A DNA stretch of 63,238 bases from Gemmatimonadaceae bacterium (GTDB lineage: Bacteria; Gemmatimonadota; Gemmatimonadetes; Gemmatimonadales; Gemmatimonadaceae). Within the stretch, counting starts at the first letter, position 1. Every line of letters starts with the position of its first letter. The position numbers were made by a program, and so were the translations under genes. Below are positions 1 through 63,238 of the stretch, piece after piece. The stretch spans positions 1 through 63,238 of the forward strand of contig JACCWE010000168.1 of the NCBI GenBank assembly GCA_013697785.1, in the 5' to 3' direction. The notes beneath the pieces are model-generated. The model was given only the letters and a program-made list of their open reading frames with translations, did not search any database and had not been told where the DNA came from.

Positions 1-121
1 CTTCGGGCGGGGTTGGAGCCGCCGCAGGAGCCGCAGCCGCCACGGAAGCAGCAGCCGCCACGGGAGCAGCCGCCGCCACAGGAGCAGCAGCTGCCGCGGG
101 AGCCGCCGCCGCCGGCGCCTT
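1..121 (-). repeat. Low-complexity Ala/Pro linker repeat in E2
   Basis: GCC/GGC-rich degenerate repeat encoding about 40 residues of alternating Ala with Pro or Val (units like AAPVAAA) between the lipoyl domain and the next domain of E2. Such swinging-arm linkers are normal in this family. The repeat also creates a long spurious open frame on the plus strand. Confidence 0.7.
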
Positions 122-385
122 CGCCAACAGCGCATCGATGTTCTCCTCCTTCGCCGCGATCACCGCGAGCAAATCGCCCACCGGGCGCGTATCACCCTCC
201 GCCGCGAGCCTCGCGCGGAGCACACCATCGCCGCGCGCGGTCAGCTCCATCACGGCCTTGTCGGTCTCCACTTCCGCGAGGAGATCGCCCTTGGCCACTG
301 TGTCGCCCTCGTTCTTCAGCCACTTCACGAGGCGACCCTCCTCCATCGTCGGAGAAAGCGCCTCCATCGTCACCTTCGTTGCCAT
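1..385 (-). CDS. pdhC: Pyruvate dehydrogenase E2, dihydrolipoamide acetyltransferase (N-terminal part)
   Basis: N-terminal lipoyl domain and first linker of the E2 core subunit of a 2-oxoacid dehydrogenase complex, which carries the acetyl group from E1 to CoA. The protein starts MATKVTMEALSPTMEEG and has the lipoyl-lysine motif ETDKAVME, with K43 as the lipoylation site. From about residue 89 it becomes an Ala/Pro-rich flexible linker, typical of E2. The gene runs off the left edge, so the E1/E3-binding and catalytic domains are not visible. The start is the ATG at 385, preceded by a GGGAGG-like ribosome site. It lies 26 bases after the E1 beta stop and is the last visible gene of the lipA-E1 alpha-E1 beta-E2 run. 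Pyruvate specificity is inferred from the E1 genes; a branched-chain E2 is less likely. Confidence 0.9.
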   Translation of the reverse strand, partial: MATKVTMEALSPTMEEGRLVKWLKNEGDTVAKGDLLAEVETDKAVMELTARGDGVLRARLAAEGDTRPVGDLLAVIAAKEENIDALLAKAPAAAAPAAAAAPVAAAAPVAAAASVAAAAPAAAPTPPE

Positions 386-411
386 CACATCCTCCCTTAC
401 ATCCGAAGCGG

Positions 412-1392
412 CTAGTCGAGGTAGAGTACTTGCCGCACAGCGGCGACGGTCTTCTGCGCGTCGGGCTTCGCCGCGCGCTCGAGATTCTTTGCGTACGGCA
501 TCGGCACGTCGACCTGATGTACGCGCAGCACCGGCGCATCGAGATCGTCGAAGCAGTCGCGCTGCACATAGTCCACGATCTGCGCTCCCATTCCGCAGAT
601 CTCCCATCCCTCCTCGACGACGACCGCGCGGTTCGTCTTCTTCACCGAGGCGATGATCGTCTCCGTGTCGATCGGGCGCAGCGTGAGCAGGTCGATCACT
701 TCCGCGCGAATGCCATCCTTCGCGAGTATGTCGGCCGCCTGGTTGGCGACGTTGATCATTTTGCCGTACGAGATGATCGTGACGTGATCGCCCTCGCGCT
801 TCACCTGGGCCTTGCCGAGCGGAATGGTGTACTCGCCCTCGGGAACCTCGCCCTTGATGTTGTAGAGCATCTCGCCCTCGAGAAACATCACCGGATTGTC
901 GTCCCGAATGGCGCTCTTGAGCAGCCCCTTGGCATCGTACGGCGTGCCCGGGGCGACGACCTTGAGCCCCGGAATGTGGGCGAGCCACGACTCCCACGAC
1001 TGCGAGTGCTGCGCGGAAAGCTGGAGCGCGGCGCCGTTCGGACCGCGGAAGACGATCGGGATGTTGAACTGTCCGCCACTCATCGAGAGCATCTTCGCCG
1101 CTGCATTCACGACCTGATCGAGCGCGAGGAGCGCAAAGTTCCACGTCATGAACTCGATGATCGGGCGCAGCCCCACCATCGCCGCGCCCACGCCGACGCC
1201 CGCGAAGCCGAGCTCCGTGATCGGGGTGTCGACGACGCGCATCTCGCCGAACTCCTGCAACAACCCCTTGGAAACCTTGTACGCGCCCTGATAGACCGCG
1301 ACCTCCTCGCCCATGATGAAGACGCGATCGTCGCGCTGCATCTCTTCGCGAAGCGCCTGATTGAGCGCGTCTCGATACGTGATGATCGCCAT
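412..1392 (-). CDS. pdhB: Pyruvate dehydrogenase E1 component, beta subunit
   Basis: Thiamine-diphosphate-dependent E1 beta subunit (326 residues, the usual size), which forms an alpha2-beta2 tetramer with the upstream product and decarboxylates pyruvate. Family landmarks are the N-terminal ITYRDALNQALREEM, the FIMGEEVAVYQGAYKVSKGL segment holding the cofactor-activating glutamate, the DTPITELGFAG stretch, and a C-terminal half containing VVVEEGWEICGMG and PYAKNLE. The start is the ATG at 1392 (MAIITYRDA), chosen because family homology begins there; an upstream ATG would add 49 residues read from inside the E1 alpha gene. It begins one base after the E1 alpha stop, so translation is probably coupled. 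A branched-chain or acetoin dehydrogenase subunit would look similar; lipA next door fits any of these. Confidence 0.93.
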   Translation of the reverse strand: MAIITYRDALNQALREEMQRDDRVFIMGEEVAVYQGAYKVSKGLLQEFGEMRVVDTPITELGFAGVGVGAAMVGLRPIIEFMTWNFALLALDQVVNAAAKMLSMSGGQFNIPIVFRGPNGAALQLSAQHSQSWESWLAHIPGLKVVAPGTPYDAKGLLKSAIRDDNPVMFLEGEMLYNIKGEVPEGEYTIPLGKAQVKREGDHVTIISYGKMINVANQAADILAKDGIRAEVIDLLTLRPIDTETIIASVKKTNRAVVVEEGWEICGMGAQIVDYVQRDCFDDLDAPVLRVHQVDVPMPYAKNLERAAKPDAQKTVAAVRQVLYLD

Positions 1393-1393
1393 C

Positions 1394-2494
1394 TCAGCGC
1401 TCGCCCGCGGCGGCGACGCCGGTGTCGGTGTCGCTGGTCGTGTCGACGTACACATCCTCCGTGAGCGCCTCGAGCGGCGGCTCCGGGCTCTCGTCGGCGA
1501 AGTTCCACGCATCCTCGACGATGGCGCGCACCTCGTCATCGATCGCGGCCATCTTGTCGTCCGACCACTCGCCGCGCTGCTCCATCTGCGCGCGCAGCAC
1601 CGCGATCGGATCGCGCTTCATGTACTCGTCGAGCTCCTCCTTGCTGCGATAGGTGCCGCTCACCGCATCGGACATCGAGTGGCCCATGAAGCGATAGGTG
1701 CGCACCTCGATGAGCGTGGGCGTGTTCTCGCCGCGTGCACGCGCGACGGCGCGCGTCACCGCCTCGCGCACGGCGATTACGTCCTGTCCGTCCACCACCT
1801 CGTTCGGCATATCGTACGAGCACGCCCGCTCGGCGATGTCGTTCACCGACGACGCGCGCTCGAGCGCCGTGCCCATGCCATAACGATTGTTCTCGACGAG
1901 GTAAACGACGGGCAGCTGCCAGAGCGCCGCCATGTTGAGCGCCTCGTGGAACGCACCGTTGTTCACCGCGGCCTCGCCGAAGAAGCAGAGGCACACCTGG
2001 TCACCGCCGCGATACTTGATCGCGAAGCCGACGCCCGTTGCGATCGGAATGTGTCCGGCGACGATCCCATGCCCGCCGAGGAAGTTGGTGTTGCGGTCGA
2101 AGAGATGCATCGAGCCGCCTTTCCCCTTCGAGCAGCCATCGATGCGGCCGAAGAGCTCCGCCATCACCGAGCGTGGCGTGATCCCGCGAGCGAGCGCCTG
2201 CCCGTGATCGCGATAGCTCGTGATGACGTAGTCGTCGGGGCGCAGCACCGAGATCGCGCCGGCGCCAACCGCTTCCTGTCCGATATAGAGATGACAGAAG
2301 CCGCCGATCTTGCCGAGCGCGTACGCCTCGGCCGTGCGCTCCTCGAAGCGGCGCATGAGCAGCATCTCGCGCAGCAGCGAGAGGCGGAGCGCAGAGTCGT
2401 CGGAGCTTTCGGGCTTCTTCTTCGCCATCGATTTCGTCTCGGTCGCGTTTGGAGATTCGGAAGGAGCGGGGGCGGACTTGTTGGCGCGCGCCAT
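1394..2494 (-). CDS. pdhA: Pyruvate dehydrogenase E1 component, alpha subunit
   Basis: E1 alpha subunit (366 residues), which binds thiamine diphosphate together with E1 beta. It shows the family order: LLREMLLMRRFEE, GFCHLYIGQEAVGAG, TSYRDHGQALARG, GKGGSMHLFD, then the cofactor-binding region and EALNMAALWQLPVVYLVENN. The cofactor motif, normally GDG...NN, reads FFGEAAVNNG at 172-180 with the NN at 202-203, so the usual metal-binding Asp is Glu. The regulatory-loop region YRFMGHSMSDAVSGTYRS is present. The chosen ATG at 2494 shares one base with the lipA stop (TGATG overlap); MAKKKPESS, 22 residues in, is an alternative start. The N-terminal 30 residues are Lys/Ser-rich and probably disordered. 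Confidence 0.92.
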   Translation of the reverse strand: MARANKSAPAPSESPNATETKSMAKKKPESSDDSALRLSLLREMLLMRRFEERTAEAYALGKIGGFCHLYIGQEAVGAGAISVLRPDDYVITSYRDHGQALARGITPRSVMAELFGRIDGCSKGKGGSMHLFDRNTNFLGGHGIVAGHIPIATGVGFAIKYRGGDQVCLCFFGEAAVNNGAFHEALNMAALWQLPVVYLVENNRYGMGTALERASSVNDIAERACSYDMPNEVVDGQDVIAVREAVTRAVARARGENTPTLIEVRTYRFMGHSMSDAVSGTYRSKEELDEYMKRDPIAVLRAQMEQRGEWSDDKMAAIDDEVRAIVEDAWNFADESPEPPLEALTEDVYVDTTSDTDTGVAAAGER

Positions 2495-3402
2495 CAGACG
2501 CCCGCCGCCTGGACCTGCTCCCACGCGTGATAGCTGGAGCGCACGAGCGGGCCGGACTCGACATGCCGGTAGCCCATCTCGCGGCCGGCGTCGCGCAGCA
2601 GCACGAACTCTTCGGGCGAGTAGTAGCGGTCGAGCGGATGGTGCTTCTCCGATGGTCGCAGGTACTGTCCGAGTGTCAGGATATCGACGTCGACCTCGCG
2701 CAGCTCGCGCATCGTCTGCAGCACCTCGGGAATCGTCTCGCCCATTCCGAGGATGAGCCCCGTCTTCGTCGGGATGTTCGGGGCGATTCGCTTCGCGACA
2801 CGAAAGATCTCGAGCACGCGCTCGTACCGTCCGCCCGGACGGCACCGCTTGAAGAGGCGCGGCACGGTCTCGGTGTTGTGGTTGTAGATCTCCGGCTCGG
2901 CCTCAAGCACTGTGCGAATCGACTCCTCCCGTCCCTGGAAATCGGGGACGAGCACCTCCACCGAGCAGCCGGGGAGCCGTGCGTGGATCTGTCGAATCGT
3001 CTCGGCGAAGACGTACGCCCCGAAGTCGGGGAGGTCGTCGCGGTCGACCGACGTGATGACCGCGTGCTGCAGATCGAGCTCCGCGATCGCGGCTGCGACG
3101 CGCGCGGGCTCTTCGATGTCGTATGCGGGTGGGCGGCCGTGGGCGATCGCGCAGTAGGCGCAGTTTCGCGTGCAGACGTCGCCGAGGATCATGAAGGTGG
3201 CAGTCCCGTGCTCCCAGCACTCGCCGATGTTCGGGCAGTGCGCCTCCGCGCACACGGAGTGGAGTCTGAGGTCCTGCATGAGCTGCTGGATGCGGAGATA
3301 GTTCGGACCGCCGGGGGCCCGTACTTTCAACCAGGCCGGCTTCCGCTCGGGGAGAGCGGGTGCGTCGTGCTTACCCAAGATCTGGTAAAGCGAATCTTGC
3401 AT
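2494..3402 (-). CDS. lipA: Lipoyl synthase
   Basis: Radical-SAM enzyme (302 residues) that inserts two sulfurs into protein-bound octanoyl groups to make lipoyl cofactors, the prosthetic group of the E2 encoded in the same operon. Both iron-sulfur motifs are intact: the LipA-specific CxxxxCxxxxxC (C51, C56, C62) for the auxiliary cluster and CTRNCAYC (C77, C81, C84) for the SAM cluster. The C-terminal VRSSYHA holds the serine ligand of the auxiliary cluster. It is the first gene of the run and its stop overlaps the E1 alpha start, so cofactor synthesis is likely coupled to complex production. No lipB or lplA is visible in the window. Confidence 0.96.
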   Translation of the reverse strand: MQDSLYQILGKHDAPALPERKPAWLKVRAPGGPNYLRIQQLMQDLRLHSVCAEAHCPNIGECWEHGTATFMILGDVCTRNCAYCAIAHGRPPAYDIEEPARVAAAIAELDLQHAVITSVDRDDLPDFGAYVFAETIRQIHARLPGCSVEVLVPDFQGREESIRTVLEAEPEIYNHNTETVPRLFKRCRPGGRYERVLEIFRVAKRIAPNIPTKTGLILGMGETIPEVLQTMRELREVDVDILTLGQYLRPSEKHHPLDRYYSPEEFVLLRDAGREMGYRHVESGPLVRSSYHAWEQVQAAGV

Positions 3403-3514
3403 GCGCCTCTAGTCGCGAACGCGGCGCGCACGGGTGCCGCGCGCGTCACGCCCAAGCTATTGGTAGGACCTGCCAAGTGATAGTCACGCTAACCGTTCAT
3501 CAAAATATAGGCGG

Positions 3515-4624
3515 TTATAGCGCTTCGGCGAAGCGTTCGATAGCGAATGGGGAGAGGTCATGACTTGTAGTTGCACCGGCGGTGAGAGCGCCGATTGCTT
3601 CGCCCGTGACAGGAGCGAGCAGAATCCCGTTGCGGCCATGGCCGCAGGCGTAAATCAGCTGCGGCAGGCGGGGGTCGGGCCCGAGTATTGGGAGTCGGTC
3701 GGGGGTTACGGGACGCAGACCGGCCCAGTGCGAGACGAGAGGCGCAGAACCGGACTCCGGCGTGATGCGAAGCGCGACATTGCGGAGATGGGCGAGACCT
3801 TCCGGCGTGGTGTGGCTATCGAATCCGACCTCCTCCATTGTCGCGCCGATGATCGTGCGCTCGAATGAGTGGGGAGCATCGGGAGATCGCCGAGGAACGA
3901 GGTAGCCGCCGCCGCCGTAGATGACGTGGTGGGCGAGGGCGCCCTCGAGCATGAGCAGCTGTCCGCGCACCGGGCGCACCGGGAGCCGGCGGGGAAGCCC
4001 CTCGAGCTGTGCGGCCCAGGCGCCGGTGGCGACGACGAGTGCGCCTCCCTCGAGCACGTCTCCATCTTCGAGGATCACCCTGGGCCGGACGGTGGTGGCA
4101 TTCACCGATCGAACGCCGGCACCGACGCGGGTGATCGAGCGCCGGAGCTCAATGCGTCGTTGCATCGCGGCGAGGAGCACGACATTGTCGACCGACCCAT
4201 CGTTCGGATGCATGACAGCGCCCGAGTACTCCGCGAGATTCGGTTCCAGCGCGCGTAATGCGCGCGCATCGATCCATTCACTGCCTTCCGGACGGTGCTC
4301 CGGCTCGCCGTCGGCGAAGAGCTCGAGAATCCCGTTCCGGTCGAAAGGAACGGCAATGCCTGTCTCATCATGGAGCGCGCGCAGAAATGACGGGTAGAGG
4401 TCGCGTCCGGCCACCGCGAAGCGACGCACCACGTCGGTCTCGAGCTCGTCGCTCTCGGCGCCGGGGGCCAGCATGCCGGCGCCTGCTGGCGACGCTTCGC
4501 CGAAGCGTGTCTCGCCCACCAGCAGCACCGAAGCGCCTCGCGCTGCGGCCTCGGCGGCCACCGCGAGGCCGATCAGGCCGGCGCCGAGGACGACGACGTC
4601 CGTCGTTCTCACGGCGAGGCCCAC
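3515..4624 (-). CDS. thiO: Glycine oxidase ThiO-type FAD-dependent amine oxidase
   Basis: DAO-family flavoprotein of 369 residues. An N-terminal Rossmann motif VVVLGAGLIGLAVAAEAA binds FAD; ASPAGAGMLAPGAE is typical of ThiO/glycine oxidase, and the C-terminal HWAGLRPVTPDRLPILGPDP followed by YACGHGRNGILLAPVTGE is the diagnostic ThiO signature. In thiamine synthesis it oxidises glycine to the imine used for the thiazole ring. No other thi gene is nearby. The frame opens with GTG at 4624; GTG at 4612, closer to the FAD motif, is an equally good start. The last codons (3521-3535) contain a CGCTT/AAGCG hairpin. A general D-amino acid oxidase role cannot be excluded. Confidence 0.85.
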   Translation of the reverse strand: MGLAVRTTDVVVLGAGLIGLAVAAEAAARGASVLLVGETRFGEASPAGAGMLAPGAESDELETDVVRRFAVAGRDLYPSFLRALHDETGIAVPFDRNGILELFADGEPEHRPEGSEWIDARALRALEPNLAEYSGAVMHPNDGSVDNVVLLAAMQRRIELRRSITRVGAGVRSVNATTVRPRVILEDGDVLEGGALVVATGAWAAQLEGLPRRLPVRPVRGQLLMLEGALAHHVIYGGGGYLVPRRSPDAPHSFERTIIGATMEEVGFDSHTTPEGLAHLRNVALRITPESGSAPLVSHWAGLRPVTPDRLPILGPDPRLPQLIYACGHGRNGILLAPVTGEAIGALTAGATTSHDLSPFAIERFAEAL

Positions 4625-4664
4625 TGCGGGCGGCGTGGCTGAAACCTCCCGCGGCGGCAGGTCG

Positions 4665-4670
4665 TATAGT
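4665..4670 (+). promoter_or_regulatory. Possible -10 element (TATAGT)
   Basis: TATAGT stands out in a GC-rich spacer between the divergent thiO and the small membrane protein gene, 45 bases before the latter's ATG. No convincing -35 box is visible at normal spacing, so this is a weak call from composition and position only. Confidence 0.3.
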
Positions 4671-4714
4671 AAGCAGCGTTGAAGGGCAACAGCCTCGAAG
4701 GGGAGAACAGGGTC

Positions 4715-4933
4715 ATGCTACGCACCGTTTTCGCAGTCGGCCTCATGGCCATTCTGGGGCTCATCGCCCTGAAGTTCATCTTCGGGATCTTCGGCTTTCT
4801 CTTCGTCGTGCTCTTCGGGCTGCTCTTTCTCGCCCTCAAGATCGCGTTGATCGGACTGGCCGTGTATTTCGTGATACGAATACTGAGCCCCGACACCGCG
4901 CGCCGCATCCGTCAGAAGTGGTCGGGGGCGTAA
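4715..4933 (+). CDS. Small hydrophobic membrane protein
   Basis: Protein of 72 residues, almost entirely hydrophobic between residues 4 and 50 (two closely spaced membrane segments around FAVGLMAILGLIALKFI and LLFLALKIALIGLAVYFVI), with a basic C-terminal tail RRIRQKWSGA that should stay in the cytoplasm. Function unknown. The ATG at 4715 follows a GGGGAG ribosome site; a TTG 12 codons upstream is in frame but less likely. It stands alone, divergent from thiO and convergent with the next gene, and a strong hairpin follows it. Confidence 0.65.
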   Translation: MLRTVFAVGLMAILGLIALKFIFGIFGFLFVVLFGLLFLALKIALIGLAVYFVIRILSPDTARRIRQKWSGA

Positions 4934-4963
4934 GCACGACGCGATAGTCGTAGCCGATCGAAT

Positions 4964-5001
4964 AAAAGCGCGCGCGCAGCCTCGGCTGACGCGCGCGTTT
5001 T
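4964..5001. terminator. Bidirectional hairpin terminator
   Basis: AAAA, then an 8-bp CGCGCGCG stem with a further AGC/GCT arm, then TTTT. It lies between two convergent genes (plus gene ending 4933, minus gene ending 5054) and has A and T runs on both sides, so it can stop transcription from either direction. Confidence 0.75.
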
Positions 5002-5053
5002 CCATCCGTTCCGTCGCTGCTCAGCAGTGCCGGTGTCATTCGAGCAGTCCCGG

Positions 5054-5983
5054 CTACTCACTTCTCCGCGCATCGATCATCGAGAGCACGCTCCACGCCA
5101 GGAGCGGCACCATGAGCTCGTGGTGCCCCGTGATCTCGTAGCCTTTTCCGCCCTCCGCGGTGGGACGCTGCACGACATTCATGTGCGGCCGGTAGTGGCG
5201 AATCATGTCGAGATCGGCGGCGGTGAAGCCGGTCGGCTTTCCATCGTTGAGATTGCGCGCGATGGTCAGCGCCTTGAGGAACACCTCGGGAAGAATCACG
5301 GCGCTTCCGAGGTTGAGCACGACGCCTCCGTCGTGCAGCGACGGCAGCGACGCGGCGAAGCGACGGAAGTCGCGGTGGCTCGTGTCGCCGATCGCCGCGC
5401 CGCTCGCCGCCGGATGCTGATGAATGATCTCCGCGCCGATTGCCGCGTGCACCGTGAGCGGCACCCCCAAATCATCTGCGCGCTTCAGCAGTGAAAGCTC
5501 CGGATGCGCGAGCTCCTTTCCGTCGAGCGCGCGCGCGAGCGACTCGCCCATTCCCCACTTCTCCGTCTGTCCGTGGATAAACGCCTCGTTCATCTCGCGC
5601 CCGGTCTCCTCCGCCATCCCGAAGGTTCCTTCACGAAGTCCCGCCTGTACGTCCTCGCTCGTACCGCCCCAGCGCGTGGTCTCGTAGTCGTGGATCGCTG
5701 CGGCGCCGTTCATCGCGAGGTGAGTGATGATGCCGCGGCGCATGAAGTCGATGAGGATCGGCGCGAGTCCCGTCTTCACTACGTGTCCCCCGACCATCAC
5801 GACGACTCCGCGCTCGCCCGCCGCACTCGCGATGTCGCGCGAGAGCGCGAGAAAAACCCGCGCGGCCAGCACATCGGGGAGCGCGCTGAGGAAAGCGGCG
5901 AACGAGCGATCGTCTGCGGGCGGGGACGCGAACTCCTCGGCGCGCACCTTGTTCGGGCGTCGTCCGATCGGAACGGTGCGCAC
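5054..5983 (-). CDS. Deoxyhypusine-synthase-like protein of unknown function
   Basis: Conserved protein of 309 residues. The segments VVVMVGGHVVKTGLAPILID, THLAMNGAAAIHDYE, WGGTSEDV, GFGMAEETG-type text (here EGTFGMAEETGREMN) and VPLTVHAAIGAEIIHQHP recall the bacterial deoxyhypusine-synthase-like family, which shares the NAD-binding fold of DHS. Bacteria normally have no eIF5A lysine to modify, so the substrate is unknown; homospermidine-synthase-type activity is another possibility for the fold. The attribution is from motif memory and needs a profile search. It starts 26 bases after the DUF3108 gene stop and may be the last gene of the GT2-DUF3108 operon. Confidence 0.5.
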   Translation of the reverse strand: MRTVPIGRRPNKVRAEEFASPPADDRSFAAFLSALPDVLAARVFLALSRDIASAAGERGVVVMVGGHVVKTGLAPILIDFMRRGIITHLAMNGAAAIHDYETTRWGGTSEDVQAGLREGTFGMAEETGREMNEAFIHGQTEKWGMGESLARALDGKELAHPELSLLKRADDLGVPLTVHAAIGAEIIHQHPAASGAAIGDTSHRDFRRFAASLPSLHDGGVVLNLGSAVILPEVFLKALTIARNLNDGKPTGFTAADLDMIRHYRPHMNVVQRPTAEGGKGYEITGHHELMVPLLAWSVLSMIDARRSE

Positions 5984-6009
5984 GGCCGAGAGGTCTGCTT
6001 CGGGCCTGT

Positions 6010-6813
6010 TCAGCCCGGAGGGATCGTTGGTGGAGTGTACGATTTGAGAAAGAGGTCGAGGGAACGCAGCACCGGCATCTTCGCTCTGAGCTGCACCATG
6101 ATACGACGATCGTCGTCCGTCACCCAGATCAGTGCCTCACCGCCCTCCGCGAAGAGCCCGCCCGACTTGATGACGGGTTGCAGGACGATCGTATTGAACG
6201 TCCCCGCATCCACCCTGACCTTCTCGCGGCGCAGCACCTTCACGATGACCGGATTCTTGTCCGGCCGAAAGTAGCGCGCGTAGGTATACGTCTCGCCGAT
6301 GACGAGCGGAACGGTGCGCACGAAGTAGAAGAACGATGCATCGTCGAGCGGCTCATGCACGCTCTCCTTCTGCTCGAAGCCGCGCTGATGGAGCTTCGCG
6401 CTGTCGGGGTAGATCTCGAAGTAGCGTTCCTTGTGGTAGTTCCCTTCGTTGAGCAGCTGATAGAATCGGTGCGACGTCGCCGTCTCGGGCTCGAACCAAC
6501 TCTCGAGGCGATCGTTCACCTTGAAGAAGAGGAAGCCGCCCTTGATGTCGAAAACGGAATGGAAGGTGTTGTGGCCATCGATGGAGACCAGGTCGACGAT
6601 CGACATCGTCCCCGTGCCCACCTTCGCGCCGCCGACGGCGAGATCATAGACGAGCTTCTCGCCGATTCCATACGGGTGCGGTACCGATGGTGACGGCGCC
6701 TTCTCCGTTATCGGCGATGCCGCGCTCTCCTGCTGCGCAAGCGCCGTGGCCGGAGCGATCGAGAGCACTGCGATGATCCCGACTGCGCGGAGGATCCGCG
6801 CGGGGATGATCAC
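6010..6813 (-). CDS. Secreted DUF3108-type protein
   Basis: Protein of 267 residues with an N-terminal signal peptide (ILRAVGIIAVLSIAPATALA, cleavage after ALA likely) followed by an all-beta region. Stretches such as HPYGIGEKLVYDLAVGGAKVGTG, a FKVNDRLESWFEP segment and VDAGTFNTIVLQP match what is known of DUF3108 envelope proteins, whose function is unknown. The start is GTG at 6813, which overlaps the stop of the upstream glycosyltransferase (GTGA), and this places the signal peptide exactly at the N-terminus; the upstream frame extension only reads through the glycosyltransferase gene. A periplasmic role in envelope or polysaccharide biology is inferred from the partner gene. Confidence 0.75.
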   Translation of the reverse strand: MIIPARILRAVGIIAVLSIAPATALAQQESAASPITEKAPSPSVPHPYGIGEKLVYDLAVGGAKVGTGTMSIVDLVSIDGHNTFHSVFDIKGGFLFFKVNDRLESWFEPETATSHRFYQLLNEGNYHKERYFEIYPDSAKLHQRGFEQKESVHEPLDDASFFYFVRTVPLVIGETYTYARYFRPDKNPVIVKVLRREKVRVDAGTFNTIVLQPVIKSGGLFAEGGEALIWVTDDDRRIMVQLRAKMPVLRSLDLFLKSYTPPTIPPG

Positions 6814-7559
6814 GTAGGCGCCGGAGCTCGCAGCGCGCGATGGGCGATGCCGAAGCGGTAGAGCGCGAGCGCATCGGGGAACCAGCGCACGCGCGTCTCG
6901 CGCGGACGGAGGTCGTAGCGCGGCTCGAGCGGGACCGTCTCGAGCCGTCGACAGAACTTCGCCGCCTTCACGAGCAGCTCGACGTTCGCGGCCCATCCGA
7001 CACTCTGCACGATCGGCGAATCGCCGGCCTGCTTGATCACGTCGCGGATGACCGCGATGCGATACAGGCGCAGTGTGCCGAGCGGATCGGTGACGCCATC
7101 GACCTTGACGTAGCGGCGCATGAGCCAGGGTGCGATACGGCGAAGCCGCCGGATCTCCTTCGGCACCGATGCGGCCGAGGGACCTGCCTCGGCAACGACG
7201 CAGTCGACGCCACCGTCGAAGCGCTTGGCGAGCTCCGGCAAGTCTTCCGGGCGATCGGTGAGATCGCCCTGCATCACGATCATCGCATCGCGCCGTGGAT
7301 AGCGCGTCTGCTTCGCGGCCGCGCGCGCGAGCGTATCGAGCGCGGCGCCGTAGCCGCCCCGCGTCTCGTTCCGCAGCACAGTGAGCGGAAGCACCTTCTC
7401 GTACCGCTTCAGCGTTTCGAAGGTGCCGTCGGTGCTGCCATCGTCGAGCGCGATGATCTCGTACTCGCGAGGGTGCGCCTCAAACACGGTTCGGATGCGC
7501 CAGAGGAGGAGCCCGACCGTCGGCGCCTCATCGAATGCGGGAATGCAGATGTACAGCAT
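6810..7559 (-). CDS. Family 2 glycosyltransferase (dolichol-phosphate-mannose synthase type)
   Basis: GT-A fold glycosyltransferase of 249 residues. It opens with LYICIPAFDEAPTVG, has the nucleotide-binding acidic motif DDGSTDGT (39-46), TRGGYGAALDTLARAA, and a VMQGDLTDRPEDLPEL segment equivalent to the metal-binding D-x-D region. There is no membrane domain, so it probably acts at the cytoplasmic face on a nucleotide sugar and a lipid or protein acceptor. The next gene starts with GTG inside its stop codon. The long divergent spacer upstream (7560-7738) should hold its promoter. Confidence 0.82.
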   Translation of the reverse strand: MLYICIPAFDEAPTVGLLLWRIRTVFEAHPREYEIIALDDGSTDGTFETLKRYEKVLPLTVLRNETRGGYGAALDTLARAAAKQTRYPRRDAMIVMQGDLTDRPEDLPELAKRFDGGVDCVVAEAGPSAASVPKEIRRLRRIAPWLMRRYVKVDGVTDPLGTLRLYRIAVIRDVIKQAGDSPIVQSVGWAANVELLVKAAKFCRRLETVPLEPRYDLRPRETRVRWFPDALALYRFGIAHRALRAPAPT

Positions 7560-7738
7560 GGTTCTGAATGATACCCATTTCGGGGGCGTGGTTCCGAGTG
7601 GAACGCACAGTCACGGAAGATGGCCCTGCTAGTGTCCGAATGGAACGGTCAACGTTGCCGCGGCCGCGGCGCGTCGTTAGCCTGTACGCACGTTGCCGCC
7701 CCCGTGGCGGCACCTTCCTTCAGCGTTGGAGTCGAATC

Positions 7739-9301
7739 ATGCGTCGCAGCGCGGTGCTGCTGCTCGCCGTGGCCTCGAGCTGTGCATCGCCACCACACAC
7801 CGAGACCCATCCCGCGCCGCAGGCCGCGTCCACGCCGACGATGGCGGAGGATCTCAAGCGCGATCTCTACGCATTCGCGGATGACTCCATGCGCGGGCGC
7901 AGCGCGGAGACGGCGAATGGCGTGCGGGCCGCGCGCTTCATCGCGGCGCAGCTCAAGGCCGCGGGGATCGCGCCCGCGGGCGACAGCGGCGGATATCTGC
8001 AGCGGGTCCCGCTCTCGCGCACCTTCGTTCGCTCGGCGCGCTTCACCGTCACATCGACGGCGACGCACGCGACGCTTCCCATCGGCTCGCATCTCATCCC
8101 GGTGCCCTCGCTCGGGGAAGGGCTGCCGCTTCCGGTGCTCGAGGCGAGCGGCGATCTCGTGTTCGCAGGATACGGCATCTCTGCTCCGGGGTACGGGCGC
8201 AACGATCTCGCGGGGCTCGTCATCACGGACAAGGTCGTGGTCTTCGTCAACGATGCGCCGCCGGGGCTCGACTCCGCACGGCGCGCGTCGCTTCGCGATC
8301 CGCGCTCGCTCGGCGACCGCCTCGGCGCGATCATGCAGCAGCGGCCGGCCGCGATCGTCGTGCTGTTCACGGGGCGGCAGGCCGGCGAGCTCCCCGCACT
8401 CGCCGCTGGACTCAGCGACTCATCGCTCCGCCTGCAGCCGACGCTCGAAGGACCGCGCGAGCTGCCGATGGTGATCTTCGGAACCGCGAAGGATGCGGGT
8501 CCGCTGCTCCCTGCCGGCTGGCCACGCGACAACAAGTCACACTCGCTCGACGGAAAGTCGTTCTCGGCCAAGGTCGACCTCGTTCAGAACGTCGTGCCGG
8601 CGTTCAACGTCGTCGCTGTGATCCCGGGATCTGACTCCGTACTGAAGCACACATACGTTGCCTTCGGTGCACACCTCGATCACATCGGCATACAGACGCC
8701 AGAGCACGGCGACTCGATCGCGAATGGCGCCGACGACGACGGATCGGGTACGGTCTCTCTCATCGAGATCGCGAAGCGCGCGCAGAAGGCGCCACGAACG
8801 AAACGCTCGCTGCTCTTCGTATGGCACACCGGCGAAGAGCTCGGGCTCTTCGGCTCGGAATGGTTCACGTCGCATCCGACGGTGATCCTCGACTCGATCG
8901 TCGCGCAGCTCAACGCGGACATGATCGGACGAAACGATCCGGACTCACTCTATCTCATCGGGCCCCGCTCGGCGCCGAATGGACAGAGCCGCGTACTCGG
9001 CGATGTCGTGGATTCGGTGAACAACGCATCGGCGCGGCCGTTTCTGATCAATCGCGACTGGGATGCGCCCTCGCATCCGGAGCAGCTGTACTATCGGAGC
9101 GATCACTACAACTACGCGAAGCACGGGGTTCCGATCGTGTTCTTCACAACGGGGCTGCACGCCGACTACCACAAGGTCACCGACTCGCCGGAGAAGATCG
9201 ACTACGACAAGCTTTCGCGCGTGGCGACCCTGATCATGCACATTGGGACGTCGCTGGCGAACTCGCCCACGCGGCCTCTCCCCGCCACACTGCTACGCTA
9301 G
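7739..9301 (+). CDS. M28-family zinc aminopeptidase, lipoprotein
   Basis: Protein of 520 residues with a lipoprotein-like signal (MRRSAVLLLAVASSC, C15 as lipidation site; the lipobox ASSC is slightly atypical) and an M28 peptidase domain in the C-terminal half. The two-zinc ligand motifs are in order: AHLDH, NGADDDGSG, HTGEELGLFGS (catalytic Glu), LNADMIGR and YYRSDHYNYAKHG. The region before it (residues 140-300) looks like the PA-type insert common in exported M28 peptidases. It would trim N-terminal residues from peptides outside the cytoplasm. The start is the ATG at 7739, because the signal peptide begins there; the frame extends 57 codons upstream without support. Confidence 0.88.
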   Translation: MRRSAVLLLAVASSCASPPHTETHPAPQAASTPTMAEDLKRDLYAFADDSMRGRSAETANGVRAARFIAAQLKAAGIAPAGDSGGYLQRVPLSRTFVRSARFTVTSTATHATLPIGSHLIPVPSLGEGLPLPVLEASGDLVFAGYGISAPGYGRNDLAGLVITDKVVVFVNDAPPGLDSARRASLRDPRSLGDRLGAIMQQRPAAIVVLFTGRQAGELPALAAGLSDSSLRLQPTLEGPRELPMVIFGTAKDAGPLLPAGWPRDNKSHSLDGKSFSAKVDLVQNVVPAFNVVAVIPGSDSVLKHTYVAFGAHLDHIGIQTPEHGDSIANGADDDGSGTVSLIEIAKRAQKAPRTKRSLLFVWHTGEELGLFGSEWFTSHPTVILDSIVAQLNADMIGRNDPDSLYLIGPRSAPNGQSRVLGDVVDSVNNASARPFLINRDWDAPSHPEQLYYRSDHYNYAKHGVPIVFFTTGLHADYHKVTDSPEKIDYDKLSRVATLIMHIGTSLANSPTRPLPATLLR

Positions 9302-9402
9302 CCGATCGACCAGTAACGCCACGCACGTCGAGTCGTCACCCATTAGAGGGACGAATCACGAGTGCCACCGCGGTGTATTGCCTTCTTATACGGAGGGAAC
9401 GC

Positions 9403-10134
9403 ATGCTGCTCGGCAACGTACGGGCGTCTCTCACGAGAGACGATGCACAGCTGGCCATTCGCCTGCTCGCGCACGGTGAATCGCGCGAGCAGGATGCGGC
9501 CGAGGTACGGCTGCGCGAAGAGGGGATCGACTCGCTTCTCGACGACCCGCGGCTCCTCCCCGCGATCATCGATTCGCGCATCGGCATGCAGGTCTCCGTG
9601 CGCCTCTTCTGGTACGTCGTCGTGCGGCGGGCGCTACGCCGCGTGGGCGAGGAGGATCGCGCGCTTGCGGACTACGTGTCGGCGATCCTGCTGCACTTCG
9701 GTGCGCGCGGGCGCGCCGAGCGGATCGCGGAGAGCGACGATCAGACGTACGACACGCTCGCGGAGCTGATGGGCGAGGTCGACACACCGGATGCGCGGCG
9801 GAGCTTCCTCGTGCGGCAGCATCTCGGGAACTATGCGCTGTGGACGTGCGGGATGTTTCCGGACCGCATCGAGCACAAGCGCTGGCGACGCGGCGGCCCC
9901 GATATCGACTACTACGAGGAGATGGGGAAGCGCGGCTTTGCGCTCGCGGCGGAGCATCGCCTGGCGCAGGAGCACGGGCTCGACGCGCTGCTGCGCGTTG
10001 CCGCCAACCGCTTCGCGGCGCTCCGACTCGCGCTCAACGAGGTGAGCGACACGCTGATGTTCCCGCACGGGAACTCGCCGGAGCGCCTGATGCGCCAGGT
10101 TCGCGCGGAAGCGTCGTGGCGCTGGGTTGCCTAG
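9403..10134 (+). CDS. Conserved-looking helical protein of unknown function
   Basis: I do not recognise this 243-residue protein. It has no signal peptide or membrane segment, is predicted mostly helical, and its middle holds an aromatic, charged stretch that looks functionally constrained: HLGNYALWTCGMFPDRIEHK, followed by GGPDIDYYEEMGKRGFALAA. The ATG at 9403 has a clear GGAGGG site six bases upstream, so the much longer in-frame extension is rejected. It stands alone between the M28 peptidase and a coiled-coil protein on the same strand. Confidence 0.7.
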   Translation: MLLGNVRASLTRDDAQLAIRLLAHGESREQDAAEVRLREEGIDSLLDDPRLLPAIIDSRIGMQVSVRLFWYVVVRRALRRVGEEDRALADYVSAILLHFGARGRAERIAESDDQTYDTLAELMGEVDTPDARRSFLVRQHLGNYALWTCGMFPDRIEHKRWRRGGPDIDYYEEMGKRGFALAAEHRLAQEHGLDALLRVAANRFAALRLALNEVSDTLMFPHGNSPERLMRQVRAEASWRWVA

Positions 10135-10154
10135 CGCGCGGTTGCTCGCCGTGC

Positions 10155-10184
10155 TTGCGCCTCCCCCTAGCGGCTCCCTAACGT
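10155..10184 (+). promoter_or_regulatory. Possible sigma-70-type promoter
   Basis: TTGCGC at 10155-10160 and TAACGT at 10179-10184 with an 18-base spacer, about 75 bases before the start at 10261. This fits a relaxed sigma-70 promoter, but both boxes match only partly. Confidence 0.3.
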
Positions 10185-10260
10185 AAGCGATGCAGCGGCG
10201 CGAAAATCAGCTCGTGGAAGTGAGTCGTACGGGCCCGTCGGCCGAGGGTAAATTCCCGTC

Positions 10261-10764
10261 ATGCTGAACGATCAATCGTCGCGCGCGCGTGCGCGCCTCA
10301 TGCGCGAAGCGCTCGTCGATGCGAAAGTCGGACTCTCGCAAAGTCGCGCCGCTCGCGATGGCGCGGGCGCGCAACTCGAACGGGAGCGCTCCGAGCTCGC
10401 GACCGTTCGCCGGCGTGGTCAGCTGGCGGCAGGAATCAACGACGCCGAGACGGTCAAGCTCGCCACGGAATACGAGCGCAAGCATTCGGAGCGCATCGCG
10501 GTGCTCGAGCGCAAGCACGCGGCGCTCGAGCAGGAGGTCGCGCTGGCGGAGCGCGAGACGGCCGAGATGACCGCGCAACTCAAGCAGCTCACCGCAGGCG
10601 TCGACGCGTCGGCGCCTGCGGTGAGCGACCTGGAGGATCCACTCGAATCGGAGAGCGCGAGCGCTTTCGAGCTCGATGCGCTTCGCCGCACCGCGGACCG
10701 TTCCGCGCGCGACGCGGATGCGGAAGCCCGCCTGGCGGATTTGAAGCGTCGGATGGGCAAGTAG
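10261..10764 (+). CDS. Coiled-coil protein of unknown function
   Basis: A 167-residue hydrophilic protein, very rich in Ala, Arg and Glu. Residues 20-115 form a strong coiled-coil (for example YERKHSERIAVLERKHAALE). Residues 120-150 are acidic and probably disordered, and the C-terminus DAEARLADLKRRMGK is again helical. No signal peptide. It ends 13 bases before the barrel protein gene and may be cotranscribed with it. Function cannot be assigned. Confidence 0.65.
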   Translation: MLNDQSSRARARLMREALVDAKVGLSQSRAARDGAGAQLERERSELATVRRRGQLAAGINDAETVKLATEYERKHSERIAVLERKHAALEQEVALAERETAEMTAQLKQLTAGVDASAPAVSDLEDPLESESASAFELDALRRTADRSARDADAEARLADLKRRMGK

Positions 10765-10777
10765 CCGCTCCATACTA

Positions 10778-12517
10778 GTGCGCATTGCTGCTGCACGTTC
10801 GCCCCTCGCGAAGCGGATCGCCATCGCGCCCACGGCGCTCGCCCTGACGATGGTGCTCTCCTCGCACGCTCGCGCGCAGGCGGGGAATGCGGTGAAGTGC
10901 GACGGGCAGATCATCAGCGACATCCAGGTGCAGACGCGACCGCCCTACTATCCGCGCCATGGAAAGTGGTGGGAGTCGCCGATCGGCATCATCAGCTCGC
11001 TCCACACCAACACGAAGCCCGGCGTCGTGCGACGGTTTCTGCTCGTCGAGACCGGGCAGCCTTGCGACGACAGGCGTCGCAGCGAATCGGAGCGCCTGCT
11101 GCGCGCGCAGCCATTCATCGCGAGCGCATCGGTGAACGCGTACGACGATGGCAACGGCGGCGTGATCATCGTCGCGCAGACGACGGACGAGCTGACGACC
11201 ATCCTCAACGGCGGCACGTCGCCGACGAGTCCCTATCTCGCGTCAGTCACGCTCGGCGAAGGAAATTTCAAGGGCGATGCGAAGTACGTATCGGCGCACT
11301 GGGCACACGGCAAATATCGCGACTACTGGGGCGCTAGCTATACCGACTACCAGTTTCTCGGCAAGCCGTGGCACCTCGATCTGCAGGCGCTCCGGGGCGA
11401 CGCGGGAATCAGCAACTGGCTGGTGGGGGCCGAGCATCGCTTTCTGACGGATGAGCAGCGCTTCGCGTGGCGCGGCGTGATCCTCGATCACCAGGATATC
11501 TATTCATTCCGCCGCACGAACGACACGTCGGCGGTAATAGACTTCTCGCGCAAGTTCGCGGATATCGGCGGCGTCGTAAGGCTCGGACAGCCGGGGCGGC
11601 TCAGCCTCTTCGGTATGAGCATCTCGAGTGAGGACAATACGCCGGCACTTCCACCCGAGCTCACGCCGGGGGTGCCGTACGATTCGCTGATGCAGCGTCT
11701 CAATCGCCACAAGAATGCGCGCCTCAATCTTCTGTGGGGCATCCGCAGCATCGACTTCGTTCGCGTCGAGCGCTTCGATGCGCTCACCGCCGCGCAGGAC
11801 ATGTCCGCCGGCTTCCAGTTCGGCGCTCTGCTCGGCCGCAGTCTCGAGGCGCTGGGATCGACGGACGACGATATCTTCCTCTCCTCGAACATCTACGCGG
11901 GTGCGGGGAACAAGCGCACCTTCGCATATCTGCAGGCGACGATGGAAGGGCGGAACAGTTACACAGAGGACAAATGGGACGGCGTCATCGGAAGCGCGCA
12001 TCTCTCGATGTATCAGCGTCTCATGGGATCGCACACGCTCGTCGCCAGCATCGACTGGGCGGGGATCTGGAATCAGCGCGTGCCGGTGCAGCTGCCACTC
12101 GGTGAGCTCGACGGCGGCGTGCGCGGATATCACTCGTCGCCCGACGCCGGCAACATCCGCTTCGTGAGCAGGCTCGAGGATCGCTGGTATCTCGGAAGGC
12201 TGCGCGATCAAGCGGACATCGGGATGGCCGTTTTCGCCGACGCCGGCCGCGTGTGGAAAGGCGACGCTCCACTCGGCTACGGCGACACGACTCCGCTCAA
12301 ATACGGCGCGGGGCTCGGCGTGCTCGTCGCGGTGCCGCCGGGATCGAAGGTGACCTATCGCCTCGACATCGCGCGCGCGCTGTCGCCCGATCTTCGCGCA
12401 CGCTGGCAATTCCGCGTCAGCTTCACGAACTCGAACCGCTTCGGCTACCGGGAGCCGCGCGACGTGCGCTCAGGCCGCGAGCTGGTGACCCCGAACTCGG
12501 TGTTCAACTGGCCGTGA
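10778..12517 (+). CDS. Omp85/BamA-like outer-membrane beta-barrel protein
   Basis: Protein of 579 residues with a cleavable signal (ALALTMVLSSHARA) and a GTG start at 10778. Residues 40-140 look like one POTRA-type module: VVRRFLLVETGQPC, RSESERLLRAQPFIASASVN, GGVIIVAQTTDELTTI. The remainder alternates short beta strands with aromatic girdles, and ends with YGAGLGVLVAVPPGSKVTYR, LDIAR and a final ARWQFRVSFTNSN strand, like the last strands of Omp85-family barrels. Omp85 proteins insert or export outer-membrane material; this one has far fewer POTRA domains than BamA, so it is more like the patatin-barrel/ShlB-style small members. Assignment is by pattern, not by a detected signature. Confidence 0.6.
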   Translation: MRIAAARSPLAKRIAIAPTALALTMVLSSHARAQAGNAVKCDGQIISDIQVQTRPPYYPRHGKWWESPIGIISSLHTNTKPGVVRRFLLVETGQPCDDRRRSESERLLRAQPFIASASVNAYDDGNGGVIIVAQTTDELTTILNGGTSPTSPYLASVTLGEGNFKGDAKYVSAHWAHGKYRDYWGASYTDYQFLGKPWHLDLQALRGDAGISNWLVGAEHRFLTDEQRFAWRGVILDHQDIYSFRRTNDTSAVIDFSRKFADIGGVVRLGQPGRLSLFGMSISSEDNTPALPPELTPGVPYDSLMQRLNRHKNARLNLLWGIRSIDFVRVERFDALTAAQDMSAGFQFGALLGRSLEALGSTDDDIFLSSNIYAGAGNKRTFAYLQATMEGRNSYTEDKWDGVIGSAHLSMYQRLMGSHTLVASIDWAGIWNQRVPVQLPLGELDGGVRGYHSSPDAGNIRFVSRLEDRWYLGRLRDQADIGMAVFADAGRVWKGDAPLGYGDTTPLKYGAGLGVLVAVPPGSKVTYRLDIARALSPDLRARWQFRVSFTNSNRFGYREPRDVRSGRELVTPNSVFNWP

Positions 12518-12524
12518 TCGGCCG

Positions 12525-14084
12525 CTAGGTGCTCACCGTCGATGTCAGGCGCTTGAGCGTCGGGACGAAGAAGATCATCAGCAGAGCAGCGGACAGCGCG
12601 GCGACGAGGAAGATCGAGTAGAAGCCTTGGAGCGTGAGTGCGGTATGCTGGAGCATGCCCAGAAGTCCGCCGCGCGGCAGCGGAGGCGGCGTGCCAGGCG
12701 TCGGCGTAAGCTCGGCGATCGTCCCCGCGATCTTTTCCGCCACGCTTTGGGCGAGGAACCACACGCCCATGAGGAGCGACGCGAAGCGCATCGGCGCGAC
12801 CTTCGTCACGTACGACAGCCCGACCGGCGAGAGACAGAGCTCGCCCCACGTGTGAAAGGTGAAGGCCGCGACCAGCCAAAGCGGGCTCACGAGCACTCCA
12901 TTGTCCGCGCGCTTGCCGCCGACCACCATGAGGACGAAGCCGAGTCCGAGGAGCGCGAGACCGATCGCCATCTTCAGGGCCGTCGACGGCTCGCGGCCGA
13001 TCTTCGCGAGCTTCGTCCAGATCCACGCGAACAGTGGCGCGAAGATAATGATCACCGCAGGGTTCACGTTCTGCGACCACGCGGATGGAATGTGGAACGA
13101 TCCCACCTGCAGATTGGTGTTGTTTGCGGCGAACAGATTCATCGAGCTTCCCGCCTGCTCGTAGCATGCCCAGAACAGCACGACGAAGAAGCCGACGAGG
13201 AAGATCGCCAACACGCGCTTCCGCTCCTCGCCGTACGAGCCGAGGATCGTCACCGCGAGCGACGCGCCGATCGTCACGCCGACGAAGGCGCCGAGGAGAT
13301 CCACACCGCCGAGGAGGAGGCTGATCGCGCCGCCGGTCGTCGCGCCAATGAGCGCGTGGAGCGCGACATTGCTGTCCTTGGCGGCGATCGGCGCGCCGAC
13401 ATCGGGAAGCTGCTTCGCCGCGCGAACGCCGATGCCGGGAAGGTACTTGTCCCGAAAGAGCACATAGACGAACAGGCCGAGCAGCATGCCGACGCCGGCC
13501 GCAGCGAAGCCCCAGTGCCAGCCGCTATCGCCGAAGCGCGTGGTATCCGCGAGATAGCCGCAGATGAGGCCTCCCAGGAAGGCGCCGACGTTGATGCCCA
13601 CGTAGAAGATCGTGAATCCTGCGTCGCGTCGGGAATCACCGTCGGCGTAGATCTGGCCGACCATCGTCGAGACGTTCGGCTTGAAGAAGCCCGTGCCGAT
13701 GATGATGAGCGCGAGTCCCGTGTAGAACATCGTCATCGAGGAGAATGCCAGGCAGAAGTGCCCAGCCGCGATGATGAGTCCCCCGATCACGAGCGACCGC
13801 CTCGTGCCAATGATGCGGTCCGCGAGGTAGCCGCCGATGAGAGGAGTCAATAAGACGAGCATCATGTACGTGCCGTACAGATTTGCCGCGCGCGCCGTGT
13901 TCCAGTGGAGCGCCTGCGTCAGATACAAAATGAGGATCGCCCGCATTCCATAGAATGAAAAGCGCTCCCACATCTCGGTGATGAAGAGCAGGCCGAGTCC
14001 GCGCGGATGGCCGAAGAGCACCGTGTCGTCGAGCGCGGGCGGGCGATCGGCGCTGGTTGAAAGAATGTCGACTGCGGAAGACAC
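12525..14084 (-). CDS. POT-family proton-dependent oligopeptide symporter
   Basis: A 519-residue, roughly 14-helix major-facilitator transporter that takes up di- and tripeptides with protons. Both POT signatures are present: the ExxERFxxYG motif (TEMWERFSFYGMRAILILYL) in helix 1, GGYLADRIIGTRRSLVIGG, and FYVGINVGAFLGGLICGYLAD. The helix-7 region FFVVLFWACYEQAGSSMNLF fits the peptide-binding helix. It starts 38 bases after the ABC transporter ATPase stop on the same strand, so it may be cotranscribed with that peptide importer. It converges with the barrel gene with only 7 bases between, and no terminator is evident there. Confidence 0.9.
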   Translation of the reverse strand: MSSAVDILSTSADRPPALDDTVLFGHPRGLGLLFITEMWERFSFYGMRAILILYLTQALHWNTARAANLYGTYMMLVLLTPLIGGYLADRIIGTRRSLVIGGLIIAAGHFCLAFSSMTMFYTGLALIIIGTGFFKPNVSTMVGQIYADGDSRRDAGFTIFYVGINVGAFLGGLICGYLADTTRFGDSGWHWGFAAAGVGMLLGLFVYVLFRDKYLPGIGVRAAKQLPDVGAPIAAKDSNVALHALIGATTGGAISLLLGGVDLLGAFVGVTIGASLAVTILGSYGEERKRVLAIFLVGFFVVLFWACYEQAGSSMNLFAANNTNLQVGSFHIPSAWSQNVNPAVIIIFAPLFAWIWTKLAKIGREPSTALKMAIGLALLGLGFVLMVVGGKRADNGVLVSPLWLVAAFTFHTWGELCLSPVGLSYVTKVAPMRFASLLMGVWFLAQSVAEKIAGTIAELTPTPGTPPPLPRGGLLGMLQHTALTLQGFYSIFLVAALSAALLMIFFVPTLKRLTSTVST

Positions 14085-14122
14085 GATGCTCCTGCGCTAA
14101 GGCTGGAGAAGGATGGAGCGCG

Positions 14123-15202
14123 TTACGCGATCGCGCGAACGGGCACCATGCGCTCGGGCGGCTTCGTCGCACCGGCGGCCTGCTGCTCGGGCCACGTGAT
14201 TCGCGTCGGCAGCTGCTTGATACATGCGGCCCAGTGATCCGGTTCCTTGAGCTCGAGCGGCGGTACGATTACCGCGCAGGCCGCATCTTTTTGCGGATGC
14301 TGGCATCGCGGGTGGAACGGGCATCCAGACGGCGGATTCGCGGGGGAGGGAACGTCGCCGCGCAGCACGATCCGCTCGCGCTTCGCCTCGGGGTCGGGCA
14401 CCGGGATCGCCGAGAGCAGCGCCTGCGTGTACGGCATGAGCGGGAGCGCATACAGGTCGTCGGCCTTCGCGAGCTCGACGATGTGGCCGAGGTACATGAC
14501 GGCGACGCGGTCGGCGATGTGCTCGACCACCGACAGATCGTGCGCAATGAAGAGATAGGCGAGCCCGTGCGACTTCTGCAGATCCTGCAGCAGGTTGATC
14601 ACCTGCGCCTGCACCGAGACGTCGAGCGCGGATACCGGCTCATCGCACACGATGAACTTCGGCTCGACCGCGAGCGCACGCGCGATCCCGACGCGCTGCC
14701 GCTGCCCGCCCGAGAACTCGTGCGGGTAGCGCGTCGCATGCTCGGCGCGCAGCCCGACCTCCTCGAGCAGCTGGCGCACGCGCGCATCCGCCGCGCTTCC
14801 CTCTGCGAGCCTGTGGATCGTGAGCCCCTCGCGCACCGATGCGCCCACGGTCATGCGCGGATTGAGGGAGCTGAACGGATCCTGAAACACGATCTGCATC
14901 TGGCGGCGAAGCTTCCGGAGCGGCTCCTTCGCGAGCGCGCGCACATCCATGCCGTCGAAGTTGATCTCGCCCGAGGTCGGCTCGATGAGGCGGAGAATCG
15001 CGCGCCCCGCGGTGGTTTTTCCGCATCCGGACTCGCCCACGAGTCCGAGCGTCTCACCGGCCGCGACGTCGAACGAGATGCCGTCGACGGCGCGCACCGC
15101 GCCCGTCACGCGGCGCATCACACCGCCCGTGATCGGGAAGTGCTTGGTGAGCTCCTTCACCGAGAGGAGCGGCGCGCCGCTCGCGCGCATCTCGTCCATC
15201 AC
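14123..15202 (-). CDS. oppF: Peptide ABC transporter, ATP-binding protein (OppF/DppF type)
   Basis: ATPase of 359 residues energising the peptide importer. It has Walker [11 protein letters not shown]-loop region [19 protein letters not shown] signature [15 protein letters not shown], Walker [13 protein letters not shown] and H-loop IAHDLSVV. The C-terminal [17 protein letters not shown] is the cysteine motif of the oligopeptide/dipeptide subfamily, thought to hold an iron-sulfur cluster. Its start overlaps the stop of the partner ATPase by four bases. Confidence 0.93.
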
Positions 15203-16230
15203 GCGCGCGCTCCGATCTGCGCGGCGAGCGGCACGTGCGGCGTGTTGCGGCGCTCGGGCTCGACTGCGAGATGGCAGCGTGAGACGTGCCCCGCGCCGAT
15301 CTGGTAGAGCGGCGGATGCTCACGCTCGCAACGTTCCCATGCATAGGGGCAGCGCGCGTGAAAGCGGCATCCCGCGGGCCAGTCGTAGGGCGAGGGGACC
15401 GCGCCAGGGATCACCGTGAGCCGCTCACGCTTCGTTCCCGCGCGCGGCATTGCCGCCATCAGCCCTTCGGTATACGGATGGTGCGGTTTCGCGAACAGCT
15501 CGCGGACATCGGCCTGCTCGACGATCTCGCCCGCGTACATCACGATCACGCGCGATGTCGACTCGGCGACGACACCGAGATCGTGCGTGATCAGCAGCAC
15601 CGACATCGCCGTGCGGGCGCGCAGGTCGGCGAGCAGCTCGAGGATCTGCGCCTGGATCGTGACGTCGAGCGCGGTGGTGGGCTCGTCGGCGATGAGCAGC
15701 GACGGCGAGAGCATGAGCGCCATCCCGATCATCACGCGCTGGCGCATCCCGCCCGAGAGCTGATGCGGGTACGACTTCGCGCGCTCCGCCGGATCAGGGA
15801 TGCCGACGGTGCCCAGCATCTCCACCGCGCGCGCCCACGCATCGCGCTTGCCGATGCTCGAGTGCACGCGCGGCACCTCGGCCAATTGCGCACCAACCGT
15901 GAACACCGGGTTGAGCGCGGTCATCGGCTCCTGGAAGATCATCGCAATGCGGTTTCCGCGAATCTTCCGCATCGCCTCGTCATCGAGAGCGAGGAGGTCC
16001 GTGCCCTCGAAGGCGATCTTCGAGCCCGGCTCGATGCTCCCCGGCCGCTGGATGAGCCTGAGCAGCGAGAGCGAGGTAACCGATTTTCCGCACCCCGATT
16101 CGCCGACCACGCCGACGGACTCGTTCGGCGCGATCTCGAAGGAGACTCCGTCCACCGCGCGTGCGACGCCCGCGCTCGTGCGGAAGTAGGTGCGGAGGTC
16201 CTGCACGGAGAGGAGCGGCTCGGTCATCAC
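15199..16230 (-). CDS. oppD: Peptide ABC transporter, ATP-binding protein (OppD/DppD type)
   Basis: Second ATPase of the importer (343 residues). Walker [11 protein letters not shown]-loop [16 protein letters not shown], signature [15 protein letters not shown], Walker [13 protein letters not shown] and [10 protein letters not shown] are all intact, and the C-terminal [14 protein letters not shown] is the subfamily cysteine motif. OppD and OppF act as a heterodimer, matching the two adjacent genes. It overlaps both neighbours by four bases (ATGA), indicating tight translational coupling. Confidence 0.93.
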
Positions 16231-17168
16231 CGGTCAACCTGACGCGGGTCCATCGCATCGCGCAAGCCGTCGCCCGCGAGATTGTACGCCATCGCGGTGA
16301 TCACCAGCGCGAGTCCGGGGAAGAGCGCCGCCCACCACGCTGTGGCGATGAACGGAGATCCGTCGCGGATGATGTTGCCGAGGCTCGGCGCGGGATCGGA
16401 GATGCCGATACCGAGAAAGGAGAGCGTGGCCTCGTTGATGATCACGCCGGCCACGCCGAGGGTCGCGGAGACGATCACGGGCGTCAGCACGTTGGGGAGC
16501 ACGTGGCGCCGTACGATCGCGAGGTCCCGGGCGCCGAGCGCGCGCGCGGCGGCCACCATGTCTCGCTCGCGCAGCGAGAGCACCTCGGCGCGTACGAGCC
16601 TGCTCGTACCGAACCAGGCCGTGAGCCCGAGGATGAGCACGAGCGAGGTGACGCCGAGTGGCGCCCACAGCGCGCCGATCGCAATGAGCAGCACAATGCG
16701 GGGAATCGCGAGAAAGGCGTCGACGAGGCGCATCATGGCGGTGTCGAGCGCACCGCCGACGAATCCCGCGATCAGACCGTACGCGGTGCCGAGGAGGACG
16801 GAGAGCACGGTTGCGAGCAGCGCGATCGAGAGCGACAGGCGCGTGCCGAAGAGCACGCGGCTGAAGACATCGCGGCCGACGTAGTCGGTGCCGAAGAGCA
16901 GCTCGCGCGACGGTGGATGATTCACGAACGACTGCGGCAGAAGCGCGATTGGATCGTGCGTCGCCAGCCAGGGGGCGAGCGCTGCGATCACGTACAACGC
17001 GAGGAGCGCCAGGAGCGCGATGACGGCCGATGGATGTGTAGCGTAGCGCGCGGCGGCAGCGCGGCGGCGGCTCGCTGTGGCGATCGAAGCTGGATGGGCG
17101 TAGCGCCAAAAGAGCAGCGAGAGTACGACGATCAGCGCCAGAGCGCTCAGCCAGCGAAGTGCGAGCAC
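16227..17168 (-). CDS. oppC: Peptide ABC transporter permease (OppC type)
   Basis: Inner-membrane permease of 313 residues with an N-terminal extension carrying one extra hydrophobic segment (residues 1-25), a second at about 50-70, then the conserved FGTDYVGRDVFSRVLFGTRLSL preceding the core. The ATPase-contact EAA loop is EVLSLRERDMVAAARALGARDLAIVRRHVLPN (key residues A-ARALGA, H-LPN). The C-terminal NLAGDGLRDAMDPR is diagnostic of OppC/DppC. It directly abuts the OppB stop and overlaps OppD. Confidence 0.92.
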   Translation of the reverse strand: MLALRWLSALALIVVLSLLFWRYAHPASIATASRRRAAAARYATHPSAVIALLALLALYVIAALAPWLATHDPIALLPQSFVNHPPSRELLFGTDYVGRDVFSRVLFGTRLSLSIALLATVLSVLLGTAYGLIAGFVGGALDTAMMRLVDAFLAIPRIVLLIAIGALWAPLGVTSLVLILGLTAWFGTSRLVRAEVLSLRERDMVAAARALGARDLAIVRRHVLPNVLTPVIVSATLGVAGVIINEATLSFLGIGISDPAPSLGNIIRDGSPFIATAWWAALFPGLALVITAMAYNLAGDGLRDAMDPRQVDR

Positions 17169-18134
17169 CTACGCGGCGCGCACGCGCGGATCCGCGAGCG
17201 CATAGAGCAAATCCGCGGCGACGTTCCCGAGCACCACGAGCACGCTCGACACCAGCACCGACGCCATCACGAGCGCATAGTCGCGATTGCCGATCGCTGC
17301 CGCGGTGATGTATCCCATTCCCGGCCACGAGAACACGAGCTCGACGAGCACCGCGCCACCGAGCAGGGAAGGGAGCGTGAGCCCCGCAACCGTGATGATC
17401 GGAAGGAGCGCGTTGCGCAGCACATGATGCCTCGAGATCACATTCTCGGACACACCCTTCGCGCGCGCGGTGACGACGAACTCCATTCGCATCACGTCGA
17501 GCATCGCCGCACGCTGGAAGCGGGCGATGGCTGCGCACGTCAACAACACGAGCGAGATGACGGGAAGCACGAGGTGTCGTGCGTGGTCGACCAAGCGCTG
17601 CCAACCGCTGAAGGACGGACCGTTGATCACATCCTCCATCCCGCTGATCGGAAGGATCGGAACCCAGTAGGCGAAGAGGAGCACGAGCATCAGCGCGAGC
17701 CAGAAGTCGGGCATCGAATAGAAGAAGAGCGCGATCGCGCGACTTCCCCAGTCCGGGAACCCGCCGCGGTGGCGCGCCTCGAGCACCCCGAGCCCGATGC
17801 CTGCGACGAAGCTCAAGAGCAGCGAGAAGAACATCAGCTCGATCGTGCGCGGAACGTAATCGATGAGAATGTCGAGCACGGGGCGCTGCTGCGAGATCGA
17901 GTAGCCGAGGTTGCCGCTGGCCATCGATCGAAGGTAGCAGCCGTATTGCGCTACGAGCGGGCGGTCGAGGCAGTAGATGTGACGCCAGCGCTCGATCACA
18001 TCGGCGGGAATGTGCCGGTCGTGGTACGAGAATGCGTCGCCGGGCGCGAGATGCAGCAGCGTGAAAGTGAGCGTGCCGACGAGCCAGACGACGGCGAGCC
18101 CCTGCAGGAGGCGGCGCGCGAGCAGCCGCCTCAT
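17169..18134 (-). CDS. oppB: Peptide ABC transporter permease (OppB type)
   Basis: Permease of 321 residues starting RRLLARRLLQGLAVVWLVGTLTF, the usual OppB/DppB first helix, followed by a periplasmic loop (LHLAPGDAFSYHD), five further helices and the EAA loop MEFVVTARAKGVSENVISRHHVLRNALLP. The C-terminal SWPGMGYITAAAIGNRDYALVMASVL is conserved in the family. It begins three bases after the binding-protein stop. Confidence 0.92.
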   Translation of the reverse strand: MRRLLARRLLQGLAVVWLVGTLTFTLLHLAPGDAFSYHDRHIPADVIERWRHIYCLDRPLVAQYGCYLRSMASGNLGYSISQQRPVLDILIDYVPRTIELMFFSLLLSFVAGIGLGVLEARHRGGFPDWGSRAIALFFYSMPDFWLALMLVLLFAYWVPILPISGMEDVINGPSFSGWQRLVDHARHLVLPVISLVLLTCAAIARFQRAAMLDVMRMEFVVTARAKGVSENVISRHHVLRNALLPIITVAGLTLPSLLGGAVLVELVFSWPGMGYITAAAIGNRDYALVMASVLVSSVLVVLGNVAADLLYALADPRVRAA

Positions 18135-18137
18135 CGC

Positions 18138-19805
18138 TTAGTGGGCGCCCGCTGCGACGGCGACGGTGCCGCTCTTGGTCGCGTCGTCGCTGATCGTCCA
18201 CTGGGCGAGATTCACCCACCACATGTCACCGCGCATGGCAGCAGGATGCACGATCACGCTCATTCCTGCCAGCGCAGGCGCCTCGTAGAGCCAGATTCCC
18301 GGCGCGTCGTTGGCGATGATCGCGTAGGCACGATGGTACAGCGCGATCGCCGCCTTCGAATCCATCGTCGCGACGGCGGAGTCGATGGTGGCGTCGAAAG
18401 CGGGGTTCATGTAGTGGCCCGTGTTGCTCTGTCCTTCGGCCTTCGCCGCCGTGGAGCTCCATTCCTGCCGAATGCCGGACGGCGTCGGATCCAGCGACAT
18501 CCCGTCGAAGGCGGCGTCGTAGTCGTGAGCCGTCTTCCGTGCCTGCTGCGTTGGGAAGTCGACGTGCTCGATGGTCATGCGCGCGCCCACCCGCTTGAAC
18601 ATGTCCTGCAGCATCACCGCCATCTGCTGCCGCTGCGAGCTGCTTCCCGGTACGAGCATCGGAAACTCGAGCGACGCGCCGCCCTTGTGACGGACACCGT
18701 CCTTTCCCAGAACCCAACCGCGACTCTCCAGCAGCTTGATCGCGCTGTCCGGGGAATACGGAAGCTGGATCATGTTGGGGTCGAATGACGCGAGGTTGGA
18801 CGTGTAGGGCCCGAGGAGCAGTGGCGTCTTCGCATCGTACACGGTCGTCACCGCTCCACGTCGATCGACGGCCATGGAGAGCGCGCGCCGCACCTCGCGA
18901 TCCGCGAAGATCGGATGCTGGCCGACGCCTTTGCGTCCGCGCTCGTTGAAGAGCACGTAGTACGCGAGCATCGATGGATAGCCGACGATCTTGAGCTCGG
19001 GGTGCTTCGCGACCTGATCCACGTCCTGCTTCCGAAGCTTGTCCAAAAAATTCGCCTCACCGGAGAGGAGCCGCAGCATCGCGGCATCGGCATTCGTCGT
19101 GATGCTCCAGATCAGGCGATCGATCTTCGGCCGTCCGCGATGGAAGGTGCTGTCTGCAACGAGCTCGATCGTGCTGCCGCTCACCCAGCGAACGAACTTG
19201 TACGGCCCGCTGCCGACGGGATTACGGCCGTACGGCGTGCTCTGAAGCGCGGAGTCGGCGGTGCTCGCCATTAAATGCGCGGGAAGGACACGTACCTGTG
19301 TCGCCGCGTTATAGAACTGTTCGAGCGAGCGCGCACGAAACCAGATGACCGGCGTCACGCTGTCGCGCGCGGTGACCGAGTCGACATCGGCGAGCAACGG
19401 AATCAGCGAGGACCCGACGACCTTCGACTTGTTGACGCGGAAACTGTAGAGGACATCCGGCGCGCGTACCGGCACGCCATCGCTCCAGTGCGCCTTGGGA
19501 TCCAGATGGAAGGCAATCGACAGTGAGTCGGGAGCCCACGTCCACGAATCGGCGAGCGAGGGGCGCGCGCCCGCATCGCCGATCACGTTCATCGAGTCGT
19601 TGATCTCCGCGAGCTTCTCGAAGAGCATCGCGTCCACCTGCGCGGCGATCTCGCTCGTCGACAGCGCAGGCACGAGGTTGTCCGCGTCGGATGGCTGCGT
19701 GAACACGAGCGTCGTTGGATGCTTCGCGCCGGATGACGTTCCATCGTGGCTGCAGGCGCTGAGGGCGAGCGCGCAAAGCGCGGGGACGCGGCGGGAGAGT
19801 CGCAT
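18138..19805 (-). CDS. Peptide ABC transporter substrate-binding lipoprotein
   Basis: Family 5 extracellular binding protein of 555 residues and the likely ligand receptor of the importer. The signal ends in LALSAC, a good lipobox, so the start is the ATG at 19805 rather than the frame start 8 codons upstream. Typical family features are TLVFTQPSDADNLVPALSTSE near the N-terminus, LADSWTWAPDSLSIAFHLDP, WSDGVPVRAPDVLYSF and NPVGSGPYKF. It is the first gene of the importer operon; a perfect 8-bp hairpin sits in its leader at 19836-19856. Ligand could be oligopeptide, dipeptide or another short polar molecule. Confidence 0.9.
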   Translation of the reverse strand: MRLSRRVPALCALALSACSHDGTSSGAKHPTTLVFTQPSDADNLVPALSTSEIAAQVDAMLFEKLAEINDSMNVIGDAGARPSLADSWTWAPDSLSIAFHLDPKAHWSDGVPVRAPDVLYSFRVNKSKVVGSSLIPLLADVDSVTARDSVTPVIWFRARSLEQFYNAATQVRVLPAHLMASTADSALQSTPYGRNPVGSGPYKFVRWVSGSTIELVADSTFHRGRPKIDRLIWSITTNADAAMLRLLSGEANFLDKLRKQDVDQVAKHPELKIVGYPSMLAYYVLFNERGRKGVGQHPIFADREVRRALSMAVDRRGAVTTVYDAKTPLLLGPYTSNLASFDPNMIQLPYSPDSAIKLLESRGWVLGKDGVRHKGGASLEFPMLVPGSSSQRQQMAVMLQDMFKRVGARMTIEHVDFPTQQARKTAHDYDAAFDGMSLDPTPSGIRQEWSSTAAKAEGQSNTGHYMNPAFDATIDSAVATMDSKAAIALYHRAYAIIANDAPGIWLYEAPALAGMSVIVHPAAMRGDMWWVNLAQWTISDDATKSGTVAVAAGAH

Positions 19806-19835
19806 GTGGTTGTCTGGAAAGTAGGGCACGTCAGC

Positions 19836-19856
19836 GCAGAGGGATTTCCCCTCTGC
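19836..19856 (-). promoter_or_regulatory. Perfect hairpin in the leader of the peptide importer operon
   Basis: GCAGAGGG and CCCTCTGC (8 bp, no mismatches) around a 5-base loop, 31 bases upstream of the binding-protein start and about 65 bases after the gcvH stop. No T run follows on either strand, so it is more likely an RNA-stability or operator element than a terminator. Confidence 0.45.
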
Positions 19857-19921
19857 AAAGACGACTCACGGCGGCGGACGATTCATTCGCGGGGGCCGCT
19901 ACGTGCTTGCCACACCAGCGG

Positions 19922-20305
19922 TTAGTCGCCGGTGTGCTCGCGATACTCGGCGGAGCCGAGCAGCTCATCGCGCTCGGCGAGGGACGAGGGGCGGAGACGG
20001 ATCAGCCATCCCTCGCCATACGGATCGGTGTTCAGGAGCTCGGGCTCCTTCGCCAGGCGCGGATTGGTCGCCAGCACGACACCGCCGATGGGGGAAAAGA
20101 GCTCCGAAACGGCCTTCACGGCCTCGATGGTCCCGAAGACGTCGAGTCGCGCGAACTTTTCGTCGAGCGAGGGAAGCTCGACGAAGACGGTGTCGCCCAT
20201 CTCTTTTTGCGCGTAGTCGGTGAGTCCGACCGTGACGACGTCGTCCGTCCACTCCACCCAGAGATGCTCCTCCGAGTACAGGAGCTCGTCCGGGACCGTG
20301 CTCAC
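19922..20305 (-). CDS. gcvH: Glycine cleavage system H protein
   Basis: Lipoyl carrier of 127 residues. It follows the family throughout: YSEEHLWVEW, VGLTDYAQKEMGDTVFVELP, then the lipoylation motif IEAVKAVSELFSP with K64 as the modified lysine, and NTDPYGEGWLIRL near the end. It shuttles the methylamine group between the P and T proteins, but no gcvP or gcvT is in the window. It starts 7 bases after coaE stops. As an orphan H protein it could also act as a lipoate relay to the E2 encoded at the left end; this is inference. Confidence 0.93.
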   Translation of the reverse strand: MSTVPDELLYSEEHLWVEWTDDVVTVGLTDYAQKEMGDTVFVELPSLDEKFARLDVFGTIEAVKAVSELFSPIGGVVLATNPRLAKEPELLNTDPYGEGWLIRLRPSSLAERDELLGSAEYREHTGD

Positions 20306-20312
20306 GGCGCGA

Positions 20313-20912
20313 TCAGCTCGTGGCGTGCAGCGCGCGCCACACTTCGTCGACGCGTTTCTCCAGGGCTTCGATGCTCCCCTCGTTCTCGATGATGTAGTCC
20401 GCGCGCGCGCGCTTGAGCTCGGCCGGCATCTGCGACGCGATCATGTTCATCGCCTCGGTCTGGCCGAGGGCGCGCTCTCGCGTCAAGCGCTCGAGGCGAA
20501 GCGGGCGTGGCGCGTCGACGAGGACGATGCGGTCGAAGTCGTTGACGAGATTGCGCTCGAAGAGGAGCGGGATGTCGCACACGACGGTCTCGTCGCCGCG
20601 TTCGCGCGCTTCGTTGATGAGGTCGTCACGAAGGCGGGAGACTTCCGGGTGAACGATCGAGTTGAGCGCCTCGAGCTCGGTGGGCTCCTGGAAGACGATC
20701 TGGCGGAGCGCCACACGGTCGAGTCCGCCATCGGCTTTGAGGATATCATCGCCCCAGCGCTCCACGATTTTGCGGTGGCCGTCGCTGCCAACCGCAACGG
20801 CGTCTCGAGCGAGCTCATCGGCATCGATGAGCGTTGCACCGCGGTCCGCGAACATCTGCGCAACGGTGGACTTTCCTGAGGCGATATTGCCTGTGAGGCC
20901 GATCAGTAGCAT
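20313..20912 (-). CDS. coaE: Dephospho-CoA kinase
   Basis: Kinase of 199 residues for the last step of CoA synthesis. MLLIGLTGNIASGKSTVAQMF holds the P-loop (GNIASGKS, 8-15); TLIDADELARDAV is the substrate-binding DAD motif, IVHPEVSR and CDIPLLFERNLVNDFDRIVLVDAP complete the family signature. The start is the ATG at 20912; the frame runs 12 codons further but the conserved N-terminus begins here. It lies between tdk and gcvH with small gaps. Confidence 0.94.
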   Translation of the reverse strand: MLLIGLTGNIASGKSTVAQMFADRGATLIDADELARDAVAVGSDGHRKIVERWGDDILKADGGLDRVALRQIVFQEPTELEALNSIVHPEVSRLRDDLINEARERGDETVVCDIPLLFERNLVNDFDRIVLVDAPRPLRLERLTRERALGQTEAMNMIASQMPAELKRARADYIIENEGSIEALEKRVDEVWRALHATS

Positions 20913-20957
20913 GGAGTCACAATAGGGTGAAAACGTCCCCTCGCGCAATAGAAAAAA

Positions 20958-21572
20958 TCACAGCAACGGAACTTGATCCTCGTCACGACGGGGCAACTCG
21001 TGGCAGTGGCGGCAGCGCGCCTCGTACGACTCTCGCCCGCCGACCATGATCGTCGGTGAGTCGTAGCGTGCGGGACGCCCATCGATCAACCGTTGATTGC
21101 GACTCGCCGGCCCACCGCATACAACGCAAATGGCGTGCAGCTTGTCGACGAGGTCGGCGACGGCCATGAGCTGCGGCACCGGCCCGAATGGCTCGCCGCG
21201 AAAATCCGTATCCGTGCCCGCGAGGATCACGCGCACGCCGCGCGACGCCAGCGTCCCGACGAGGGAGATGATCCCCGCGTCGAGAAACTGCGCCTCGTCC
21301 ACCGCGACGACATCTGCGTCGTCGCGGAGGTTCTGGGAAATCTGGAGCGACGAGTCGACGGGAATCGCCTCGACGACGCGCCCATCGTGGCTCGAGATGG
21401 AGAAGACGCCGCCGTACCGATCATCGAGATGCGACTTGAAGATCTGAACGCTCTTCTTCGCGATGATCGACCGGCGCACGCGGCGGATGAGCTCTTCGCT
21501 CTTGCCGCTGAACATGACACCGGTGACGACTTCAACCCATCCGCGTCGTGCCCCGAAGAAAACCGGGTCCAT
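20958..21572 (-). CDS. tdk: Thymidine kinase (type II)
   Basis: Salvage kinase of 204 residues that phosphorylates thymidine. P-loop [12 protein letters not shown] (G18-S25), the DEAQF motif ([13 protein letters not shown]), the lasso-domain [12 protein letters not shown] and a C-terminal CRHCHEL give the four zinc cysteines of the type II enzyme. It begins 6 bases after the helicase-like gene stops, so both are probably on one transcript. A pyrimidine-nucleoside phosphorylase elsewhere in the window (49974) acts on the same nucleosides. Confidence 0.95.
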
Positions 21573-21578
21573 CGCCGT

Positions 21579-23471
21579 TTACGAGGGGCGGCGCGACCGG
21601 GGCGGCCCATCGCGACGCGGCGCGTCACGACGAGGCCCTGACGACGGTCGCTCTCCGCGCGAGCTCGGCGCACCACGATCCGACCGTGGCGCGTAGCTGC
21701 GCGTGCCGCGATCCGACGAGCCGCTGCGCTCGGGACGCGAGCCGCGATCCGAAGAGCCGCTGCGCTCGAAACGCGGACTCGAGCTCCGCTCGCCGCGATC
21801 TCCACGATCACTGCGCTCGGGGCGATCACCGCGTGCCGAGCGGCTGGAAGGCGCGTCGTTGTCGACGCGCATCGTCAGCCGTTTTCCACGCACCGTGATC
21901 CCGTTCATCTTGTTCGCGACCGCTTCCGCCACCGGCGTCGAGATCTCGACGATGGAGTGCGTGTCACGCAGCTCGATCTTGCCGATCTGATCGGAGCTGA
22001 TCCCCGACTCGTTCGCGATGCTGCCGACGAGGTCGCGCGGCGTCATGCCGTCGGCCTTGCCCGCGTTCACGAACAGCCGGCTCATCGCACCACGCGACTC
22101 GGGCGTGCGCGACGGTGCGCCGCGCGAGAAGCCGCCGCTCCGCGGGGCGCTGTCACGCGAGCCTCGCTCCGGACGCGCACCTCGATCACGATCGGGGCGC
22201 TCGCCGCGAGGCGCTCGCTCACCACGATCACCGCGGTCACTGCGCTCGCCACGATCACTGCGCGGGCGCTCTTCACGATCCGCGCGCTCGGCGCGCTCGG
22301 TCGGAGCAGCGCGCTCAACCGAAGGCGGGAGGATGTGATCGGTCTTTGGAGCCTTCTCCGCCGGCTTCAGACTCTCGCGCTCTCGCTCGAGCATCCGAAG
22401 CGCGGCAGCTGCGATCTCGACGCCATCGAACTCGGCGAGCAGCGGCTCGAGCGCGAGCAGCTCGCGCGCGTTGACGCCATTCGCCAGCGCCGCGCGAAGC
22501 TCGTCGCGCACCTTCTCGTCCCGCGACCGCGCGCGCGCGCCCGGACCCGAGAGCACGAACGGCGTGACGCGACCGCCGCCCGCAAGCACGCGCAGCGCCG
22601 GAATCTGGCGCGCCGTGGCGAGTGCGATCACCGCAGTGCCTCCATCCGCGAGCGTCTGCAGCGCTTCCGCCGACATCGGCTGCTCGTACAGCACGATGAG
22701 CGCGACATTCTCCACCGGCTCACCGCGCGTGATGACGATCGACGGCTCCTCGTCGGAGATGCCGAGCGCGCGGAGTACATCCGCGACTTCCTTTGCCGCT
22801 TCGTCCGAGCGAACGAATACCGCTGCGCGCTCCGGATCGGTGTCGTCGAGCAGGCGACGGAAGGCGCTCTCGCGCGCCTGCGCTGCGATCGCGACGTAAC
22901 GGAGATCGACGGCGATCTCTTCGACGACGGCGACCGGCTGGCTGCGGCGCGCGCGACGCGCGTAGCGCTCGGCGAGCGCCTCGACGGCCGGCGTCATGTG
23001 CGACGCGACGATCACGCGTGCCGCTTCCTTCGGCACTTCGGCCATGACCGCTTCGAGCGGCTCACCGGCGGCGTCATTCATCACGTCGGCCCAGGCGAGC
23101 ACCAGCGTGGTGACGGTATCGAGCTTGATCGCGGACGCGCGAATGAGCTCGAGGATGTCGGACGGAGTGCCGGCGACGACGGTCGCGGGGCGGAGACGCT
23201 GGAGCCGGGCTGCGCGGCGCCATGCGGTGACGGGGAGTACTCGCGCCGGCGTACCGGTTCGCGCGCGTGTCGCCGCCTCGGCGATCAGGACCGCGGTCTC
23301 GGAATCGGGGGTGAGGATGAGCAGCTGGGTTTCGGCGTTCTCGGGATCCAGGCGCTCGAGCGCCGGCTCAATGAACTGCGAAATAGCAGCCGCATCATGC
23401 GGCAGGACATGCAATACGTTCTGATTGCGGGCGACTGCAGGTCGCTCCCGCTCTTCCAAGTCTTGCTCCAC
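21579..23471 (-). CDS. Degenerate DEAD-box helicase with DbpA-type RNA-binding domain
   Basis: Protein of 630 residues aligned by eye to DEAD-box helicases but lacking the catalytic residues. The Walker A position reads LPHDAAAIS (23-31) instead of a GxGKT loop; motif Ia is LILTPDSETA (51-60), Ib is GTPSDILEL (101-109), motif II is LVLAWADVM (123-131) instead of VLDEADxM, and motif III is ASHMT (156-160) instead of SAT. After a weak second RecA-like region come an Arg/Asp/Glu-rich stretch (about 380-461), a DbpA-like RNA-binding fold (about 462-539, starting MSRLFVNAGKADGMTPRDLV) and an RGG/RSD-like tail to the end. It probably binds structured RNA without ATP hydrolysis. It heads the run with tdk, coaE and gcvH. 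Confidence 0.72.
   Translation of the reverse strand: MEQDLEERERPAVARNQNVLHVLPHDAAAISQFIEPALERLDPENAETQLLILTPDSETAVLIAEAATRARTGTPARVLPVTAWRRAARLQRLRPATVVAGTPSDILELIRASAIKLDTVTTLVLAWADVMNDAAGEPLEAVMAEVPKEAARVIVASHMTPAVEALAERYARRARRSQPVAVVEEIAVDLRYVAIAAQARESAFRRLLDDTDPERAAVFVRSDEAAKEVADVLRALGISDEEPSIVITRGEPVENVALIVLYEQPMSAEALQTLADGGTAVIALATARQIPALRVLAGGGRVTPFVLSGPGARARSRDEKVRDELRAALANGVNARELLALEPLLAEFDGVEIAAAALRMLERERESLKPAEKAPKTDHILPPSVERAAPTERAERADREERPRSDRGERSDRGDRGERAPRGERPDRDRGARPERGSRDSAPRSGGFSRGAPSRTPESRGAMSRLFVNAGKADGMTPRDLVGSIANESGISSDQIGKIELRDTHSIVEISTPVAEAVANKMNGITVRGKRLTMRVDNDAPSSRSARGDRPERSDRGDRGERSSSPRFERSGSSDRGSRPERSGSSDRGTRSYAPRSDRGAPSSRGERPSSGPRRDAPRRDGPPRSRRPS
21582..21854 (-). 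repeat. Low-complexity Arg/Ser/Asp/Gly tail repeats
   Basis: DNA coding for about 91 residues of degenerate units such as ERSGSSDRG (seen twice almost exactly) and RSDRGA. Such charged RG/RS tails are common on RNA-binding helicases. Both strands look repetitive, which gives spurious antisense open frames. Confidence 0.7.
22089..22334 (-). repeat. Low-complexity Arg/Asp/Glu linker repeats
   Basis: Codes for roughly 80 residues of tandem degenerate units (SDRGERSDRGDRGERAPRGE and similar) joining the helicase-like part to the RNA-binding domain. Probably a disordered, RNA-contacting linker. Confidence 0.7.
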
Positions 23472-23516
23472 CCAAACCCCCGATTTTCAATGGCCGGCAA
23501 CGCGCCGACATGGTAA

Positions 23517-23522
23517 AGTATA
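23517..23522 (-). promoter_or_regulatory. Probable -10 box (TATACT) of the helicase-like operon
   Basis: TATACT is a 5-of-6 match to the sigma-70 -10 consensus, 46 bases before the start at 23471, in the only AT-richer part of a 91-base divergent spacer. The -35 at 17 bases spacing (TGGAGT) is weak. Confidence 0.42.
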
Positions 23523-23562
23523 CCAAACCAACCACTCTCACTCCAGTCGCCAGAGCCACGCC

Positions 23563-24771
23563 GTGACCGAAACCACGACGCTGCGCGCGTTTGCGCCCTC
23601 CGCGAACGTCGCATTTCTGAAGGAATCCGCCACGATCGCCGTTTCCGCGCGCGCACGGGCCCTCAAGGCCCAAGGGAGGAAGGTCATCGACCTCGGCGCC
23701 GGCGAGCCCGATTTCGACACGCCGGAGTTCATTCGTCGTGCGGGGCAGAAGGCGATCGACTCCGGCGCGACTAAGTACACGGCGACGGAGGGGATCCTTC
23801 CGCTTCGCGAGGCTATCGCCGCACAGACGAATGCGCGCTGGAGCGGCGACGACAAGATCGTAGCGCAGGAAGTGGTCGTGTCGAACGGCTCGAAGCAGTC
23901 GCTCTTCAACGCGTGCTTCGCTCTCTTCGGTGAGGGCGACGAGGTGCTGATCCCGACGCCGAGCTGGACGAGCTATTACGAGATGGTCGCGCTCTCCAAG
24001 GCGAAGCCGGTGTCGGTAATCGGCGATCCCGCGAACGGTCTGAAGGCGACGGCGGCCTTTCTCGACGCCGCATCGACGCCGCGGACGAAGGGGATCATGC
24101 TCAACTCGCCGTGCAATCCGACGGGTGCGGTCTACAGCACCGACGAGCTGCGCGAGATCCTCGCGCTGGCCGAGGAGCGCGACTGGTGGGTGCTGAGCGA
24201 CGAGATCTATCGCCGCATCTCGTTCGATGGTCCCGCGGCATCGGTGCTCGATCTCTCCACGCGCCGCGATCGCCTGGTGGTGATCGATGGCGTCGCGAAG
24301 GCGTACGCGATGACCGGGTGGCGCATCGGGTGGACGATCGCGCCGCGCGCGGTGAGTGCGGCGATGGGCGCATTTCAGTCGCACACGACGTCGAATGCCG
24401 CTGCGGTGTCGCAGCATGCGGCGCTCGAGGCGATCGTGAACGTGGATGCGGCGGAGAAGGCGATCACGCACATGGTCGCGCAGTTCAAGGCGCGGCGCGA
24501 TGCGGTGGTGAAGGCGGCGCGCGTGGCACCGGGGCTCAACTTCGTCTATCCCGAGGGCGCGTTCTATCTGTACGCGAACGTCGCGACGGAAAGGGGCGGC
24601 GACGGCACCGCGTTCGCGGCGGCGCTACTGGAGAAGCACGACGTCGCGATCGTCCCCGGCGCAGCCTTCTTCACGCCGGACTGGGTGCGCCTCTCATACG
24701 CGGCCCCGAGCGAGCACGTGATCACGGGCGTGGAGCGGCTGGTGGAGCTGTATCAGTCGTACGGCGGCTAG
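23563..24771 (+). CDS. Class I/II PLP-dependent aminotransferase (aspartate aminotransferase type)
   Basis: Fold-type I aminotransferase of 402 residues. VIDLGAGEPDFDTPEFI, KYTATEGILPLREAIA, NSPCNPTGAVYS, SDEIYRRISFDG and the PLP-binding VAKAYAMTGWRIGW (Schiff-base K246) are all in place. The pattern matches the AspC/PatA I-gamma group that uses aspartate or prephenate. The likely start is GTG at 23563 (VTETTTLRAF), where homology begins; no strong ribosome site is visible, so an upstream start remains possible. It is divergent from the helicase-like operon. Confidence 0.9.
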   Translation: MTETTTLRAFAPSANVAFLKESATIAVSARARALKAQGRKVIDLGAGEPDFDTPEFIRRAGQKAIDSGATKYTATEGILPLREAIAAQTNARWSGDDKIVAQEVVVSNGSKQSLFNACFALFGEGDEVLIPTPSWTSYYEMVALSKAKPVSVIGDPANGLKATAAFLDAASTPRTKGIMLNSPCNPTGAVYSTDELREILALAEERDWWVLSDEIYRRISFDGPAASVLDLSTRRDRLVVIDGVAKAYAMTGWRIGWTIAPRAVSAAMGAFQSHTTSNAAAVSQHAALEAIVNVDAAEKAITHMVAQFKARRDAVVKAARVAPGLNFVYPEGAFYLYANVATERGGDGTAFAAALLEKHDVAIVPGAAFFTPDWVRLSYAAPSEHVITGVERLVELYQSYGG

Positions 24772-24780
24772 GCGGCCTCG

Positions 24781-25764
24781 CTAGTTCGCTTCGGCCCTGC
24801 GCTCGTCGAGGCACCAGTTGGCGCGCGTGCGATAGATCTCCTGCCACTTGCCCTCGCGCCAGCCCAGCACGGAGAGGAAGGTGTCGCCGCCGAACTGCCA
24901 GCCCTGCAGCACGATCTCATCGACGCCGTCGCCGTCGAGATCGAGATGGTCGAAGTAGCGGCGGAAGGCGGCGGCCGCGAGCGGCCCGTTGATGCGGTGC
25001 GAGAAGGTCGCGTGATACTGGCCCGACGCATCCTTGTCGGCAAAGACGACGAGGTGCGTCGTGCGCGTTGCGATCGACGCCGGCTTCACGGCGCCCTCGT
25101 CAATGAACGAGGCGAGAATGGTGGGCGACGCACTCGCGCCGGTGTAAAACGCGATTGCGCGGAAGCTCAGCGAGTCGAGCTTCGCTTCGTTGATCCCCAC
25201 CGACTTTGCGACCTCGTGCGAGATGGTCTTCGCGATGCGATTGACCGAGTCCTGATTCATCGGTGCGCCGGAGTGCGGCTTCCCCATCGTTGCCGTCGAC
25301 GCCAGGAACTCCAGCGTGAAGTCGGAGGCGAGGCGTCCGTTCACTCGCACGCTCGACATCGGCGTCAGCGTCGCGCAGCCGGGAAGAGCATACAGTGCGT
25401 CGGCGGTGTCGGACCACATCCCGCGCTTGATGTCGACGGTGCCATTCGCGAGACCGCCCTGATAGAGCGGATAGCTCTTGCCGGCGTGCTGATACAGGTC
25501 GTCGAACTTGTGCCATCCGGCGGGAGACAGACGAATCGCCTTCAGCTTTCCTCCGACGATCGCCGCGATCGGAACCATACGCGGATCGCTGCTCTCGCCG
25601 AACACCTGGAAGAGCACGTCGGGCTTTCCGGCGAGATCCAGCTCCTCGCCCGGGGAGAGCTGCGGCGGCCCCGATTTCTGGCCCGCGCGCACGAACTCCT
25701 TTGCCTTGTCGCATCCGGTAAGGACCATTAGGATGGTCGCTAAGCTCAAGAGTCTGGAGATCAC
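24781..25764 (-). CDS. Secreted lipoprotein of unknown function
   Basis: Protein of 327 residues with a short lipoprotein signal: GTG start at 25764, hydrophobic VISRLLSLATILMVLTGC with lipobox LTGC and a lipidated cysteine at residue 18. The mature part is soluble. Near the C-terminus, DHLDLDGDGVDEIVLQGWQFGG looks like an FG-GAP/EF-hand type calcium-binding loop. No enzyme signature recognised. It is divergent from the NurA-like gene with only 6 bases between the two start codons, so their promoters must overlap one another's coding sequence. Confidence 0.7.
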   Translation of the reverse strand: MISRLLSLATILMVLTGCDKAKEFVRAGQKSGPPQLSPGEELDLAGKPDVLFQVFGESSDPRMVPIAAIVGGKLKAIRLSPAGWHKFDDLYQHAGKSYPLYQGGLANGTVDIKRGMWSDTADALYALPGCATLTPMSSVRVNGRLASDFTLEFLASTATMGKPHSGAPMNQDSVNRIAKTISHEVAKSVGINEAKLDSLSFRAIAFYTGASASPTILASFIDEGAVKPASIATRTTHLVVFADKDASGQYHATFSHRINGPLAAAAFRRYFDHLDLDGDGVDEIVLQGWQFGGDTFLSVLGWREGKWQEIYRTRANWCLDERRAEAN

Positions 25765-25770
25765 AGCGGA

Positions 25771-26805
25771 GTGAAAGAGTTGGCGATGGATGGGGCGAGC
25801 AGTGCGGACGACAGGAAAAACGGCGCCTTCGAAACCCTCCGAAGCGTGCACGCCGCCCAGCGACATCTTCTGCGCCTGGTCCCCAACGTTCGCACGGCCA
25901 CCGGTGGTGGATCGCCGCTGGAACGCCTGGAGCGGGACATGGAGCTCCCGCATGTGATAGACGCGGAGGGCGCGGAGGATGCAACTTTGCGCGCGCGACC
26001 GGTTCCCGGCGCTCCCGTCCCTGCGTTTCGGGCCTTTCTCGACGGCACTCAGCGCAGCCAGCTGCTGGGGTGGATCGGCTCACTTCCGCTGGTTTACGGA
26101 ACGTCCGGGGCCGTCATCCGCGAGCGCATCGAGCGCCGTTTGGTGACCTGGCACACACCGCTGGTTGAACACCGCATCTACGCGCCTCTCGCCTACGCCC
26201 CACGCGAGGAGCTCGAGGGCGCGCTCGGAGCGCAGCTCGAGGACACCACGAAGCCCGGCCCCGACGGGACGATCCCGGCTCCGCACCCGACGCTTCTCCT
26301 CGAGCGCGCGACGCTGGCTGTGTCGCGCGACCGCGAGCGGCTCGAGCTCTCTCTGGCCGAAAGCTGGTGCGCGAGCCGCCCGGACGATCCGATCATGATC
26401 GACGGCGGCATCGGGTCCAGCGAAGCGGTGGCGAGCTCCGCGTGCGCCGTCGGCGTCGTGAAGAGCCACCGCACACTCTACGCGAAGGGCGAGGCGCTGA
26501 ACGTGGTGCTCGCGCTTTCGCGCGGCGAGCGGTCGAGCGTGATCCGGATAGCGCCGCGCGCACGGAGCGAGGTGCTCAGCTGGTATTTGCGGCTCCGCGC
26601 CACCGATGGACGAGACGCGCTCTGGGGACTGGTGCGCGTGGAGATGCGCATGATCGACTCGCCCGGAATCACCGCGCGCGCCGACGAGATCTCGCGATGG
26701 CTGCTCGCGGAGTCGTCGCCGCTGGCCGCGCCGGACCCGCGCTGGGACCGGATGGCATACGGGATCCGAAGCGCCGAAGAGTTTCTCCGCGCCACCACGA
26801 ATTAG
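25771..26805 (+). CDS. nurA: NurA-like 5'-3' nuclease
   Basis: Protein of 344 residues matching the NurA nuclease layout. The first acidic motif is FLDGTQR (D91), the second IMIDGGIGSS (D211), followed twenty residues later by VVKSHRTLY (K231-Y237) and a late ALWGLVRVEMR strand. In archaea NurA is the nuclease that digests the 5' strand at DNA ends in complex with HerA. Here the HerA-like ATPase gene follows 103 bases downstream, which strongly supports the call although sequence similarity alone is modest. GTG at 25771 opens the frame; the ATG at 25786 (MDGASS) is an alternative. Confidence 0.68.
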   Translation: MKELAMDGASSADDRKNGAFETLRSVHAAQRHLLRLVPNVRTATGGGSPLERLERDMELPHVIDAEGAEDATLRARPVPGAPVPAFRAFLDGTQRSQLLGWIGSLPLVYGTSGAVIRERIERRLVTWHTPLVEHRIYAPLAYAPREELEGALGAQLEDTTKPGPDGTIPAPHPTLLLERATLAVSRDRERLELSLAESWCASRPDDPIMIDGGIGSSEAVASSACAVGVVKSHRTLYAKGEALNVVLALSRGERSSVIRIAPRARSEVLSWYLRLRATDGRDALWGLVRVEMRMIDSPGITARADEISRWLLAESSPLAAPDPRWDRMAYGIRSAEEFLRATTN

Positions 26806-26908
26806 CGTCCCCCGAGGTGCGGCGTGCCCAGTCACGTCGCGCGCTGCTCACCTCTTACGTTTCGCTTCCATTCGCGGCGCCGCCGCGCGCGCTCGCATTC
26901 GAGGATCC

Positions 26909-28855
26909 ATGACCGCACCGCTCGGGCTCGTCGTCGCGACGGAACGCACGCCCAACACTCCGCATCAGTTCCAGTTCTGGACGGCGATCGATTCCCCCGT
27001 CGGCATCGGTACGATCGTGCGCGTTGACGGGCGGCAGCCGGTGGACGGACACATTCCGCATGTGTACGGCGTGGTGACCGAAGGCTTCAGCTATACCGAT
27101 CTCGCCTCGCCGCTCTTCGATGTACTCGGCCACGACGGCGATCCGGGGCAGGCCGCGTTCGCGCCGACGGAGCGCGCGGAAGTGCGACTCTACGTCGCGG
27201 CGGTGCTGCGCCACGTTCCCGAGGAGCCGCTGCAGCCGGTGCCGATGGGCGAGGTTTTTCTCGCGACGGAGGCGGATGTCGCCGTCGCGCTGCGAATGGA
27301 CACGTATCTGCGCGATGGCGCGAGCACTGGCATCCCGATCGGGCTCTATCGCTCCGGCGGCATGGACTCGGCCATCTACCTCGACGCGGAATTTCTCGTC
27401 GGGCCCGAAGCCGCGCATCTCAACATCACCGGCGTGTCGGGGCTCGCGACGAAGACGAGCGCAGTGGAGTGGCTGATGGCCTCGCTCTTCGCTCACTTTC
27501 CGAAGAGCAAGGGCTCGGTGGCCGCGGTGTGCTTCAACGTGAAGGGTCCCGATCTCTGCTTCCTCGATCAGCCCGCGGAGCTCGAGGAAAACGACCGCGC
27601 GATGTACGAGACGCTGGGCGTTCCATGCGCGCCCTTTCCCGATGTTCGCTACTTCGCGCCGTACAAGGCGGACAACGTCTCGCTCAACACGCTGCGCTCG
27701 AACGAGGAGCTGTCCGCGAACGTCCAGCCGTTGACGTGGGGGCTCCGCGAGGTGTTGCAGTTCGCCGAGGTGCTGCTCAACCGCGATGACGTCGATGCCA
27801 AGGCCGATGCACTGATCGACTTCATCAAGGAGCGGGTGCTCGACCGCGACTTCGAGGATCGCGTGCTCAAGCAGAAGCATCGGGTGCGCTCGTTCGCGGA
27901 TCTCGAGGGATGGTTCCGGGATCTGCTCAGCGGACTCGAGGATCAGGGGAGCGAGCACTGGCGCACACATCACGTTGCGACGATCCGGAAGGTGCGGAAC
28001 CGGCTATCGAATATTTCCACGCGTTGCGCGGGACTCGTCACCAACGACGGCCATACCAGCGACCTGCCGTGGGGGGACTTCACGGATCGTGCGGTGTATG
28101 TAGTGGACGTCGCGCTGGCGGAGGAGGATGCGCAGGACCTCATCTTCGCGCGTATCGTCTCGAAGCTGCGCGAGCATCTCGAGCGACGCGATCTCGGCGT
28201 CACGCACGTCGTCGTGTTCGTGGATGAGCTCAACAAGTATGCGCCAGCCGATGGACCCGACACGTACGTTCGGAAGATGCTGCTCGACATCGCGGAGCGT
28301 GGTCGGTATCTGGGGCTCGTGCTCTTCAGTGCGCAGCAGTTCCGGTCGCAGGTTCACCGGCGTGTCGTTGGCAACGCGGGAACCGCGCTCTATGGACGAA
28401 TGGATGGCGATGAGCTCGCAACGCCCGGCTATGCCGTGCTGAGCGCTGCCACGCGAACGAAGCTCGCAACGTTGTCGAAAGGACAATTGATGGTTCGGCA
28501 CCCGCATTTCACACAACCGATCTTCGTCTCGTTTCCACGCCCTGCGGTGATGCGCGGGCGCGATGGCATGGAGCGCTTTCCGCAGGCGGCCGATGTGCCG
28601 CTCGACGTCGGCGTGCTGCGTCAGCTCCGTCGCTTCGAGCCGACGCTGACACTCGCATGGGTGCAGGATGTCATCGGGCTGTACGAGGAGGAGGACGTTT
28701 TGCGCGCGTTGCACGCGACGCTCGCCCATGCTCCGGAGAAGGCGGGCGCGTATTTCAAGGCGCAGTTCAGAAAGATCGTTGGGGCGGCTCCGGCTCCTGC
28801 CGTGGCGCGCACGCCGCTCCGCGCACTCCCGGATGATGATCCCTACGCGATCTGA
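26909..28855 (+). CDS. herA: HerA-like DNA translocase ATPase
   Basis: Protein of 648 residues of the HerA/FtsK superfamily. An N-terminal beta-barrel-like HAS domain (about 1-130) is followed by the ATPase core: P-loop NITGVSGLATKTSAVEW (174-190), an unusual form lacking the GxGKT spacing; Walker B VVVFVDELNKYAP (434-446); and GRYLGLVLFSAQQFRSQVHR, the polar motif typical of HerA. HerA forms a hexamer that loads on DNA ends and drives NurA. The ATG at 26909 has GAGG just upstream. A secreted orphan overlaps its last 23 bases, and SbcD and SbcC follow. Confidence 0.82.
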   Translation: MTAPLGLVVATERTPNTPHQFQFWTAIDSPVGIGTIVRVDGRQPVDGHIPHVYGVVTEGFSYTDLASPLFDVLGHDGDPGQAAFAPTERAEVRLYVAAVLRHVPEEPLQPVPMGEVFLATEADVAVALRMDTYLRDGASTGIPIGLYRSGGMDSAIYLDAEFLVGPEAAHLNITGVSGLATKTSAVEWLMASLFAHFPKSKGSVAAVCFNVKGPDLCFLDQPAELEENDRAMYETLGVPCAPFPDVRYFAPYKADNVSLNTLRSNEELSANVQPLTWGLREVLQFAEVLLNRDDVDAKADALIDFIKERVLDRDFEDRVLKQKHRVRSFADLEGWFRDLLSGLEDQGSEHWRTHHVATIRKVRNRLSNISTRCAGLVTNDGHTSDLPWGDFTDRAVYVVDVALAEEDAQDLIFARIVSKLREHLERRDLGVTHVVVFVDELNKYAPADGPDTYVRKMLLDIAERGRYLGLVLFSAQQFRSQVHRRVVGNAGTALYGRMDGDELATPGYAVLSAATRTKLATLSKGQLMVRHPHFTQPIFVSFPRPAVMRGRDGMERFPQAADVPLDVGVLRQLRRFEPTLTLAWVQDVIGLYEEEDVLRALHATLAHAPEKAGAYFKAQFRKIVGAAPAPAVARTPLRALPDDDPYAI

Positions 28856-29711
28856 GCCGGCGCTGCCCCGCCGGCTTGCCGGCGCACTCGTTGTTGCTGC
28901 AGTGCTCATCGCGGGCGCGTCTTCGCTCGCGCGGGCGCAGCAGCCGATCATGCTTCGCATCCAGCCGCACGTGGGCGACACGATGTACACGCGCTTCGAG
29001 CAGTCGGTCGAGATGATCGGCACGCGCAACGTCCATCTCGTCGACACGACGATGACGTCGCGCATGGACATCGTGATCCTCTCGCACTCGCTCGTGCAGT
29101 CGAGCGACGGACATGGCACCACCATCCTGGCGGTCACCGACTCGGTCGCGATGGAGGGTCATGGCACAGGCGCGGCGGCGCCGACGGAGACGCTTCGGCG
29201 TGCGATGCAGGGGCGCCAGGCGCAGCTTCACATCGCGCGCGACGGCTCGGCCGAGCTGCTCGGCGCCTCCGACAACGTGACGCCAGAGGTAGAGGCGCTG
29301 TATTCGGGAATGCCCGCGACGCTGCCGGAGCGGCTCGTGTCGGTTCATTCGACCTGGGAGCGAACCGCGTTTATTCCGGTGAGCCTGGAGTCTGACTCCG
29401 CGCACTCCGCGAGAGTGCGCACGACGTACCGGCTGGATTCGCTCTCATCGAATGGGCAGCTCGCCTACATCTCGATCCACGGCACGATCTCGCGAGACAG
29501 CGCGGCGGCGCTGGTGTCGGAGTCGCTGCGAGTCGGCTCGACGGGAACGGTGACCGGGCGGATGACGATGGACCGCAAGCACGGATGGTGGATCGAATCG
29601 CACATTGCCATCGAGATCAAGAGCATGGTGACGCGGATCATCGAGCCGGTATCCACGATGCAGGTGCAAACACACATCGTGCAGTCGATGCAAACCCGGA
29701 TCGCGCCGTAA
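28833..29711 (+). CDS. Secreted protein of unknown function
   Basis: Protein of 292 residues with a signal peptide (RLAGALVVAAVLIAGASSLARA) and a beta-rich mature part full of Ser/Thr. It begins MMIPTRSEP at the ATG at 28833, inside the end of the HerA-like gene in another frame. No known domain recognised; there is a general resemblance to DUF6263-type envelope proteins (TYRLDSLSSNGQLAYISIHG). An exported protein is out of place between two DNA-repair genes, but overlap and strand make it part of the run. Confidence 0.65.
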   Translation: MMIPTRSEPALPRRLAGALVVAAVLIAGASSLARAQQPIMLRIQPHVGDTMYTRFEQSVEMIGTRNVHLVDTTMTSRMDIVILSHSLVQSSDGHGTTILAVTDSVAMEGHGTGAAAPTETLRRAMQGRQAQLHIARDGSAELLGASDNVTPEVEALYSGMPATLPERLVSVHSTWERTAFIPVSLESDSAHSARVRTTYRLDSLSSNGQLAYISIHGTISRDSAAALVSESLRVGSTGTVTGRMTMDRKHGWWIESHIAIEIKSMVTRIIEPVSTMQVQTHIVQSMQTRIAP

Positions 29712-29784
29712 CCATCGTTTCCCCGCGAGATCGCCTATCCCCAAGCTGGTAGCGGGGTTAGGGCCACACAGCTAAATTTCCCGC

Positions 29785-30966
29785 GTGCGCCTCGTACACC
29801 TCGCCGACCTCCATCTGGGCTTCCGGCAGTACCACCGGCTCACGCCAACCGGAATCAATCAACGCGAAGCGGACGTCGCGCACGCGTTCCGACGCGCCAT
29901 CGATCGCGTCATCGCGCTCGCGCCCGATATCGTCGTCATCGCCGGCGACATTTTTCACACCGTGCGCCCGATGAATCCCGCGATCATCGACGCGTTCACG
30001 CAGTTCGCGCGGCTCACGACCGAGCTGCCGAACGCGATCGTCGTAATGGTTGCCGGCAATCACGATCGCCCGCGCGCGACCGAGACGGGGTGCATTCTCA
30101 AGCTCTTTCAGAAGCTCGGCATTCACGTCGTGGTCGACGAGCCGAAGCGGCTGCAGTTTCCGGGGCACGATCTCTCCATCCTCGCGGTGCCCGACATCAC
30201 CGGCCCGCGTCCCGATCTCTCCCCCGATCCGACGGCGCGCCACAACGTCCTCGTGATGCACGGTGAGGTCGAGGGTGTGCTGCCGCACGGGGGCGATCGC
30301 GCGGCGATGGAGATTCCGCGCAGCGCGCTTTCCGCATCGCGCTGGAGCTACATCGCGCTCGGCCACTACCACGTGCACCAGCGCATCGAGAAGAATGCGT
30401 ACTACTCGGGATCGCTCGAGTATACGAGCACGGATCCGTGGGGCGAGCTCGATCAGGAGGCGCAGCTGCGTCTTCCCGGCAAGGGATTCATCGAGTGGGA
30501 TCTCGAGAGGTCGGAGCACACCTTCCACCACATTCCGGCGAGCCGGGCGCTCGTGAGTCTCGATTCCATAGCGGCGCGCGGGATGTCCGCGGCGGAGATC
30601 GACATCGCGGTCCGCGCAGCGTGCGACGATTGCGAGGGCGGCATCGAGGAGAAGATCGTGCGCCTCGTCGTGCGCGATGTGCCGCGCCACATCGTGCGCG
30701 AGCTCGACTCGCGCGCGTTGCGCGAGCTCAAGCGTCGCGCGATGCACTTCCAGCTCGACACGCGGCGCCCCGATGCGATGCGACCCAGCGGAATCGGCGC
30801 GAGCGGCGGCCGCCGGCCCACGCTCGTGGAGACCGTCACCGCGTATCTGCAGAAGCGGCCGCTCGACGATGAGCTCGATCGCGCCGCGCTCGTGCAGCTC
30901 GGCCTCGAGTATCTGAAGCAAGCGGACGATGTGGACGCGGCCTCCGCCGCGGCGCCGAGGGAGTAG
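29785..30966 (+). CDS. sbcD: Exonuclease SbcD (Mre11-type nuclease subunit)
   Basis: Metallophosphoesterase of 393 residues, the nuclease of the SbcCD/Mre11-Rad50 complex. All metal-binding motifs are present: HLADLHLG (D8, H10), VIAGDIFH (D55), VAGNHDRP (N92-D94), VMHGEVEG (H159) and ALGHYHVHQ (193-196). The C-terminal capping region is shorter than in Escherichia coli SbcD, similar to archaeal Mre11. GTG start at 29785. The SbcC start follows its stop with no spacer, as expected for a 1:1 complex. Confidence 0.93.
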   Translation: MRLVHLADLHLGFRQYHRLTPTGINQREADVAHAFRRAIDRVIALAPDIVVIAGDIFHTVRPMNPAIIDAFTQFARLTTELPNAIVVMVAGNHDRPRATETGCILKLFQKLGIHVVVDEPKRLQFPGHDLSILAVPDITGPRPDLSPDPTARHNVLVMHGEVEGVLPHGGDRAAMEIPRSALSASRWSYIALGHYHVHQRIEKNAYYSGSLEYTSTDPWGELDQEAQLRLPGKGFIEWDLERSEHTFHHIPASRALVSLDSIAARGMSAAEIDIAVRAACDDCEGGIEEKIVRLVVRDVPRHIVRELDSRALRELKRRAMHFQLDTRRPDAMRPSGIGASGGRRPTLVETVTAYLQKRPLDDELDRAALVQLGLEYLKQADDVDAASAAAPRE

Positions 30967-33438
30967 GTGCGACTCAACAGCGTCGCGCTCACGAACTTTC
31001 GGCAGCATGCCGACACGCGAATCGATTTCGATTCGGGGCTGACGGGTGTCATCGGCGCGAACGGATCGGGAAAGACGACGATCCTCGAAGCCATTGCGTG
31101 GGCGATCTACGGCACGGCGGCAGCGCGCGGGACGCGCGAATCGATCCGCCACAATCGCGCCGGCGCGCGCGCGACCGTGCGCGTGGAGCTCGACTTCGAT
31201 CTCGGCGGCCACCGCTATCACATCGTGCGTGGGCTCACGAGCGCCGAGCTCTATCTCGATGGCGGCTCGGCGCCGATCGCGAGCTCGATCAGCGGCGTGA
31301 CCGAGCTTCTCACGCGCCGACTCGGGATGACGCGCGAGGAATTCTTCAACACGTACTTCACGGGTCAGAAGGAGCTCTCCGTGATGTCGGCGATGGGGCC
31401 CTCGGAGCGCGCGCAGTTCCTCTCGCACGTGCTCGGCTACGAGCGGCTCCGGAGCGCGCAGCAGCTCGAGCGCGCGCGCAAGAATGCCCTCGTCGCGCAG
31501 ATCGGCGGGATCAGGCAGGGGATGCCGGATGCCTCGATCGTGGAGCAGCAGCTCTCGGATGCCGAGCGGCGGCTCGTGAGCGCGCGGCAGCAGAGCGACA
31601 TCGCGCGCGCGCGGCAGGCGACGGCGATCGCGGCGCGCGACGTGATTGTGCCGAAGTGGGAGAAGCTGCAGCGCGAGCGAGAGCAGCTCGTGACGCTGAT
31701 CTCCGAGATGCGCGTTGCCGAGGAGGAGGAGCGCTCGACGACGCGCGACATGGCGCGGCTGGCGCGGGACCTCGACGAGATCGCGGCGGCGCGCGCGGAG
31801 CGCACAGAACTCATGCGCGAGCTCGACTCGTACGGTGAGCTGCACAGCGAGTTCCAGCATCTCGAGATCCTCGCGCGCGAGGAGGGACGGCGGCAGGCGC
31901 TCATCGAGACGGGACAGGCGCTCGCGGACGAGCTGAACAAACTGCGTCAGCGCAGGTCGAAGGTGGAGACCGCGCCGAAGCTCGATCTCGAGGTGAGTGC
32001 GTCGCTGGAGGAGCGCCGCGAGGAACTCGAGCTCGTCGACGGTCAGCTCGAGGCGAGACGAACGGAGTGGGTGCGCGACAGGCAGGAGGCCGAGACGAAG
32101 CGGCAGTCGCTGCGCGAGCAGTACGTGGAGCTCAAGCAGCAGCGCGAGCGGCTCGCGGTGGCAGGGGAGGAGGGCTTCTGTCCCACATGTACGCGGCCGC
32201 TCGGCGTGCAGTTGCGCGGCGTGCTCGATCTCCTCGACGCGCAGATGGAGACGGTTCGCGTGGATGGGAATTACTACAAGGGACGGCTCGAGCAGCTGCT
32301 CGACATGCCCGAGGATGTGAAGGCGCTCGATGAGCGGCGGCGGGCGCTTTCCGGTGAGGTCGCGAATCTCGAGCGCCGGACCATGAAGGTGCAGCTCGCG
32401 GTGCAGGAGCTGACGCAACTCACCGGTGATCTCGCGGTAAAGGAGGAGCGCGAGGCGTCGCTGCAGCGCGATCTCGAGGCGATACCGGCGGGATACGATT
32501 CGCGGCGCCACGAGCGCGTGCGGCTGGAGATCGACCGGCTGATGCCGCTCGACGCGAAAGTGACGCGGCTCAGCGCGCAGATCGAGCGCGAGCAGACGCT
32601 CACGCGCGAGCGATCGCATGTGATCGCGAATGCCACCCAGGTTACGGCCCGGATCGTGGAGCTCCAGGCGCGCAGGGACTCGATCACAGTGTCGGAGAGC
32701 GACTTTGCGACGCTGCGCGGGCAGAACGATACCGCTGCGACCGAGGTGCGCGCGGCCGAGCTGGCGGTGGTCGGCGCGGATGGAAGCTCACATGCGGCGG
32801 TGATGGCGATGGAGGTCGCGGGCGCGGCCGCGAAGGAGCTCGCCGAGCGCCAGCGGCTGCTCGGCGAGCTCACGGTGCACAAGCGTCTGCATGATGAGCT
32901 CGACCGCGCGTACACCGATCTCCGCACCGACCTGAATTTCCAGCTGCGTCCGGAGCTCTCGGAGCTGGCGAGCGCCTTCCTGTCGGAGCTGACGGACGGG
33001 CGTTACGACGAACTGGAGCTCGACGATCAGTACAACATTGTCGTTCACGAGGATGGGCGCCCGAAGCCCGTGATCTCCGGCGGTGAGGAGGATCTGGCGA
33101 ATCTCGTGCTGCGACTGGCGATCTCGCAGATGATCGCTGAGCGCGCGGGGCAGCCGTTCTCGCTGCTGATCCTCGATGAGATCTTCGGCTCGCTCGATGA
33201 GCTCAGGCGTGCGAGCGTGCTCGAGCTGCTGCGCCGACTCAACGATCGGTTCGAGCAGGTCATTCTCATCACGCACATCGATTCGGTGCGAGATATGCTG
33301 GACCACGTGATCACCGTGCGCTACGATCCGGAGCAGGGATCGTCGACCGTCGTGCAGCACGATGGCGTTCCGGATGAGCCACTCTTGCCTGACGAGATGA
33401 TGCCGCCGTACTTCGAAGAAGCGGGAGCTGCGGACTGA
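30967..33438 (+). CDS. sbcC: Exonuclease SbcC (Rad50-type ATPase subunit)
   Basis: SMC-like ATPase of 823 residues, close to archaeal Rad50 and shorter than Escherichia coli SbcC. N-terminal Walker A GANGSGKTT (30-38), long coiled-coil arms (about 165-400 and 415-690), the zinc hook CPTC (C405 and C408) at the apex, ABC signature ISGGEEDLANL (703-713) and Walker B LLILDEIFGSLD (733-744). It tethers DNA ends and gates the SbcD nuclease. GTG start immediately after the sbcD stop; its own stop shares a base with the next start. Confidence 0.95.
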   Translation: MRLNSVALTNFRQHADTRIDFDSGLTGVIGANGSGKTTILEAIAWAIYGTAAARGTRESIRHNRAGARATVRVELDFDLGGHRYHIVRGLTSAELYLDGGSAPIASSISGVTELLTRRLGMTREEFFNTYFTGQKELSVMSAMGPSERAQFLSHVLGYERLRSAQQLERARKNALVAQIGGIRQGMPDASIVEQQLSDAERRLVSARQQSDIARARQATAIAARDVIVPKWEKLQREREQLVTLISEMRVAEEEERSTTRDMARLARDLDEIAAARAERTELMRELDSYGELHSEFQHLEILAREEGRRQALIETGQALADELNKLRQRRSKVETAPKLDLEVSASLEERREELELVDGQLEARRTEWVRDRQEAETKRQSLREQYVELKQQRERLAVAGEEGFCPTCTRPLGVQLRGVLDLLDAQMETVRVDGNYYKGRLEQLLDMPEDVKALDERRRALSGEVANLERRTMKVQLAVQELTQLTGDLAVKEEREASLQRDLEAIPAGYDSRRHERVRLEIDRLMPLDAKVTRLSAQIEREQTLTRERSHVIANATQVTARIVELQARRDSITVSESDFATLRGQNDTAATEVRAAELAVVGADGSSHAAVMAMEVAGAAAKELAERQRLLGELTVHKRLHDELDRAYTDLRTDLNFQLRPELSELASAFLSELTDGRYDELELDDQYNIVVHEDGRPKPVISGGEEDLANLVLRLAISQMIAERAGQPFSLLILDEIFGSLDELRRASVLELLRRLNDRFEQVILITHIDSVRDMLDHVITVRYDPEQGSSTVVQHDGVPDEPLLPDEMMPPYFEEAGAAD

Positions 33439-34409
33439 TGGCGATCGCAAGGCCGTGGCGCGCACCGCGCCCGAACGGACCGTACGCGGCGACGCCGGAT
33501 GATCACGCGGCGCTCAATCACGTCTTCAGTGAGGCGTTCACGGAGCGCTATCGCCGCGATGGACTCGTTGGCGTGCGCGTGCCCTTTCTCAACCCGGCGA
33601 TCTGGCATTATGCGATCGAGGACGCGAACGGCGGCGCGCTGATCTGGCGCGACGAGCGCGACGAGATCGCGGCGTTCAACATCGTGCACTGCTCGGGGCG
33701 CGAAGGGTGGATGGGGCCGCTCGCGGTGCGTCCGGATGCGCAGGGCGCGGGACTTGGGAAGGAGGTCGTGCAGAGCGGCATCGACTGGCTGACGGCGGCG
33801 AAGGCGCTGACGATCGGCCTCGAGACGATGCCGCGCACGATGGACAACATCGGCTTCTACTCCGGCCTCGGTTTTCTCCCCGGGCGTCTCACCGTCACCG
33901 TCACGATCGATTCGGCGCCGGCGAACGAGATGCCGAGCGTGTTCGGAAGGCTGAGCGCAAGCGACAAGGCGGCGGTGCTGATCGAGTGCTGCGAGCTGTC
34001 ACAGAGCGTATTGCCGGCGTGCGACTTCACGCGCGAGATCGAGATCACCGATTCCCTGGGACTCGGCGAGACGATTCTCTTTCGCGAGGGTGGAAAGCTC
34101 ACGGGCTTCGCGCTGTGCCACACGGTGCCGCTCGTGGAGGGGCGCGCGCGAGAGGAGACGCGCGTCTTGAAGTTCGTGCTGGCGAAAGAGACTGGGCTCG
34201 CGAGCGCGGTGGCGACGCTCGCGGATTTCGCGCGGCGCGGAGGGACGAGGCGCGTGGCGTTCAGAGTGCAGACCGAATATGTCGACGCGTATCAGCAGCT
34301 GATCGCGATGGGTGGTCGCGTACGCTGGACGGATCTGCGAATGGCGCTCGCGCGATATCCGGAGGGGAGGGCATCGCGCGGATTGCTGTGGAGCAACTGG
34401 GAGATCTAG
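33438..34409 (+). CDS. GNAT-family N-acetyltransferase (probable tandem GNAT)
   Basis: Protein of 323 residues. The N-terminal half is a GNAT domain with the acetyl-CoA-binding MGPLAVRPDAQGAGLGKEVV and a following MDNIGFYSGLGF segment. The C-terminal half (about 190-310) repeats the fold more loosely (VLKFVLAKETG, ASAVATLADFARRGG). The substrate could be a protein, amino acid or small amine. It starts at the ATG overlapping the sbcC stop (TGATG), so it is translationally coupled to the DNA-end-processing genes, which is unexpected for this family. Confidence 0.82.
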   Translation: MAIARPWRAPRPNGPYAATPDDHAALNHVFSEAFTERYRRDGLVGVRVPFLNPAIWHYAIEDANGGALIWRDERDEIAAFNIVHCSGREGWMGPLAVRPDAQGAGLGKEVVQSGIDWLTAAKALTIGLETMPRTMDNIGFYSGLGFLPGRLTVTVTIDSAPANEMPSVFGRLSASDKAAVLIECCELSQSVLPACDFTREIEITDSLGLGETILFREGGKLTGFALCHTVPLVEGRAREETRVLKFVLAKETGLASAVATLADFARRGGTRRVAFRVQTEYVDAYQQLIAMGGRVRWTDLRMALARYPEGRASRGLLWSNWEI

Positions 34410-34454
34410 CGGACCGATCGATGAATGCGCTCGACCCCAACGACCACGAGCCGC

Positions 34455-34964
34455 TCAATTCTGCGTCGGCAAATCTCGCTCGATCGCCTGCGTGACGTCG
34501 TCGATCGACGTCTGGCCCGCAAGCTGTTGCACGCCCGCCTCATTTGCCTCGTCCGAAAGCCCCATGCGCGTGGCGATGTGCCGATCAATGCCGAGGACTG
34601 CGGTGATCTCCTTCTCGGTGAGCAGCAGCAGCTGAAGCATGAGATGATCGCGTTCATCGGCGCGCCGTCCCAGACGCGCCTGCCGCATCAGAATGAAGCT
34701 TGCGAGCAGGATCGCCTCGAGGGCGACGAACGTTCCCAAAAGCGAGAAAGGGCGCGGATCAAAGTGCGGGATATTGCCGACTCTCGTCACGTTGACGCCA
34801 ATCCAGCAGATGAAGACGACGACGTGGATCGCAACGAATGTCAGGCTTCCCGCGAAGGCAGCGATCGCATCCGTCGCGCGCTCCGCCGTCGAGCGCTTCG
34901 CCAGAAATTCCTGCTCGTGCCTCGCGACGAGCGCGATGTGTTCCTGAACATGATCCTGCGACAT
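34455..34964 (-). CDS. DUF1003 membrane protein
   Basis: Protein of 169 residues with two membrane helices (AAFAGSLTFVAIHVVVFICWIGVN and FSLLGTFVALEAILLASFILM) separated by the DUF1003 signature NIPHFDPRPF, and a cytoplasmic C-terminal helical tail (QLLLLTEKEITAVLGID). Family function is unknown. The ATG at 34964 (MSQDHVQEH) is preferred over a start 9 codons upstream. It converges with the GNAT gene. Confidence 0.85.
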   Translation of the reverse strand: MSQDHVQEHIALVARHEQEFLAKRSTAERATDAIAAFAGSLTFVAIHVVVFICWIGVNVTRVGNIPHFDPRPFSLLGTFVALEAILLASFILMRQARLGRRADERDHLMLQLLLLTEKEITAVLGIDRHIATRMGLSDEANEAGVQQLAGQTSIDDVTQAIERDLPTQN

Positions 34965-35012
34965 CGCCTTCTCCCTGCTCAAGAGCGCCAATCGGTTACG
35001 TCCCTGACGCTC

Positions 35013-35222
35013 CTACCGTCCTGAGAGATACTTGCGCCACGAGTCCTGCGTTCCACCGGCGACTATGCGCCAGATCAGCAGGAAGAATCCGAGCGACAGA
35101 AAAAAGTGGATCCACCCTGGCCCGTCATATGCGAAGGTGACGACCGCCCAGACGATCAGCATCAGGGCAGAAAGCGGATATGCGAGCACGTAGAGAATGC
35201 GCTGCCACTGCGGTGTATTCAT
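35013..35222 (-). CDS. Small two-helix membrane protein
   Basis: Protein of 69 residues with two predicted membrane helices (ILYVLAYPLSALMLIVWAVVTFA and WIHFFLSLGFFLLIWRIVA) joined by a short YDGPG turn and a polar tail. Function unknown. It shares strand with the DUF1003 gene 48 bases downstream, so both small membrane proteins may be cotranscribed. Confidence 0.62.
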   Translation of the reverse strand: MNTPQWQRILYVLAYPLSALMLIVWAVVTFAYDGPGWIHFFLSLGFFLLIWRIVAGGTQDSWRKYLSGR

Positions 35223-35274
35223 CAGATTGACTCGATGTTTGCGTCACAATAACTTTACAACAGATCGGGGGCGA

Positions 35275-35461
35275 AGAGACTTAATTTTTGAGCCAACAAG
35301 TCTCTCGGGTGGGTTCGATAATCTACATTCACGTCATGCCCCAGTGCGGGGAAGGCGAACAGTGTGGTGAGGACCTCAGACATTCGACGGGGCTTCAAAA
35401 ATCCTCTTCGTTCCTTTCTCTCGAGCGGGCCTCGCCAATTCGGCGAGGCTCGCTTTTTTTT
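35275..35461 (+). ncRNA. Candidate small RNA between two minus-strand genes
   Basis: A 244-base spacer (35223-35466) contains a textbook plus-strand terminator although both flanking genes lie on the minus strand, so something short must be transcribed on the plus strand. The candidate begins near a perfect 8-bp inverted repeat AGAGACTT/AAGTCTCT (35275-35282 and 35298-35305), continues through CCCC-AGTGC-GGGG and an 11-base odd palindrome TGAGGACCTCA (35368-35378), and ends at the T run. No credible open frame is inside. The 5' end is not defined by a clear promoter. It does not match SRP, 6S, tmRNA or RNase P motifs that I know. Confidence 0.45.
35429..35461 (+). terminator. Strong rho-independent terminator
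   Basis: Perfect 8-bp stem GCCTCGCC/GGCGAGGC around an AATTC loop, followed after four bases by eight consecutive T. The T run is only on the plus strand, so it does not serve the minus-strand gene that ends at 35467. Confidence 0.85.
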
Positions 35462-35466
35462 GCGCC

Positions 35467-36678
35467 CTACGTGGCCGGCTCCGCGATGACCTTCCCGCGC
35501 ACGAGCTTCCAGAAAATTCCCGGTGCGGTCGGACGCCTCCAGATCCAGCTCACGATCTGGAGCAGCCCCCACGACATGTAGACAATCGTGATTTCGTCGC
35601 GCCATCCGGCCTCGAGAAATTGCGCGAGCCAGAGCACGAAGAGGATCGCGGCGTCCCACCAGTGAAAGCGCATGTCCAGCAGCACGAGCACGGCCACCGC
35701 GCTCTGCGCCACCGTGAGCAGAATCTCCTCGCGCTGCGCGCCGTCGAACGGCAGTGCGCTCGGCGTTCCACGCGCAATCGAGAACACGATCGGAATCATC
35801 GCGGCGAGTACCGTCCATTGATTGATGTTGCTCGACAGCATGTTGACGAGCGCCATCGGGGCCGTGCGCACGCGACTCGCCCACTGGAACGCCGACACCT
35901 TCTCGGGAAACTCGCTCAGAAAGGGTGCCACCCACTGCACGAGGACGAACTGGCTGACGCCGACCGTCCCGGCGATCGCGAGCATGGACTGCAGAAACGG
36001 ATGTGCGGTGAAGTAGATGAGCGCCGCGCCAATCGCGAAGAGTCCGCCAACCGCCAGGAGCCGCTGCTTTCCAGGACGCGTCGCGGCCCAGCGCGAGATT
36101 CGCGGCGCGTCCGCCATCTCCTCCTCCTGCTTCGGCGGCATCCTCCACAGCAGCGCGAGGTACACGGCGTACATCACGACGAGCACGCCGGCATCCAGGA
36201 TGTCGATCGAGCCCTTGTACCAGATCCATCCGAAATAGCAGAGCGGCGGCACCGTCGTCAGCACCTCCACCGCATGCTCGTTCTCCAGCACGATCGGCGC
36301 GAGAAAGGGACGCGACCTCCGGCCGAAGAACGCTGCGACAAAGAAGATCATCGGCCAGGCGAGCCCCACCAGCAGCCGTATCGCGCCCGTGAAATTCGCG
36401 ATCGCCAGATGCGAGTGACACCCCGCTGGCGGGCTTGCGACGAAACACTCCTGCCCATCTCCACCCGCCTGCCACGCGATCACGGCCTCAACCGCGAACT
36501 CGGGGAGCGTCTGCACCCACGCAAGCACCGCGAGGGCGAGCCCCTGCGAGATGATGAACTGCGCCGCCTCGGCCGCCCAGGCGACGAGAAATGCGCTCGC
36601 GAGCATGCTCGGAAAGGTCCACAGCGCCGACCACGCTGCTGGCGTTCCGCTGACGATCAGAAGCAGCTTAGCTTTCAC
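35467..36678 (-). CDS. Sodium/calcium exchanger family membrane protein
   Basis: A membrane protein of 403 residues with about ten helices in two inverted halves, as in the CaCA exchanger superfamily. The two ion-binding alpha repeats are visible: QTLPEFAVEAVIAWQAG...ANFTGAIRLLVGLAWP in the first half, and APFLSEFPEKVSAFQWA...MALVNMLSSNINQWTVL in the second, with the conserved acidic PE/SE residues. A hydrophilic loop (MPPKQEEEMADAPR) separates the halves. It probably exchanges calcium or another cation for sodium or protons. It is divergent from folE across a 100-base spacer. Confidence 0.82.
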   Translation of the reverse strand: MKAKLLLIVSGTPAAWSALWTFPSMLASAFLVAWAAEAAQFIISQGLALAVLAWVQTLPEFAVEAVIAWQAGGDGQECFVASPPAGCHSHLAIANFTGAIRLLVGLAWPMIFFVAAFFGRRSRPFLAPIVLENEHAVEVLTTVPPLCYFGWIWYKGSIDILDAGVLVVMYAVYLALLWRMPPKQEEEMADAPRISRWAATRPGKQRLLAVGGLFAIGAALIYFTAHPFLQSMLAIAGTVGVSQFVLVQWVAPFLSEFPEKVSAFQWASRVRTAPMALVNMLSSNINQWTVLAAMIPIVFSIARGTPSALPFDGAQREEILLTVAQSAVAVLVLLDMRFHWWDAAILFVLWLAQFLEAGWRDEITIVYMSWGLLQIVSWIWRRPTAPGIFWKLVRGKVIAEPAT

Positions 36679-36778
36679 AGGGCACGCGGTGCGGGATGAG
36701 AGAAGCTAGAAGGGCCGCGAGCAGCTCTGCAAGTTCGATGGCGCGTGAACGCGCTCACCGGGAGGATCGTCGCAAGAC

Positions 36779-37513
36779 ATGGCCGCCAAGAAATTCCGAA
36801 CACGCAAGACAGAGCCGAGCGCGGATAAGCGCGAGGTCGATCGCCCCGCGCGCCCACTGAACGTGCGCAAGCGCGTCGACGCGAAGACGGTCGCGGAGCC
36901 GCTCGAGGACTGGGGGCTCGACCTCGATCCGGCGCCGGAGCACAATGCCGAGTTCGAGCGCGTCATCCATCGCACGCTCGAGATCATCGGCGAGGATCCC
37001 GATCGCGAGGGGCTCAAGAAGACGCCTCAGCGCGTTGCGAACTCGCTCACCTGGCTCACGCGCGGCTACGACATGGACGTGCGCGACGTCGTCGGCGATG
37101 CGGTGTTCAACGAGAGCCACAGCAGCATGGTGATGGTGCGCGACATCGAGCTCTACTCGCTGTGCGAGCACCACATGCTCCCGTTTTTCGGCCGGGCGCA
37201 CATCGCGTACATCCCCGATGGCAAAATCGTCGGTCTCTCGAAGCTCCCGCGCATCGTGGACATGTTCGCACGGCGGCTTCAGGTGCAGGAACGTCTCACC
37301 GAGCAGATCGCGCAGGCGGTGCAGGATGTGCTCGCGCCGAAGGGCGTGGGCGTGGTCATCGAGGCCGTGCATCTCTGCATGATGATGCGCGGCGTGCAGA
37401 AGCAGAATTCGCAGACCGTCACCTCGGCGGTGCGCGGCATCTTCCGCAACGACGCCCGCACGCGCGAGGAGTTCCTGACGCTCGCGAACAGCCGCAGCAC
37501 ACTCTCGCGTTGA
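36779..37513 (+). CDS. folE: GTP cyclohydrolase I
   Basis: First enzyme of tetrahydrofolate synthesis (244 residues; the catalytic core starts near residue 55 after a basic, probably disordered N-terminal extension). Zinc and catalytic residues are in [20 protein letters not shown] and in the late [12 protein letters not shown] motif; [12 protein letters not shown] and [11 protein letters not shown] are family-specific. A GGGAGGA site precedes the ATG. The stop codon overlaps the TTG start of the downstream SDR gene. Confidence 0.95.
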
Positions 37514-38226
37514 GCAGCACCAGGGCGAGGACCGCCCTCATCACCGGCGGCTCGCGCGGGATCGGGCTCGCGATCGCGCGCGGGCTCCTGCGCGAGGGCG
37601 TCCGCGTGGCGCTGGTCGCACGCGGCGTCGAGGAGCTCGCGACGCGCAAGTCCGAGCTTGGCGGCGACACCGTCGTCGTCGCCGGGGACGTGACCGATGC
37701 GAAAGAGATCGACCGCGTCGTCGCTGCCGTGGGTGCTGCATTCGGCGGCATGCCGGACATTCTCGTGAACAACGCCGGGATCTTCATTCCGAAGGCGCTC
37801 GACGTGCTCACGAGCGAGGAGTACGAGCGGATGATCACGATCAACCTCATCGCGCCCTTTTTTCTTCTGCGGGCGATCCTGCCGACCTGGAAAGCGCAGG
37901 GGAATGGACAGCTGATCACCATCGGATCCGTCGCCGACCGCACGATCTACCCCGACAACGGCGGCTACTCGGCGTCCAAGTTCGGACTGCGCGCGATGCA
38001 CGAGGCGCTCAGGGCCGAGACGAAAGGAAGCGGTGTGCGCACGACACTCGTGTCGCCGGGCGCGGTGGACACGCCGATCTGGGATACGGTCGTTCTTCCG
38101 AAGGAAAATCGCTTCCCGACGCGCGACAAGATGCTCACGTCCGACGCCGTGGCTGACGCGGTGGTGTGGGCGGCGCTGCGCCCGGCGAACGTGAACATCG
38201 ACGAGCTCCGTATCACGGCGACGTAA
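37510..38226 (+). CDS. Short-chain dehydrogenase/reductase
   Basis: Classical SDR of 238 residues. Cofactor motif TGGSRGIG (12-19), NNAG (87-90), catalytic Ser140 and the YxxxK motif YSASK (Y153, K157). The start is taken as TTG at 37510, which overlaps the folE stop (TTGA) and gives a normal SDR N-terminus; the longer frame reads through folE. Being coupled to folE suggests a pteridine reductase or sepiapterin-reductase-like role, though many SDRs are found next to unrelated genes. Substrate not determinable from sequence. Confidence 0.85.
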
Positions 38227-38269
38227 GGGGGATCGGATTTTTCTCGAGCTCGTCGATTCGCTCCGCTGT

Positions 38270-38890
38270 GTGCGCGCGCACGAGGACAGCTGGCTCGTGG
38301 CGCGTGTGGATGAGCTGGTCGACCGACACGTGGTGAGCGGTGAGCTCGGATGCCCGGTGTGCGGCACGCGCTATCCGGTGCGCGAGGGTGTCGCGGACTT
38401 CTCGCTCGGCGCGACTCCACCGTCGGGCATTGAAGCCGGCGAGTCGCACGAGGCGCGTGAACGGCTGGCCGTGCGCGCCGCCGCGCTGCTCGGCCTCACG
38501 GAGCCAGGCGGCATCGTGGTGCTCGCCGGCGAATGGAGCGCCGCGGCGCACGAGATCCTCACGATGACCGAGAACGTTCAGCTCCTCGCGCTCGACTCTG
38601 CGCTCGGGCTGCGGAGCGGCGGAGCGCTCTCGCTCGCGCTCATCGCGGAGCTTCTACCGCTGGCTCATGGCTCCGTGCGCGGCATCGCGCTCGACGCCCG
38701 GCACGCGACGCCCTCGCTCACGGCCGGCGCAGCGCGCGCACTCATCCCGGGCGGCCGACTACTCGCGCCGGTCTCCGCGCTCCTCCCCGAATCGCTGCAG
38801 GAGCTCGCCCGCGATGACGAGCACTGGCTCGCCACGACGATCTCGCAGACGACCGTCTCCGCGCCGGTGGCGATCGGAACCCGCCGGTAG
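38270..38890 (+). CDS. Trm112-like zinc-ribbon protein with degenerate methyltransferase-like domain
   Basis: Protein of 206 residues as drawn from GTG at 38270. The segment GELGCPVCGTRYPVREGVADF is the second half of a Trm112-type zinc ribbon. The rest resembles a Rossmann methyltransferase core (GGIVVLAGEWSAAAHEIL, LIPGGRLLAPVSALL) without the usual GxGxG. Reading further upstream in frame gives ATT at 38237 followed by FLELVDSLRCVRAHEDS, which would restore the first half of the ribbon and sits 5-6 bases after AAGGGGG; so an ATT start is plausible. It lies 43 bases after the SDR gene. Confidence 0.6.
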   Translation: MRAHEDSWLVARVDELVDRHVVSGELGCPVCGTRYPVREGVADFSLGATPPSGIEAGESHEARERLAVRAAALLGLTEPGGIVVLAGEWSAAAHEILTMTENVQLLALDSALGLRSGGALSLALIAELLPLAHGSVRGIALDARHATPSLTAGAARALIPGGRLLAPVSALLPESLQELARDDEHWLATTISQTTVSAPVAIGTRR

Positions 38891-38892
38891 CG

Positions 38893-40707
38893 CTACGCCC
38901 CGCCGCGCGATTCCTCCGCCGTGTACGCCGCATCGATCAACGCGCGGAATTTCCTGTCCACCGTGCGCCGCTTCACCTTGAGCGTCGGCGTCAGCTCGCC
39001 ATTTTCGATCGTGAAGTCCTGCTCGAGCAGCACGACCTTCTTCGGCTTCTCGAACGACGCGAATTTGCCCAGCTCGCCGATCACCTCGCGCTCCATCTTC
39101 GCCTGGACGAGCGGGTTGGCGAGCAGATCGTGATGGTCCTTGAATGCGATGTTCTTGTAATTCGCCCATCGCGTGAGCTGATCGAAGTTCGGCACCACGA
39201 GCACGAGCGGGAACTTGCGACGGTCGCCGATCATCACCGCCTGCACGACGTACTTGTTTGCCCTCACCGAATTCTCGATGGGTTGCGGGGCAATGTTCTT
39301 TCCGTTCGCGGTGACGATAATGTCCTTCTTTCGATCCGTGATGCGCAGCAGTCCGTCCTCGAGCGTCCCGATGTCGCCGGTGTGAAACCATCCGTCCGCG
39401 TCGATCGCCTCGGCCGTCGCCTCAGGCTTGTTGAAGTATCCCTTCATGACGTGCGGCCCACGCGTGAGAATCTCGCCGTCGGGCGCGATCTTCACCTCCA
39501 CGCCGGGCATCGGCTCGCCCACCGTGCCGATCGTGAAGCGCTTCGGTGAGTTCACCGCGATCACCGGCGACGTTTCGGTGAGACCGTATCCTTCACAGAT
39601 CTTGAGCCCCGCCGCGTAGAAGAAGCGGTTGATCTCGGGCGACAGCGGCGCTCCGCCGGACACGAAGTAGCGGAGACGTCCGCCCACGGCCGCTCTCACC
39701 TTCGAGAACACCAGCTTGTCCGCGATCGCGTGCTCGAAGCCCAGCAGCATCCCGGGCTTCTTGCCCACGAGCATCACGTCCGTCCATCGCTCGCCGACGG
39801 CCTGGGCCCACAGAAAGATCGCGCGCTTCGCGCCGCCCGCCTGCATCGCCGTATCCGTGATACGCGAATGGATCTTCTCGTAGATGCGCGGCACGGAGAC
39901 GACGATCGTCGGCCGCACCTCCTTCATGTTCTGCGCGATCGTGTCCATGGTCTCGACGTACGCGATCGACACACCGCCCGCGAACATGAGGTAGTCCACC
40001 ATCCGCTCGAAGATGTGCGAGAGCGGCAGGAAGCTGAGCGACGTGTCCGTCGTATCCATGGGCAGCAGTTGGAGTGCCGCCGACACGTTCGACGCGATGT
40101 TCCCGTGCGTCAGCATCGCCCCCTTCGGCTCGCCAGTCGTTCCCGACGTGTAGATGAGCGTCGCGACTTGATCCGGCTCGATCGCGAGCGCGTATGCGCG
40201 GTACTCCGCCGCGGCATCGGGAGTCATCGTCGCCGCGCCCTTCGCCTCGAGCGCGGCGATGCGAATCGCGGCTCCCGTCGCCGCGTCCGCGTCGAACACG
40301 ATCACGTGCTGGAGCGCCGGAAGCTGATCCCTCACCAGTGCGACTTTCGCCGCCTGCTCCTTCGATGATATGAAGATCGCGACTGCGCCGGAGTCGCGCA
40401 GGATGTAGGCCACCTGCTCCGCTGGCAGCGTCGGATAAATGGGTACATCCGTCATCCCGCTCATCAAACACGCATAGTCGGCGATTGCCCATTCGGGGCG
40501 ATTCTCCGAGAGGATCGCAACGCGATTGCCCGCGGGAATGCCGAGCGCCTTGAGCCCGAAGGCAACGTGCCGGACGCGATCCGCGAGCGTGCGATGCGAG
40601 ATGGGCTGGTAGGCGTCGCCGACTTTCGTCTGCAGCGCATTCGGCTGATCGTGCTCCTCGACAGCATTTACGAACAGCTGCGTGAGCGTAGCAGGATGTT
40701 GAGCCAT
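38893..40707 (-). CDS. Long-chain fatty acid--CoA ligase (AMP-forming)
   Basis: Adenylate-forming enzyme of 604 residues that activates fatty acids to acyl-CoA. The ATP-binding loop is YTSGTTGEPKGAMLTHGN (186-203); YGLTETSPVI and GWFHTGDIG with the following ITDRKKDIIVTANGKNIAP complete the AMP-binding signature. The size and the FLPLSHIFERM segment match the FAA1/FadD15-like subgroup. It begins 6 bases after the Ig-like lipoprotein gene stops and is the last gene of the TPR-ParA-lipoprotein run. Confidence 0.92.
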   Translation of the reverse strand: MAQHPATLTQLFVNAVEEHDQPNALQTKVGDAYQPISHRTLADRVRHVAFGLKALGIPAGNRVAILSENRPEWAIADYACLMSGMTDVPIYPTLPAEQVAYILRDSGAVAIFISSKEQAAKVALVRDQLPALQHVIVFDADAATGAAIRIAALEAKGAATMTPDAAAEYRAYALAIEPDQVATLIYTSGTTGEPKGAMLTHGNIASNVSAALQLLPMDTTDTSLSFLPLSHIFERMVDYLMFAGGVSIAYVETMDTIAQNMKEVRPTIVVSVPRIYEKIHSRITDTAMQAGGAKRAIFLWAQAVGERWTDVMLVGKKPGMLLGFEHAIADKLVFSKVRAAVGGRLRYFVSGGAPLSPEINRFFYAAGLKICEGYGLTETSPVIAVNSPKRFTIGTVGEPMPGVEVKIAPDGEILTRGPHVMKGYFNKPEATAEAIDADGWFHTGDIGTLEDGLLRITDRKKDIIVTANGKNIAPQPIENSVRANKYVVQAVMIGDRRKFPLVLVVPNFDQLTRWANYKNIAFKDHHDLLANPLVQAKMEREVIGELGKFASFEKPKKVVLLEQDFTIENGELTPTLKVKRRTVDRKFRALIDAAYTAEESRGGA

Positions 40708-40713
40708 ACCCTC

Positions 40714-41490
40714 CTACGGAATGATGACCAGCACCTTGAATCGCAATGGGCTTCCCGGCACCGGCGTATGGTCCGGGAAAAATGCTCGCGCCTCGACGAC
40801 GACGGTGTCGTTGAACGAGTGCGCGAAGGCGGAAATGCGAAGGTAGCGTGTCGCCGATCCCGCGACGCCGGACGTGCCGACGCCGGTCGTGTCGACCAGC
40901 GAGAACTTCCGATTCTCATCCGAGAGCAGCACGCGCAGCGAATCCGGTGTATTGAGATCGGCCGGATAGAGGAAACGATACTCCACGCGCCAGTGATTGA
41001 CGGGCGTCGTCCCCGAGCTCACCGTCGTCGACAGCGCAAAGAGAGTGTCCGCCCGTACGGACGTAAAGTTGAGCGTGTCGTCGAGATTCGTGGTGTGCCC
41101 GAACACCGTCGGCGTCGCGACCACGAACAGCGTTTCCGGCGGCGACTGCAGCCCGCTCGTCTGCGCGACGACGCGAGCAATGCCGGTGTCGCTGGCAGTG
41201 ACGTGCCCGGTGGCCGAGTCGATAGTCACGATCTTCGTCGTGTCCGCATGCTGATACCGAACCGCGGCATCGGGGATCGTGTCGCCGGCCGAGTTGAAGA
41301 CGATCGCGCGCAGCGAGTCGACGCTGCCGAGCGTGTCGTGCAGCTGGTCGCCGACGATCATCGATGGCAGCTGCTGCGGATCGAACTGAATCGAGAGCGG
41401 CACGTTCGGTCCGGACTTCGTATCGCCACACGCCGCGCCTGCAGCCACCGCCGCGGCCAGAACCGCCACTCTCCACACGCTCGCGCTCAC
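40714..41490 (-). CDS. Ig-like (BIG2-type) lipoprotein
   Basis: Secreted protein of 258 residues with a lipoprotein signal ([17 protein letters not shown]21 likely lipidated). Residues 35-125 look like a bacterial Ig-like group 2 repeat: [39 protein letters not shown]. The remainder is beta-rich and unassigned. Its start overlaps the ParA-like stop by four bases (ATGA), which couples a surface protein to a cytoplasmic positioning ATPase. Confidence 0.72.
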
Positions 41491-42254
41491 GCGAACCGCT
41501 CGGCGAGCAGCGTCGCGAGATTCACGAACGCCTGCGACGCGGGATCGGCGGGGTCACGCAGCACCACCGGCTGACCCGCCGCGAATGCCTCGGATGCCGC
41601 TGCGCTGCGGGGAATCGTGATGTCGAAGACCATGTCGCGCGGAAGATTCGCGCGCAGATATTCCGAAACGCGCTGACAGCCCACGCTCGCGGGATCGTAC
41701 ATCGTGAGCACGATGCCGTCGAGCGTCAGCTCCTCGTTGGTTGACGCGATCTCCTGGATGCCGCGCAGCATCTGCGGCGTCGTCTGCAGTGCGAGCGGCT
41801 CGCACTGGAGCGGGATGATCACGTGCTGGCTGAGCTCGAGCACGCGCCGCGGAATGGCGCCGAGCCCCGGCGGCGTGTCGACGATCACCACCTCGCAGCG
41901 CTCGCGCGCGATCGCGATCATGTCGCGCAAGAGTGTGCTCGACTCGATGCGGTGATTGTACTCGATGTGGCTGCTTTCGGTGCTCACGCTGCCGGCGAGA
42001 ATCACGCGGAGCCAGGGGAGGGCGGTGGGGAGGATCACTTCGCGCAGCGGACGAGCGCCGCTCAGGTAATCCGAGATCCCGTACGGCGCCTCACCGCGCC
42101 TGAGCCCAACTCCGTAGCGTACCGCGCCCTGCGGATCCGTGTCGATGAGCAGTGTCTTGAGCCCACGCCGTGCGAACGCAGCCGCCAAATTCACCGCGGT
42201 CGTCGTTTTGCCGACGCCACCCTTCTGGCTGACGATGGCGAGCACGTGTCCCAC
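41487..42254 (-). CDS. ParA/Soj-family ATPase
   Basis: Deviant-Walker ATPase of 255 residues: [19 protein letters not shown] (P-loop 11-18 with the signature lysine K11), [22 protein letters not shown] and VLTMYDP. This is the chromosome-partition ParA/Soj type. No ParB gene and no parS-like 16-base palindrome cluster is visible nearby, so it may be an orphan that positions another cargo. It starts three bases after the TPR gene stop. Confidence 0.88.
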
Positions 42255-42257
42255 GCG

Positions 42258-42713
42258 CTATTCCGGCTCCACGAGCGGCGCGGCATTGGTGCCGGACCGA
42301 AGCTGCTCGAGGGCGAGACGCGCATGCGATACCCATCGCTCCGCCTCGACACTGCTCGGCGCATGATTCAGAAACTGCGTGAGATGCTCTTCGGCTCCGG
42401 TGAGGTCGCCGCGCTTGAGCAGCAGAAACGCGAGCCCGTAGTGCGCGCCACTGAGCCCGGGATCGAGATCGAGCGCGCGCAGATAACAGCGCAGCGCATC
42501 CTCGAGACGGCCCGTCTTCGAGAATGCGATCGCCATGTTCTGGAGGATGCGCGGATCGCTCGGCGTGTCGCGCAGCGCGAGCCGATACGAGGTGAGCGCA
42601 GCGTCGTAATCGCCCTGACGCTCGAGCGTGAGCGCTTCATTCAGATAGTCGAGGCGCTGCGGCTTGGGCGCCGCGCGGGCACTACCGCCGGTGAGCCGGC
42701 GCCACCAGGACAT
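42258..42713 (-). CDS. TPR-repeat protein
   Basis: Protein of 151 residues with three to four tetratricopeptide repeats between residues 22 and 130, for example GDYDAALTSYRLALRDTPSDP, TGRLEDALRCYLRALDLDP and GDLTGAEEHLTQFLNHAP. TPR arrays mediate protein-protein contacts. No signal peptide. First gene of the ParA operon, so it may be the adaptor of that ATPase. Confidence 0.82.
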   Translation of the reverse strand: MSWWRRLTGGSARAAPKPQRLDYLNEALTLERQGDYDAALTSYRLALRDTPSDPRILQNMAIAFSKTGRLEDALRCYLRALDLDPGLSGAHYGLAFLLLKRGDLTGAEEHLTQFLNHAPSSVEAERWVSHARLALEQLRSGTNAAPLVEPE

Positions 42714-42902
42714 GCGTTTGGAGGCCGAGGTCGGGGTGGGCGCGAGCGCAGGCGAAAAGTCCCCATCGCGAGGACCCGTCTGCGAGCGAGAAAAAGTTAT
42801 CGTCTACGTCACGGGGCAGCAACCATGCTGTTGTGATCGCAGCCTCGCGGCTAGCTTCCGAATTATGGAAGAAAAGTACCGCGACCGCATCCGAGGAGAG
42901 CA

Positions 42903-43391
42903 ATGCCCCGACGCCAGGTAGTCGATCGTTCGCGCGGGGTGCTCGAGGTAGACTGGCCGCTGTTCGGCGAAATGTCGCGTGCGCTCGCGCTCAAGGTGGC
43001 TCGTGGCTACGACCCCGAGATCGTCGTCGGCATCGCGACAGCGGGTGTCGTTCCCGGCGCCGTCGTCGCGGCGATTCTCGACAAGCCCTTTCACTCGATC
43101 ATCGTCAGCCGCCGCTATCTGGCCGAGTCGATTCGGGATACGCCGAGTGTGTTCGGAAGTGTGCCGACGGATGTACGGAACAGGCGCGTGCTGCTCGTCG
43201 ATGAAACCTGCGACACCGGGTCGACGCTGCGCCTCGCGGTCGCTGCGATCGTGAACGCCGGCGCGGCGGACGTGCGCACTGCGGTGGGCTTTCGGACAGG
43301 GTCCTACCAGCCGGACTTCGCCGGGCTGGAGACGGAGAGCACGATCGTGCTCCCGTGGGACCACGAGGTGAATCTGGGCGGCCCGGGGTGA
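42903..43391 (+). CDS. Phosphoribosyltransferase-fold protein
   Basis: Type I PRTase of 162 residues. The PRPP-binding motif VLLVDETCDTGST (97-109) and the flexible-loop region SIIVSRRYLAES are present, and EIVVGIATAGVVPGAVVAAIL is the typical first half. It resembles the xanthine/hypoxanthine-type or PyrR-like small PRTases in purine or pyrimidine salvage. The stop codon lies inside a GGGCGGC/GCCGCCC hairpin. Confidence 0.85.
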   Translation: MPRRQVVDRSRGVLEVDWPLFGEMSRALALKVARGYDPEIVVGIATAGVVPGAVVAAILDKPFHSIIVSRRYLAESIRDTPSVFGSVPTDVRNRRVLLVDETCDTGSTLRLAVAAIVNAGAADVRTAVGFRTGSYQPDFAGLETESTIVLPWDHEVNLGGPG

Positions 43392-43398
43392 GCCGCCC
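43376..43398. terminator. Hairpin spanning the PRTase stop codon
   Basis: GGGCGGC and GCCGCCC (7 bp) around a 9-base loop between two convergent genes. There is no T run on either side, so termination would depend on the stem alone. Confidence 0.35.
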
Positions 43399-43404
43399 GG
43401 CGAG

Positions 43405-43965
43405 CTACGCGACGGCCGAGACGGCGTCCGTGTAGCTGCGTCCCTTCTCCATCTCGTCGTACACGAAGCGCATGACGTCTGCGTTGCCGAGAAGGAAGCG
43501 GCAGCGCTCGTGACCGGCGGAGCGACACTCGACTTCCAGCACGGCGAGCGGAACGTCGGAGAGGCGACCGAAGAAGTCCGCGAAGAGGCCGGTGGTGATG
43601 TGGCAGCCGGGCTGATCGAGTCCGGCGCCGGGCTCCGACTCGCCCCAGTCGGCGGAGTCGACAGTCGCCAGCGCTTCGCCCATGGAGCCGACGGTGATCG
43701 AGCCCCAGCCGGCCTCACGAAAATAAGTTGAGGCTTTCCGCTGGAACTCGCCGACCTCGAGATCCTCGGGAGCGGCCTTTCCCTGCTTGCGAAGCCATTC
43801 GCGGAACGACTGGTAGACGGCTTCGCCGCCAGCGTAGCCGGCTTCCTGAAGCGCGCCGGCGGCCGAGGGGCCCGCGTCGCGGAAGAGAATCGTTCGGAGC
43901 GCGGCGAGCGTCGTGCGGCTCATCGCGACCATGCGGTGGTCGGCCAGATCGATGGAATGGATCAT
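43405..43965 (-). CDS. V4R-domain (4-vinyl reductase) small-molecule-binding protein
   Basis: Protein of 186 residues. The C-terminal half has the V4R layout: GCHITTGLFADFFGRLSDVPLAV with C121/H122 and then EVECRSAGHERCRFLLG with C147, H152 and C155 as likely metal ligands. V4R domains bind small hydrocarbons or tetrapyrrole precursors and are often sensors or chaperones. It starts 8 bases before the ligA stop on the same strand, i.e. immediately downstream of ligA, so it is probably the last gene of that transcript. Confidence 0.8.
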   Translation of the reverse strand: MIHSIDLADHRMVAMSRTTLAALRTILFRDAGPSAAGALQEAGYAGGEAVYQSFREWLRKQGKAAPEDLEVGEFQRKASTYFREAGWGSITVGSMGEALATVDSADWGESEPGAGLDQPGCHITTGLFADFFGRLSDVPLAVLEVECRSAGHERCRFLLGNADVMRFVYDEMEKGRSYTDAVSAVA

Positions 43966-43973
43966 GTCGGTAT

Positions 43974-46031
<2,058 letters not shown>

Positions 46032-46083
46032 TTAGGGGAGGGCGGGTGGAGCTGGAGTGCGGGAAGTGCCTGCAACGGCCGGA

Positions 46084-46177
46084 CACGGATCAGATCAATA
46101 AAAACGAATCGAATCATGTGCGAGCGAGACTCTCTCCCCGCGCCAGATTCGATCCGTCGTTGTTGCTCTGATCCGTG
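46084..46177. repeat. Nested inverted repeat flanking a terminator
   Basis: Perfect 11-bp inverted repeat CACGGATCAGA (46084-46094) and TCTGATCCGTG (46167-46177) enclosing the 12-bp terminator stem described separately. Together they could form one long two-tier hairpin, on RNA or as a cruciform. No target-site duplication or transposase is visible. Confidence 0.6.
46100..46157 (-). terminator. Rho-independent terminator of the receiver-GGDEF-GAF operon
   Basis: On the minus strand, ACGGATCGAATC pairs with GATTCGATTCGT (12 bp with one G-U) around a 30-base loop that itself contains GAGA/TCTC, followed at once by TTTTT. It starts about 50 bases after the GAF gene stop, as expected for that operon's end. 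Confidence 0.65.
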
Positions 46178-46205
46178 CTCGCCGTGCGCAGTGTACCATC
46201 CGCTG

Positions 46206-47012
46206 CTAGCCCTTCGCTTCCTCGCTCATCACTTCCATCGCGACCGACACCAGCCGCTCGAGCTCCTCATCCGCATGCGCCGGGAGGAGCGTCTCCGCCC
46301 ACATGTGATCCTCGGCGTTCGTGTAGCGGTCGAGGAGGCGGCGCACGAAGGCGACGAGCGTGATTCGCTGCAGCTCGCTACGGCGCTGCGCCTGCTCCTG
46401 CGATTTCTGCCCCGTGAGCAGCGTCTCGAAGCGGTGCGCGTTCCGGAGCGCGTTCGCGGTCAGCGATGCGATCACCTGGCAGAAGCGCACATCGCGATCG
46501 GCGAACGGCGCGGACTCACGCTCGGTGCGCAGGAAGATCGCGCCGATGACGGTGCCGCGCCAACGGATCGGCACCACCACGATCGAGCGTACGTTGCGGA
46601 GCGCGGCCATCATCTCGACGCCCTGATACATCGGGTGCGTGCTGGCGTCGGGGATGAACACCGTCTCGCCGCTCTGGAAGGCTCGCTTGAGCTCGGGATA
46701 GCGATCGAGATCGACGATCAGATTGCCCATCGACGGATCTTCGTACGTCGCCACGAGCCGCACACTCTGCGCATCGCCGGCGAGATAGATCGAACAGCGA
46801 TCGAGGCCGAAGGTCTCGCCGAGCTTACGGGCGATGGTACGAAGGATGTCGGTGAAGTGAAGTGAGGCGGAGATCTCGGTGAGAATGTCCACCACCGCGA
46901 CCAGATGGTCTCGCTCGCGCTCGAGCTCCGCGACTCGCGCGCGGAGCACGCTCGTCTCGTCAGCGGGACCGCGCTGCTCCTCCAACAACTGCTCCGCTCG
47001 CATGCTGATCAT
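46206..47012 (-). CDS. GAF-domain sensor protein
   Basis: Protein of 268 residues. An N-terminal coiled-coil (LRARVAELERERDHLVAVV) leads into a GAF domain (about 50-200) with LDRCSIYLAGDAQSVRLVATYED, SIVVVPIRWRGTVIGAIFL and FCQVIASLTANALRNAHRFE, the usual GAF landmarks, and then a helical tail. It lacks an output domain of its own, so it probably works through the GGDEF partner whose gene it overlaps by 53 bases. A second ATG three codons in is an alternative start. Confidence 0.82.
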   Translation of the reverse strand: MISMRAEQLLEEQRGPADETSVLRARVAELERERDHLVAVVDILTEISASLHFTDILRTIARKLGETFGLDRCSIYLAGDAQSVRLVATYEDPSMGNLIVDLDRYPELKRAFQSGETVFIPDASTHPMYQGVEMMAALRNVRSIVVVPIRWRGTVIGAIFLRTERESAPFADRDVRFCQVIASLTANALRNAHRFETLLTGQKSQEQAQRRSELQRITLVAFVRRLLDRYTNAEDHMWAETLLPAHADEELERLVSVAMEVMSEEAKG

Positions 47013-48015
47013 CGACTTCCTTCACGTTCGCGTTGAATTCATCGTCGCCGTAGCGGACGACTCGATTTCGTCCCGTCGACTTTGCGACATAGAGCGCATC
47101 ATCGGCCGCCTTCACCAGCAGCTGTCGCGTGTGAATGCGGGGATTAGGCCATCCGGCGACGCCGACGCTGATCGTGCACTCGAGCGAACCGTCGCCGTAT
47201 TCGAACCGATGCGCCTCTACCTCCTGACGCGCGCGGTTGGCGAAGGTCACCCCGGCATCGGCCACGGTCCCCGGCAGGAGGACCATGAATTCCTCTCCGC
47301 CGTAACGGCCGATCCGGTCGATGTCGCGCGCCACGTGCTTGAGGAGCTGCGCGAACTGCTCGAGGACGACGTCCCCGGCCTGGTGCCCGTGGGTGTCGTT
47401 GACCCGCTTGAAGTGGTCGATGTCGAACATGAGGAGCGTGAGCGGCTCGTAGAGACGAGTCGAGTGCTCGAACATATAGTCGAGCGTCTCGTCGAGATGG
47501 CGGCGGTTGAAGACGCCCGTGAGCGCGTCGGTGACGGCCATCTCCGCGAGCTGCTCGTTCTTGCCGGCGAGCTCGTTGTTCACACCCGCGAGCTCCGCGT
47601 TCTTGGCCGCCAGCTCGTCCTGCACCCGCTTCATGCGGAGCGCCGCGGTCATCCGCGCCTGGAGCTCGGGATAGTTGATCGGCTTCGTGATGTAGTCGTC
47701 GGCGCCCGAATCGAGCCCCGTCACCTTGCTCTGCGTGGTGTCGAGGGCGGTCTGCATGATGATCGGGATGTACGGCAGCGACCCATCGCCCTTGATGCGG
47801 CGCGCGACTTCGTTGCCGTCCATCCGCGGCATCATCACGTCGAGCAGGATCAGATCCGGAGGCTGTTTCGCGACGAGCTTGAGTGCGGTCTCGCCATCCG
47901 AGGCCGTGATCGTGCGATAGCCGAGCGCCTCAAGCCTCACCTTGAGGACCTCAATGTTGTCCGGGTGATCGTCGACGATGAGAATCAGCGGCTTCGGCTG
48001 TTCCTCAGTGGCCAT
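46960..48015 (-). CDS. PleD-like response regulator with diguanylate cyclase domain
   Basis: Protein of 351 residues: receiver domain (acidic pair D15/D16, phospho-acceptor D59 in LILLDVMMPRMDG, K111), coiled-coil linker with repeats (AAKNAELAGVNNELAGKNEQ), and a GGDEF domain with active-site GGEEF at 239-243 and an RxxD inhibitory site at R230-D233. It should make cyclic di-GMP when phosphorylated and be feedback-inhibited. Its start overlaps the upstream receiver gene by 11 bases and its end overlaps the GAF gene. No histidine kinase is in the window. Confidence 0.93.
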   Translation of the reverse strand: MATEEQPKPLILIVDDHPDNIEVLKVRLEALGYRTITASDGETALKLVAKQPPDLILLDVMMPRMDGNEVARRIKGDGSLPYIPIIMQTALDTTQSKVTGLDSGADDYITKPINYPELQARMTAALRMKRVQDELAAKNAELAGVNNELAGKNEQLAEMAVTDALTGVFNRRHLDETLDYMFEHSTRLYEPLTLLMFDIDHFKRVNDTHGHQAGDVVLEQFAQLLKHVARDIDRIGRYGGEEFMVLLPGTVADAGVTFANRARQEVEAHRFEYGDGSLECTISVGVAGWPNPRIHTRQLLVKAADDALYVAKSTGRNRVVRYGDDEFNANVKEVDDQHASGAVVGGAARSR

Positions 48016-48394
48016 TGCCCTTTCCGATGAACTTCTCGACTTCGCTCACCACGGCCTTGGGCTCGCACGGCTTCGCGAGGTAGCTGTCGCAGCCGACCTC
48101 CATCGCCTTCTCGCGATCAGATGCGAGCGCGTGCGCGGTGAGCGCGATGATCGGGATGCCGCGCGTCTCGGGGTCGCGCTTGAGCACCTGCGTCGCCTCC
48201 CAGCCATCGATGACGGGGATCGAGATGTCCATCAGAATCAGGTCCGGGTGCTCGGCGCGCGCCTTGGCGATCCCTTCCTCGCCATTGAGTGCTTCCATGA
48301 CGGTATATCCGAAGTGCTGCAGGATGGTCGAGTAGACGATGCGGTTGTCTTCATTGTCCTCGACCAGAAGTACAGTCTTACCACCGATGCTCAT
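48005..48394 (-). CDS. Single-domain response regulator
   Basis: Stand-alone receiver of 129 residues: VLLVEDNEDNRIVYS (acidic pair), phospho-acceptor in LILMDISIPVIDGWEA, ALTAHA and the late lysine in YLAKPCEPKAV. It is the CheY/DivK type, passing phosphate between proteins rather than binding DNA. The start is ATG at 48394, preceded by GAGGAG; the upstream frame extension is not supported. First gene of the receiver-GGDEF-GAF operon. Its leader contains a small ACCCC/GGGGT hairpin at 48405-48418, just before the ribosome site. Confidence 0.92.
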   Translation of the reverse strand: MSIGGKTVLLVEDNEDNRIVYSTILQHFGYTVMEALNGEEGIAKARAEHPDLILMDISIPVIDGWEATQVLKRDPETRGIPIIALTAHALASDREKAMEVGCDSYLAKPCEPKAVVSEVEKFIGKGNGH

Positions 48395-48619
48395 GCATCT
48401 CCTCACCCCGAGCGGGGTCCCGGGCACGTTGCGCGGAAGAGGGAAACCGGATTTGGTGCTGCGCTCGGGATTCGAGGCCCAAAGCGTGCACACGTCGACT
48501 GTACCCCGACAGCTGGCAAACGTGTTCACCAGGCACGGGGCAAGTCGAACGTAGGGGTGTGGTCAGCAAGATTCTTACCATTGGGGGCACGCGTGAGAGC
48601 CCCGTAACCGGAGTTTGTC

Positions 48620-49042
48620 ATGGCCCGAACAACTGAATTCTCGAGTGTACGTTCCGCGGGCACGTCCCCGCGCGCGCGACAGGCGGACGCGGACGCCGAC
48701 GCCTCCCTCGACTCCGTCGCGTCGGCGAAGCCGCGCGGCAAGAGCTACTCGAACAGTATGGAGATGAAGCACGCGGCCATCTTCGGCGCCGGCATCGCGC
48801 TCGGTGCGCTCATCGGTGCGGGCGCGGCGCTCCTCTTCGCACCACAGAGCGGCGAAGAAACGCGCGATCTGATCAGTGATCGCGCCCGCGGCTTTGGCAG
48901 CCGCATCGGTGATCGCATCGACGACGCCCGTGGCGACCTCGGCTGGTACATGAAGCGTGGTCGGCGGAAGATGCGCCGCGGCGCCGAGCGTGGCCGATGG
49001 GCCGGGCAGGATCTCGCCGATCGCGTGCGAAAAGGCTGGTAG
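48620..49042 (+). CDS. YtxH-domain membrane-anchored protein
   Basis: Protein of 140 residues with one membrane segment (AAIFGAGIALGALIGAGAALLFAP) followed by SGEETRDLI, the YtxH signature, and a basic amphipathic C-terminal tail (RRKMRRGAERGRWAG). The first 45 residues are hydrophilic and disordered. YtxH proteins are small stress-associated membrane proteins of unknown mechanism. It is divergent from the receiver operon across a 225-base spacer. Confidence 0.78.
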   Translation: MARTTEFSSVRSAGTSPRARQADADADASLDSVASAKPRGKSYSNSMEMKHAAIFGAGIALGALIGAGAALLFAPQSGEETRDLISDRARGFGSRIGDRIDDARGDLGWYMKRGRRKMRRGAERGRWAGQDLADRVRKGW

Positions 49043-49063
49043 CGCGGCGGTCTAACGCGTGCG

Positions 49064-49837
49064 CTACTTGAGCTTGGCCAGCTCGTCCTGCGCTTCTCTC
49101 TTGTAGTGCGCGTCGTTGTAGTCCGTGATCGGCCCATCGATCACGGCCTGGAACTGAACTTTCGCCTTCTCGCGGTCGCCTGGCTTGTTGCGGTCGCGAT
49201 AGACCTCGGCGAGATCGAGATGGTGCGTAATGCGCACGGGGTCGAGCGCCACCGCCCGCTCCATGTAACGCACCGCCTCGGCCCAGCTCGCGGTGCCGAA
49301 GATGTCGCCGCCGAGGAAGTTCTTGGCCATGAAGCGGGAGAAGCCGCTCAGGCGCATGATCTCGGCGTTCCATCTACCCATCACGTGATTCGCGCCCGCG
49401 TGTACCGAGTCGAGTCGCAGCGTCTCCATCGCTTCGGTGCGCACGTCCTTCGCGAAGCGAACGCGCTCCTTCTTGCCAACTGAGAGCGCGACCCTGCCGA
49501 CTGCGCGCGCCACGCTGAAGTGCGCTTCTGGATCGGTGGGCTTGAGAGCAACGGCCTTCGTCGCCAGATCCTTCGCCTCGGCGTAGAGGTCCTTCTGCTT
49601 GTCCTTGTCGGGCTCGTACTCGCCCAGGTCGACGAGCGTGCGCGAGGCCTTCCAGTACGCTTCCTCGTCGGTGGAATCCGTGGCGATCGCGGATTTGTAG
49701 TCGGCCAGTGCGGCGCTCGCATTGAGCGCGACGGCGGCCTTGTCGCCGGCGGCTACATGCTCCGTGGCGCTTTGAGCTGATGCGACGCTCGCGATGACTG
49801 AGGCCGCGACGGTTACTGCGAGGTAGCGAATCAGCAT
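49064..49837 (-). CDS. Secreted TPR-like protein
   Basis: Protein of 257 residues with a signal peptide (LAVTVAASVIASVASA) and helical repeats: NASAALADYKSAIATDSTDE, AYWKASRTLVDLGEY, AVALKPTDPEAHFSVARAVGR and AVALDPVRITHHLDLAEVYRD. The pattern resembles bacterial relatives of the regulator-of-microtubule-dynamics family, whose bacterial role is unknown. It would act in the periplasm. Confidence 0.72.
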   Translation of the reverse strand: MLIRYLAVTVAASVIASVASAQSATEHVAAGDKAAVALNASAALADYKSAIATDSTDEEAYWKASRTLVDLGEYEPDKDKQKDLYAEAKDLATKAVALKPTDPEAHFSVARAVGRVALSVGKKERVRFAKDVRTEAMETLRLDSVHAGANHVMGRWNAEIMRLSGFSRFMAKNFLGGDIFGTASWAEAVRYMERAVALDPVRITHHLDLAEVYRDRNKPGDREKAKVQFQAVIDGPITDYNDAHYKREAQDELAKLK

Positions 49838-49973
49838 GGAAGATCCGACATTGGGGTCGTCTCGGAAAGCGGAGACGTGATTTTCGCGAACGATGGTGGA
49901 AGTGGCACCAGAGCATCAACGCGCGCGACTGCGCCTTCGCTGACGAAGGTAGAGATACCCCACAACCCGGTCA

Positions 49974-51305
49974 ATGCTCGCCATACGACTGATCGAACGA
50001 AAGCGTGATGGCGGGCGGATAGGGCCCGGCGAGTGGCGTGCGCTGCTCGGCGCGTATGTGGCGGGGCACGTGCCGGACTATCAGATGGCGGCGTTTCTGA
50101 TGTCGGTTTATCTGCGCGGGCTCGACCGAGACGAGATGGCGGCGCTCACTGACGCGATGCTGCGCAGCGGCGGCGCACTCGATCTCAGCACGATAGCTGC
50201 TCCTCGCATCGACAAACACTCGACCGGCGGCGTGGGCGACAAGGTCTCGCTCGTTCTCGCGCCACTGGTTGCGAGCGTCGGCATCGTGGTGCCGATGATG
50301 TCGGGGCGCGGACTCGGCCACACCGGCGGGACACTCGACAAGCTCGATGCGATTCCGGGCTTCCGAAGCGACCTTTCGCTCGCCGAGGCGCGCGCGCAGC
50401 TCGAGCGCATCGGCTGTGTGATGCTCGGGCAGACCGGCGAGATCGCGCCGGTGGACAAGAAGCTCTACGCGCTCCGCGATGCGACCGCGACCGTCGAGTC
50501 GATACCGCTGATCGCGTCCAGCATCATGAGCAAGAAGCTCGCGGAGGGACTCACGGGGCTGGTGCTCGATGTGAAGCGTGGATCGGGCTCGTTTCTCACC
50601 ACGCTCGAGCGCGGAATCGAGCTGGCGGAAACGATGATCGCGCTCGGCGCGGCGCATGGATGCCCTGTGGTCGCGTTGTTGACGGCGATGGATCGTCCGC
50701 TTGGACGCGCGTGCGGAAATGCGCTCGAGACAGAGGAGGCGATTCAGGCGTTGAAGGGAGACGGGCCCGCGGACTTGATGGAGGTGACCTACGCGCTCGG
50801 CGCGGAGATGCTGATCCTCGGGGGGTTGGCGCCCGATCGCGGATCGGCGATCGAGACGTTGAAGGGCGCGGTGTCATCGGGGGCAGCGGCGGAGAAGCTG
50901 AAGGAGATCGTCGAGGCGCAGGGAGGCAATCCCGCGGTCGTCGACGATCCGGCGCTGCTGCCGCAGGCGGAGGCGATCGAGCTTTTTCGTGCGACGCGTC
51001 GGGGCTTCATCGCGCAAATCGAGCCGCGGGCAGTCGGGCGCGGAATCATCGCGTTGGGTGGCGGCCGGGCTACTATGGAGGACACTATAGACCCTGGCGT
51101 GGGCTTCGTGATCACTGTGAAGCCCGGCGACTGGGTGGAGGCGGGTGAGCCGATCGCGAGCGTTTTCGCGCGTGATGAGTCGGGGCTGCGCGCGGGGGCG
51201 GGCGCATTGCGCGACGCGATACGAATTGCGGATGAGGCGGAGCCGCCACTCGCGCTCATATCGCATCGGGTGACTCGGGAGGGGGTGGAGGCGTATGCGA
51301 GCTGA
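49974..51305 (+). CDS. Thymidine/pyrimidine-nucleoside phosphorylase
   Basis: Phosphorolytic enzyme of 443 residues. DKHSTGGVGDKVSLVLAP (phosphate site), MMSGRGLGHTGGTLDKLDAIPG and SIMSKKLAEGLTGLVLDVKRGSG are the family signatures, and the C-terminal lid region with VKPGDWVEAGEPIASVFA is intact. It splits thymidine, deoxyuridine or uridine into base and sugar phosphate. DeoA and Pdp types cannot be told apart here by eye. The next gene starts 11 bases before its stop. Confidence 0.93.
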   Translation: MLAIRLIERKRDGGRIGPGEWRALLGAYVAGHVPDYQMAAFLMSVYLRGLDRDEMAALTDAMLRSGGALDLSTIAAPRIDKHSTGGVGDKVSLVLAPLVASVGIVVPMMSGRGLGHTGGTLDKLDAIPGFRSDLSLAEARAQLERIGCVMLGQTGEIAPVDKKLYALRDATATVESIPLIASSIMSKKLAEGLTGLVLDVKRGSGSFLTTLERGIELAETMIALGAAHGCPVVALLTAMDRPLGRACGNALETEEAIQALKGDGPADLMEVTYALGAEMLILGGLAPDRGSAIETLKGAVSSGAAAEKLKEIVEAQGGNPAVVDDPALLPQAEAIELFRATRRGFIAQIEPRAVGRGIIALGGGRATMEDTIDPGVGFVITVKPGDWVEAGEPIASVFARDESGLRAGAGALRDAIRIADEAEPPLALISHRVTREGVEAYAS

Positions 51306-51882
51306 CCGGCGCGGTAGTGGATGGCGGATCGTTGTTCTTGCAGGCGGGCTGCTGTGCGCGGCTCTCGTGCGCGAAGCCGCGGCGAGCGACGATCCGCGCA
51401 TCGCGCGTATACGCTCGTGGTTCGCGGCAACGGAGAAGGCGCTCCCCCGTTATCGAATCGTGCGTAGAGATCTGGCGGAATTTTCGGCGCAGGGGGCCGT
51501 GCTCACGGCGTACTTCGCAGGCGATACGCTGAGAAAGCTGAACGGCGCCTATTACGCCGAGGGCAACCGCACGACGGACGACATCTACATTCGCGACGAT
51601 TCGGTGTATTTCGTCTCGCACATCGTGGGTAAATATTTTTTGTCGGTGGACGGGCAGCTCATCCACAGGGTGCAGTATCGGATGTACTTCGATCACGACT
51701 CGCTGATCCGGTGGATCGACACTACGGGAAAGGATCGTCCGCTGAAGACGGCCGAGGCGGATTCTGCTGCGCGGCGCGATCTGAACGTGGCGAGGATTCT
51801 GATCGAGTGCGCGAGGCTCGAGGGTCCGGCGCAATCGTGTCTGGTGCCGCGAGCGGACTCGGCGCCGCCGTTGGCGAAGTAG
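51295..51882 (+). CDS. Exported protein of unknown function
   Basis: Protein of 195 residues with an N-terminal signal (WRIVVLAGGLLCAALVREAAA). The mature part has several aromatic strands (DDIYIRDDSVYFVSHIVGKYF, LIHRVQYRMYFDHDSLIRWI) suggesting a beta-rich periplasmic fold. No known family recognised. It overlaps the end of the phosphorylase gene by 11 bases in another frame. Confidence 0.68.
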   Translation: MRADRRGSGWRIVVLAGGLLCAALVREAAASDDPRIARIRSWFAATEKALPRYRIVRRDLAEFSAQGAVLTAYFAGDTLRKLNGAYYAEGNRTTDDIYIRDDSVYFVSHIVGKYFLSVDGQLIHRVQYRMYFDHDSLIRWIDTTGKDRPLKTAEADSAARRDLNVARILIECARLEGPAQSCLVPRADSAPPLAK

Positions 51883-51901
51883 GGGCGAGGGGCGGCGCCA
51901 C

Positions 51902-52162
51902 ATGACGGGACCGTCGAATGTATCGGCGGGGCAATCCGCAAATGACAGGCGATTCCTCTATCGAGGCGCGTCCGCGTTCGCCGTCGTGTTCATGGCCGCG
52001 ATTGCGCTCGTCCAGCTTCGGGTGAACGGGACGCACGGGCTGAGGGACGGGACTTTCATTGGAGTCGATATTGCGGTTGGACTGATCGCGTTTCGGAGTG
52101 GGATGGTGATTGGCGGCGGATATCTGCGGCTCATGCGCGAGCGGCGCCGCCAGGGCTTGTGA
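51902..52162 (+). CDS. Small two-helix membrane protein
   Basis: Protein of 86 residues with hydrophobic segments AVVFMAAIALVQL and FIGVDIAVGLIAFRSGMVIGGGY and a basic C-terminus MRERRRQGL. Function unknown. It follows the previous gene by 19 bases on the same strand. Confidence 0.55.
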   Translation: MTGPSNVSAGQSANDRRFLYRGASAFAVVFMAAIALVQLRVNGTHGLRDGTFIGVDIAVGLIAFRSGMVIGGGYLRLMRERRRQGL

Positions 52163-52190
52163 GCAACGTTTGTGAATTCAGGTTGAGGCA

Positions 52191-52811
52191 ATGAGCAAAG
52201 TTTTTTTCGACGTCGGGATGTCACTGGACGGTTACATCGCAGGGCCGAATCGCGGGCCGAAGAATCCGCTGGGCGACGGCGGGCCCGCAATGCACGAATG
52301 GATCGTCAGGACCGCGACGTTCCGCGAGATCCAGCACCTGGGCGAAGGCGGCGAAACGGGAAGCGACGATGAGCGTGTCAAGCAGCTGTTCGGGCGTGCG
52401 GGCGCGCACGTGATGGGGCGGAACATGTTCGAAGAGGGCGAGGCAAACTGGCCGGAGGAGGCTCCGTTTCACGCACCGGTATTCGTGCTCACACACGACC
52501 AACGCGCGCCGTGGGTTCGAACGGGCGGCACGACGTTCTACTTCGTGACGGACGGAATCGAGAGCGCGCTCGCGCAGGCGAGGGCGGCGGCGCAGGGAAA
52601 GGACGTGCGCATCGCGGGCGGCGCCTATACGATCAAGGAGTATCTCCACGCGGGACACATCGACGAGTTCACGCTGCACCTCGCGCCGATGCTGCTGGGT
52701 GAAGGCGTGCGGCTGCTCGATCGGTTCAGCCGCGACAAGTTGAAGCTCGAGCAGGTCGATGCGACCGGCTCGGAGCTCGTGACGCACATCGGCTATCGCG
52801 TGGTACGCTGA
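52191..52811 (+). CDS. Dihydrofolate-reductase-fold protein (RibD C-terminal family)
   Basis: Protein of 206 residues. MSKVFFDVGMSLDGYIAGP is the family's first strand and loop, HVMGRNMFEEGE the cofactor-site segment, PVFVLTHDQRAPW and IAGGAYTIKEYLHAGHIDEF the second half, ending with LLGEGVRLLDRF. These are NADPH-dependent reductases of the YyaP/YwjB type with unknown substrates; a role in folate or riboflavin synthesis is possible but unproven. Last gene of the phosphorylase run. Confidence 0.85.
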   Translation: MSKVFFDVGMSLDGYIAGPNRGPKNPLGDGGPAMHEWIVRTATFREIQHLGEGGETGSDDERVKQLFGRAGAHVMGRNMFEEGEANWPEEAPFHAPVFVLTHDQRAPWVRTGGTTFYFVTDGIESALAQARAAAQGKDVRIAGGAYTIKEYLHAGHIDEFTLHLAPMLLGEGVRLLDRFSRDKLKLEQVDATGSELVTHIGYRVVR

Positions 52812-52891
52812 GGCATTAGTCGGCGGGGATCGTTGAACGACGCGGAGTACTGATCGCTGCGACTGGCCACGCCATGCTTCCGTCCACCAAC

Positions 52892-52925
52892 AAAAAAGCG
52901 GCGCGACTATTTCAGTCGCGCCGCC
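52892..52925 (-). terminator. Strong rho-independent terminator after gyrB
   Basis: On the minus strand: 11-bp perfect stem GCGGCGCGACT/AGTCGCGCCGC with a 5-base loop, followed by TTTTTT. It lies about 28 bases past the gyrB stop and closes the enoyl-CoA hydratase-recF-dciA-gyrB run. It may also stop plus-strand transcription from the reductase gene. Confidence 0.88.
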
Positions 52926-52952
52926 TATTTGCCCCGGGAAACATCTCGAATT

Positions 52953-54956
<2,004 letters not shown>

Positions 54957-54958
54957 TT

Positions 54959-54986
54959 AATTTACTCCAAATTCCTTCCAATTCAA
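54959..54986 (-). promoter_or_regulatory. Possible gyrB promoter
   Basis: TTGAAT and TAAATT with a 16-base spacer on the minus strand, in the most AT-rich stretch of the recF-gyrB region and about 72 bases before the gyrB start. It would let gyrB be expressed apart from the upstream genes. Confidence 0.42.
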
Positions 54987-54990
54987 GCAG

Positions 54991-55320
54991 TTAGCCCATG
55001 AGTCGCCAGTGAATCCTGGCCACCTTTCCGGCTGTCCTTCCCTCATTGATCGCGATGAGCAGCTGCGGCTCCATTAACGAAAGCTCACTCATCCATGAGC
55101 TCGTCTTCACGGCGACGAAAAGCGTCCCGTCGCGCGTGATCATGATCGGCTCCGTCACCGCCGAAATCTGCTCGCCGACCAGCGCCGGCCACTCGGGAAC
55201 GACACGCGCTTGCTCCACGCGCCCGCCGTCCTTCGTCGTCGACATGAAGCTCGCGAGCACGTCCGACATCTTCTCGGGCTTCCGCGACGAACGCTTCACT
55301 TGCGTCGTCTCATTCGCCAT
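54991..55320 (-). CDS. dciA: DciA-family (DUF721) helicase-loader-like protein
   Basis: Protein of 109 residues. The DUF721 core runs from VLASFM through WPALVGEQISAVTEPIMITRDGTLFVAVKTSSWMSELSL. DciA is the ancestral loader of the replicative helicase DnaB and commonly sits beside recF and gyrB, as here. Its start overlaps the recF end by 11 bases. Confidence 0.85.
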   Translation of the reverse strand: MANETTQVKRSSRKPEKMSDVLASFMSTTKDGGRVEQARVVPEWPALVGEQISAVTEPIMITRDGTLFVAVKTSSWMSELSLMEPQLLIAINEGRTAGKVARIHWRLMG

Positions 55321-56467
55321 CTCGCGCGAGCACGCCGGCGTTCACCTGCCAGCGCTCGAGCCGCGTGAACGCCTCCGGAATGTCGGCATCGCGCGGTACT
55401 GCGACGATCGTCTGTCCACGCTCCTCGTTCGAAAGCAGCTCGAGAATGCGCGCCGCCCGCCGCGCATCGAGCTCCGCGAACGGATCGTCGAGCAGCACGA
55501 GCGGCTCCGCGCGCGTCGCTTCGCGCAGCGTCGCCGCCTCGAGCAGCCGGAGCGCGATCGCCGCCGTGCGCTGCTGCCCCGCGGATCCGTAGGTGCGCAG
55601 CTCGCGCCCGTCGAGCGAGAGATCGAGATCGTCGCGATGCGGTCCCGCGTGCGTGATCCCGCGCTTCACGTCGATCGGCCGCTTCTTCTCGAGCGCCGCG
55701 AGCAGCGCCGGCTCCGCGTCATCACGCGTTGCGTCGAGCGAGCTCGCGTAGCGCATCGCCGTCGCCCCGCGCTCGCCGATCGCATCGCAGCGCGCCGCGT
55801 ACTGCCCGGCGTACGTGTTCGCCCACTCCTGTCGCGCCGAGAAGATGATCGCGCCGTTGTGCGCGAGCGCGGGCTCCCACACAGCTGCGCATGCCTCGCG
55901 CGCCGCGTGGTTGAGCCGCACCTCGCGCATCGCCGCGTTGCGGCGCGAGAGCGCGCCTCGGTAGCGCTGCAGCGCGAGCAGGTACGGGCGTGAGCTGAGC
56001 GCGAGCATCACGTCGAGAAAGCGTCTGCGCTCCACCGGCGCGCCCGCGACGAGCACCGCATCGCGCGGAGAGAAGATCACCGCGGGAAAGGCGCCGAGCG
56101 CGTCGGCCATGCGCTCGGGCTCCGCGCCGTCGAGCATGATCTTCTTGCGACGGCCCAGTCTGTCGAAGCCGACGGCGACATCGTGCGCGCGCGCGCCCTC
56201 GATCGTGGCCGCGAGGTGAAAGCCCGTCTCGCCGAAGGAGACGAGCTCCGCGTCCTGCGCGCCGCGCAGCGATCGCAGCAGCCGCAGATAGTAGATGGCC
56301 TCGAGAAAGTTGGTCTTGCCCTGACCGTTCTCGCCGACCAGCGCGAGCCCCGCCGCCGGGAGATCGAGCTCCGTTCGCTTGATGTTTCGGAAGGCGCGGA
56401 TCGAGAGATGCCTGAGCGCGCTGTGCGCGACCGGCTGGTCCGCCACCGCGCTCACCGCAGACGTCAC
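55310..56467 (-). CDS. recF: DNA replication and repair protein RecF
   Basis: SMC-like ATPase of 385 residues that helps load RecA at gaps. N-terminal HLSIRAFRNIKRTELDLP, Walker A GENGQGKTN (45-53), then RRKKIMLDG and VEVIFSP-type text (here AVIFSPRDAVLVAGAP), signature YGSAGQQRTAAIALRL and Walker B PLVLLDDPFAELDARR. GTG start at 56467 overlaps the enoyl-CoA hydratase stop (GTGA). Confidence 0.95.
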   Translation of the reverse strand: MTSAVSAVADQPVAHSALRHLSIRAFRNIKRTELDLPAAGLALVGENGQGKTNFLEAIYYLRLLRSLRGAQDAELVSFGETGFHLAATIEGARAHDVAVGFDRLGRRKKIMLDGAEPERMADALGAFPAVIFSPRDAVLVAGAPVERRRFLDVMLALSSRPYLLALQRYRGALSRRNAAMREVRLNHAAREACAAVWEPALAHNGAIIFSARQEWANTYAGQYAARCDAIGERGATAMRYASSLDATRDDAEPALLAALEKKRPIDVKRGITHAGPHRDDLDLSLDGRELRTYGSAGQQRTAAIALRLLEAATLREATRAEPLVLLDDPFAELDARRAARILELLSNEERGQTIVAVPRDADIPEAFTRLERWQVNAGVLARDGE

Positions 56468-57246
56468 GCGCCCTTGAACGCGGGGGGACGCTTCTCGAGA
56501 AAGGCGCTCATCCCTTCCTTCATGTCCGACGTCGTGGCGATGAGGCCGAAGTGATTCGCCTCGATGACGAGCCCTTCCTCGAGCGTGGTGTCGAGCCCGC
56601 GGTTCACGGCCTCGATGCAGAGCCCCACCGCTATCGGCCCGTTCGCCAGTATCAGCTTCAGCATCGCCTCGGCCGTCGCGATCAGCTCCGCCTGCGGCAC
56701 CACCTTGTTGACGAGCCCGATCCGAAACGCCTCGGCCGCGTCCGTCATCTCGGCGGTGAGCATCAGCTGCAGCGCGCGGCCCTTACCGATGAGTCGTGGC
56801 AGCCGCTGCGTGCCGCCGTAGCCCGGCCCGATGCCGAGCTTCACTTCGGGGAGTCCCATCTTCGCGTTGTCGGAGGCGATGCGAATGTGGCAGGCGAGCG
56901 CGAGCTCCAGCCCGCCGCCCAGCGCGAAGCCGTTGATGGCAGCGATCACCGCCTTCGGAGACTGCTCGAACTTCGTGAAGATGCGCTGCCCAACCATCGC
57001 GCGCAGTCGTCCGTCGAGCGATCCCTGTGTCGCCAGCTCGGCGATGTCCGCGCCTGCCACGAATGCCTTGGCGCCCGAGCCGGTGACGATCGCTCCGCCG
57101 ACATCCGTTCGTGCGATCACTTCGCCGATCGCGAGATCGAGCTCGGCGATCGTCGCATCGTTGAGCGCGTTGAGCTTGTCGGGGCGATTGATCGTGATCG
57201 TCGCGATGCGATCGCGAACGTCGAACGTGAGATTGGTGTAAGGCAT
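56464..57246 (-). CDS. Enoyl-CoA hydratase/isomerase
   Basis: Crotonase-fold enzyme of 260 residues. INRPDKLNALNDATIAELD, GSGAKAFVAGADIAEL (oxyanion-hole segment), AAINGFALGGGLELALACHIRIA, and FGLPEVKLGIGPGYGGTQRLPRLIG-type text (here MGLPEVKLGIGPGYGG) with two catalytic glutamates are all present. It hydrates enoyl-CoA in beta-oxidation. Its position as first gene of a recF-dciA-gyrB transcript, with a GTGA overlap, is unusual. Confidence 0.92.
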   Translation of the reverse strand: MPYTNLTFDVRDRIATITINRPDKLNALNDATIAELDLAIGEVIARTDVGGAIVTGSGAKAFVAGADIAELATQGSLDGRLRAMVGQRIFTKFEQSPKAVIAAINGFALGGGLELALACHIRIASDNAKMGLPEVKLGIGPGYGGTQRLPRLIGKGRALQLMLTAEMTDAAEAFRIGLVNKVVPQAELIATAEAMLKLILANGPIAVGLCIEAVNRGLDTTLEEGLVIEANHFGLIATTSDMKEGMSAFLEKRPPAFKGA

Positions 57247-57346
57247 AGGAAGGGTGAGAGCGGCGCCAGGAATAGCGTCTGGAAGGCGGCCTTGAGGTCC
57301 CGAAATCTATACCGTCGGACTACTTCTTGCTTTCCGGTTGAGGGCT

Positions 57347-58369
57347 ATGAGCACACAGTGGATCACGCGTCACGGAGGCAAGAGCGCAGGCTTCAAGTAC
57401 CACAATCCGCAGGGTCGTGCGATAGCAGACAGGGAGCAGATCGCGCGCATCAATGCAATGGCGATTCCGCCGGCCTGGCGAGACGTGCACATCGCCGCGA
57501 CCACGCGTCCTGCGATTCAGGCCTGGGGTTTCGACGTGAAGGGGCGCAAGCAGTATCGCTACCACGAGCGCGCCGTTGCCGCACGCGAGCAGCGCAAGTA
57601 CTATCGTGTGCGCCGGCTCGCACGCGATCTCCCGCGTATTCGCGAGTCCCTCTACACCGAAATCGCGCGCGGCAACACGCTCACGCGCGATCGCGTCGCC
57701 GCCGCAGTGGTGCGTCTCATCAGCAAGGGATTCTTCCGCGTCGGCAGCGAGCGATATGCACGCGAGAACAAGACCTTCGGCATCTCGTCGCTGCTCAAGC
57801 GCCACGTCCATGTCGAGAAGAACGCGATCATCTTCGACTTCAAGGGGAAGTCGAACAAGCAGCAAAAGCACGTGGTCGTCGACCGCGCGCTCGCCAGGAT
57901 CATGCGCGCGATGCTCGCGTCACCCGGTCCGAAGCTCTTCCGCTTCACCGACGGCACGAAGTGGAAGAATCTCTCCGAGCGCGACGTGAACGACTACGTG
58001 CGTCGCGTGACGAGCGTTCGCTACACGGCGAAGGACTTCCGCACGTGGGGCGGCACCGTGCGCGTCGCGACCGTCCTCTCCGACCTCGGCGCGCCGGCCA
58101 ACGATCGCGAAGCGAAGAAGAACGTCGTGCTCGCGATCCGTCTCGTGAGCGCGGAGCTCGGAAACACGCCGGCGATCTGCCGGGCGTCGTACGTGCATCC
58201 GATCATCATCGCGCGCTACCTCGATCACGGCGAGACCATCATGCCGCGCGAGGCGGGGAAGACCGCCGCCGGACACTATCCCGAGGAGCGCGCGCTCATC
58301 CGTTTTCTCGACGAGCACTTTCCCGAGCGAAGGAAGCGCGTGCGTGCCGAGGACAAGGTGGCGGCCTAG
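57347..58369 (+). CDS. Type IB DNA topoisomerase (poxvirus-like)
   Basis: Small topoisomerase of 340 residues that relaxes supercoils by transient 3'-phosphotyrosine linkage. The catalytic residues are visible: R131 in FFRVGSERYARENKTFGISSL, the basic HVHVEKNAIIFDFKGKSN strand, KDFRTWGGT, and the nucleophile Y282 in CRASYVHP. An N-terminal RYHERAVAAREQRKYYRV basic helix fits the bacterial poxvirus-like group. The ATG at 57347 is preferred over a TTG three codons upstream. Confidence 0.9.
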   Translation: MSTQWITRHGGKSAGFKYHNPQGRAIADREQIARINAMAIPPAWRDVHIAATTRPAIQAWGFDVKGRKQYRYHERAVAAREQRKYYRVRRLARDLPRIRESLYTEIARGNTLTRDRVAAAVVRLISKGFFRVGSERYARENKTFGISSLLKRHVHVEKNAIIFDFKGKSNKQQKHVVVDRALARIMRAMLASPGPKLFRFTDGTKWKNLSERDVNDYVRRVTSVRYTAKDFRTWGGTVRVATVLSDLGAPANDREAKKNVVLAIRLVSAELGNTPAICRASYVHPIIIARYLDHGETIMPREAGKTAAGHYPEERALIRFLDEHFPERRKRVRAEDKVAA

Positions 58370-58393
58370 CACTCGCGCGGTAGCTTTCGAGTC

Positions 58394-59875
58394 ATGCAGT
58401 CCGTTCTCGCGATAGACTCCGGCACCACTGGCGCGACATGCCTCGTGATCGCGGCCGACGGTCGCATCCTCGGCCGCGGCTATCGCGAGATCCCGCAACA
58501 TTATCCGGAACCCGGGCACGTCGAGCACGAGCCGCTCGACATCCTGACGTGCACGCTCGACGCGGCGCGCGAGGCGCTGAAGACATCCGGCGTGACGCCG
58601 ACCACCATCGGCATCACGAATCAGCGCGAGACGCTCGTGCTCTGGAACCGCCACACGAGCGCGCCCATCGGCCGCGCGATCGTCTGGCAGGATCGGCGCA
58701 CCGCCGCGCGCTGCCTCGCGCTGGCGCCGCACGCCGAGGACATCGCCGCGCGCACGGGGCTTCTCCCCGATCCGTACTTCTCCGCGACCAAGCTCGAGTG
58801 GCAGCTCTCGCACGAGCACGTAGCGCGCATGGCGACTGACGGCTCGCTCGCCGCCGGCACCGTCGACACATGGCTCATCTGGAATCTCACCGGCGGCGCC
58901 GTGCACGCGACCGATCCCACCAACGCGTCGCGCACGATGCTCTACGACATCCGCGAGCACGAGTGGAGCGAGCATCTTCTCACGCTCTTCGGTGTTCCGC
59001 GCGCGGTTCTCCCCGAGGTGCGCGCATCGAGCTCGGACTTCGGGCGCGCGCGCGGCTCGCTCCTCGGACTCGGCATCGACATCCCGATCCACGGCGTCGC
59101 CGGCGATCAGCAGGCGGCGCTCTTCGGACAGGGATGCTGGGAAGCGGGGCAGGGGAAGAACACGTACGGCACCGGCGCTTTTCTTCTGCTCAACACGGGT
59201 CGGGAAATCGGCGCGGCCGGCGGCGGGCTTCTCACCACCGTCGCCTGCGACGCGAACGGTGCGCCCGCGTACGCGCTCGAGGGCGCGATCTTCGTCGCCG
59301 GCGCAGCCGTGCAATGGCTTCGCGACGGGCTCGGCATCATAGCCTCCGCGCCGGAGACCCAGTCGCTCGCGGCCGGGCTGACGTCCAACGACGGCGTATA
59401 TTTCGTTCCGGCGCTGACCGGGCTCGGCGCGCCGCACTGGGAGCCGGAGGCGCGCGGCACGATCGTCGGGCTCACGCGCGGGACGACGCGCGCGCATTTC
59501 GCGCGTGCCGCACTCGAGGCGATGGCGTACGCGACCGTTGACGTGCTCGACGTGATGCAGACACGCGGGCGCTGCAACTTCGAGCGGCTGCGCGTCGATG
59601 GTGGAGCAACGGAGAATGAGTGGCTGATGCACTTTCAGGCTGACGTGCTCGGCGTTCCCGTCGAGCGTCCCGACATGGCGGAGACGACCGCGCTCGGCGC
59701 TGCCGGCCTCGCCGGCATCGCGGCGGGTGTGTGGCCGAGCGCGAACGCGTTTCTCGGAACGCGGAAATTCCGAGTCTTCACCCCCGGGCCCGGCGCAGCG
59801 AATGCGCAGCGCGCGCGCGAAGGGTGGGCGCGTGCGGTGCGCGCCACGCTTTCCTGGGCGCGGGACGGCCGATGA
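58394..59875 (+). CDS. glpK: Glycerol kinase
   Basis: FGGY carbohydrate kinase of 493 residues. The N-terminal phosphate-loop DSGTTGATCLVI, TNQRETLVLWNR, VWQDRRTA, TVDTWLIWNLTGG, and GVAGDQQAALFGQGCWEAGQGKNTYGTGAFLL are specific for glycerol kinase. It phosphorylates glycerol to glycerol-3-phosphate. No glpF or glpD is nearby. The uracil-DNA glycosylase gene starts inside its stop codon (ATGA). Confidence 0.94.
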   Translation: MQSVLAIDSGTTGATCLVIAADGRILGRGYREIPQHYPEPGHVEHEPLDILTCTLDAAREALKTSGVTPTTIGITNQRETLVLWNRHTSAPIGRAIVWQDRRTAARCLALAPHAEDIAARTGLLPDPYFSATKLEWQLSHEHVARMATDGSLAAGTVDTWLIWNLTGGAVHATDPTNASRTMLYDIREHEWSEHLLTLFGVPRAVLPEVRASSSDFGRARGSLLGLGIDIPIHGVAGDQQAALFGQGCWEAGQGKNTYGTGAFLLLNTGREIGAAGGGLLTTVACDANGAPAYALEGAIFVAGAAVQWLRDGLGIIASAPETQSLAAGLTSNDGVYFVPALTGLGAPHWEPEARGTIVGLTRGTTRAHFARAALEAMAYATVDVLDVMQTRGRCNFERLRVDGGATENEWLMHFQADVLGVPVERPDMAETTALGAAGLAGIAAGVWPSANAFLGTRKFRVFTPGPGAANAQRAREGWARAVRATLSWARDGR

Positions 59876-60522
59876 AGCAAACGAAGCTCGCTCTCGCCCT
59901 CGACACGCACTGCGCCGCGCTCGGCGCATGCAGACAATGCGGACACAAGGATCCGGGAGTCGTCCCGATCCTCTCGCCCGCGCGCGCGCCGACAGTGATG
60001 CTCGTTGGCCAGGCGCCGGGGCAGGTCGAGACGAGCGAGGGCGAGCGTCGCGCATTCGCCGGTCGCGCGGGAAAGACGATGTTCCGCTGGCTCGCGAGCA
60101 TCGGGGTCGATGAAGCGACCTTCCGCTCGCGCGTCTACATCGCGGCGGTGACGCGCTGCTATCCAGGCGCACATCCATCGGGACGCGGCGATCGTGTGCC
60201 ATCGCGCTTCGAGCAGGAGCAGTGCAACGGCTGGCTCGAGTCCGAGCTCACACTCATCAAGCCGCGGCTCATCGTGCCCGTGGGCAAGCTCGCGATCGAG
60301 AAATTCCTGCCGCCGTCGTCGCTCGACCTGATCATCGGCAAGGTGCACGATGTGGAGCACGCCGGCGGCCGTTCGCGCGTAATCCCGCTGCCGCATCCCT
60401 CGGGCGCGAGCAGCTGGGTGAACCTTCCGCGGAATCGCGCGCTGCTCGAGCGCGCTCTCGGGCTGCTCGGCGCCGAGCTGGCGGAGCTGTGGCCGGCGAG
60501 CGCAGTGCGCAGGAGCGCGTGA
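59872..60522 (+). CDS. Uracil-DNA glycosylase family protein (iron-sulfur type)
   Basis: Protein of 216 residues resembling family 4/5 uracil-DNA glycosylases, which remove deaminated bases. The catalytic loop is VGQAPGQVE (45-53), the base-recognition motif PLPHPSGASSW (172-182), and four cysteines (C20, C23, C96, C118) are placed like the iron-sulfur ligands of these families. GQAPG followed by AFAGRAGKTMFRW is the usual spacing. It overlaps the glpK stop by four bases and the next gene by one. Confidence 0.85.
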   Translation: MKQTKLALALDTHCAALGACRQCGHKDPGVVPILSPARAPTVMLVGQAPGQVETSEGERRAFAGRAGKTMFRWLASIGVDEATFRSRVYIAAVTRCYPGAHPSGRGDRVPSRFEQEQCNGWLESELTLIKPRLIVPVGKLAIEKFLPPSSLDLIIGKVHDVEHAGGRSRVIPLPHPSGASSWVNLPRNRALLERALGLLGAELAELWPASAVRRSA

Positions 60523-60830
60523 TGCGCACGCTCGTTCTCGCCTTTGGGCTCCACGCCGGCGGTCACGGCGCCGACAAGTGGTTCGGTTCAGACAAGCTCA
60601 AGCACTTCTTTCTCTCGGCGTTCATCGAGAGCGTTTCGTATAGTGCCTTACGCGCGGCCAACGTCCGTCACGGCCCCGCGCTCGTCGCGGCGTCTACTAT
60701 TACGCTAGGCGCAGGGGTGGGGAAGGAGCTGTACGATCGCCGTTCGTACGGGCTTTTCAGCGTGAAGGATCTCACCTGGGATGTCGCGGGCAACGCCGCG
60801 GCTGCGACGGTTCTCGCGAACACCCGCTAA
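60522..60830 (+). CDS. YfiM/DUF2279-like protein
   Basis: Small protein of 102 residues. DKLKHFFLSAFIESVSYSA, then GAGVGKELYDRRSYGLFS and VKDLTWDVAGNAAA carry the conserved residues of the YfiM/DUF2279 family (lipoprotein or inner-membrane, function unknown). The ATG at 60522 shares a base with the glycosylase stop (TGATG). Confidence 0.7.
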   Translation: MRTLVLAFGLHAGGHGADKWFGSDKLKHFFLSAFIESVSYSALRAANVRHGPALVAASTITLGAGVGKELYDRRSYGLFSVKDLTWDVAGNAAAATVLANTR

Positions 60831-60933
60831 ACGGTCCCCCGAAATACGATTGTACTACTGCGGGATGAGACCGAGCCGTATATTGGACGTGCTCGCGGAA
60901 CCGATGGAACGGCAACCTCACCCAGGGCCATTC

Positions 60934-61158
60934 ATGACCGACTCCGCCAACGGGGACGCAACGTCCGCAGGCACCGACGATCGGCGAACGAACGAGGTTC
61001 TCCGCGCCCTCGTGAGCGAGATGCTCGATCGAGTGCGGGAGGTCACGCGGAGAACGTCAGCCTGGAGCGCGGACGAGCGGGCGCAGGCGGAGGCAGAGCT
61101 CGAGGCGATCATGTCGCACGTGCGACGCGAAGCGACGACGGAGCGGAAGGAAGATTGA
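60934..61158 (+). CDS. Small acidic protein of unknown function
   Basis: Protein of 74 residues from the ATG at 60934 (MTDSANGD). The first 25 residues are polar and disordered; the rest forms two helices (TNEVLRALVSEMLDRVREVT and AQAEAELEAIMSHVRREA). An ATG at 60865 (MRPSRIL) would add 23 residues. No family recognised; it is 22 bases upstream of ccmE. Confidence 0.5.
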   Translation: MTDSANGDATSAGTDDRRTNEVLRALVSEMLDRVREVTRRTSAWSADERAQAEAELEAIMSHVRREATTERKED

Positions 61159-61179
61159 TTCGTATTGTCAGGAGGCTTT

Positions 61180-61632
61180 ATGAAGGCGCGCAATAAATTC
61201 CTGATCGGCGGAGCGGTGATCCTGAGTGCCGCGGCATATCTCATGGTCACGTCGATTCGTCAGACGGGCGTCTACTATCTCACGCCTACCGAGCTGTCGT
61301 CGAAGATCTCCTCCGATCCGTCGTTCTATGAGACGGGGGTGAAGGTCGGCGCGCGCGTGGTGCCCGGCTCGATCGTGCGCGACGCATCCGGCCGTTCGAT
61401 GACCTTCGCGGTCACCGACGGCGCGCACAACTATCCCGTGTCGTATCGCGGCCTCCCGCCCGACACGTTCACGGATGGCGTCGATGTCGTGCTCGAGGGA
61501 CGGCTGGCTCACGATGGCACCTTCCGCGCGACGACCGTGCTCGCGAAGTGTGCGTCGCGCTACGAAAACGCTCCGGAGAAATATCGCAGCGTGCCGGGCT
61601 ACACGTCGGCGCCCGCGGCCGCGCACTCATGA
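61180..61632 (+). CDS. ccmE: Cytochrome c maturation heme chaperone CcmE, CxxxY variant
   Basis: Membrane-anchored periplasmic heme chaperone of 150 residues. One N-terminal helix (FLIGGAVILSAAAYLMVTS), then the OB-fold with YYLTPTELSSKI and VGARVVPGSIVRD. The heme-attachment site, HxxxY in most bacteria, is CASRY here (C124, Y128), the CxxxY form known from archaea and some Desulfovibrio. GGAGG lies five bases before the ATG at 61180; a start five codons upstream is less likely. The stop overlaps the ccmF start (ATGA). Confidence 0.92.
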   Translation: MKARNKFLIGGAVILSAAAYLMVTSIRQTGVYYLTPTELSSKISSDPSFYETGVKVGARVVPGSIVRDASGRSMTFAVTDGAHNYPVSYRGLPPDTFTDGVDVVLEGRLAHDGTFRATTVLAKCASRYENAPEKYRSVPGYTSAPAAAHS

Positions 61633-63238
61633 TCCTCATAGGCGAGCTGTCGCTCTGGATCGCGCTTCTCATGGCGACCTGGGGCACCACCGTCGGCTTC
61701 GCCGGCGGCTATTACAGGCGCCCCGAGCTGATCGCGAGCGCCGAGCGTGCGTCGTATGCGACGTTCGGTTTTCTGATCCTTGCGGCGCTCGGGCTCTGGA
61801 CCGCGCTGCTCCACTCCGACTTTTCCTTCCGCTACGTCGCGTCGTATACGAGCGCGAATCTGCCATCGATCTACAAGGTCACGGCGTTCTGGGCGGGGCA
61901 GTCGGGATCGCTGCTGTTGTGGGCGTTCATTCTCTCGGGGTACTCGGCGATCGCCGTGTGGACGAATCGCTCGCGCAACCGCGAGTTGATGCCGTACGTC
62001 ACCGCGACGCTCTCCGCCATCACGCTCTTCTTCGTGATGACGCTCTGCTTCGGCTCGAATCCGTACGAGCGACTCGACTGGATTCCGCCGGACGGCACCG
62101 GGCTCAATCCGCAGCTGCAGAATCCGGGGATGGCGATCCATCCGCCGAATCTCTACCTCGGCTACATCGGCACCGCGGTGCCGTTTGCGTTCGCGATCGC
62201 CGCGCTCATCACTCGGCGGCTCGACGCCGGCTGGCTCGCCGCCGTGCGACGCTGGACGCTCGTCTCGTGGTTCTTCAACACGACGGGAATCATCCTCGGC
62301 ATGTGGTGGGCGTACGTCGAGCTCGGGTGGGGTGGCTACTGGGCGTGGGATCCCGTCGAGAACGCGTCATTCCTGCCGTGGCTGATCAATACCGCGTTTC
62401 TGCACTCGATCATGGTGCAGGAGAAGCGCGGGATGCTGCGCAAATGGAACGTGACGCTCGTCGTCTCCGCGTTCCTCATGTCGATCCTCGGCACCTTCAT
62501 CACGCGCAGCGGCATCATCTCGAGCGTGCACTCGTTCGCGCAGTCGAACGTGGGCTACTGGTTCCTCGGCTTCCTCGTGCTCGCGGTCGCGGTCACCGCG
62601 TATCTCGTCGCGACTCGGCTCAACGATCTCGAGGCGAAGGCGGAGCTCGAGAGTCTCGTGAGCCGCGAGGCGAGCTTTCTGTTCAACAATCTGCTGCTCG
62701 TCGGCATCGCGTTCGCCGTGCTCTGGGGAACGCTCTTCCCGATTCTCAGCGAAGCAGTGACGAACAACAAGATCACGGTCGGCCCACCGTTCTTCAACAA
62801 GGTCAACATTCCGCTCGGGCTCGCGCTGCTCGCGCTCACCGGGATTGGTCCGCTCATCGCGTGGCGACGCGCGAGTGCGGAGAATCTCAAGCGACAGTTC
62901 ACCGGGCCGCTGCTCGCGGGTATTACCGCCGGCGCCGCGCTCTTCGCGCTCGGCATGCGCGACTTCGGCGCGCTAATCGCGTACACGTTGTGCGGCTTCG
63001 TGAGCGGAACGATCGTGCAGGAGTTCTGGAAGGGGATCGGGGCGCGGCGTCGCATGTACAACGAGAATCCGGTGATGGCGCTCTTTCGCCTCGTCGCGCG
63101 CAATCGCCGGCGCTACGGCGGCTACATCGTTCACGTCGGCATCGTGATTCTCTTCGCGGCCTTCGCGGGGCTCGCGTTCAAGGAGGAGTTCGACGTCACG
63201 CTCAAGGGCGGCGAGACGTACGCGGCGACCGATCCGTA
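61629..63238 (+). CDS. ccmF: Heme lyase CcmF (5' part)
   Basis: Large multi-helix membrane protein that ligates heme to apocytochrome c. 536 residues are visible before the window edge. LSLWIALLMATWGTT begins helix 1; WAGQSGSLLLWAFILSGYSA precedes a periplasmic loop, and GWGGYWAWDPVENASFLPWL is the tryptophan-rich WWD heme-binding motif. HPPNLYLGYIG and FLMSILGTFITRSGIISSVHSFA are further conserved segments with heme-ligand histidines. It starts in the stop codon of ccmE and is incomplete at its 3' end. Confidence 0.95.
   Translation, partial: MILIGELSLWIALLMATWGTTVGFAGGYYRRPELIASAERASYATFGFLILAALGLWTALLHSDFSFRYVASYTSANLPSIYKVTAFWAGQSGSLLLWAFILSGYSAIAVWTNRSRNRELMPYVTATLSAITLFFVMTLCFGSNPYERLDWIPPDGTGLNPQLQNPGMAIHPPNLYLGYIGTAVPFAFAIAALITRRLDAGWLAAVRRWTLVSWFFNTTGIILGMWWAYVELGWGGYWAWDPVENASFLPWLINTAFLHSIMVQEKRGMLRKWNVTLVVSAFLMSILGTFITRSGIISSVHSFAQSNVGYWFLGFLVLAVAVTAYLVATRLNDLEAKAELESLVSREASFLFNNLLLVGIAFAVLWGTLFPILSEAVTNNKITVGPPFFNKVNIPLGLALLALTGIGPLIAWRRASAENLKRQFTGPLLAGITAGAALFALGMRDFGALIAYTLCGFVSGTIVQEFWKGIGARRRMYNENPVMALFRLVARNRRRYGGYIVHVGIVILFAAFAGLAFKEEFDVTLKGGETYAATDP

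Follow-up and report, generated by a model that had tools for sequence, protein, structure and literature searches.

The closest described relatives of the protein reported here are the DEAD-box RNA helicases CshA (5ivl), DeaD (CsdA) and DbpA, with which it shares two RecA-like domains (RecA1 and RecA2), a dimerization domain, a DbpA-type RNA-binding domain (RBD) and a basic tail, not all of them present in every member, and its profile similarity to them is significant along the entire length. In contrast to these enzymes, it has no DEAD-box motifs, no Q motif and no IVa-V-VI stretch, and ATPase activity is not expected. A comparable arrangement of core, dimerization domain, RBD and basic C-terminal tail is found in Hera from Thermus thermophilus, which forms a stable dimer through its dimerization domain and binds rRNA fragments with its RBD (PMC3695512). 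Hera is, however, an active ATP-dependent helicase, and its RBD recognises RNA elements other than those of YxiN. A DEAD-box-derived protein that lost its catalytic motifs and is still conserved has a precedent in Utp25/Def of the yeast SSU processome, a DEAD-box pseudohelicase essential in ribosome assembly (PMC9539457). Unlike the protein under study, Utp25 comes from a eukaryote, retains motif Ia together with partial versions of the Q, IV, V and VI motifs and has no DbpA domain reported, and close kinship between the two is not claimed. In bacteria, PriA from Deinococcus radiodurans is a lineage-conserved pseudohelicase that retains nucleic-acid binding without ATPase activity (PMC4504706), but it is a DNA helicase of another family, involved in replication restart. 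The literature searched for pseudohelicases, with many subscription journals outside its coverage, yielded no bacterial DEAD-box-type case. Here we describe a gene found in a 63,238-nucleotide contig of a Gemmatimonadaceae bacterium (JACCWE010000168.1; this whole stretch is hereafter referred to as the window), the product of which is almost certainly such a pseudohelicase.

Results

The features of the locus are compiled in Table 1. As stated in the original prediction, the frame is open over 630 codons; the stop-to-stop frame comprises 635 codons and, since only five of these precede the GTG, there is no space for a Q motif 5' of the start. Neither stops nor frameshifts were found in the pseudohelicase loci examined. 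Two elements described as kept were recovered as well, namely the DbpA-like C-terminal domain (PF03880, 1.8e-23, above the Pfam cut-off) and the RG/RD-rich segments, which correspond to the linker and the tail (25% Arg).

Table 1. Features of the pseudohelicase locus and positions in the window.
Feature	Position	Strand	Basis or remarks
coaE (dephospho-CoA kinase)	20313..20948	minus	next gene downstream of tdk
tdk (thymidine kinase)	20958..21572	minus	conserved neighbour, 6 nt downstream of pseudohelicase stop
Pseudohelicase gene (P0001), 630 aa	21579..23471	minus	GTG start at 23471, stop 21579-21581; orthologues
Arg-rich low-complexity C-terminal tail, residues 539-630	21582..21857	minus	
DbpA RNA-binding domain (RBD), residues 465-535	21867..22079	minus	Pfam
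RG/RD/RE-rich linker, about residues 372-460	22092..22358	minus	
DeaD/CshA-type dimerization domain, residues 316-366	22374..22526	minus	best conserved block of core
Shortened RecA2-like domain, residues 186-310	22542..22916	minus	IVa/V/VI stretch missing or unrecognisable
Degenerate RecA1-like domain, residues 14-175	22947..23432	minus	Q motif missing; profile matches and motif alignment
Motif III position, ASHMT in place of SATxP	22992..23006	minus	alignment
Motif II position, AWAD in place of DEAD	23085..23096	minus	alignment; order-level signature AW.D / AWPE
Motif I (P-loop) position, VLPHDAAAISQF in place of QAATGTGKTAAF	23373..23408	minus	alignment
Class I/II aminotransferase	23563..24771	plus	divergent, conserved upstream neighbour, 91 nt intergenic

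Searched as a single sequence, the window protein matches the Pfam DEAD profile below threshold (5.9e-5) and reaches 1e-31 to 1e-21 with the NCBIfam DbpA, DeaD and CshA profiles, well short of the cut-offs set for these, and its closest solved structure is that of CshA (5ivl, 1.2e-18). A profile built from 30 family members aligns to the same structure with an E-value of 9.7e-41 over positions 8-355, a stretch that covers the two RecA domains as well as the dimerization domain. In hhalign comparisons with intact helicases, the members from f1 (the GTDB-type family of the window genome; f1 to f7 lie within its class and f8 in another class) reached 99.9% and E 2e-31 over 352 columns of independently aligned sets, and those from f4-f6 reached 100% and E 3e-50. 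Both approaches reveal homology over the two RecA-like domains of DEAD-box RNA helicases (SF2). The dimerization domain (PF25399) scores 14.9 bits in the window protein against a cut-off of 23, is spanned by the family-profile match to CshA and shows the strongest conservation within the family (EPLL..D...AAA..LLE). An AlphaFold2 model of residues 1-378, obtained from a two-sequence alignment, displayed a pLDDT of 39. Judged by these profile comparisons, the 630-aa protein is a descendant of a DeaD/CshA/DbpA-type DEAD-box helicase.

The motifs were read by aligning the window protein with intact helicases from the same genomes. Motifs I, II and III had been listed as replaced, in accordance with the alignment (VLPHDAAAISQF, VLAWADVM and ASHMT, respectively); that list overlooked the loss of the Q motif and motif IV and of motifs IVa, V and VI, the latter three mostly by deletion. 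The claim that motif Ib is kept did not hold, as TPSD is found at the TPGR position (variable in relatives) and the TP had been taken for TPGR; motif Ia reads TPD.E. DEAD of motif II and SAT of motif III are replaced in all family members inspected, the RecA2 of the family lacks the IVa-V-VI stretch in the profile alignment, and motifs IVa, V and VI (HRxGRxxR) are deleted or unrecognisable in all pseudohelicases inspected. By this reading, the window protein has lost all motifs with which a helicase binds and hydrolyses ATP or grips RNA, and the loss of ATPase activity can be predicted with very high confidence from the disappearance of all nucleotide-binding motifs.

Same-genus orthologues are 82-93% identical to the window protein, and a search of genome contigs with this protein alone matched only a same-genus relative (a 'Gemmatimonadetes bacterium' MAG, 91% identity). 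An orthologue with the same losses occurs in 27 of the 29 other f1 genera sampled, the two without it being incomplete genomes, and the motif losses are identical in all 31 orthologous f1 loci; no orthologues with intact DEAD motifs were found. Pairwise dN/dS values within the genus, determined by a simple Nei-Gojobori count, are 0.10-0.18 for the dead core and 0-0.12 for the RBD, with 0.04-0.05 for the neighboring tdk. Searches of the phylum with profiles A2 and A5 detected the family in f1-f6 and did not find it in six f8 genomes or in f9 (one genome); likewise, the viral contigs searched contained no relative. In a quick tree, 62 pseudohelicases from several families form one clade (SH-aLRT 100, stem length 1.05), which may branch from the phylum's own DbpA-type helicase (support 79). 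The gene order, with the divergent aminotransferase followed by the pseudohelicase, tdk and coaE, is common to f1 and f2. The shared losses, the monophyletic clade, the dN/dS values and the conserved gene order bear out the original view of a selected pseudohelicase, and the window gene is strongly supported by these comparisons as a conserved protein under purifying selection across the class.

Retention of the motifs differs among families. In the two f6 proteins the Q motif and a GxGKT P-loop are still present, DEAD has become DGAA or DGAS, and motifs V and VI are missing; in f4 and f5 the Q motif is kept and the P-loop is broken (e.g. GPGSGT), and neither the Q motif nor Walker A is present at any f1-f3 locus. 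Based on this graded retention, the loss of the DEAD, SAT and RecA2 motifs is, as aligned, common to f1-f6, and that of the ATP-binding motifs looks stepwise. At the motif II site the proteins of the order now have mostly AW.D or AWPE. The f6 orthologues L084 (999-2921) and L091 (706-2517) display an apparently intact Walker A (GSGSGKT or SAGSGKT) together with the Q motif, SAT also being gone, and might bind ATP without hydrolysis. The DbpA-domain proteins of f7 (four read) represent a further diverged branch. Proteins L131-L134 of this family were not among the class-profile matches listed, yet they match at 1e-25 to 1e-31 when tested directly, and the census may underestimate the breadth of the pseudohelicase family.

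The RBD is present in 21 of the 30 full-length f1 members and absent from the other nine, with at least six changes of state on the f1 tree, and the Arg-rich tail is found in all 30 (19-33% Arg). According to the DbpA-domain census, five genomes of f1 lack this domain altogether. The pseudohelicases at L028, L030, L031, L033, L035, L037, L038, L040 and L044 have no RBD and keep the Arg-rich tail, and at least four genomes among these loci are without any DbpA domain. As the domain is missing in nine of the 30 members, binding of helix 92 cannot be a shared essential function in the RBD-less proteins of f1. In YxiN and Hera the main chain of the IGxI segment reads a guanine (PMC3695512), and I499-G500-x-I502 of the window RBD is located at the position of these guanine-binding main-chain contacts in YxiN. 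The residue equivalent to K427 of YxiN is Asn in the window protein and Gly in DbpA of E. coli, and consequently the specificity of the RBD cannot be read off.

Further upstream of the pseudohelicase, two adjacent ORFs on the plus strand, 25771-26805 (344 aa) and 26909-28855 (648 aa), have no Pfam match at 1e-3 and are conserved in the same-genus locus L001, where they also adjoin the pseudohelicase region. Judged by eye, the 648-aa product looks like a HerA-type ATPase, for which the 344-aa product could be a nuclease partner. A 390-aa ORF on the minus strand (24781-25953) also has no Pfam match, and a shorter version of it occurs in L001 (3504-4487).

Discussion

In order to account for these observations, we hypothesize that the conserved DEAD-box pseudohelicase encoded by the window gene forms dimers and serves, independently of ATP, as an RNA-binding scaffold or chaperone that may take part in ribosome assembly. 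This is the best explanation overall and one that we favor with moderate confidence. The protein would no longer use ATP, would dimerize via the retained DeaD/CshA-type dimerization domain and would bind RNA through the DbpA-type domain, where present, and through the Arg-rich tails. It may thus function as a scaffold or an annealing chaperone, most likely on rRNA in large-subunit assembly, perhaps recruiting one of the intact RhlE- or DeaD-type helicases of the cell. The role as an RNA-binding scaffold or chaperone appears probable; its assignment to ribosome assembly in particular is put forward only tentatively, and the neighboring tdk, coaE and aminotransferase genes, which are not ribosome genes, count against it. 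A clamp in the DEAD-box sense, similar to eIF4A-III and requiring ATP, is unlikely, given that motifs Ia, Ib, IV and V, which serve to grip RNA, have disappeared too.

Alternatively, the pseudohelicase could be a regulatory subunit that forms heterodimers, via the shared dimerization domain, with the cell's own intact DbpA/DeaD-type helicase and regulates or targets this enzyme. In fact, the window genome harbors an intact DbpA-type paralogue on contig 138 (G000) in which DEAD, Helicase_C, DeaD_dimer and DbpA domains are all present, and no block of the pseudohelicase is better conserved than its dimerization domain. Nevertheless, the DbpA-domain census identified the pseudohelicase as the only DbpA-domain protein in 20 of the 23 f2/f3 genomes and in 21 of the 23 genomes of f5, and the same is observed in one f4 genome and in the four f7 genomes read, about 45 genomes in total. 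No intact DbpA-type helicase is among the class-profile matches listed for the f2, f3 and f5 genomes with a sole pseudohelicase; these matches reach about 1e-33, and intact DbpA-type helicases score 1e-45 or better. Being the only DbpA-domain protein in about 45 genomes, the pseudohelicase cannot as a rule depend on an intact helicase of the DbpA type, and an obligate heterodimer with such an enzyme is ruled out as a general mechanism. We therefore consider a regulatory subunit improbable for the family as a whole; in f1 and f6 a regulatory heterodimer may occur. It is also conceivable, if rather doubtful, that in several families the pseudohelicase took over the rRNA job of the DbpA/DeaD helicase entirely, the active DbpA-type enzyme being absent and its dead relative with the same RBD remaining as the sole protein of the DbpA type.

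Somewhat less likely still is a neofunctionalised ligand-binding or signalling protein, in which the altered motif II site and the shortened RecA2 would give rise to a novel pocket or interface, with RNA binding being of secondary importance. The dispensability of the RBD in part of f1, its repeated changes of state under continued selection on the core, and the common occurrence of the AW.D/AWPE signature in the order are in accordance with this possibility, but the presence of the Arg-rich tail in every full-length f1 member and the retention of the RBD in most of the class speak against it. A chance resemblance to helicases, with a Rossmann-like domain of unrelated origin joined to a DbpA RBD, would agree with the sub-threshold Pfam DEAD match and the low pLDDT, yet it is very improbable in view of the full-length profile matches (E 1e-40 and 99.9%) and of the Q motif and GSGSGKT retained by f6 relatives. 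A decaying or freshly broken helicase gene, whether pseudogene, frameshift or assembly error, would explain why every catalytic motif is gone, but has hardly any probability given loci without stops or frameshifts and clade-wide losses, and a recent defect or assembly error is ruled out by the orthologues, the dN/dS values and the synteny.

The scaffold or chaperone that we propose would be a bacterial DEAD-box-type pseudohelicase retained throughout an entire class. Such a protein is probably labelled by automatic annotation as a helicase or a DbpA-domain protein, which would hide its nature. Moreover, living genomes display stages of motif loss, from the P-loop and Q motif kept, through the Q motif only, to none, and the family offers the opportunity to test the ATP-free use of a helicase fold, as well as the need for ATP in the function of DbpA and DeaD.

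Follow-up and report, generated by a model that had tools for sequence, protein, structure and literature searches.

Mre11-Rad50 opens DNA ends, and HerA drives duplex DNA into NurA. The archaeal operon that unites the genes for these proteins, nurA-herA-mre11-rad50, goes back to Constantinesco et al. 2004 (cited in PMC5448004) and is also treated in PMC2288612 and PMC12977600. Among bacteria, the NurA-HerA pair has been described as restricted to a few groups such as Deinococcus-Thermus and has been tied to a lack of RecBCD (PMC9960219, PMC12977600). Deinococcus radiodurans, whose NurA-HerA structure is available (7f6d; PMC9960219), is without RecBCD/AddAB and without Mre11-Rad50 (PMC9960219, PMC12977600). 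Oceanithermus profundus carries a hepA-sbcD-sbcC locus in which SbcD and SbcC lie downstream of a bacterial HerA (called HepA), an arrangement attributed to recruitment in that one genus (PMC5448004). Furthermore, PMC12977600 mentions HerA-Sir2 and HerA-DUF4297 phage-defence complexes.

Arrangement of the locus

The window, by which we mean the whole stretch of 63,238 nucleotides that was analysed, is a 63 kb contig from the 3.8 Mb genome of a soil bacterium belonging to the Gemmatimonadota, which also supply its nearest named relatives, for the most part Gemmatimonadaceae. Genes for NurA, HerA, SbcD (Mre11) and SbcC (Rad50) all lie on its + strand between positions 25771 and 33438, which confirms the place and the common strand given by the original prediction. 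The features of the run are as follows.

25771-26805, + strand: NurA-family nuclease (predicted), 344 aa; family profile, predicted fold and invariant residues
26909-28855, + strand: HerA-family DNA translocase ATPase, 648 aa; phmmer match to D. radiodurans HerA and residue correspondence
28833-29711 (start approximate), + strand: DUF6263-like protein with an apparent signal peptide; Pfam PF19777, 8.4e-7
29785-30966, + strand: SbcD / Mre11 nuclease, 393 aa; Pfam Metallophos, 4.5e-11, and NCBIfam
30967-33438, + strand: SbcC / Rad50 ATPase, 823 aa; NCBIfam Rad50 PRK03918 and motifs
33438-34409, + strand: GNAT-family protein, 323 aa; Pfam Acetyltransf_1, 2.8e-11

The close packing that had been claimed for sbcD, sbcC and the following gene is borne out at both junctions. 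The TAG stop of sbcD is followed with zero gap by the GTG start of sbcC, and the sbcC stop (TGA) and the GNAT start (ATG) overlap. The four genes do not form an unbroken run, because a gene for a DUF6263-like secreted protein, which the original prediction did not mention and whose start overlaps the 3' end of herA, stands between herA and sbcD. A scan of the locus for promoters and terminators gave a result at chance level, and the frame overlaps and short gaps are only suggestive of co-transcription.

Two further details of the layout deserve mention. A secreted protein is an odd neighbour for DNA-repair genes, and the DUF6263-like gene stays by sbcD even at loci that are without nurA and herA. 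In addition, a minus-strand frame opposite the NurA start (24781-25953) runs 183 bases into NurA as called. This overlap is probably not real, because a lipobox (LTGC) suggests that the true start of the minus-strand gene lies further inside its frame. The true start of NurA may likewise lie a little downstream of the called start, given that conservation is poor over the first ~25 residues.

Identity of the four proteins

The identification of the 344-residue protein as NurA was the weakest claim of the original prediction, and searches with this sequence alone would not have upheld it: the protein matches no family in Pfam or NCBIfam, none in PADLOC and nothing meaningful in the PDB, and a scan of the whole genome with the Pfam NurA model (PF09376) came back empty. 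A verdict of ‘not NurA’ drawn from these single-sequence searches was rejected on the grounds that they lacked sensitivity. A profile built from 41 members of the family reaches the D. radiodurans NurA in the PDB at 5.5e-6, and a second profile (A2) made from 13 relatives, with distant ones added, matches the 7f6d NurA at E 1.2e-17 and Thermotoga TM1739 (1zup) at E 6.3e-9 over nearly the whole chain. A failure to match NurA by profile, which had been named in advance as grounds for abandoning the assignment, therefore did not occur. Matches of the NurA profile to 1hqi and 6j6o were dismissed as chance. Furthermore, the window NurA recognises homologues from another family of the same class (f5), and these pass the Pfam PF09376 cut-off of 21 bits with scores of 27.4 and 21.5.

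The predicted structure leads to the same assignment. An AlphaFold (AF2) model of the window NurA has a pLDDT of 90.7 and the RNase H-like fold of NurA. When it was compared with the PDB by Foldseek, the only matches at E<0.001 were 7f6d_G (1.8e-13) and the two chains 1zup_A and 1zup_B (1zup at 1.3e-10). TM-scores to these NurA structures are 0.50-0.65, and the protein is therefore best regarded as a divergent member of the family.

Invariant residues complete the case. Those that do not vary in the 41 sequences include D91, E192, D211, K231, H233 and R324, along with others, and thus include all three residues (D91, D211 and K231) on which, with the HerA neighbour, the NurA call had mainly been based. 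In a direct alignment to 7f6d_H, K201 and R309 of the D. radiodurans protein fall on K231 and R324; here 20 has been subtracted from the chain numbering, which runs that far above the numbering of PMC9960219, an offset that we infer to be a tag. Mutation of either K201 or R309 abolishes nuclease activity (PMC9960219). D91, which lies in an FxDG motif, was matched to D53 of the D. radiodurans protein via the TM1739 alignment rather than via that protein itself, and all three of these window residues are invariant or nearly so in the family. We regard D91, E192, D211, K231 and R324 as candidates for the metal site and catalytic residues. Together, family profile, predicted fold and invariant residues confirm the protein as a NurA, and a nuclease by prediction. 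Pfam mostly misses the subfamily represented here, and the evidence as a whole suggests that bacterial NurA has been overlooked since Pfam seldom detects it.

The other three proteins are more easily placed. Although HerA alone matched no Pfam family, phmmer aligns it nearly end to end with D. radiodurans HerA (7f6d_B, chain 15-618, E 1.7e-45). Its Walker A lysine K182, catalytic acidic residue D215 and Walker B pair D439/E440 are all present and correspond to K175, D220 and D487/E488 of the Deinococcus protein, whose roles are described in PMC9960219. By sequence alignment, its N-terminal region pairs with that protein from chain residue 15 and is a candidate for the HAS-barrel that docks NurA. 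SbcC is recognised by the Pfam models AAA_23, SMC_N and SbcC_Walker_B, and its best NCBIfam model is Rad50 PRK03918 (5.7e-50), above sbcc (2.7e-27). It has the Walker A motif GANGSGKTT, a zinc hook (CPTC) at residue 405, the signature SGGEED and the Walker B motif LLILDE, and thus the split ABC ATPase and hook expected of Rad50/SbcC. SbcD carries the calcineurin-type nuclease motifs DLH, GDIF, GNHD, HGE and GHYH, and is matched about equally by the NCBIfam models Mre11_Sulfo (3.7e-20) and sbcd (1.1e-19).

The locus is therefore archaeal-like in that the same four families share one cluster, and in that the solved structures closest to its SbcD and SbcC by sequence carry the names Mre11 and Rad50 and outrank SbcCD. 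It differs from the archaeal operon in its bacterial host, in the resemblance of its HerA and NurA to the Deinococcus proteins, in the DUF6263-like and GNAT genes that belong to the conserved run, and in the presence of AddAB in the same genome. With D. radiodurans it shares a homologous NurA-HerA pair with matching catalytic residues, but here SbcCD adjoins the pair and AddAB is present.

Distribution within and beyond the Gemmatimonadota

The gene order is by no means unique to one genome, as the original prediction had allowed it might prove to be. Using HerA as the sole query, we retrieved 80 loci and limited our counts to those with enough flanking sequence. Of the 76 loci in which this could be tested, 74 have NurA just upstream of HerA. 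SbcD and SbcC come after HerA in all 53 testable loci, and where the flanks on either side were long enough, 49 of 50 loci hold the four genes together. A GNAT gene comes after sbcC wherever this could be assessed (42/42), and a DUF6263-like gene is found in most loci of the window's family, giving the conserved order NurA-HerA-(DUF6263)-SbcD-SbcC-GNAT. Twelve loci have no gap at all between the reading frames of NurA and HerA. The expectation of an archaeal-like set of four families on one strand thus holds across genomes, and the cluster keeps a stable chromosomal place among household genes in most of the window's family and in part of a second one.

NurA and HerA come and go together. Among 103 listed family members, drawn from a sample of the phylum, both are present in 86 (the window's own genome included) and both are absent in 17, with no exceptions. 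At four loci (G026, G083, G025 and G028) only NurA-HerA is gone, while the flanks are intact and DUF6263-SbcD-SbcC-GNAT is kept, and loss as a unit is seen in several genera. Because of this joint presence and absence, and of clean loss with SbcCD retained, NurA-HerA behaves as a losable two-gene unit beside a stable SbcCD. Other arrangements also occur: family f5 has HerA-SbcD-SbcC-NurA as its order, with frames that overlap or are closely spaced, and the NurA, HerA and SbcCD genes of some family f9 genomes are partly or wholly unlinked.

Some NurA matches are interrupted. That of G035 (L010; contig C2, 749989-751005) holds an in-frame TAA, with HerA on a separate contig within a 1645-codon open frame, and the NurA matches of G011, G262, G303 and G160 also contain stops. 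Either decay or assembly error would account for these stops.

The set also reaches other phyla. A search of plasmid records with the HerA protein returned six, and the five records of this collection that we examined, from Cyanobacteriota (two), Chloroflexota (one) and Actinomycetota (two), all contain NurA, HerA, SbcD and SbcC together; one of them, from Nonomuraea, sits in the plasmid collection but is 11.8 Mb in size. Where these records carry annotation, NurA is labelled ‘hypothetical’. NurA also lies beside HerA in two phage records, including a Marinitoga virus, and in five IMG/VR contigs (5 loci in 2.9 million contigs, with two search patterns). No SbcC was found in these five contigs, and one shows an SbcD match at the edge of the locus. 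NurA thus accompanies HerA of this family in all twelve records. The notion that such a set is exceptional in bacteria was only partly right, since at least three further phyla carry it.

ImmA/IrrE-family metallo-endopeptidase genes occur near NurA-HerA-SbcCD clusters on a Chlorohelix plasmid (L182, 4092-4826) and a Streptomyces plasmid (L186, 3775-4947). IrrE/PprI is a DNA-damage protease of Deinococcus.

The cluster is real and widespread, and is an extension of a known machine, as represented by the archaeal operon and the bacterial case of Oceanithermus, and not a new machine. The locus shares with Oceanithermus a bacterial HerA with SbcD and SbcC downstream, but it belongs to another phylum, and in place of recruitment in one genus there is family-wide linkage that recurs in several phyla. 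As far as the consulted literature shows, the following is new: most members of one Gemmatimonadota family carry the cluster, it recurs across several phyla and in two gene orders, its NurA belongs to a subfamily that Pfam mostly misses, and the four linked genes are found alongside AddAB. The distribution is accordingly wider than PMC9960219 and PMC12977600 state, in that it takes in most of one Gemmatimonadota family and at least three other phyla, plasmids included, usually with SbcCD.

Function of the four-gene set

We consider it most likely, with fair though far from complete confidence, that the locus encodes a four-part machine that processes double-strand DNA breaks, acting as a DNA-end resection module. 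SbcC-SbcD (Rad50-Mre11) would recognise a broken, blocked or hairpin end and open it by nicking and 3'-5' trimming. A HerA hexamer could then be loaded on the end and would pump the duplex into NurA, docked as a dimer at the N-terminal ring of HerA; NurA would degrade the DNA, chiefly the 5' strand, and leave a 3' single-stranded tail for RecA. Physical coupling to SbcCD, preference for one strand and a role in repair are all parts of this proposal that go beyond the protein identities and their conserved linkage. There are also real cautions against it. Deletion of nurA or herA in Deinococcus and Thermus leaves damage resistance modestly affected or even improved (PMC9960219), and HerA-NurA of T. 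kodakarensis cuts both strands, for which reason its authors doubt a role in resection (PMC12977600).

This two-strand cutting would suit a different function, in which NurA-HerA is chiefly a shredder of double-strand DNA, directed against phage or plasmid DNA or clearing linear DNA, and adjoins SbcCD since both act on free ends. Related four-gene clusters on plasmids, the NurA-HerA pairs in the Marinitoga virus and the five viral contigs, and the loss of NurA-HerA as a unit in several genera all agree with such a role. We nevertheless judge it unlikely, given the stable place of the cluster among household genes and a viral record that is rare and without adjacent SbcCD. Nor do the surroundings resemble those of a defence system, since no PADLOC model matches any of the ten neighbouring genes or NurA, no defence partner or defence-island context is seen among those neighbours, and the match of HerA to the PADLOC HerA model is too poor to use (E 0.018). 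Filing the locus as a phage-defence system was rejected on these grounds, and the defence use raised in the original prediction is not favoured, although plasmid and viral relatives speak for it. Like the HerA-Sir2 and HerA-DUF4297 complexes, the locus pairs a HerA-type ATPase with a nuclease or effector, but the partner here is NurA.

It is also conceivable, but improbable in our view, that SbcCD and NurA-HerA are separate enzymes sharing a neighbourhood, with SbcCD cleaning hairpins and protein-blocked ends while NurA-HerA acts with RecJ/RecQ or at stalled forks. The retention of SbcC where NurA-HerA has been lost, as at the four loci with intact flanks, and the unlinked genes of family f9 speak against a four-gene machine and demonstrate that the two pairs are separable. 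NurA, HerA and SbcC lie far apart in G178, and Thermus nurA-hepA is located away from sbcCD (PMC5448004). However, two gene orders within the Gemmatimonadota and three further phyla unite the same four genes, which is difficult to account for unless they have a task in common. Direct contact between HerA and Mre11 has been reported in Sulfolobus acidocaldarius (PMC2288612).

The relation of the set to the RecBCD/AddAB enzymes differs among hosts. The original prediction had the set acting alongside or instead of these enzymes. In this genome, an AddB-like gene is followed by an overlapping AddA-like gene (G000 contig C41, L139, 7659-14044), which rules out ‘instead of AddAB’ here, and the set would therefore work beside an AddAB-type helicase-nuclease. 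An AddB homologue was found in two of 16 sampled genomes, this one and G217, where it is accompanied by an AddA-like frame. It would be wrong to conclude that most relatives are without any AddAB/RecBCD-type enzyme, and we rejected that reading, because a scan of long helicase frames found an AddAB-like pair in G068 and RecC/RecB-type genes in G074 and G101, and G026 has a RecB-like frame with PDDEXK. The same scan of G153, a single-contig genome that has NurA-HerA, found no AddA/RecB and only UvrD/PcrA-type helicases; G027 and G020 present a similar picture. Absence of AddA/RecB is suggested only for genomes in which nothing but UvrD/PcrA-type helicases appeared. Given AddB in two of 16 genomes and RecBCD-type genes in other relatives, it seems that the main resection enzyme has been replaced repeatedly. 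The four-gene set possibly acts without AddAB/RecBCD in some relatives such as G153, where ‘instead’ may hold and where it may be the main route of long-range resection.

More tentatively, and with the odds as we see them somewhat against it, nurA-herA-sbcD-sbcC might be an old, mobile bacterial recombination module whose NurA subfamily is for the most part unannotated. Its range would take in at least Gemmatimonadota, Cyanobacteriota, Chloroflexota, Actinomycetota and Deinococcota, and in lineages that show no AddA/RecB, for example some Gemmatimonadaceae, it would be the chief means of resection independent of RecBCD/AddAB. In this genome the set is accompanied by AddAB, and in others by RecBCD-type genes. 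It also offers bacterial hosts, some with relatives free of nurA-herA, for testing the disputed question of whether HerA-NurA serves in resection or in DNA destruction.

The genomes G008, G178 and G042 (L176, L177 and L178) encode UvrD-type helicases of 950-974 aa in which a DnaQ-like exonuclease domain is inserted between the helicase parts.
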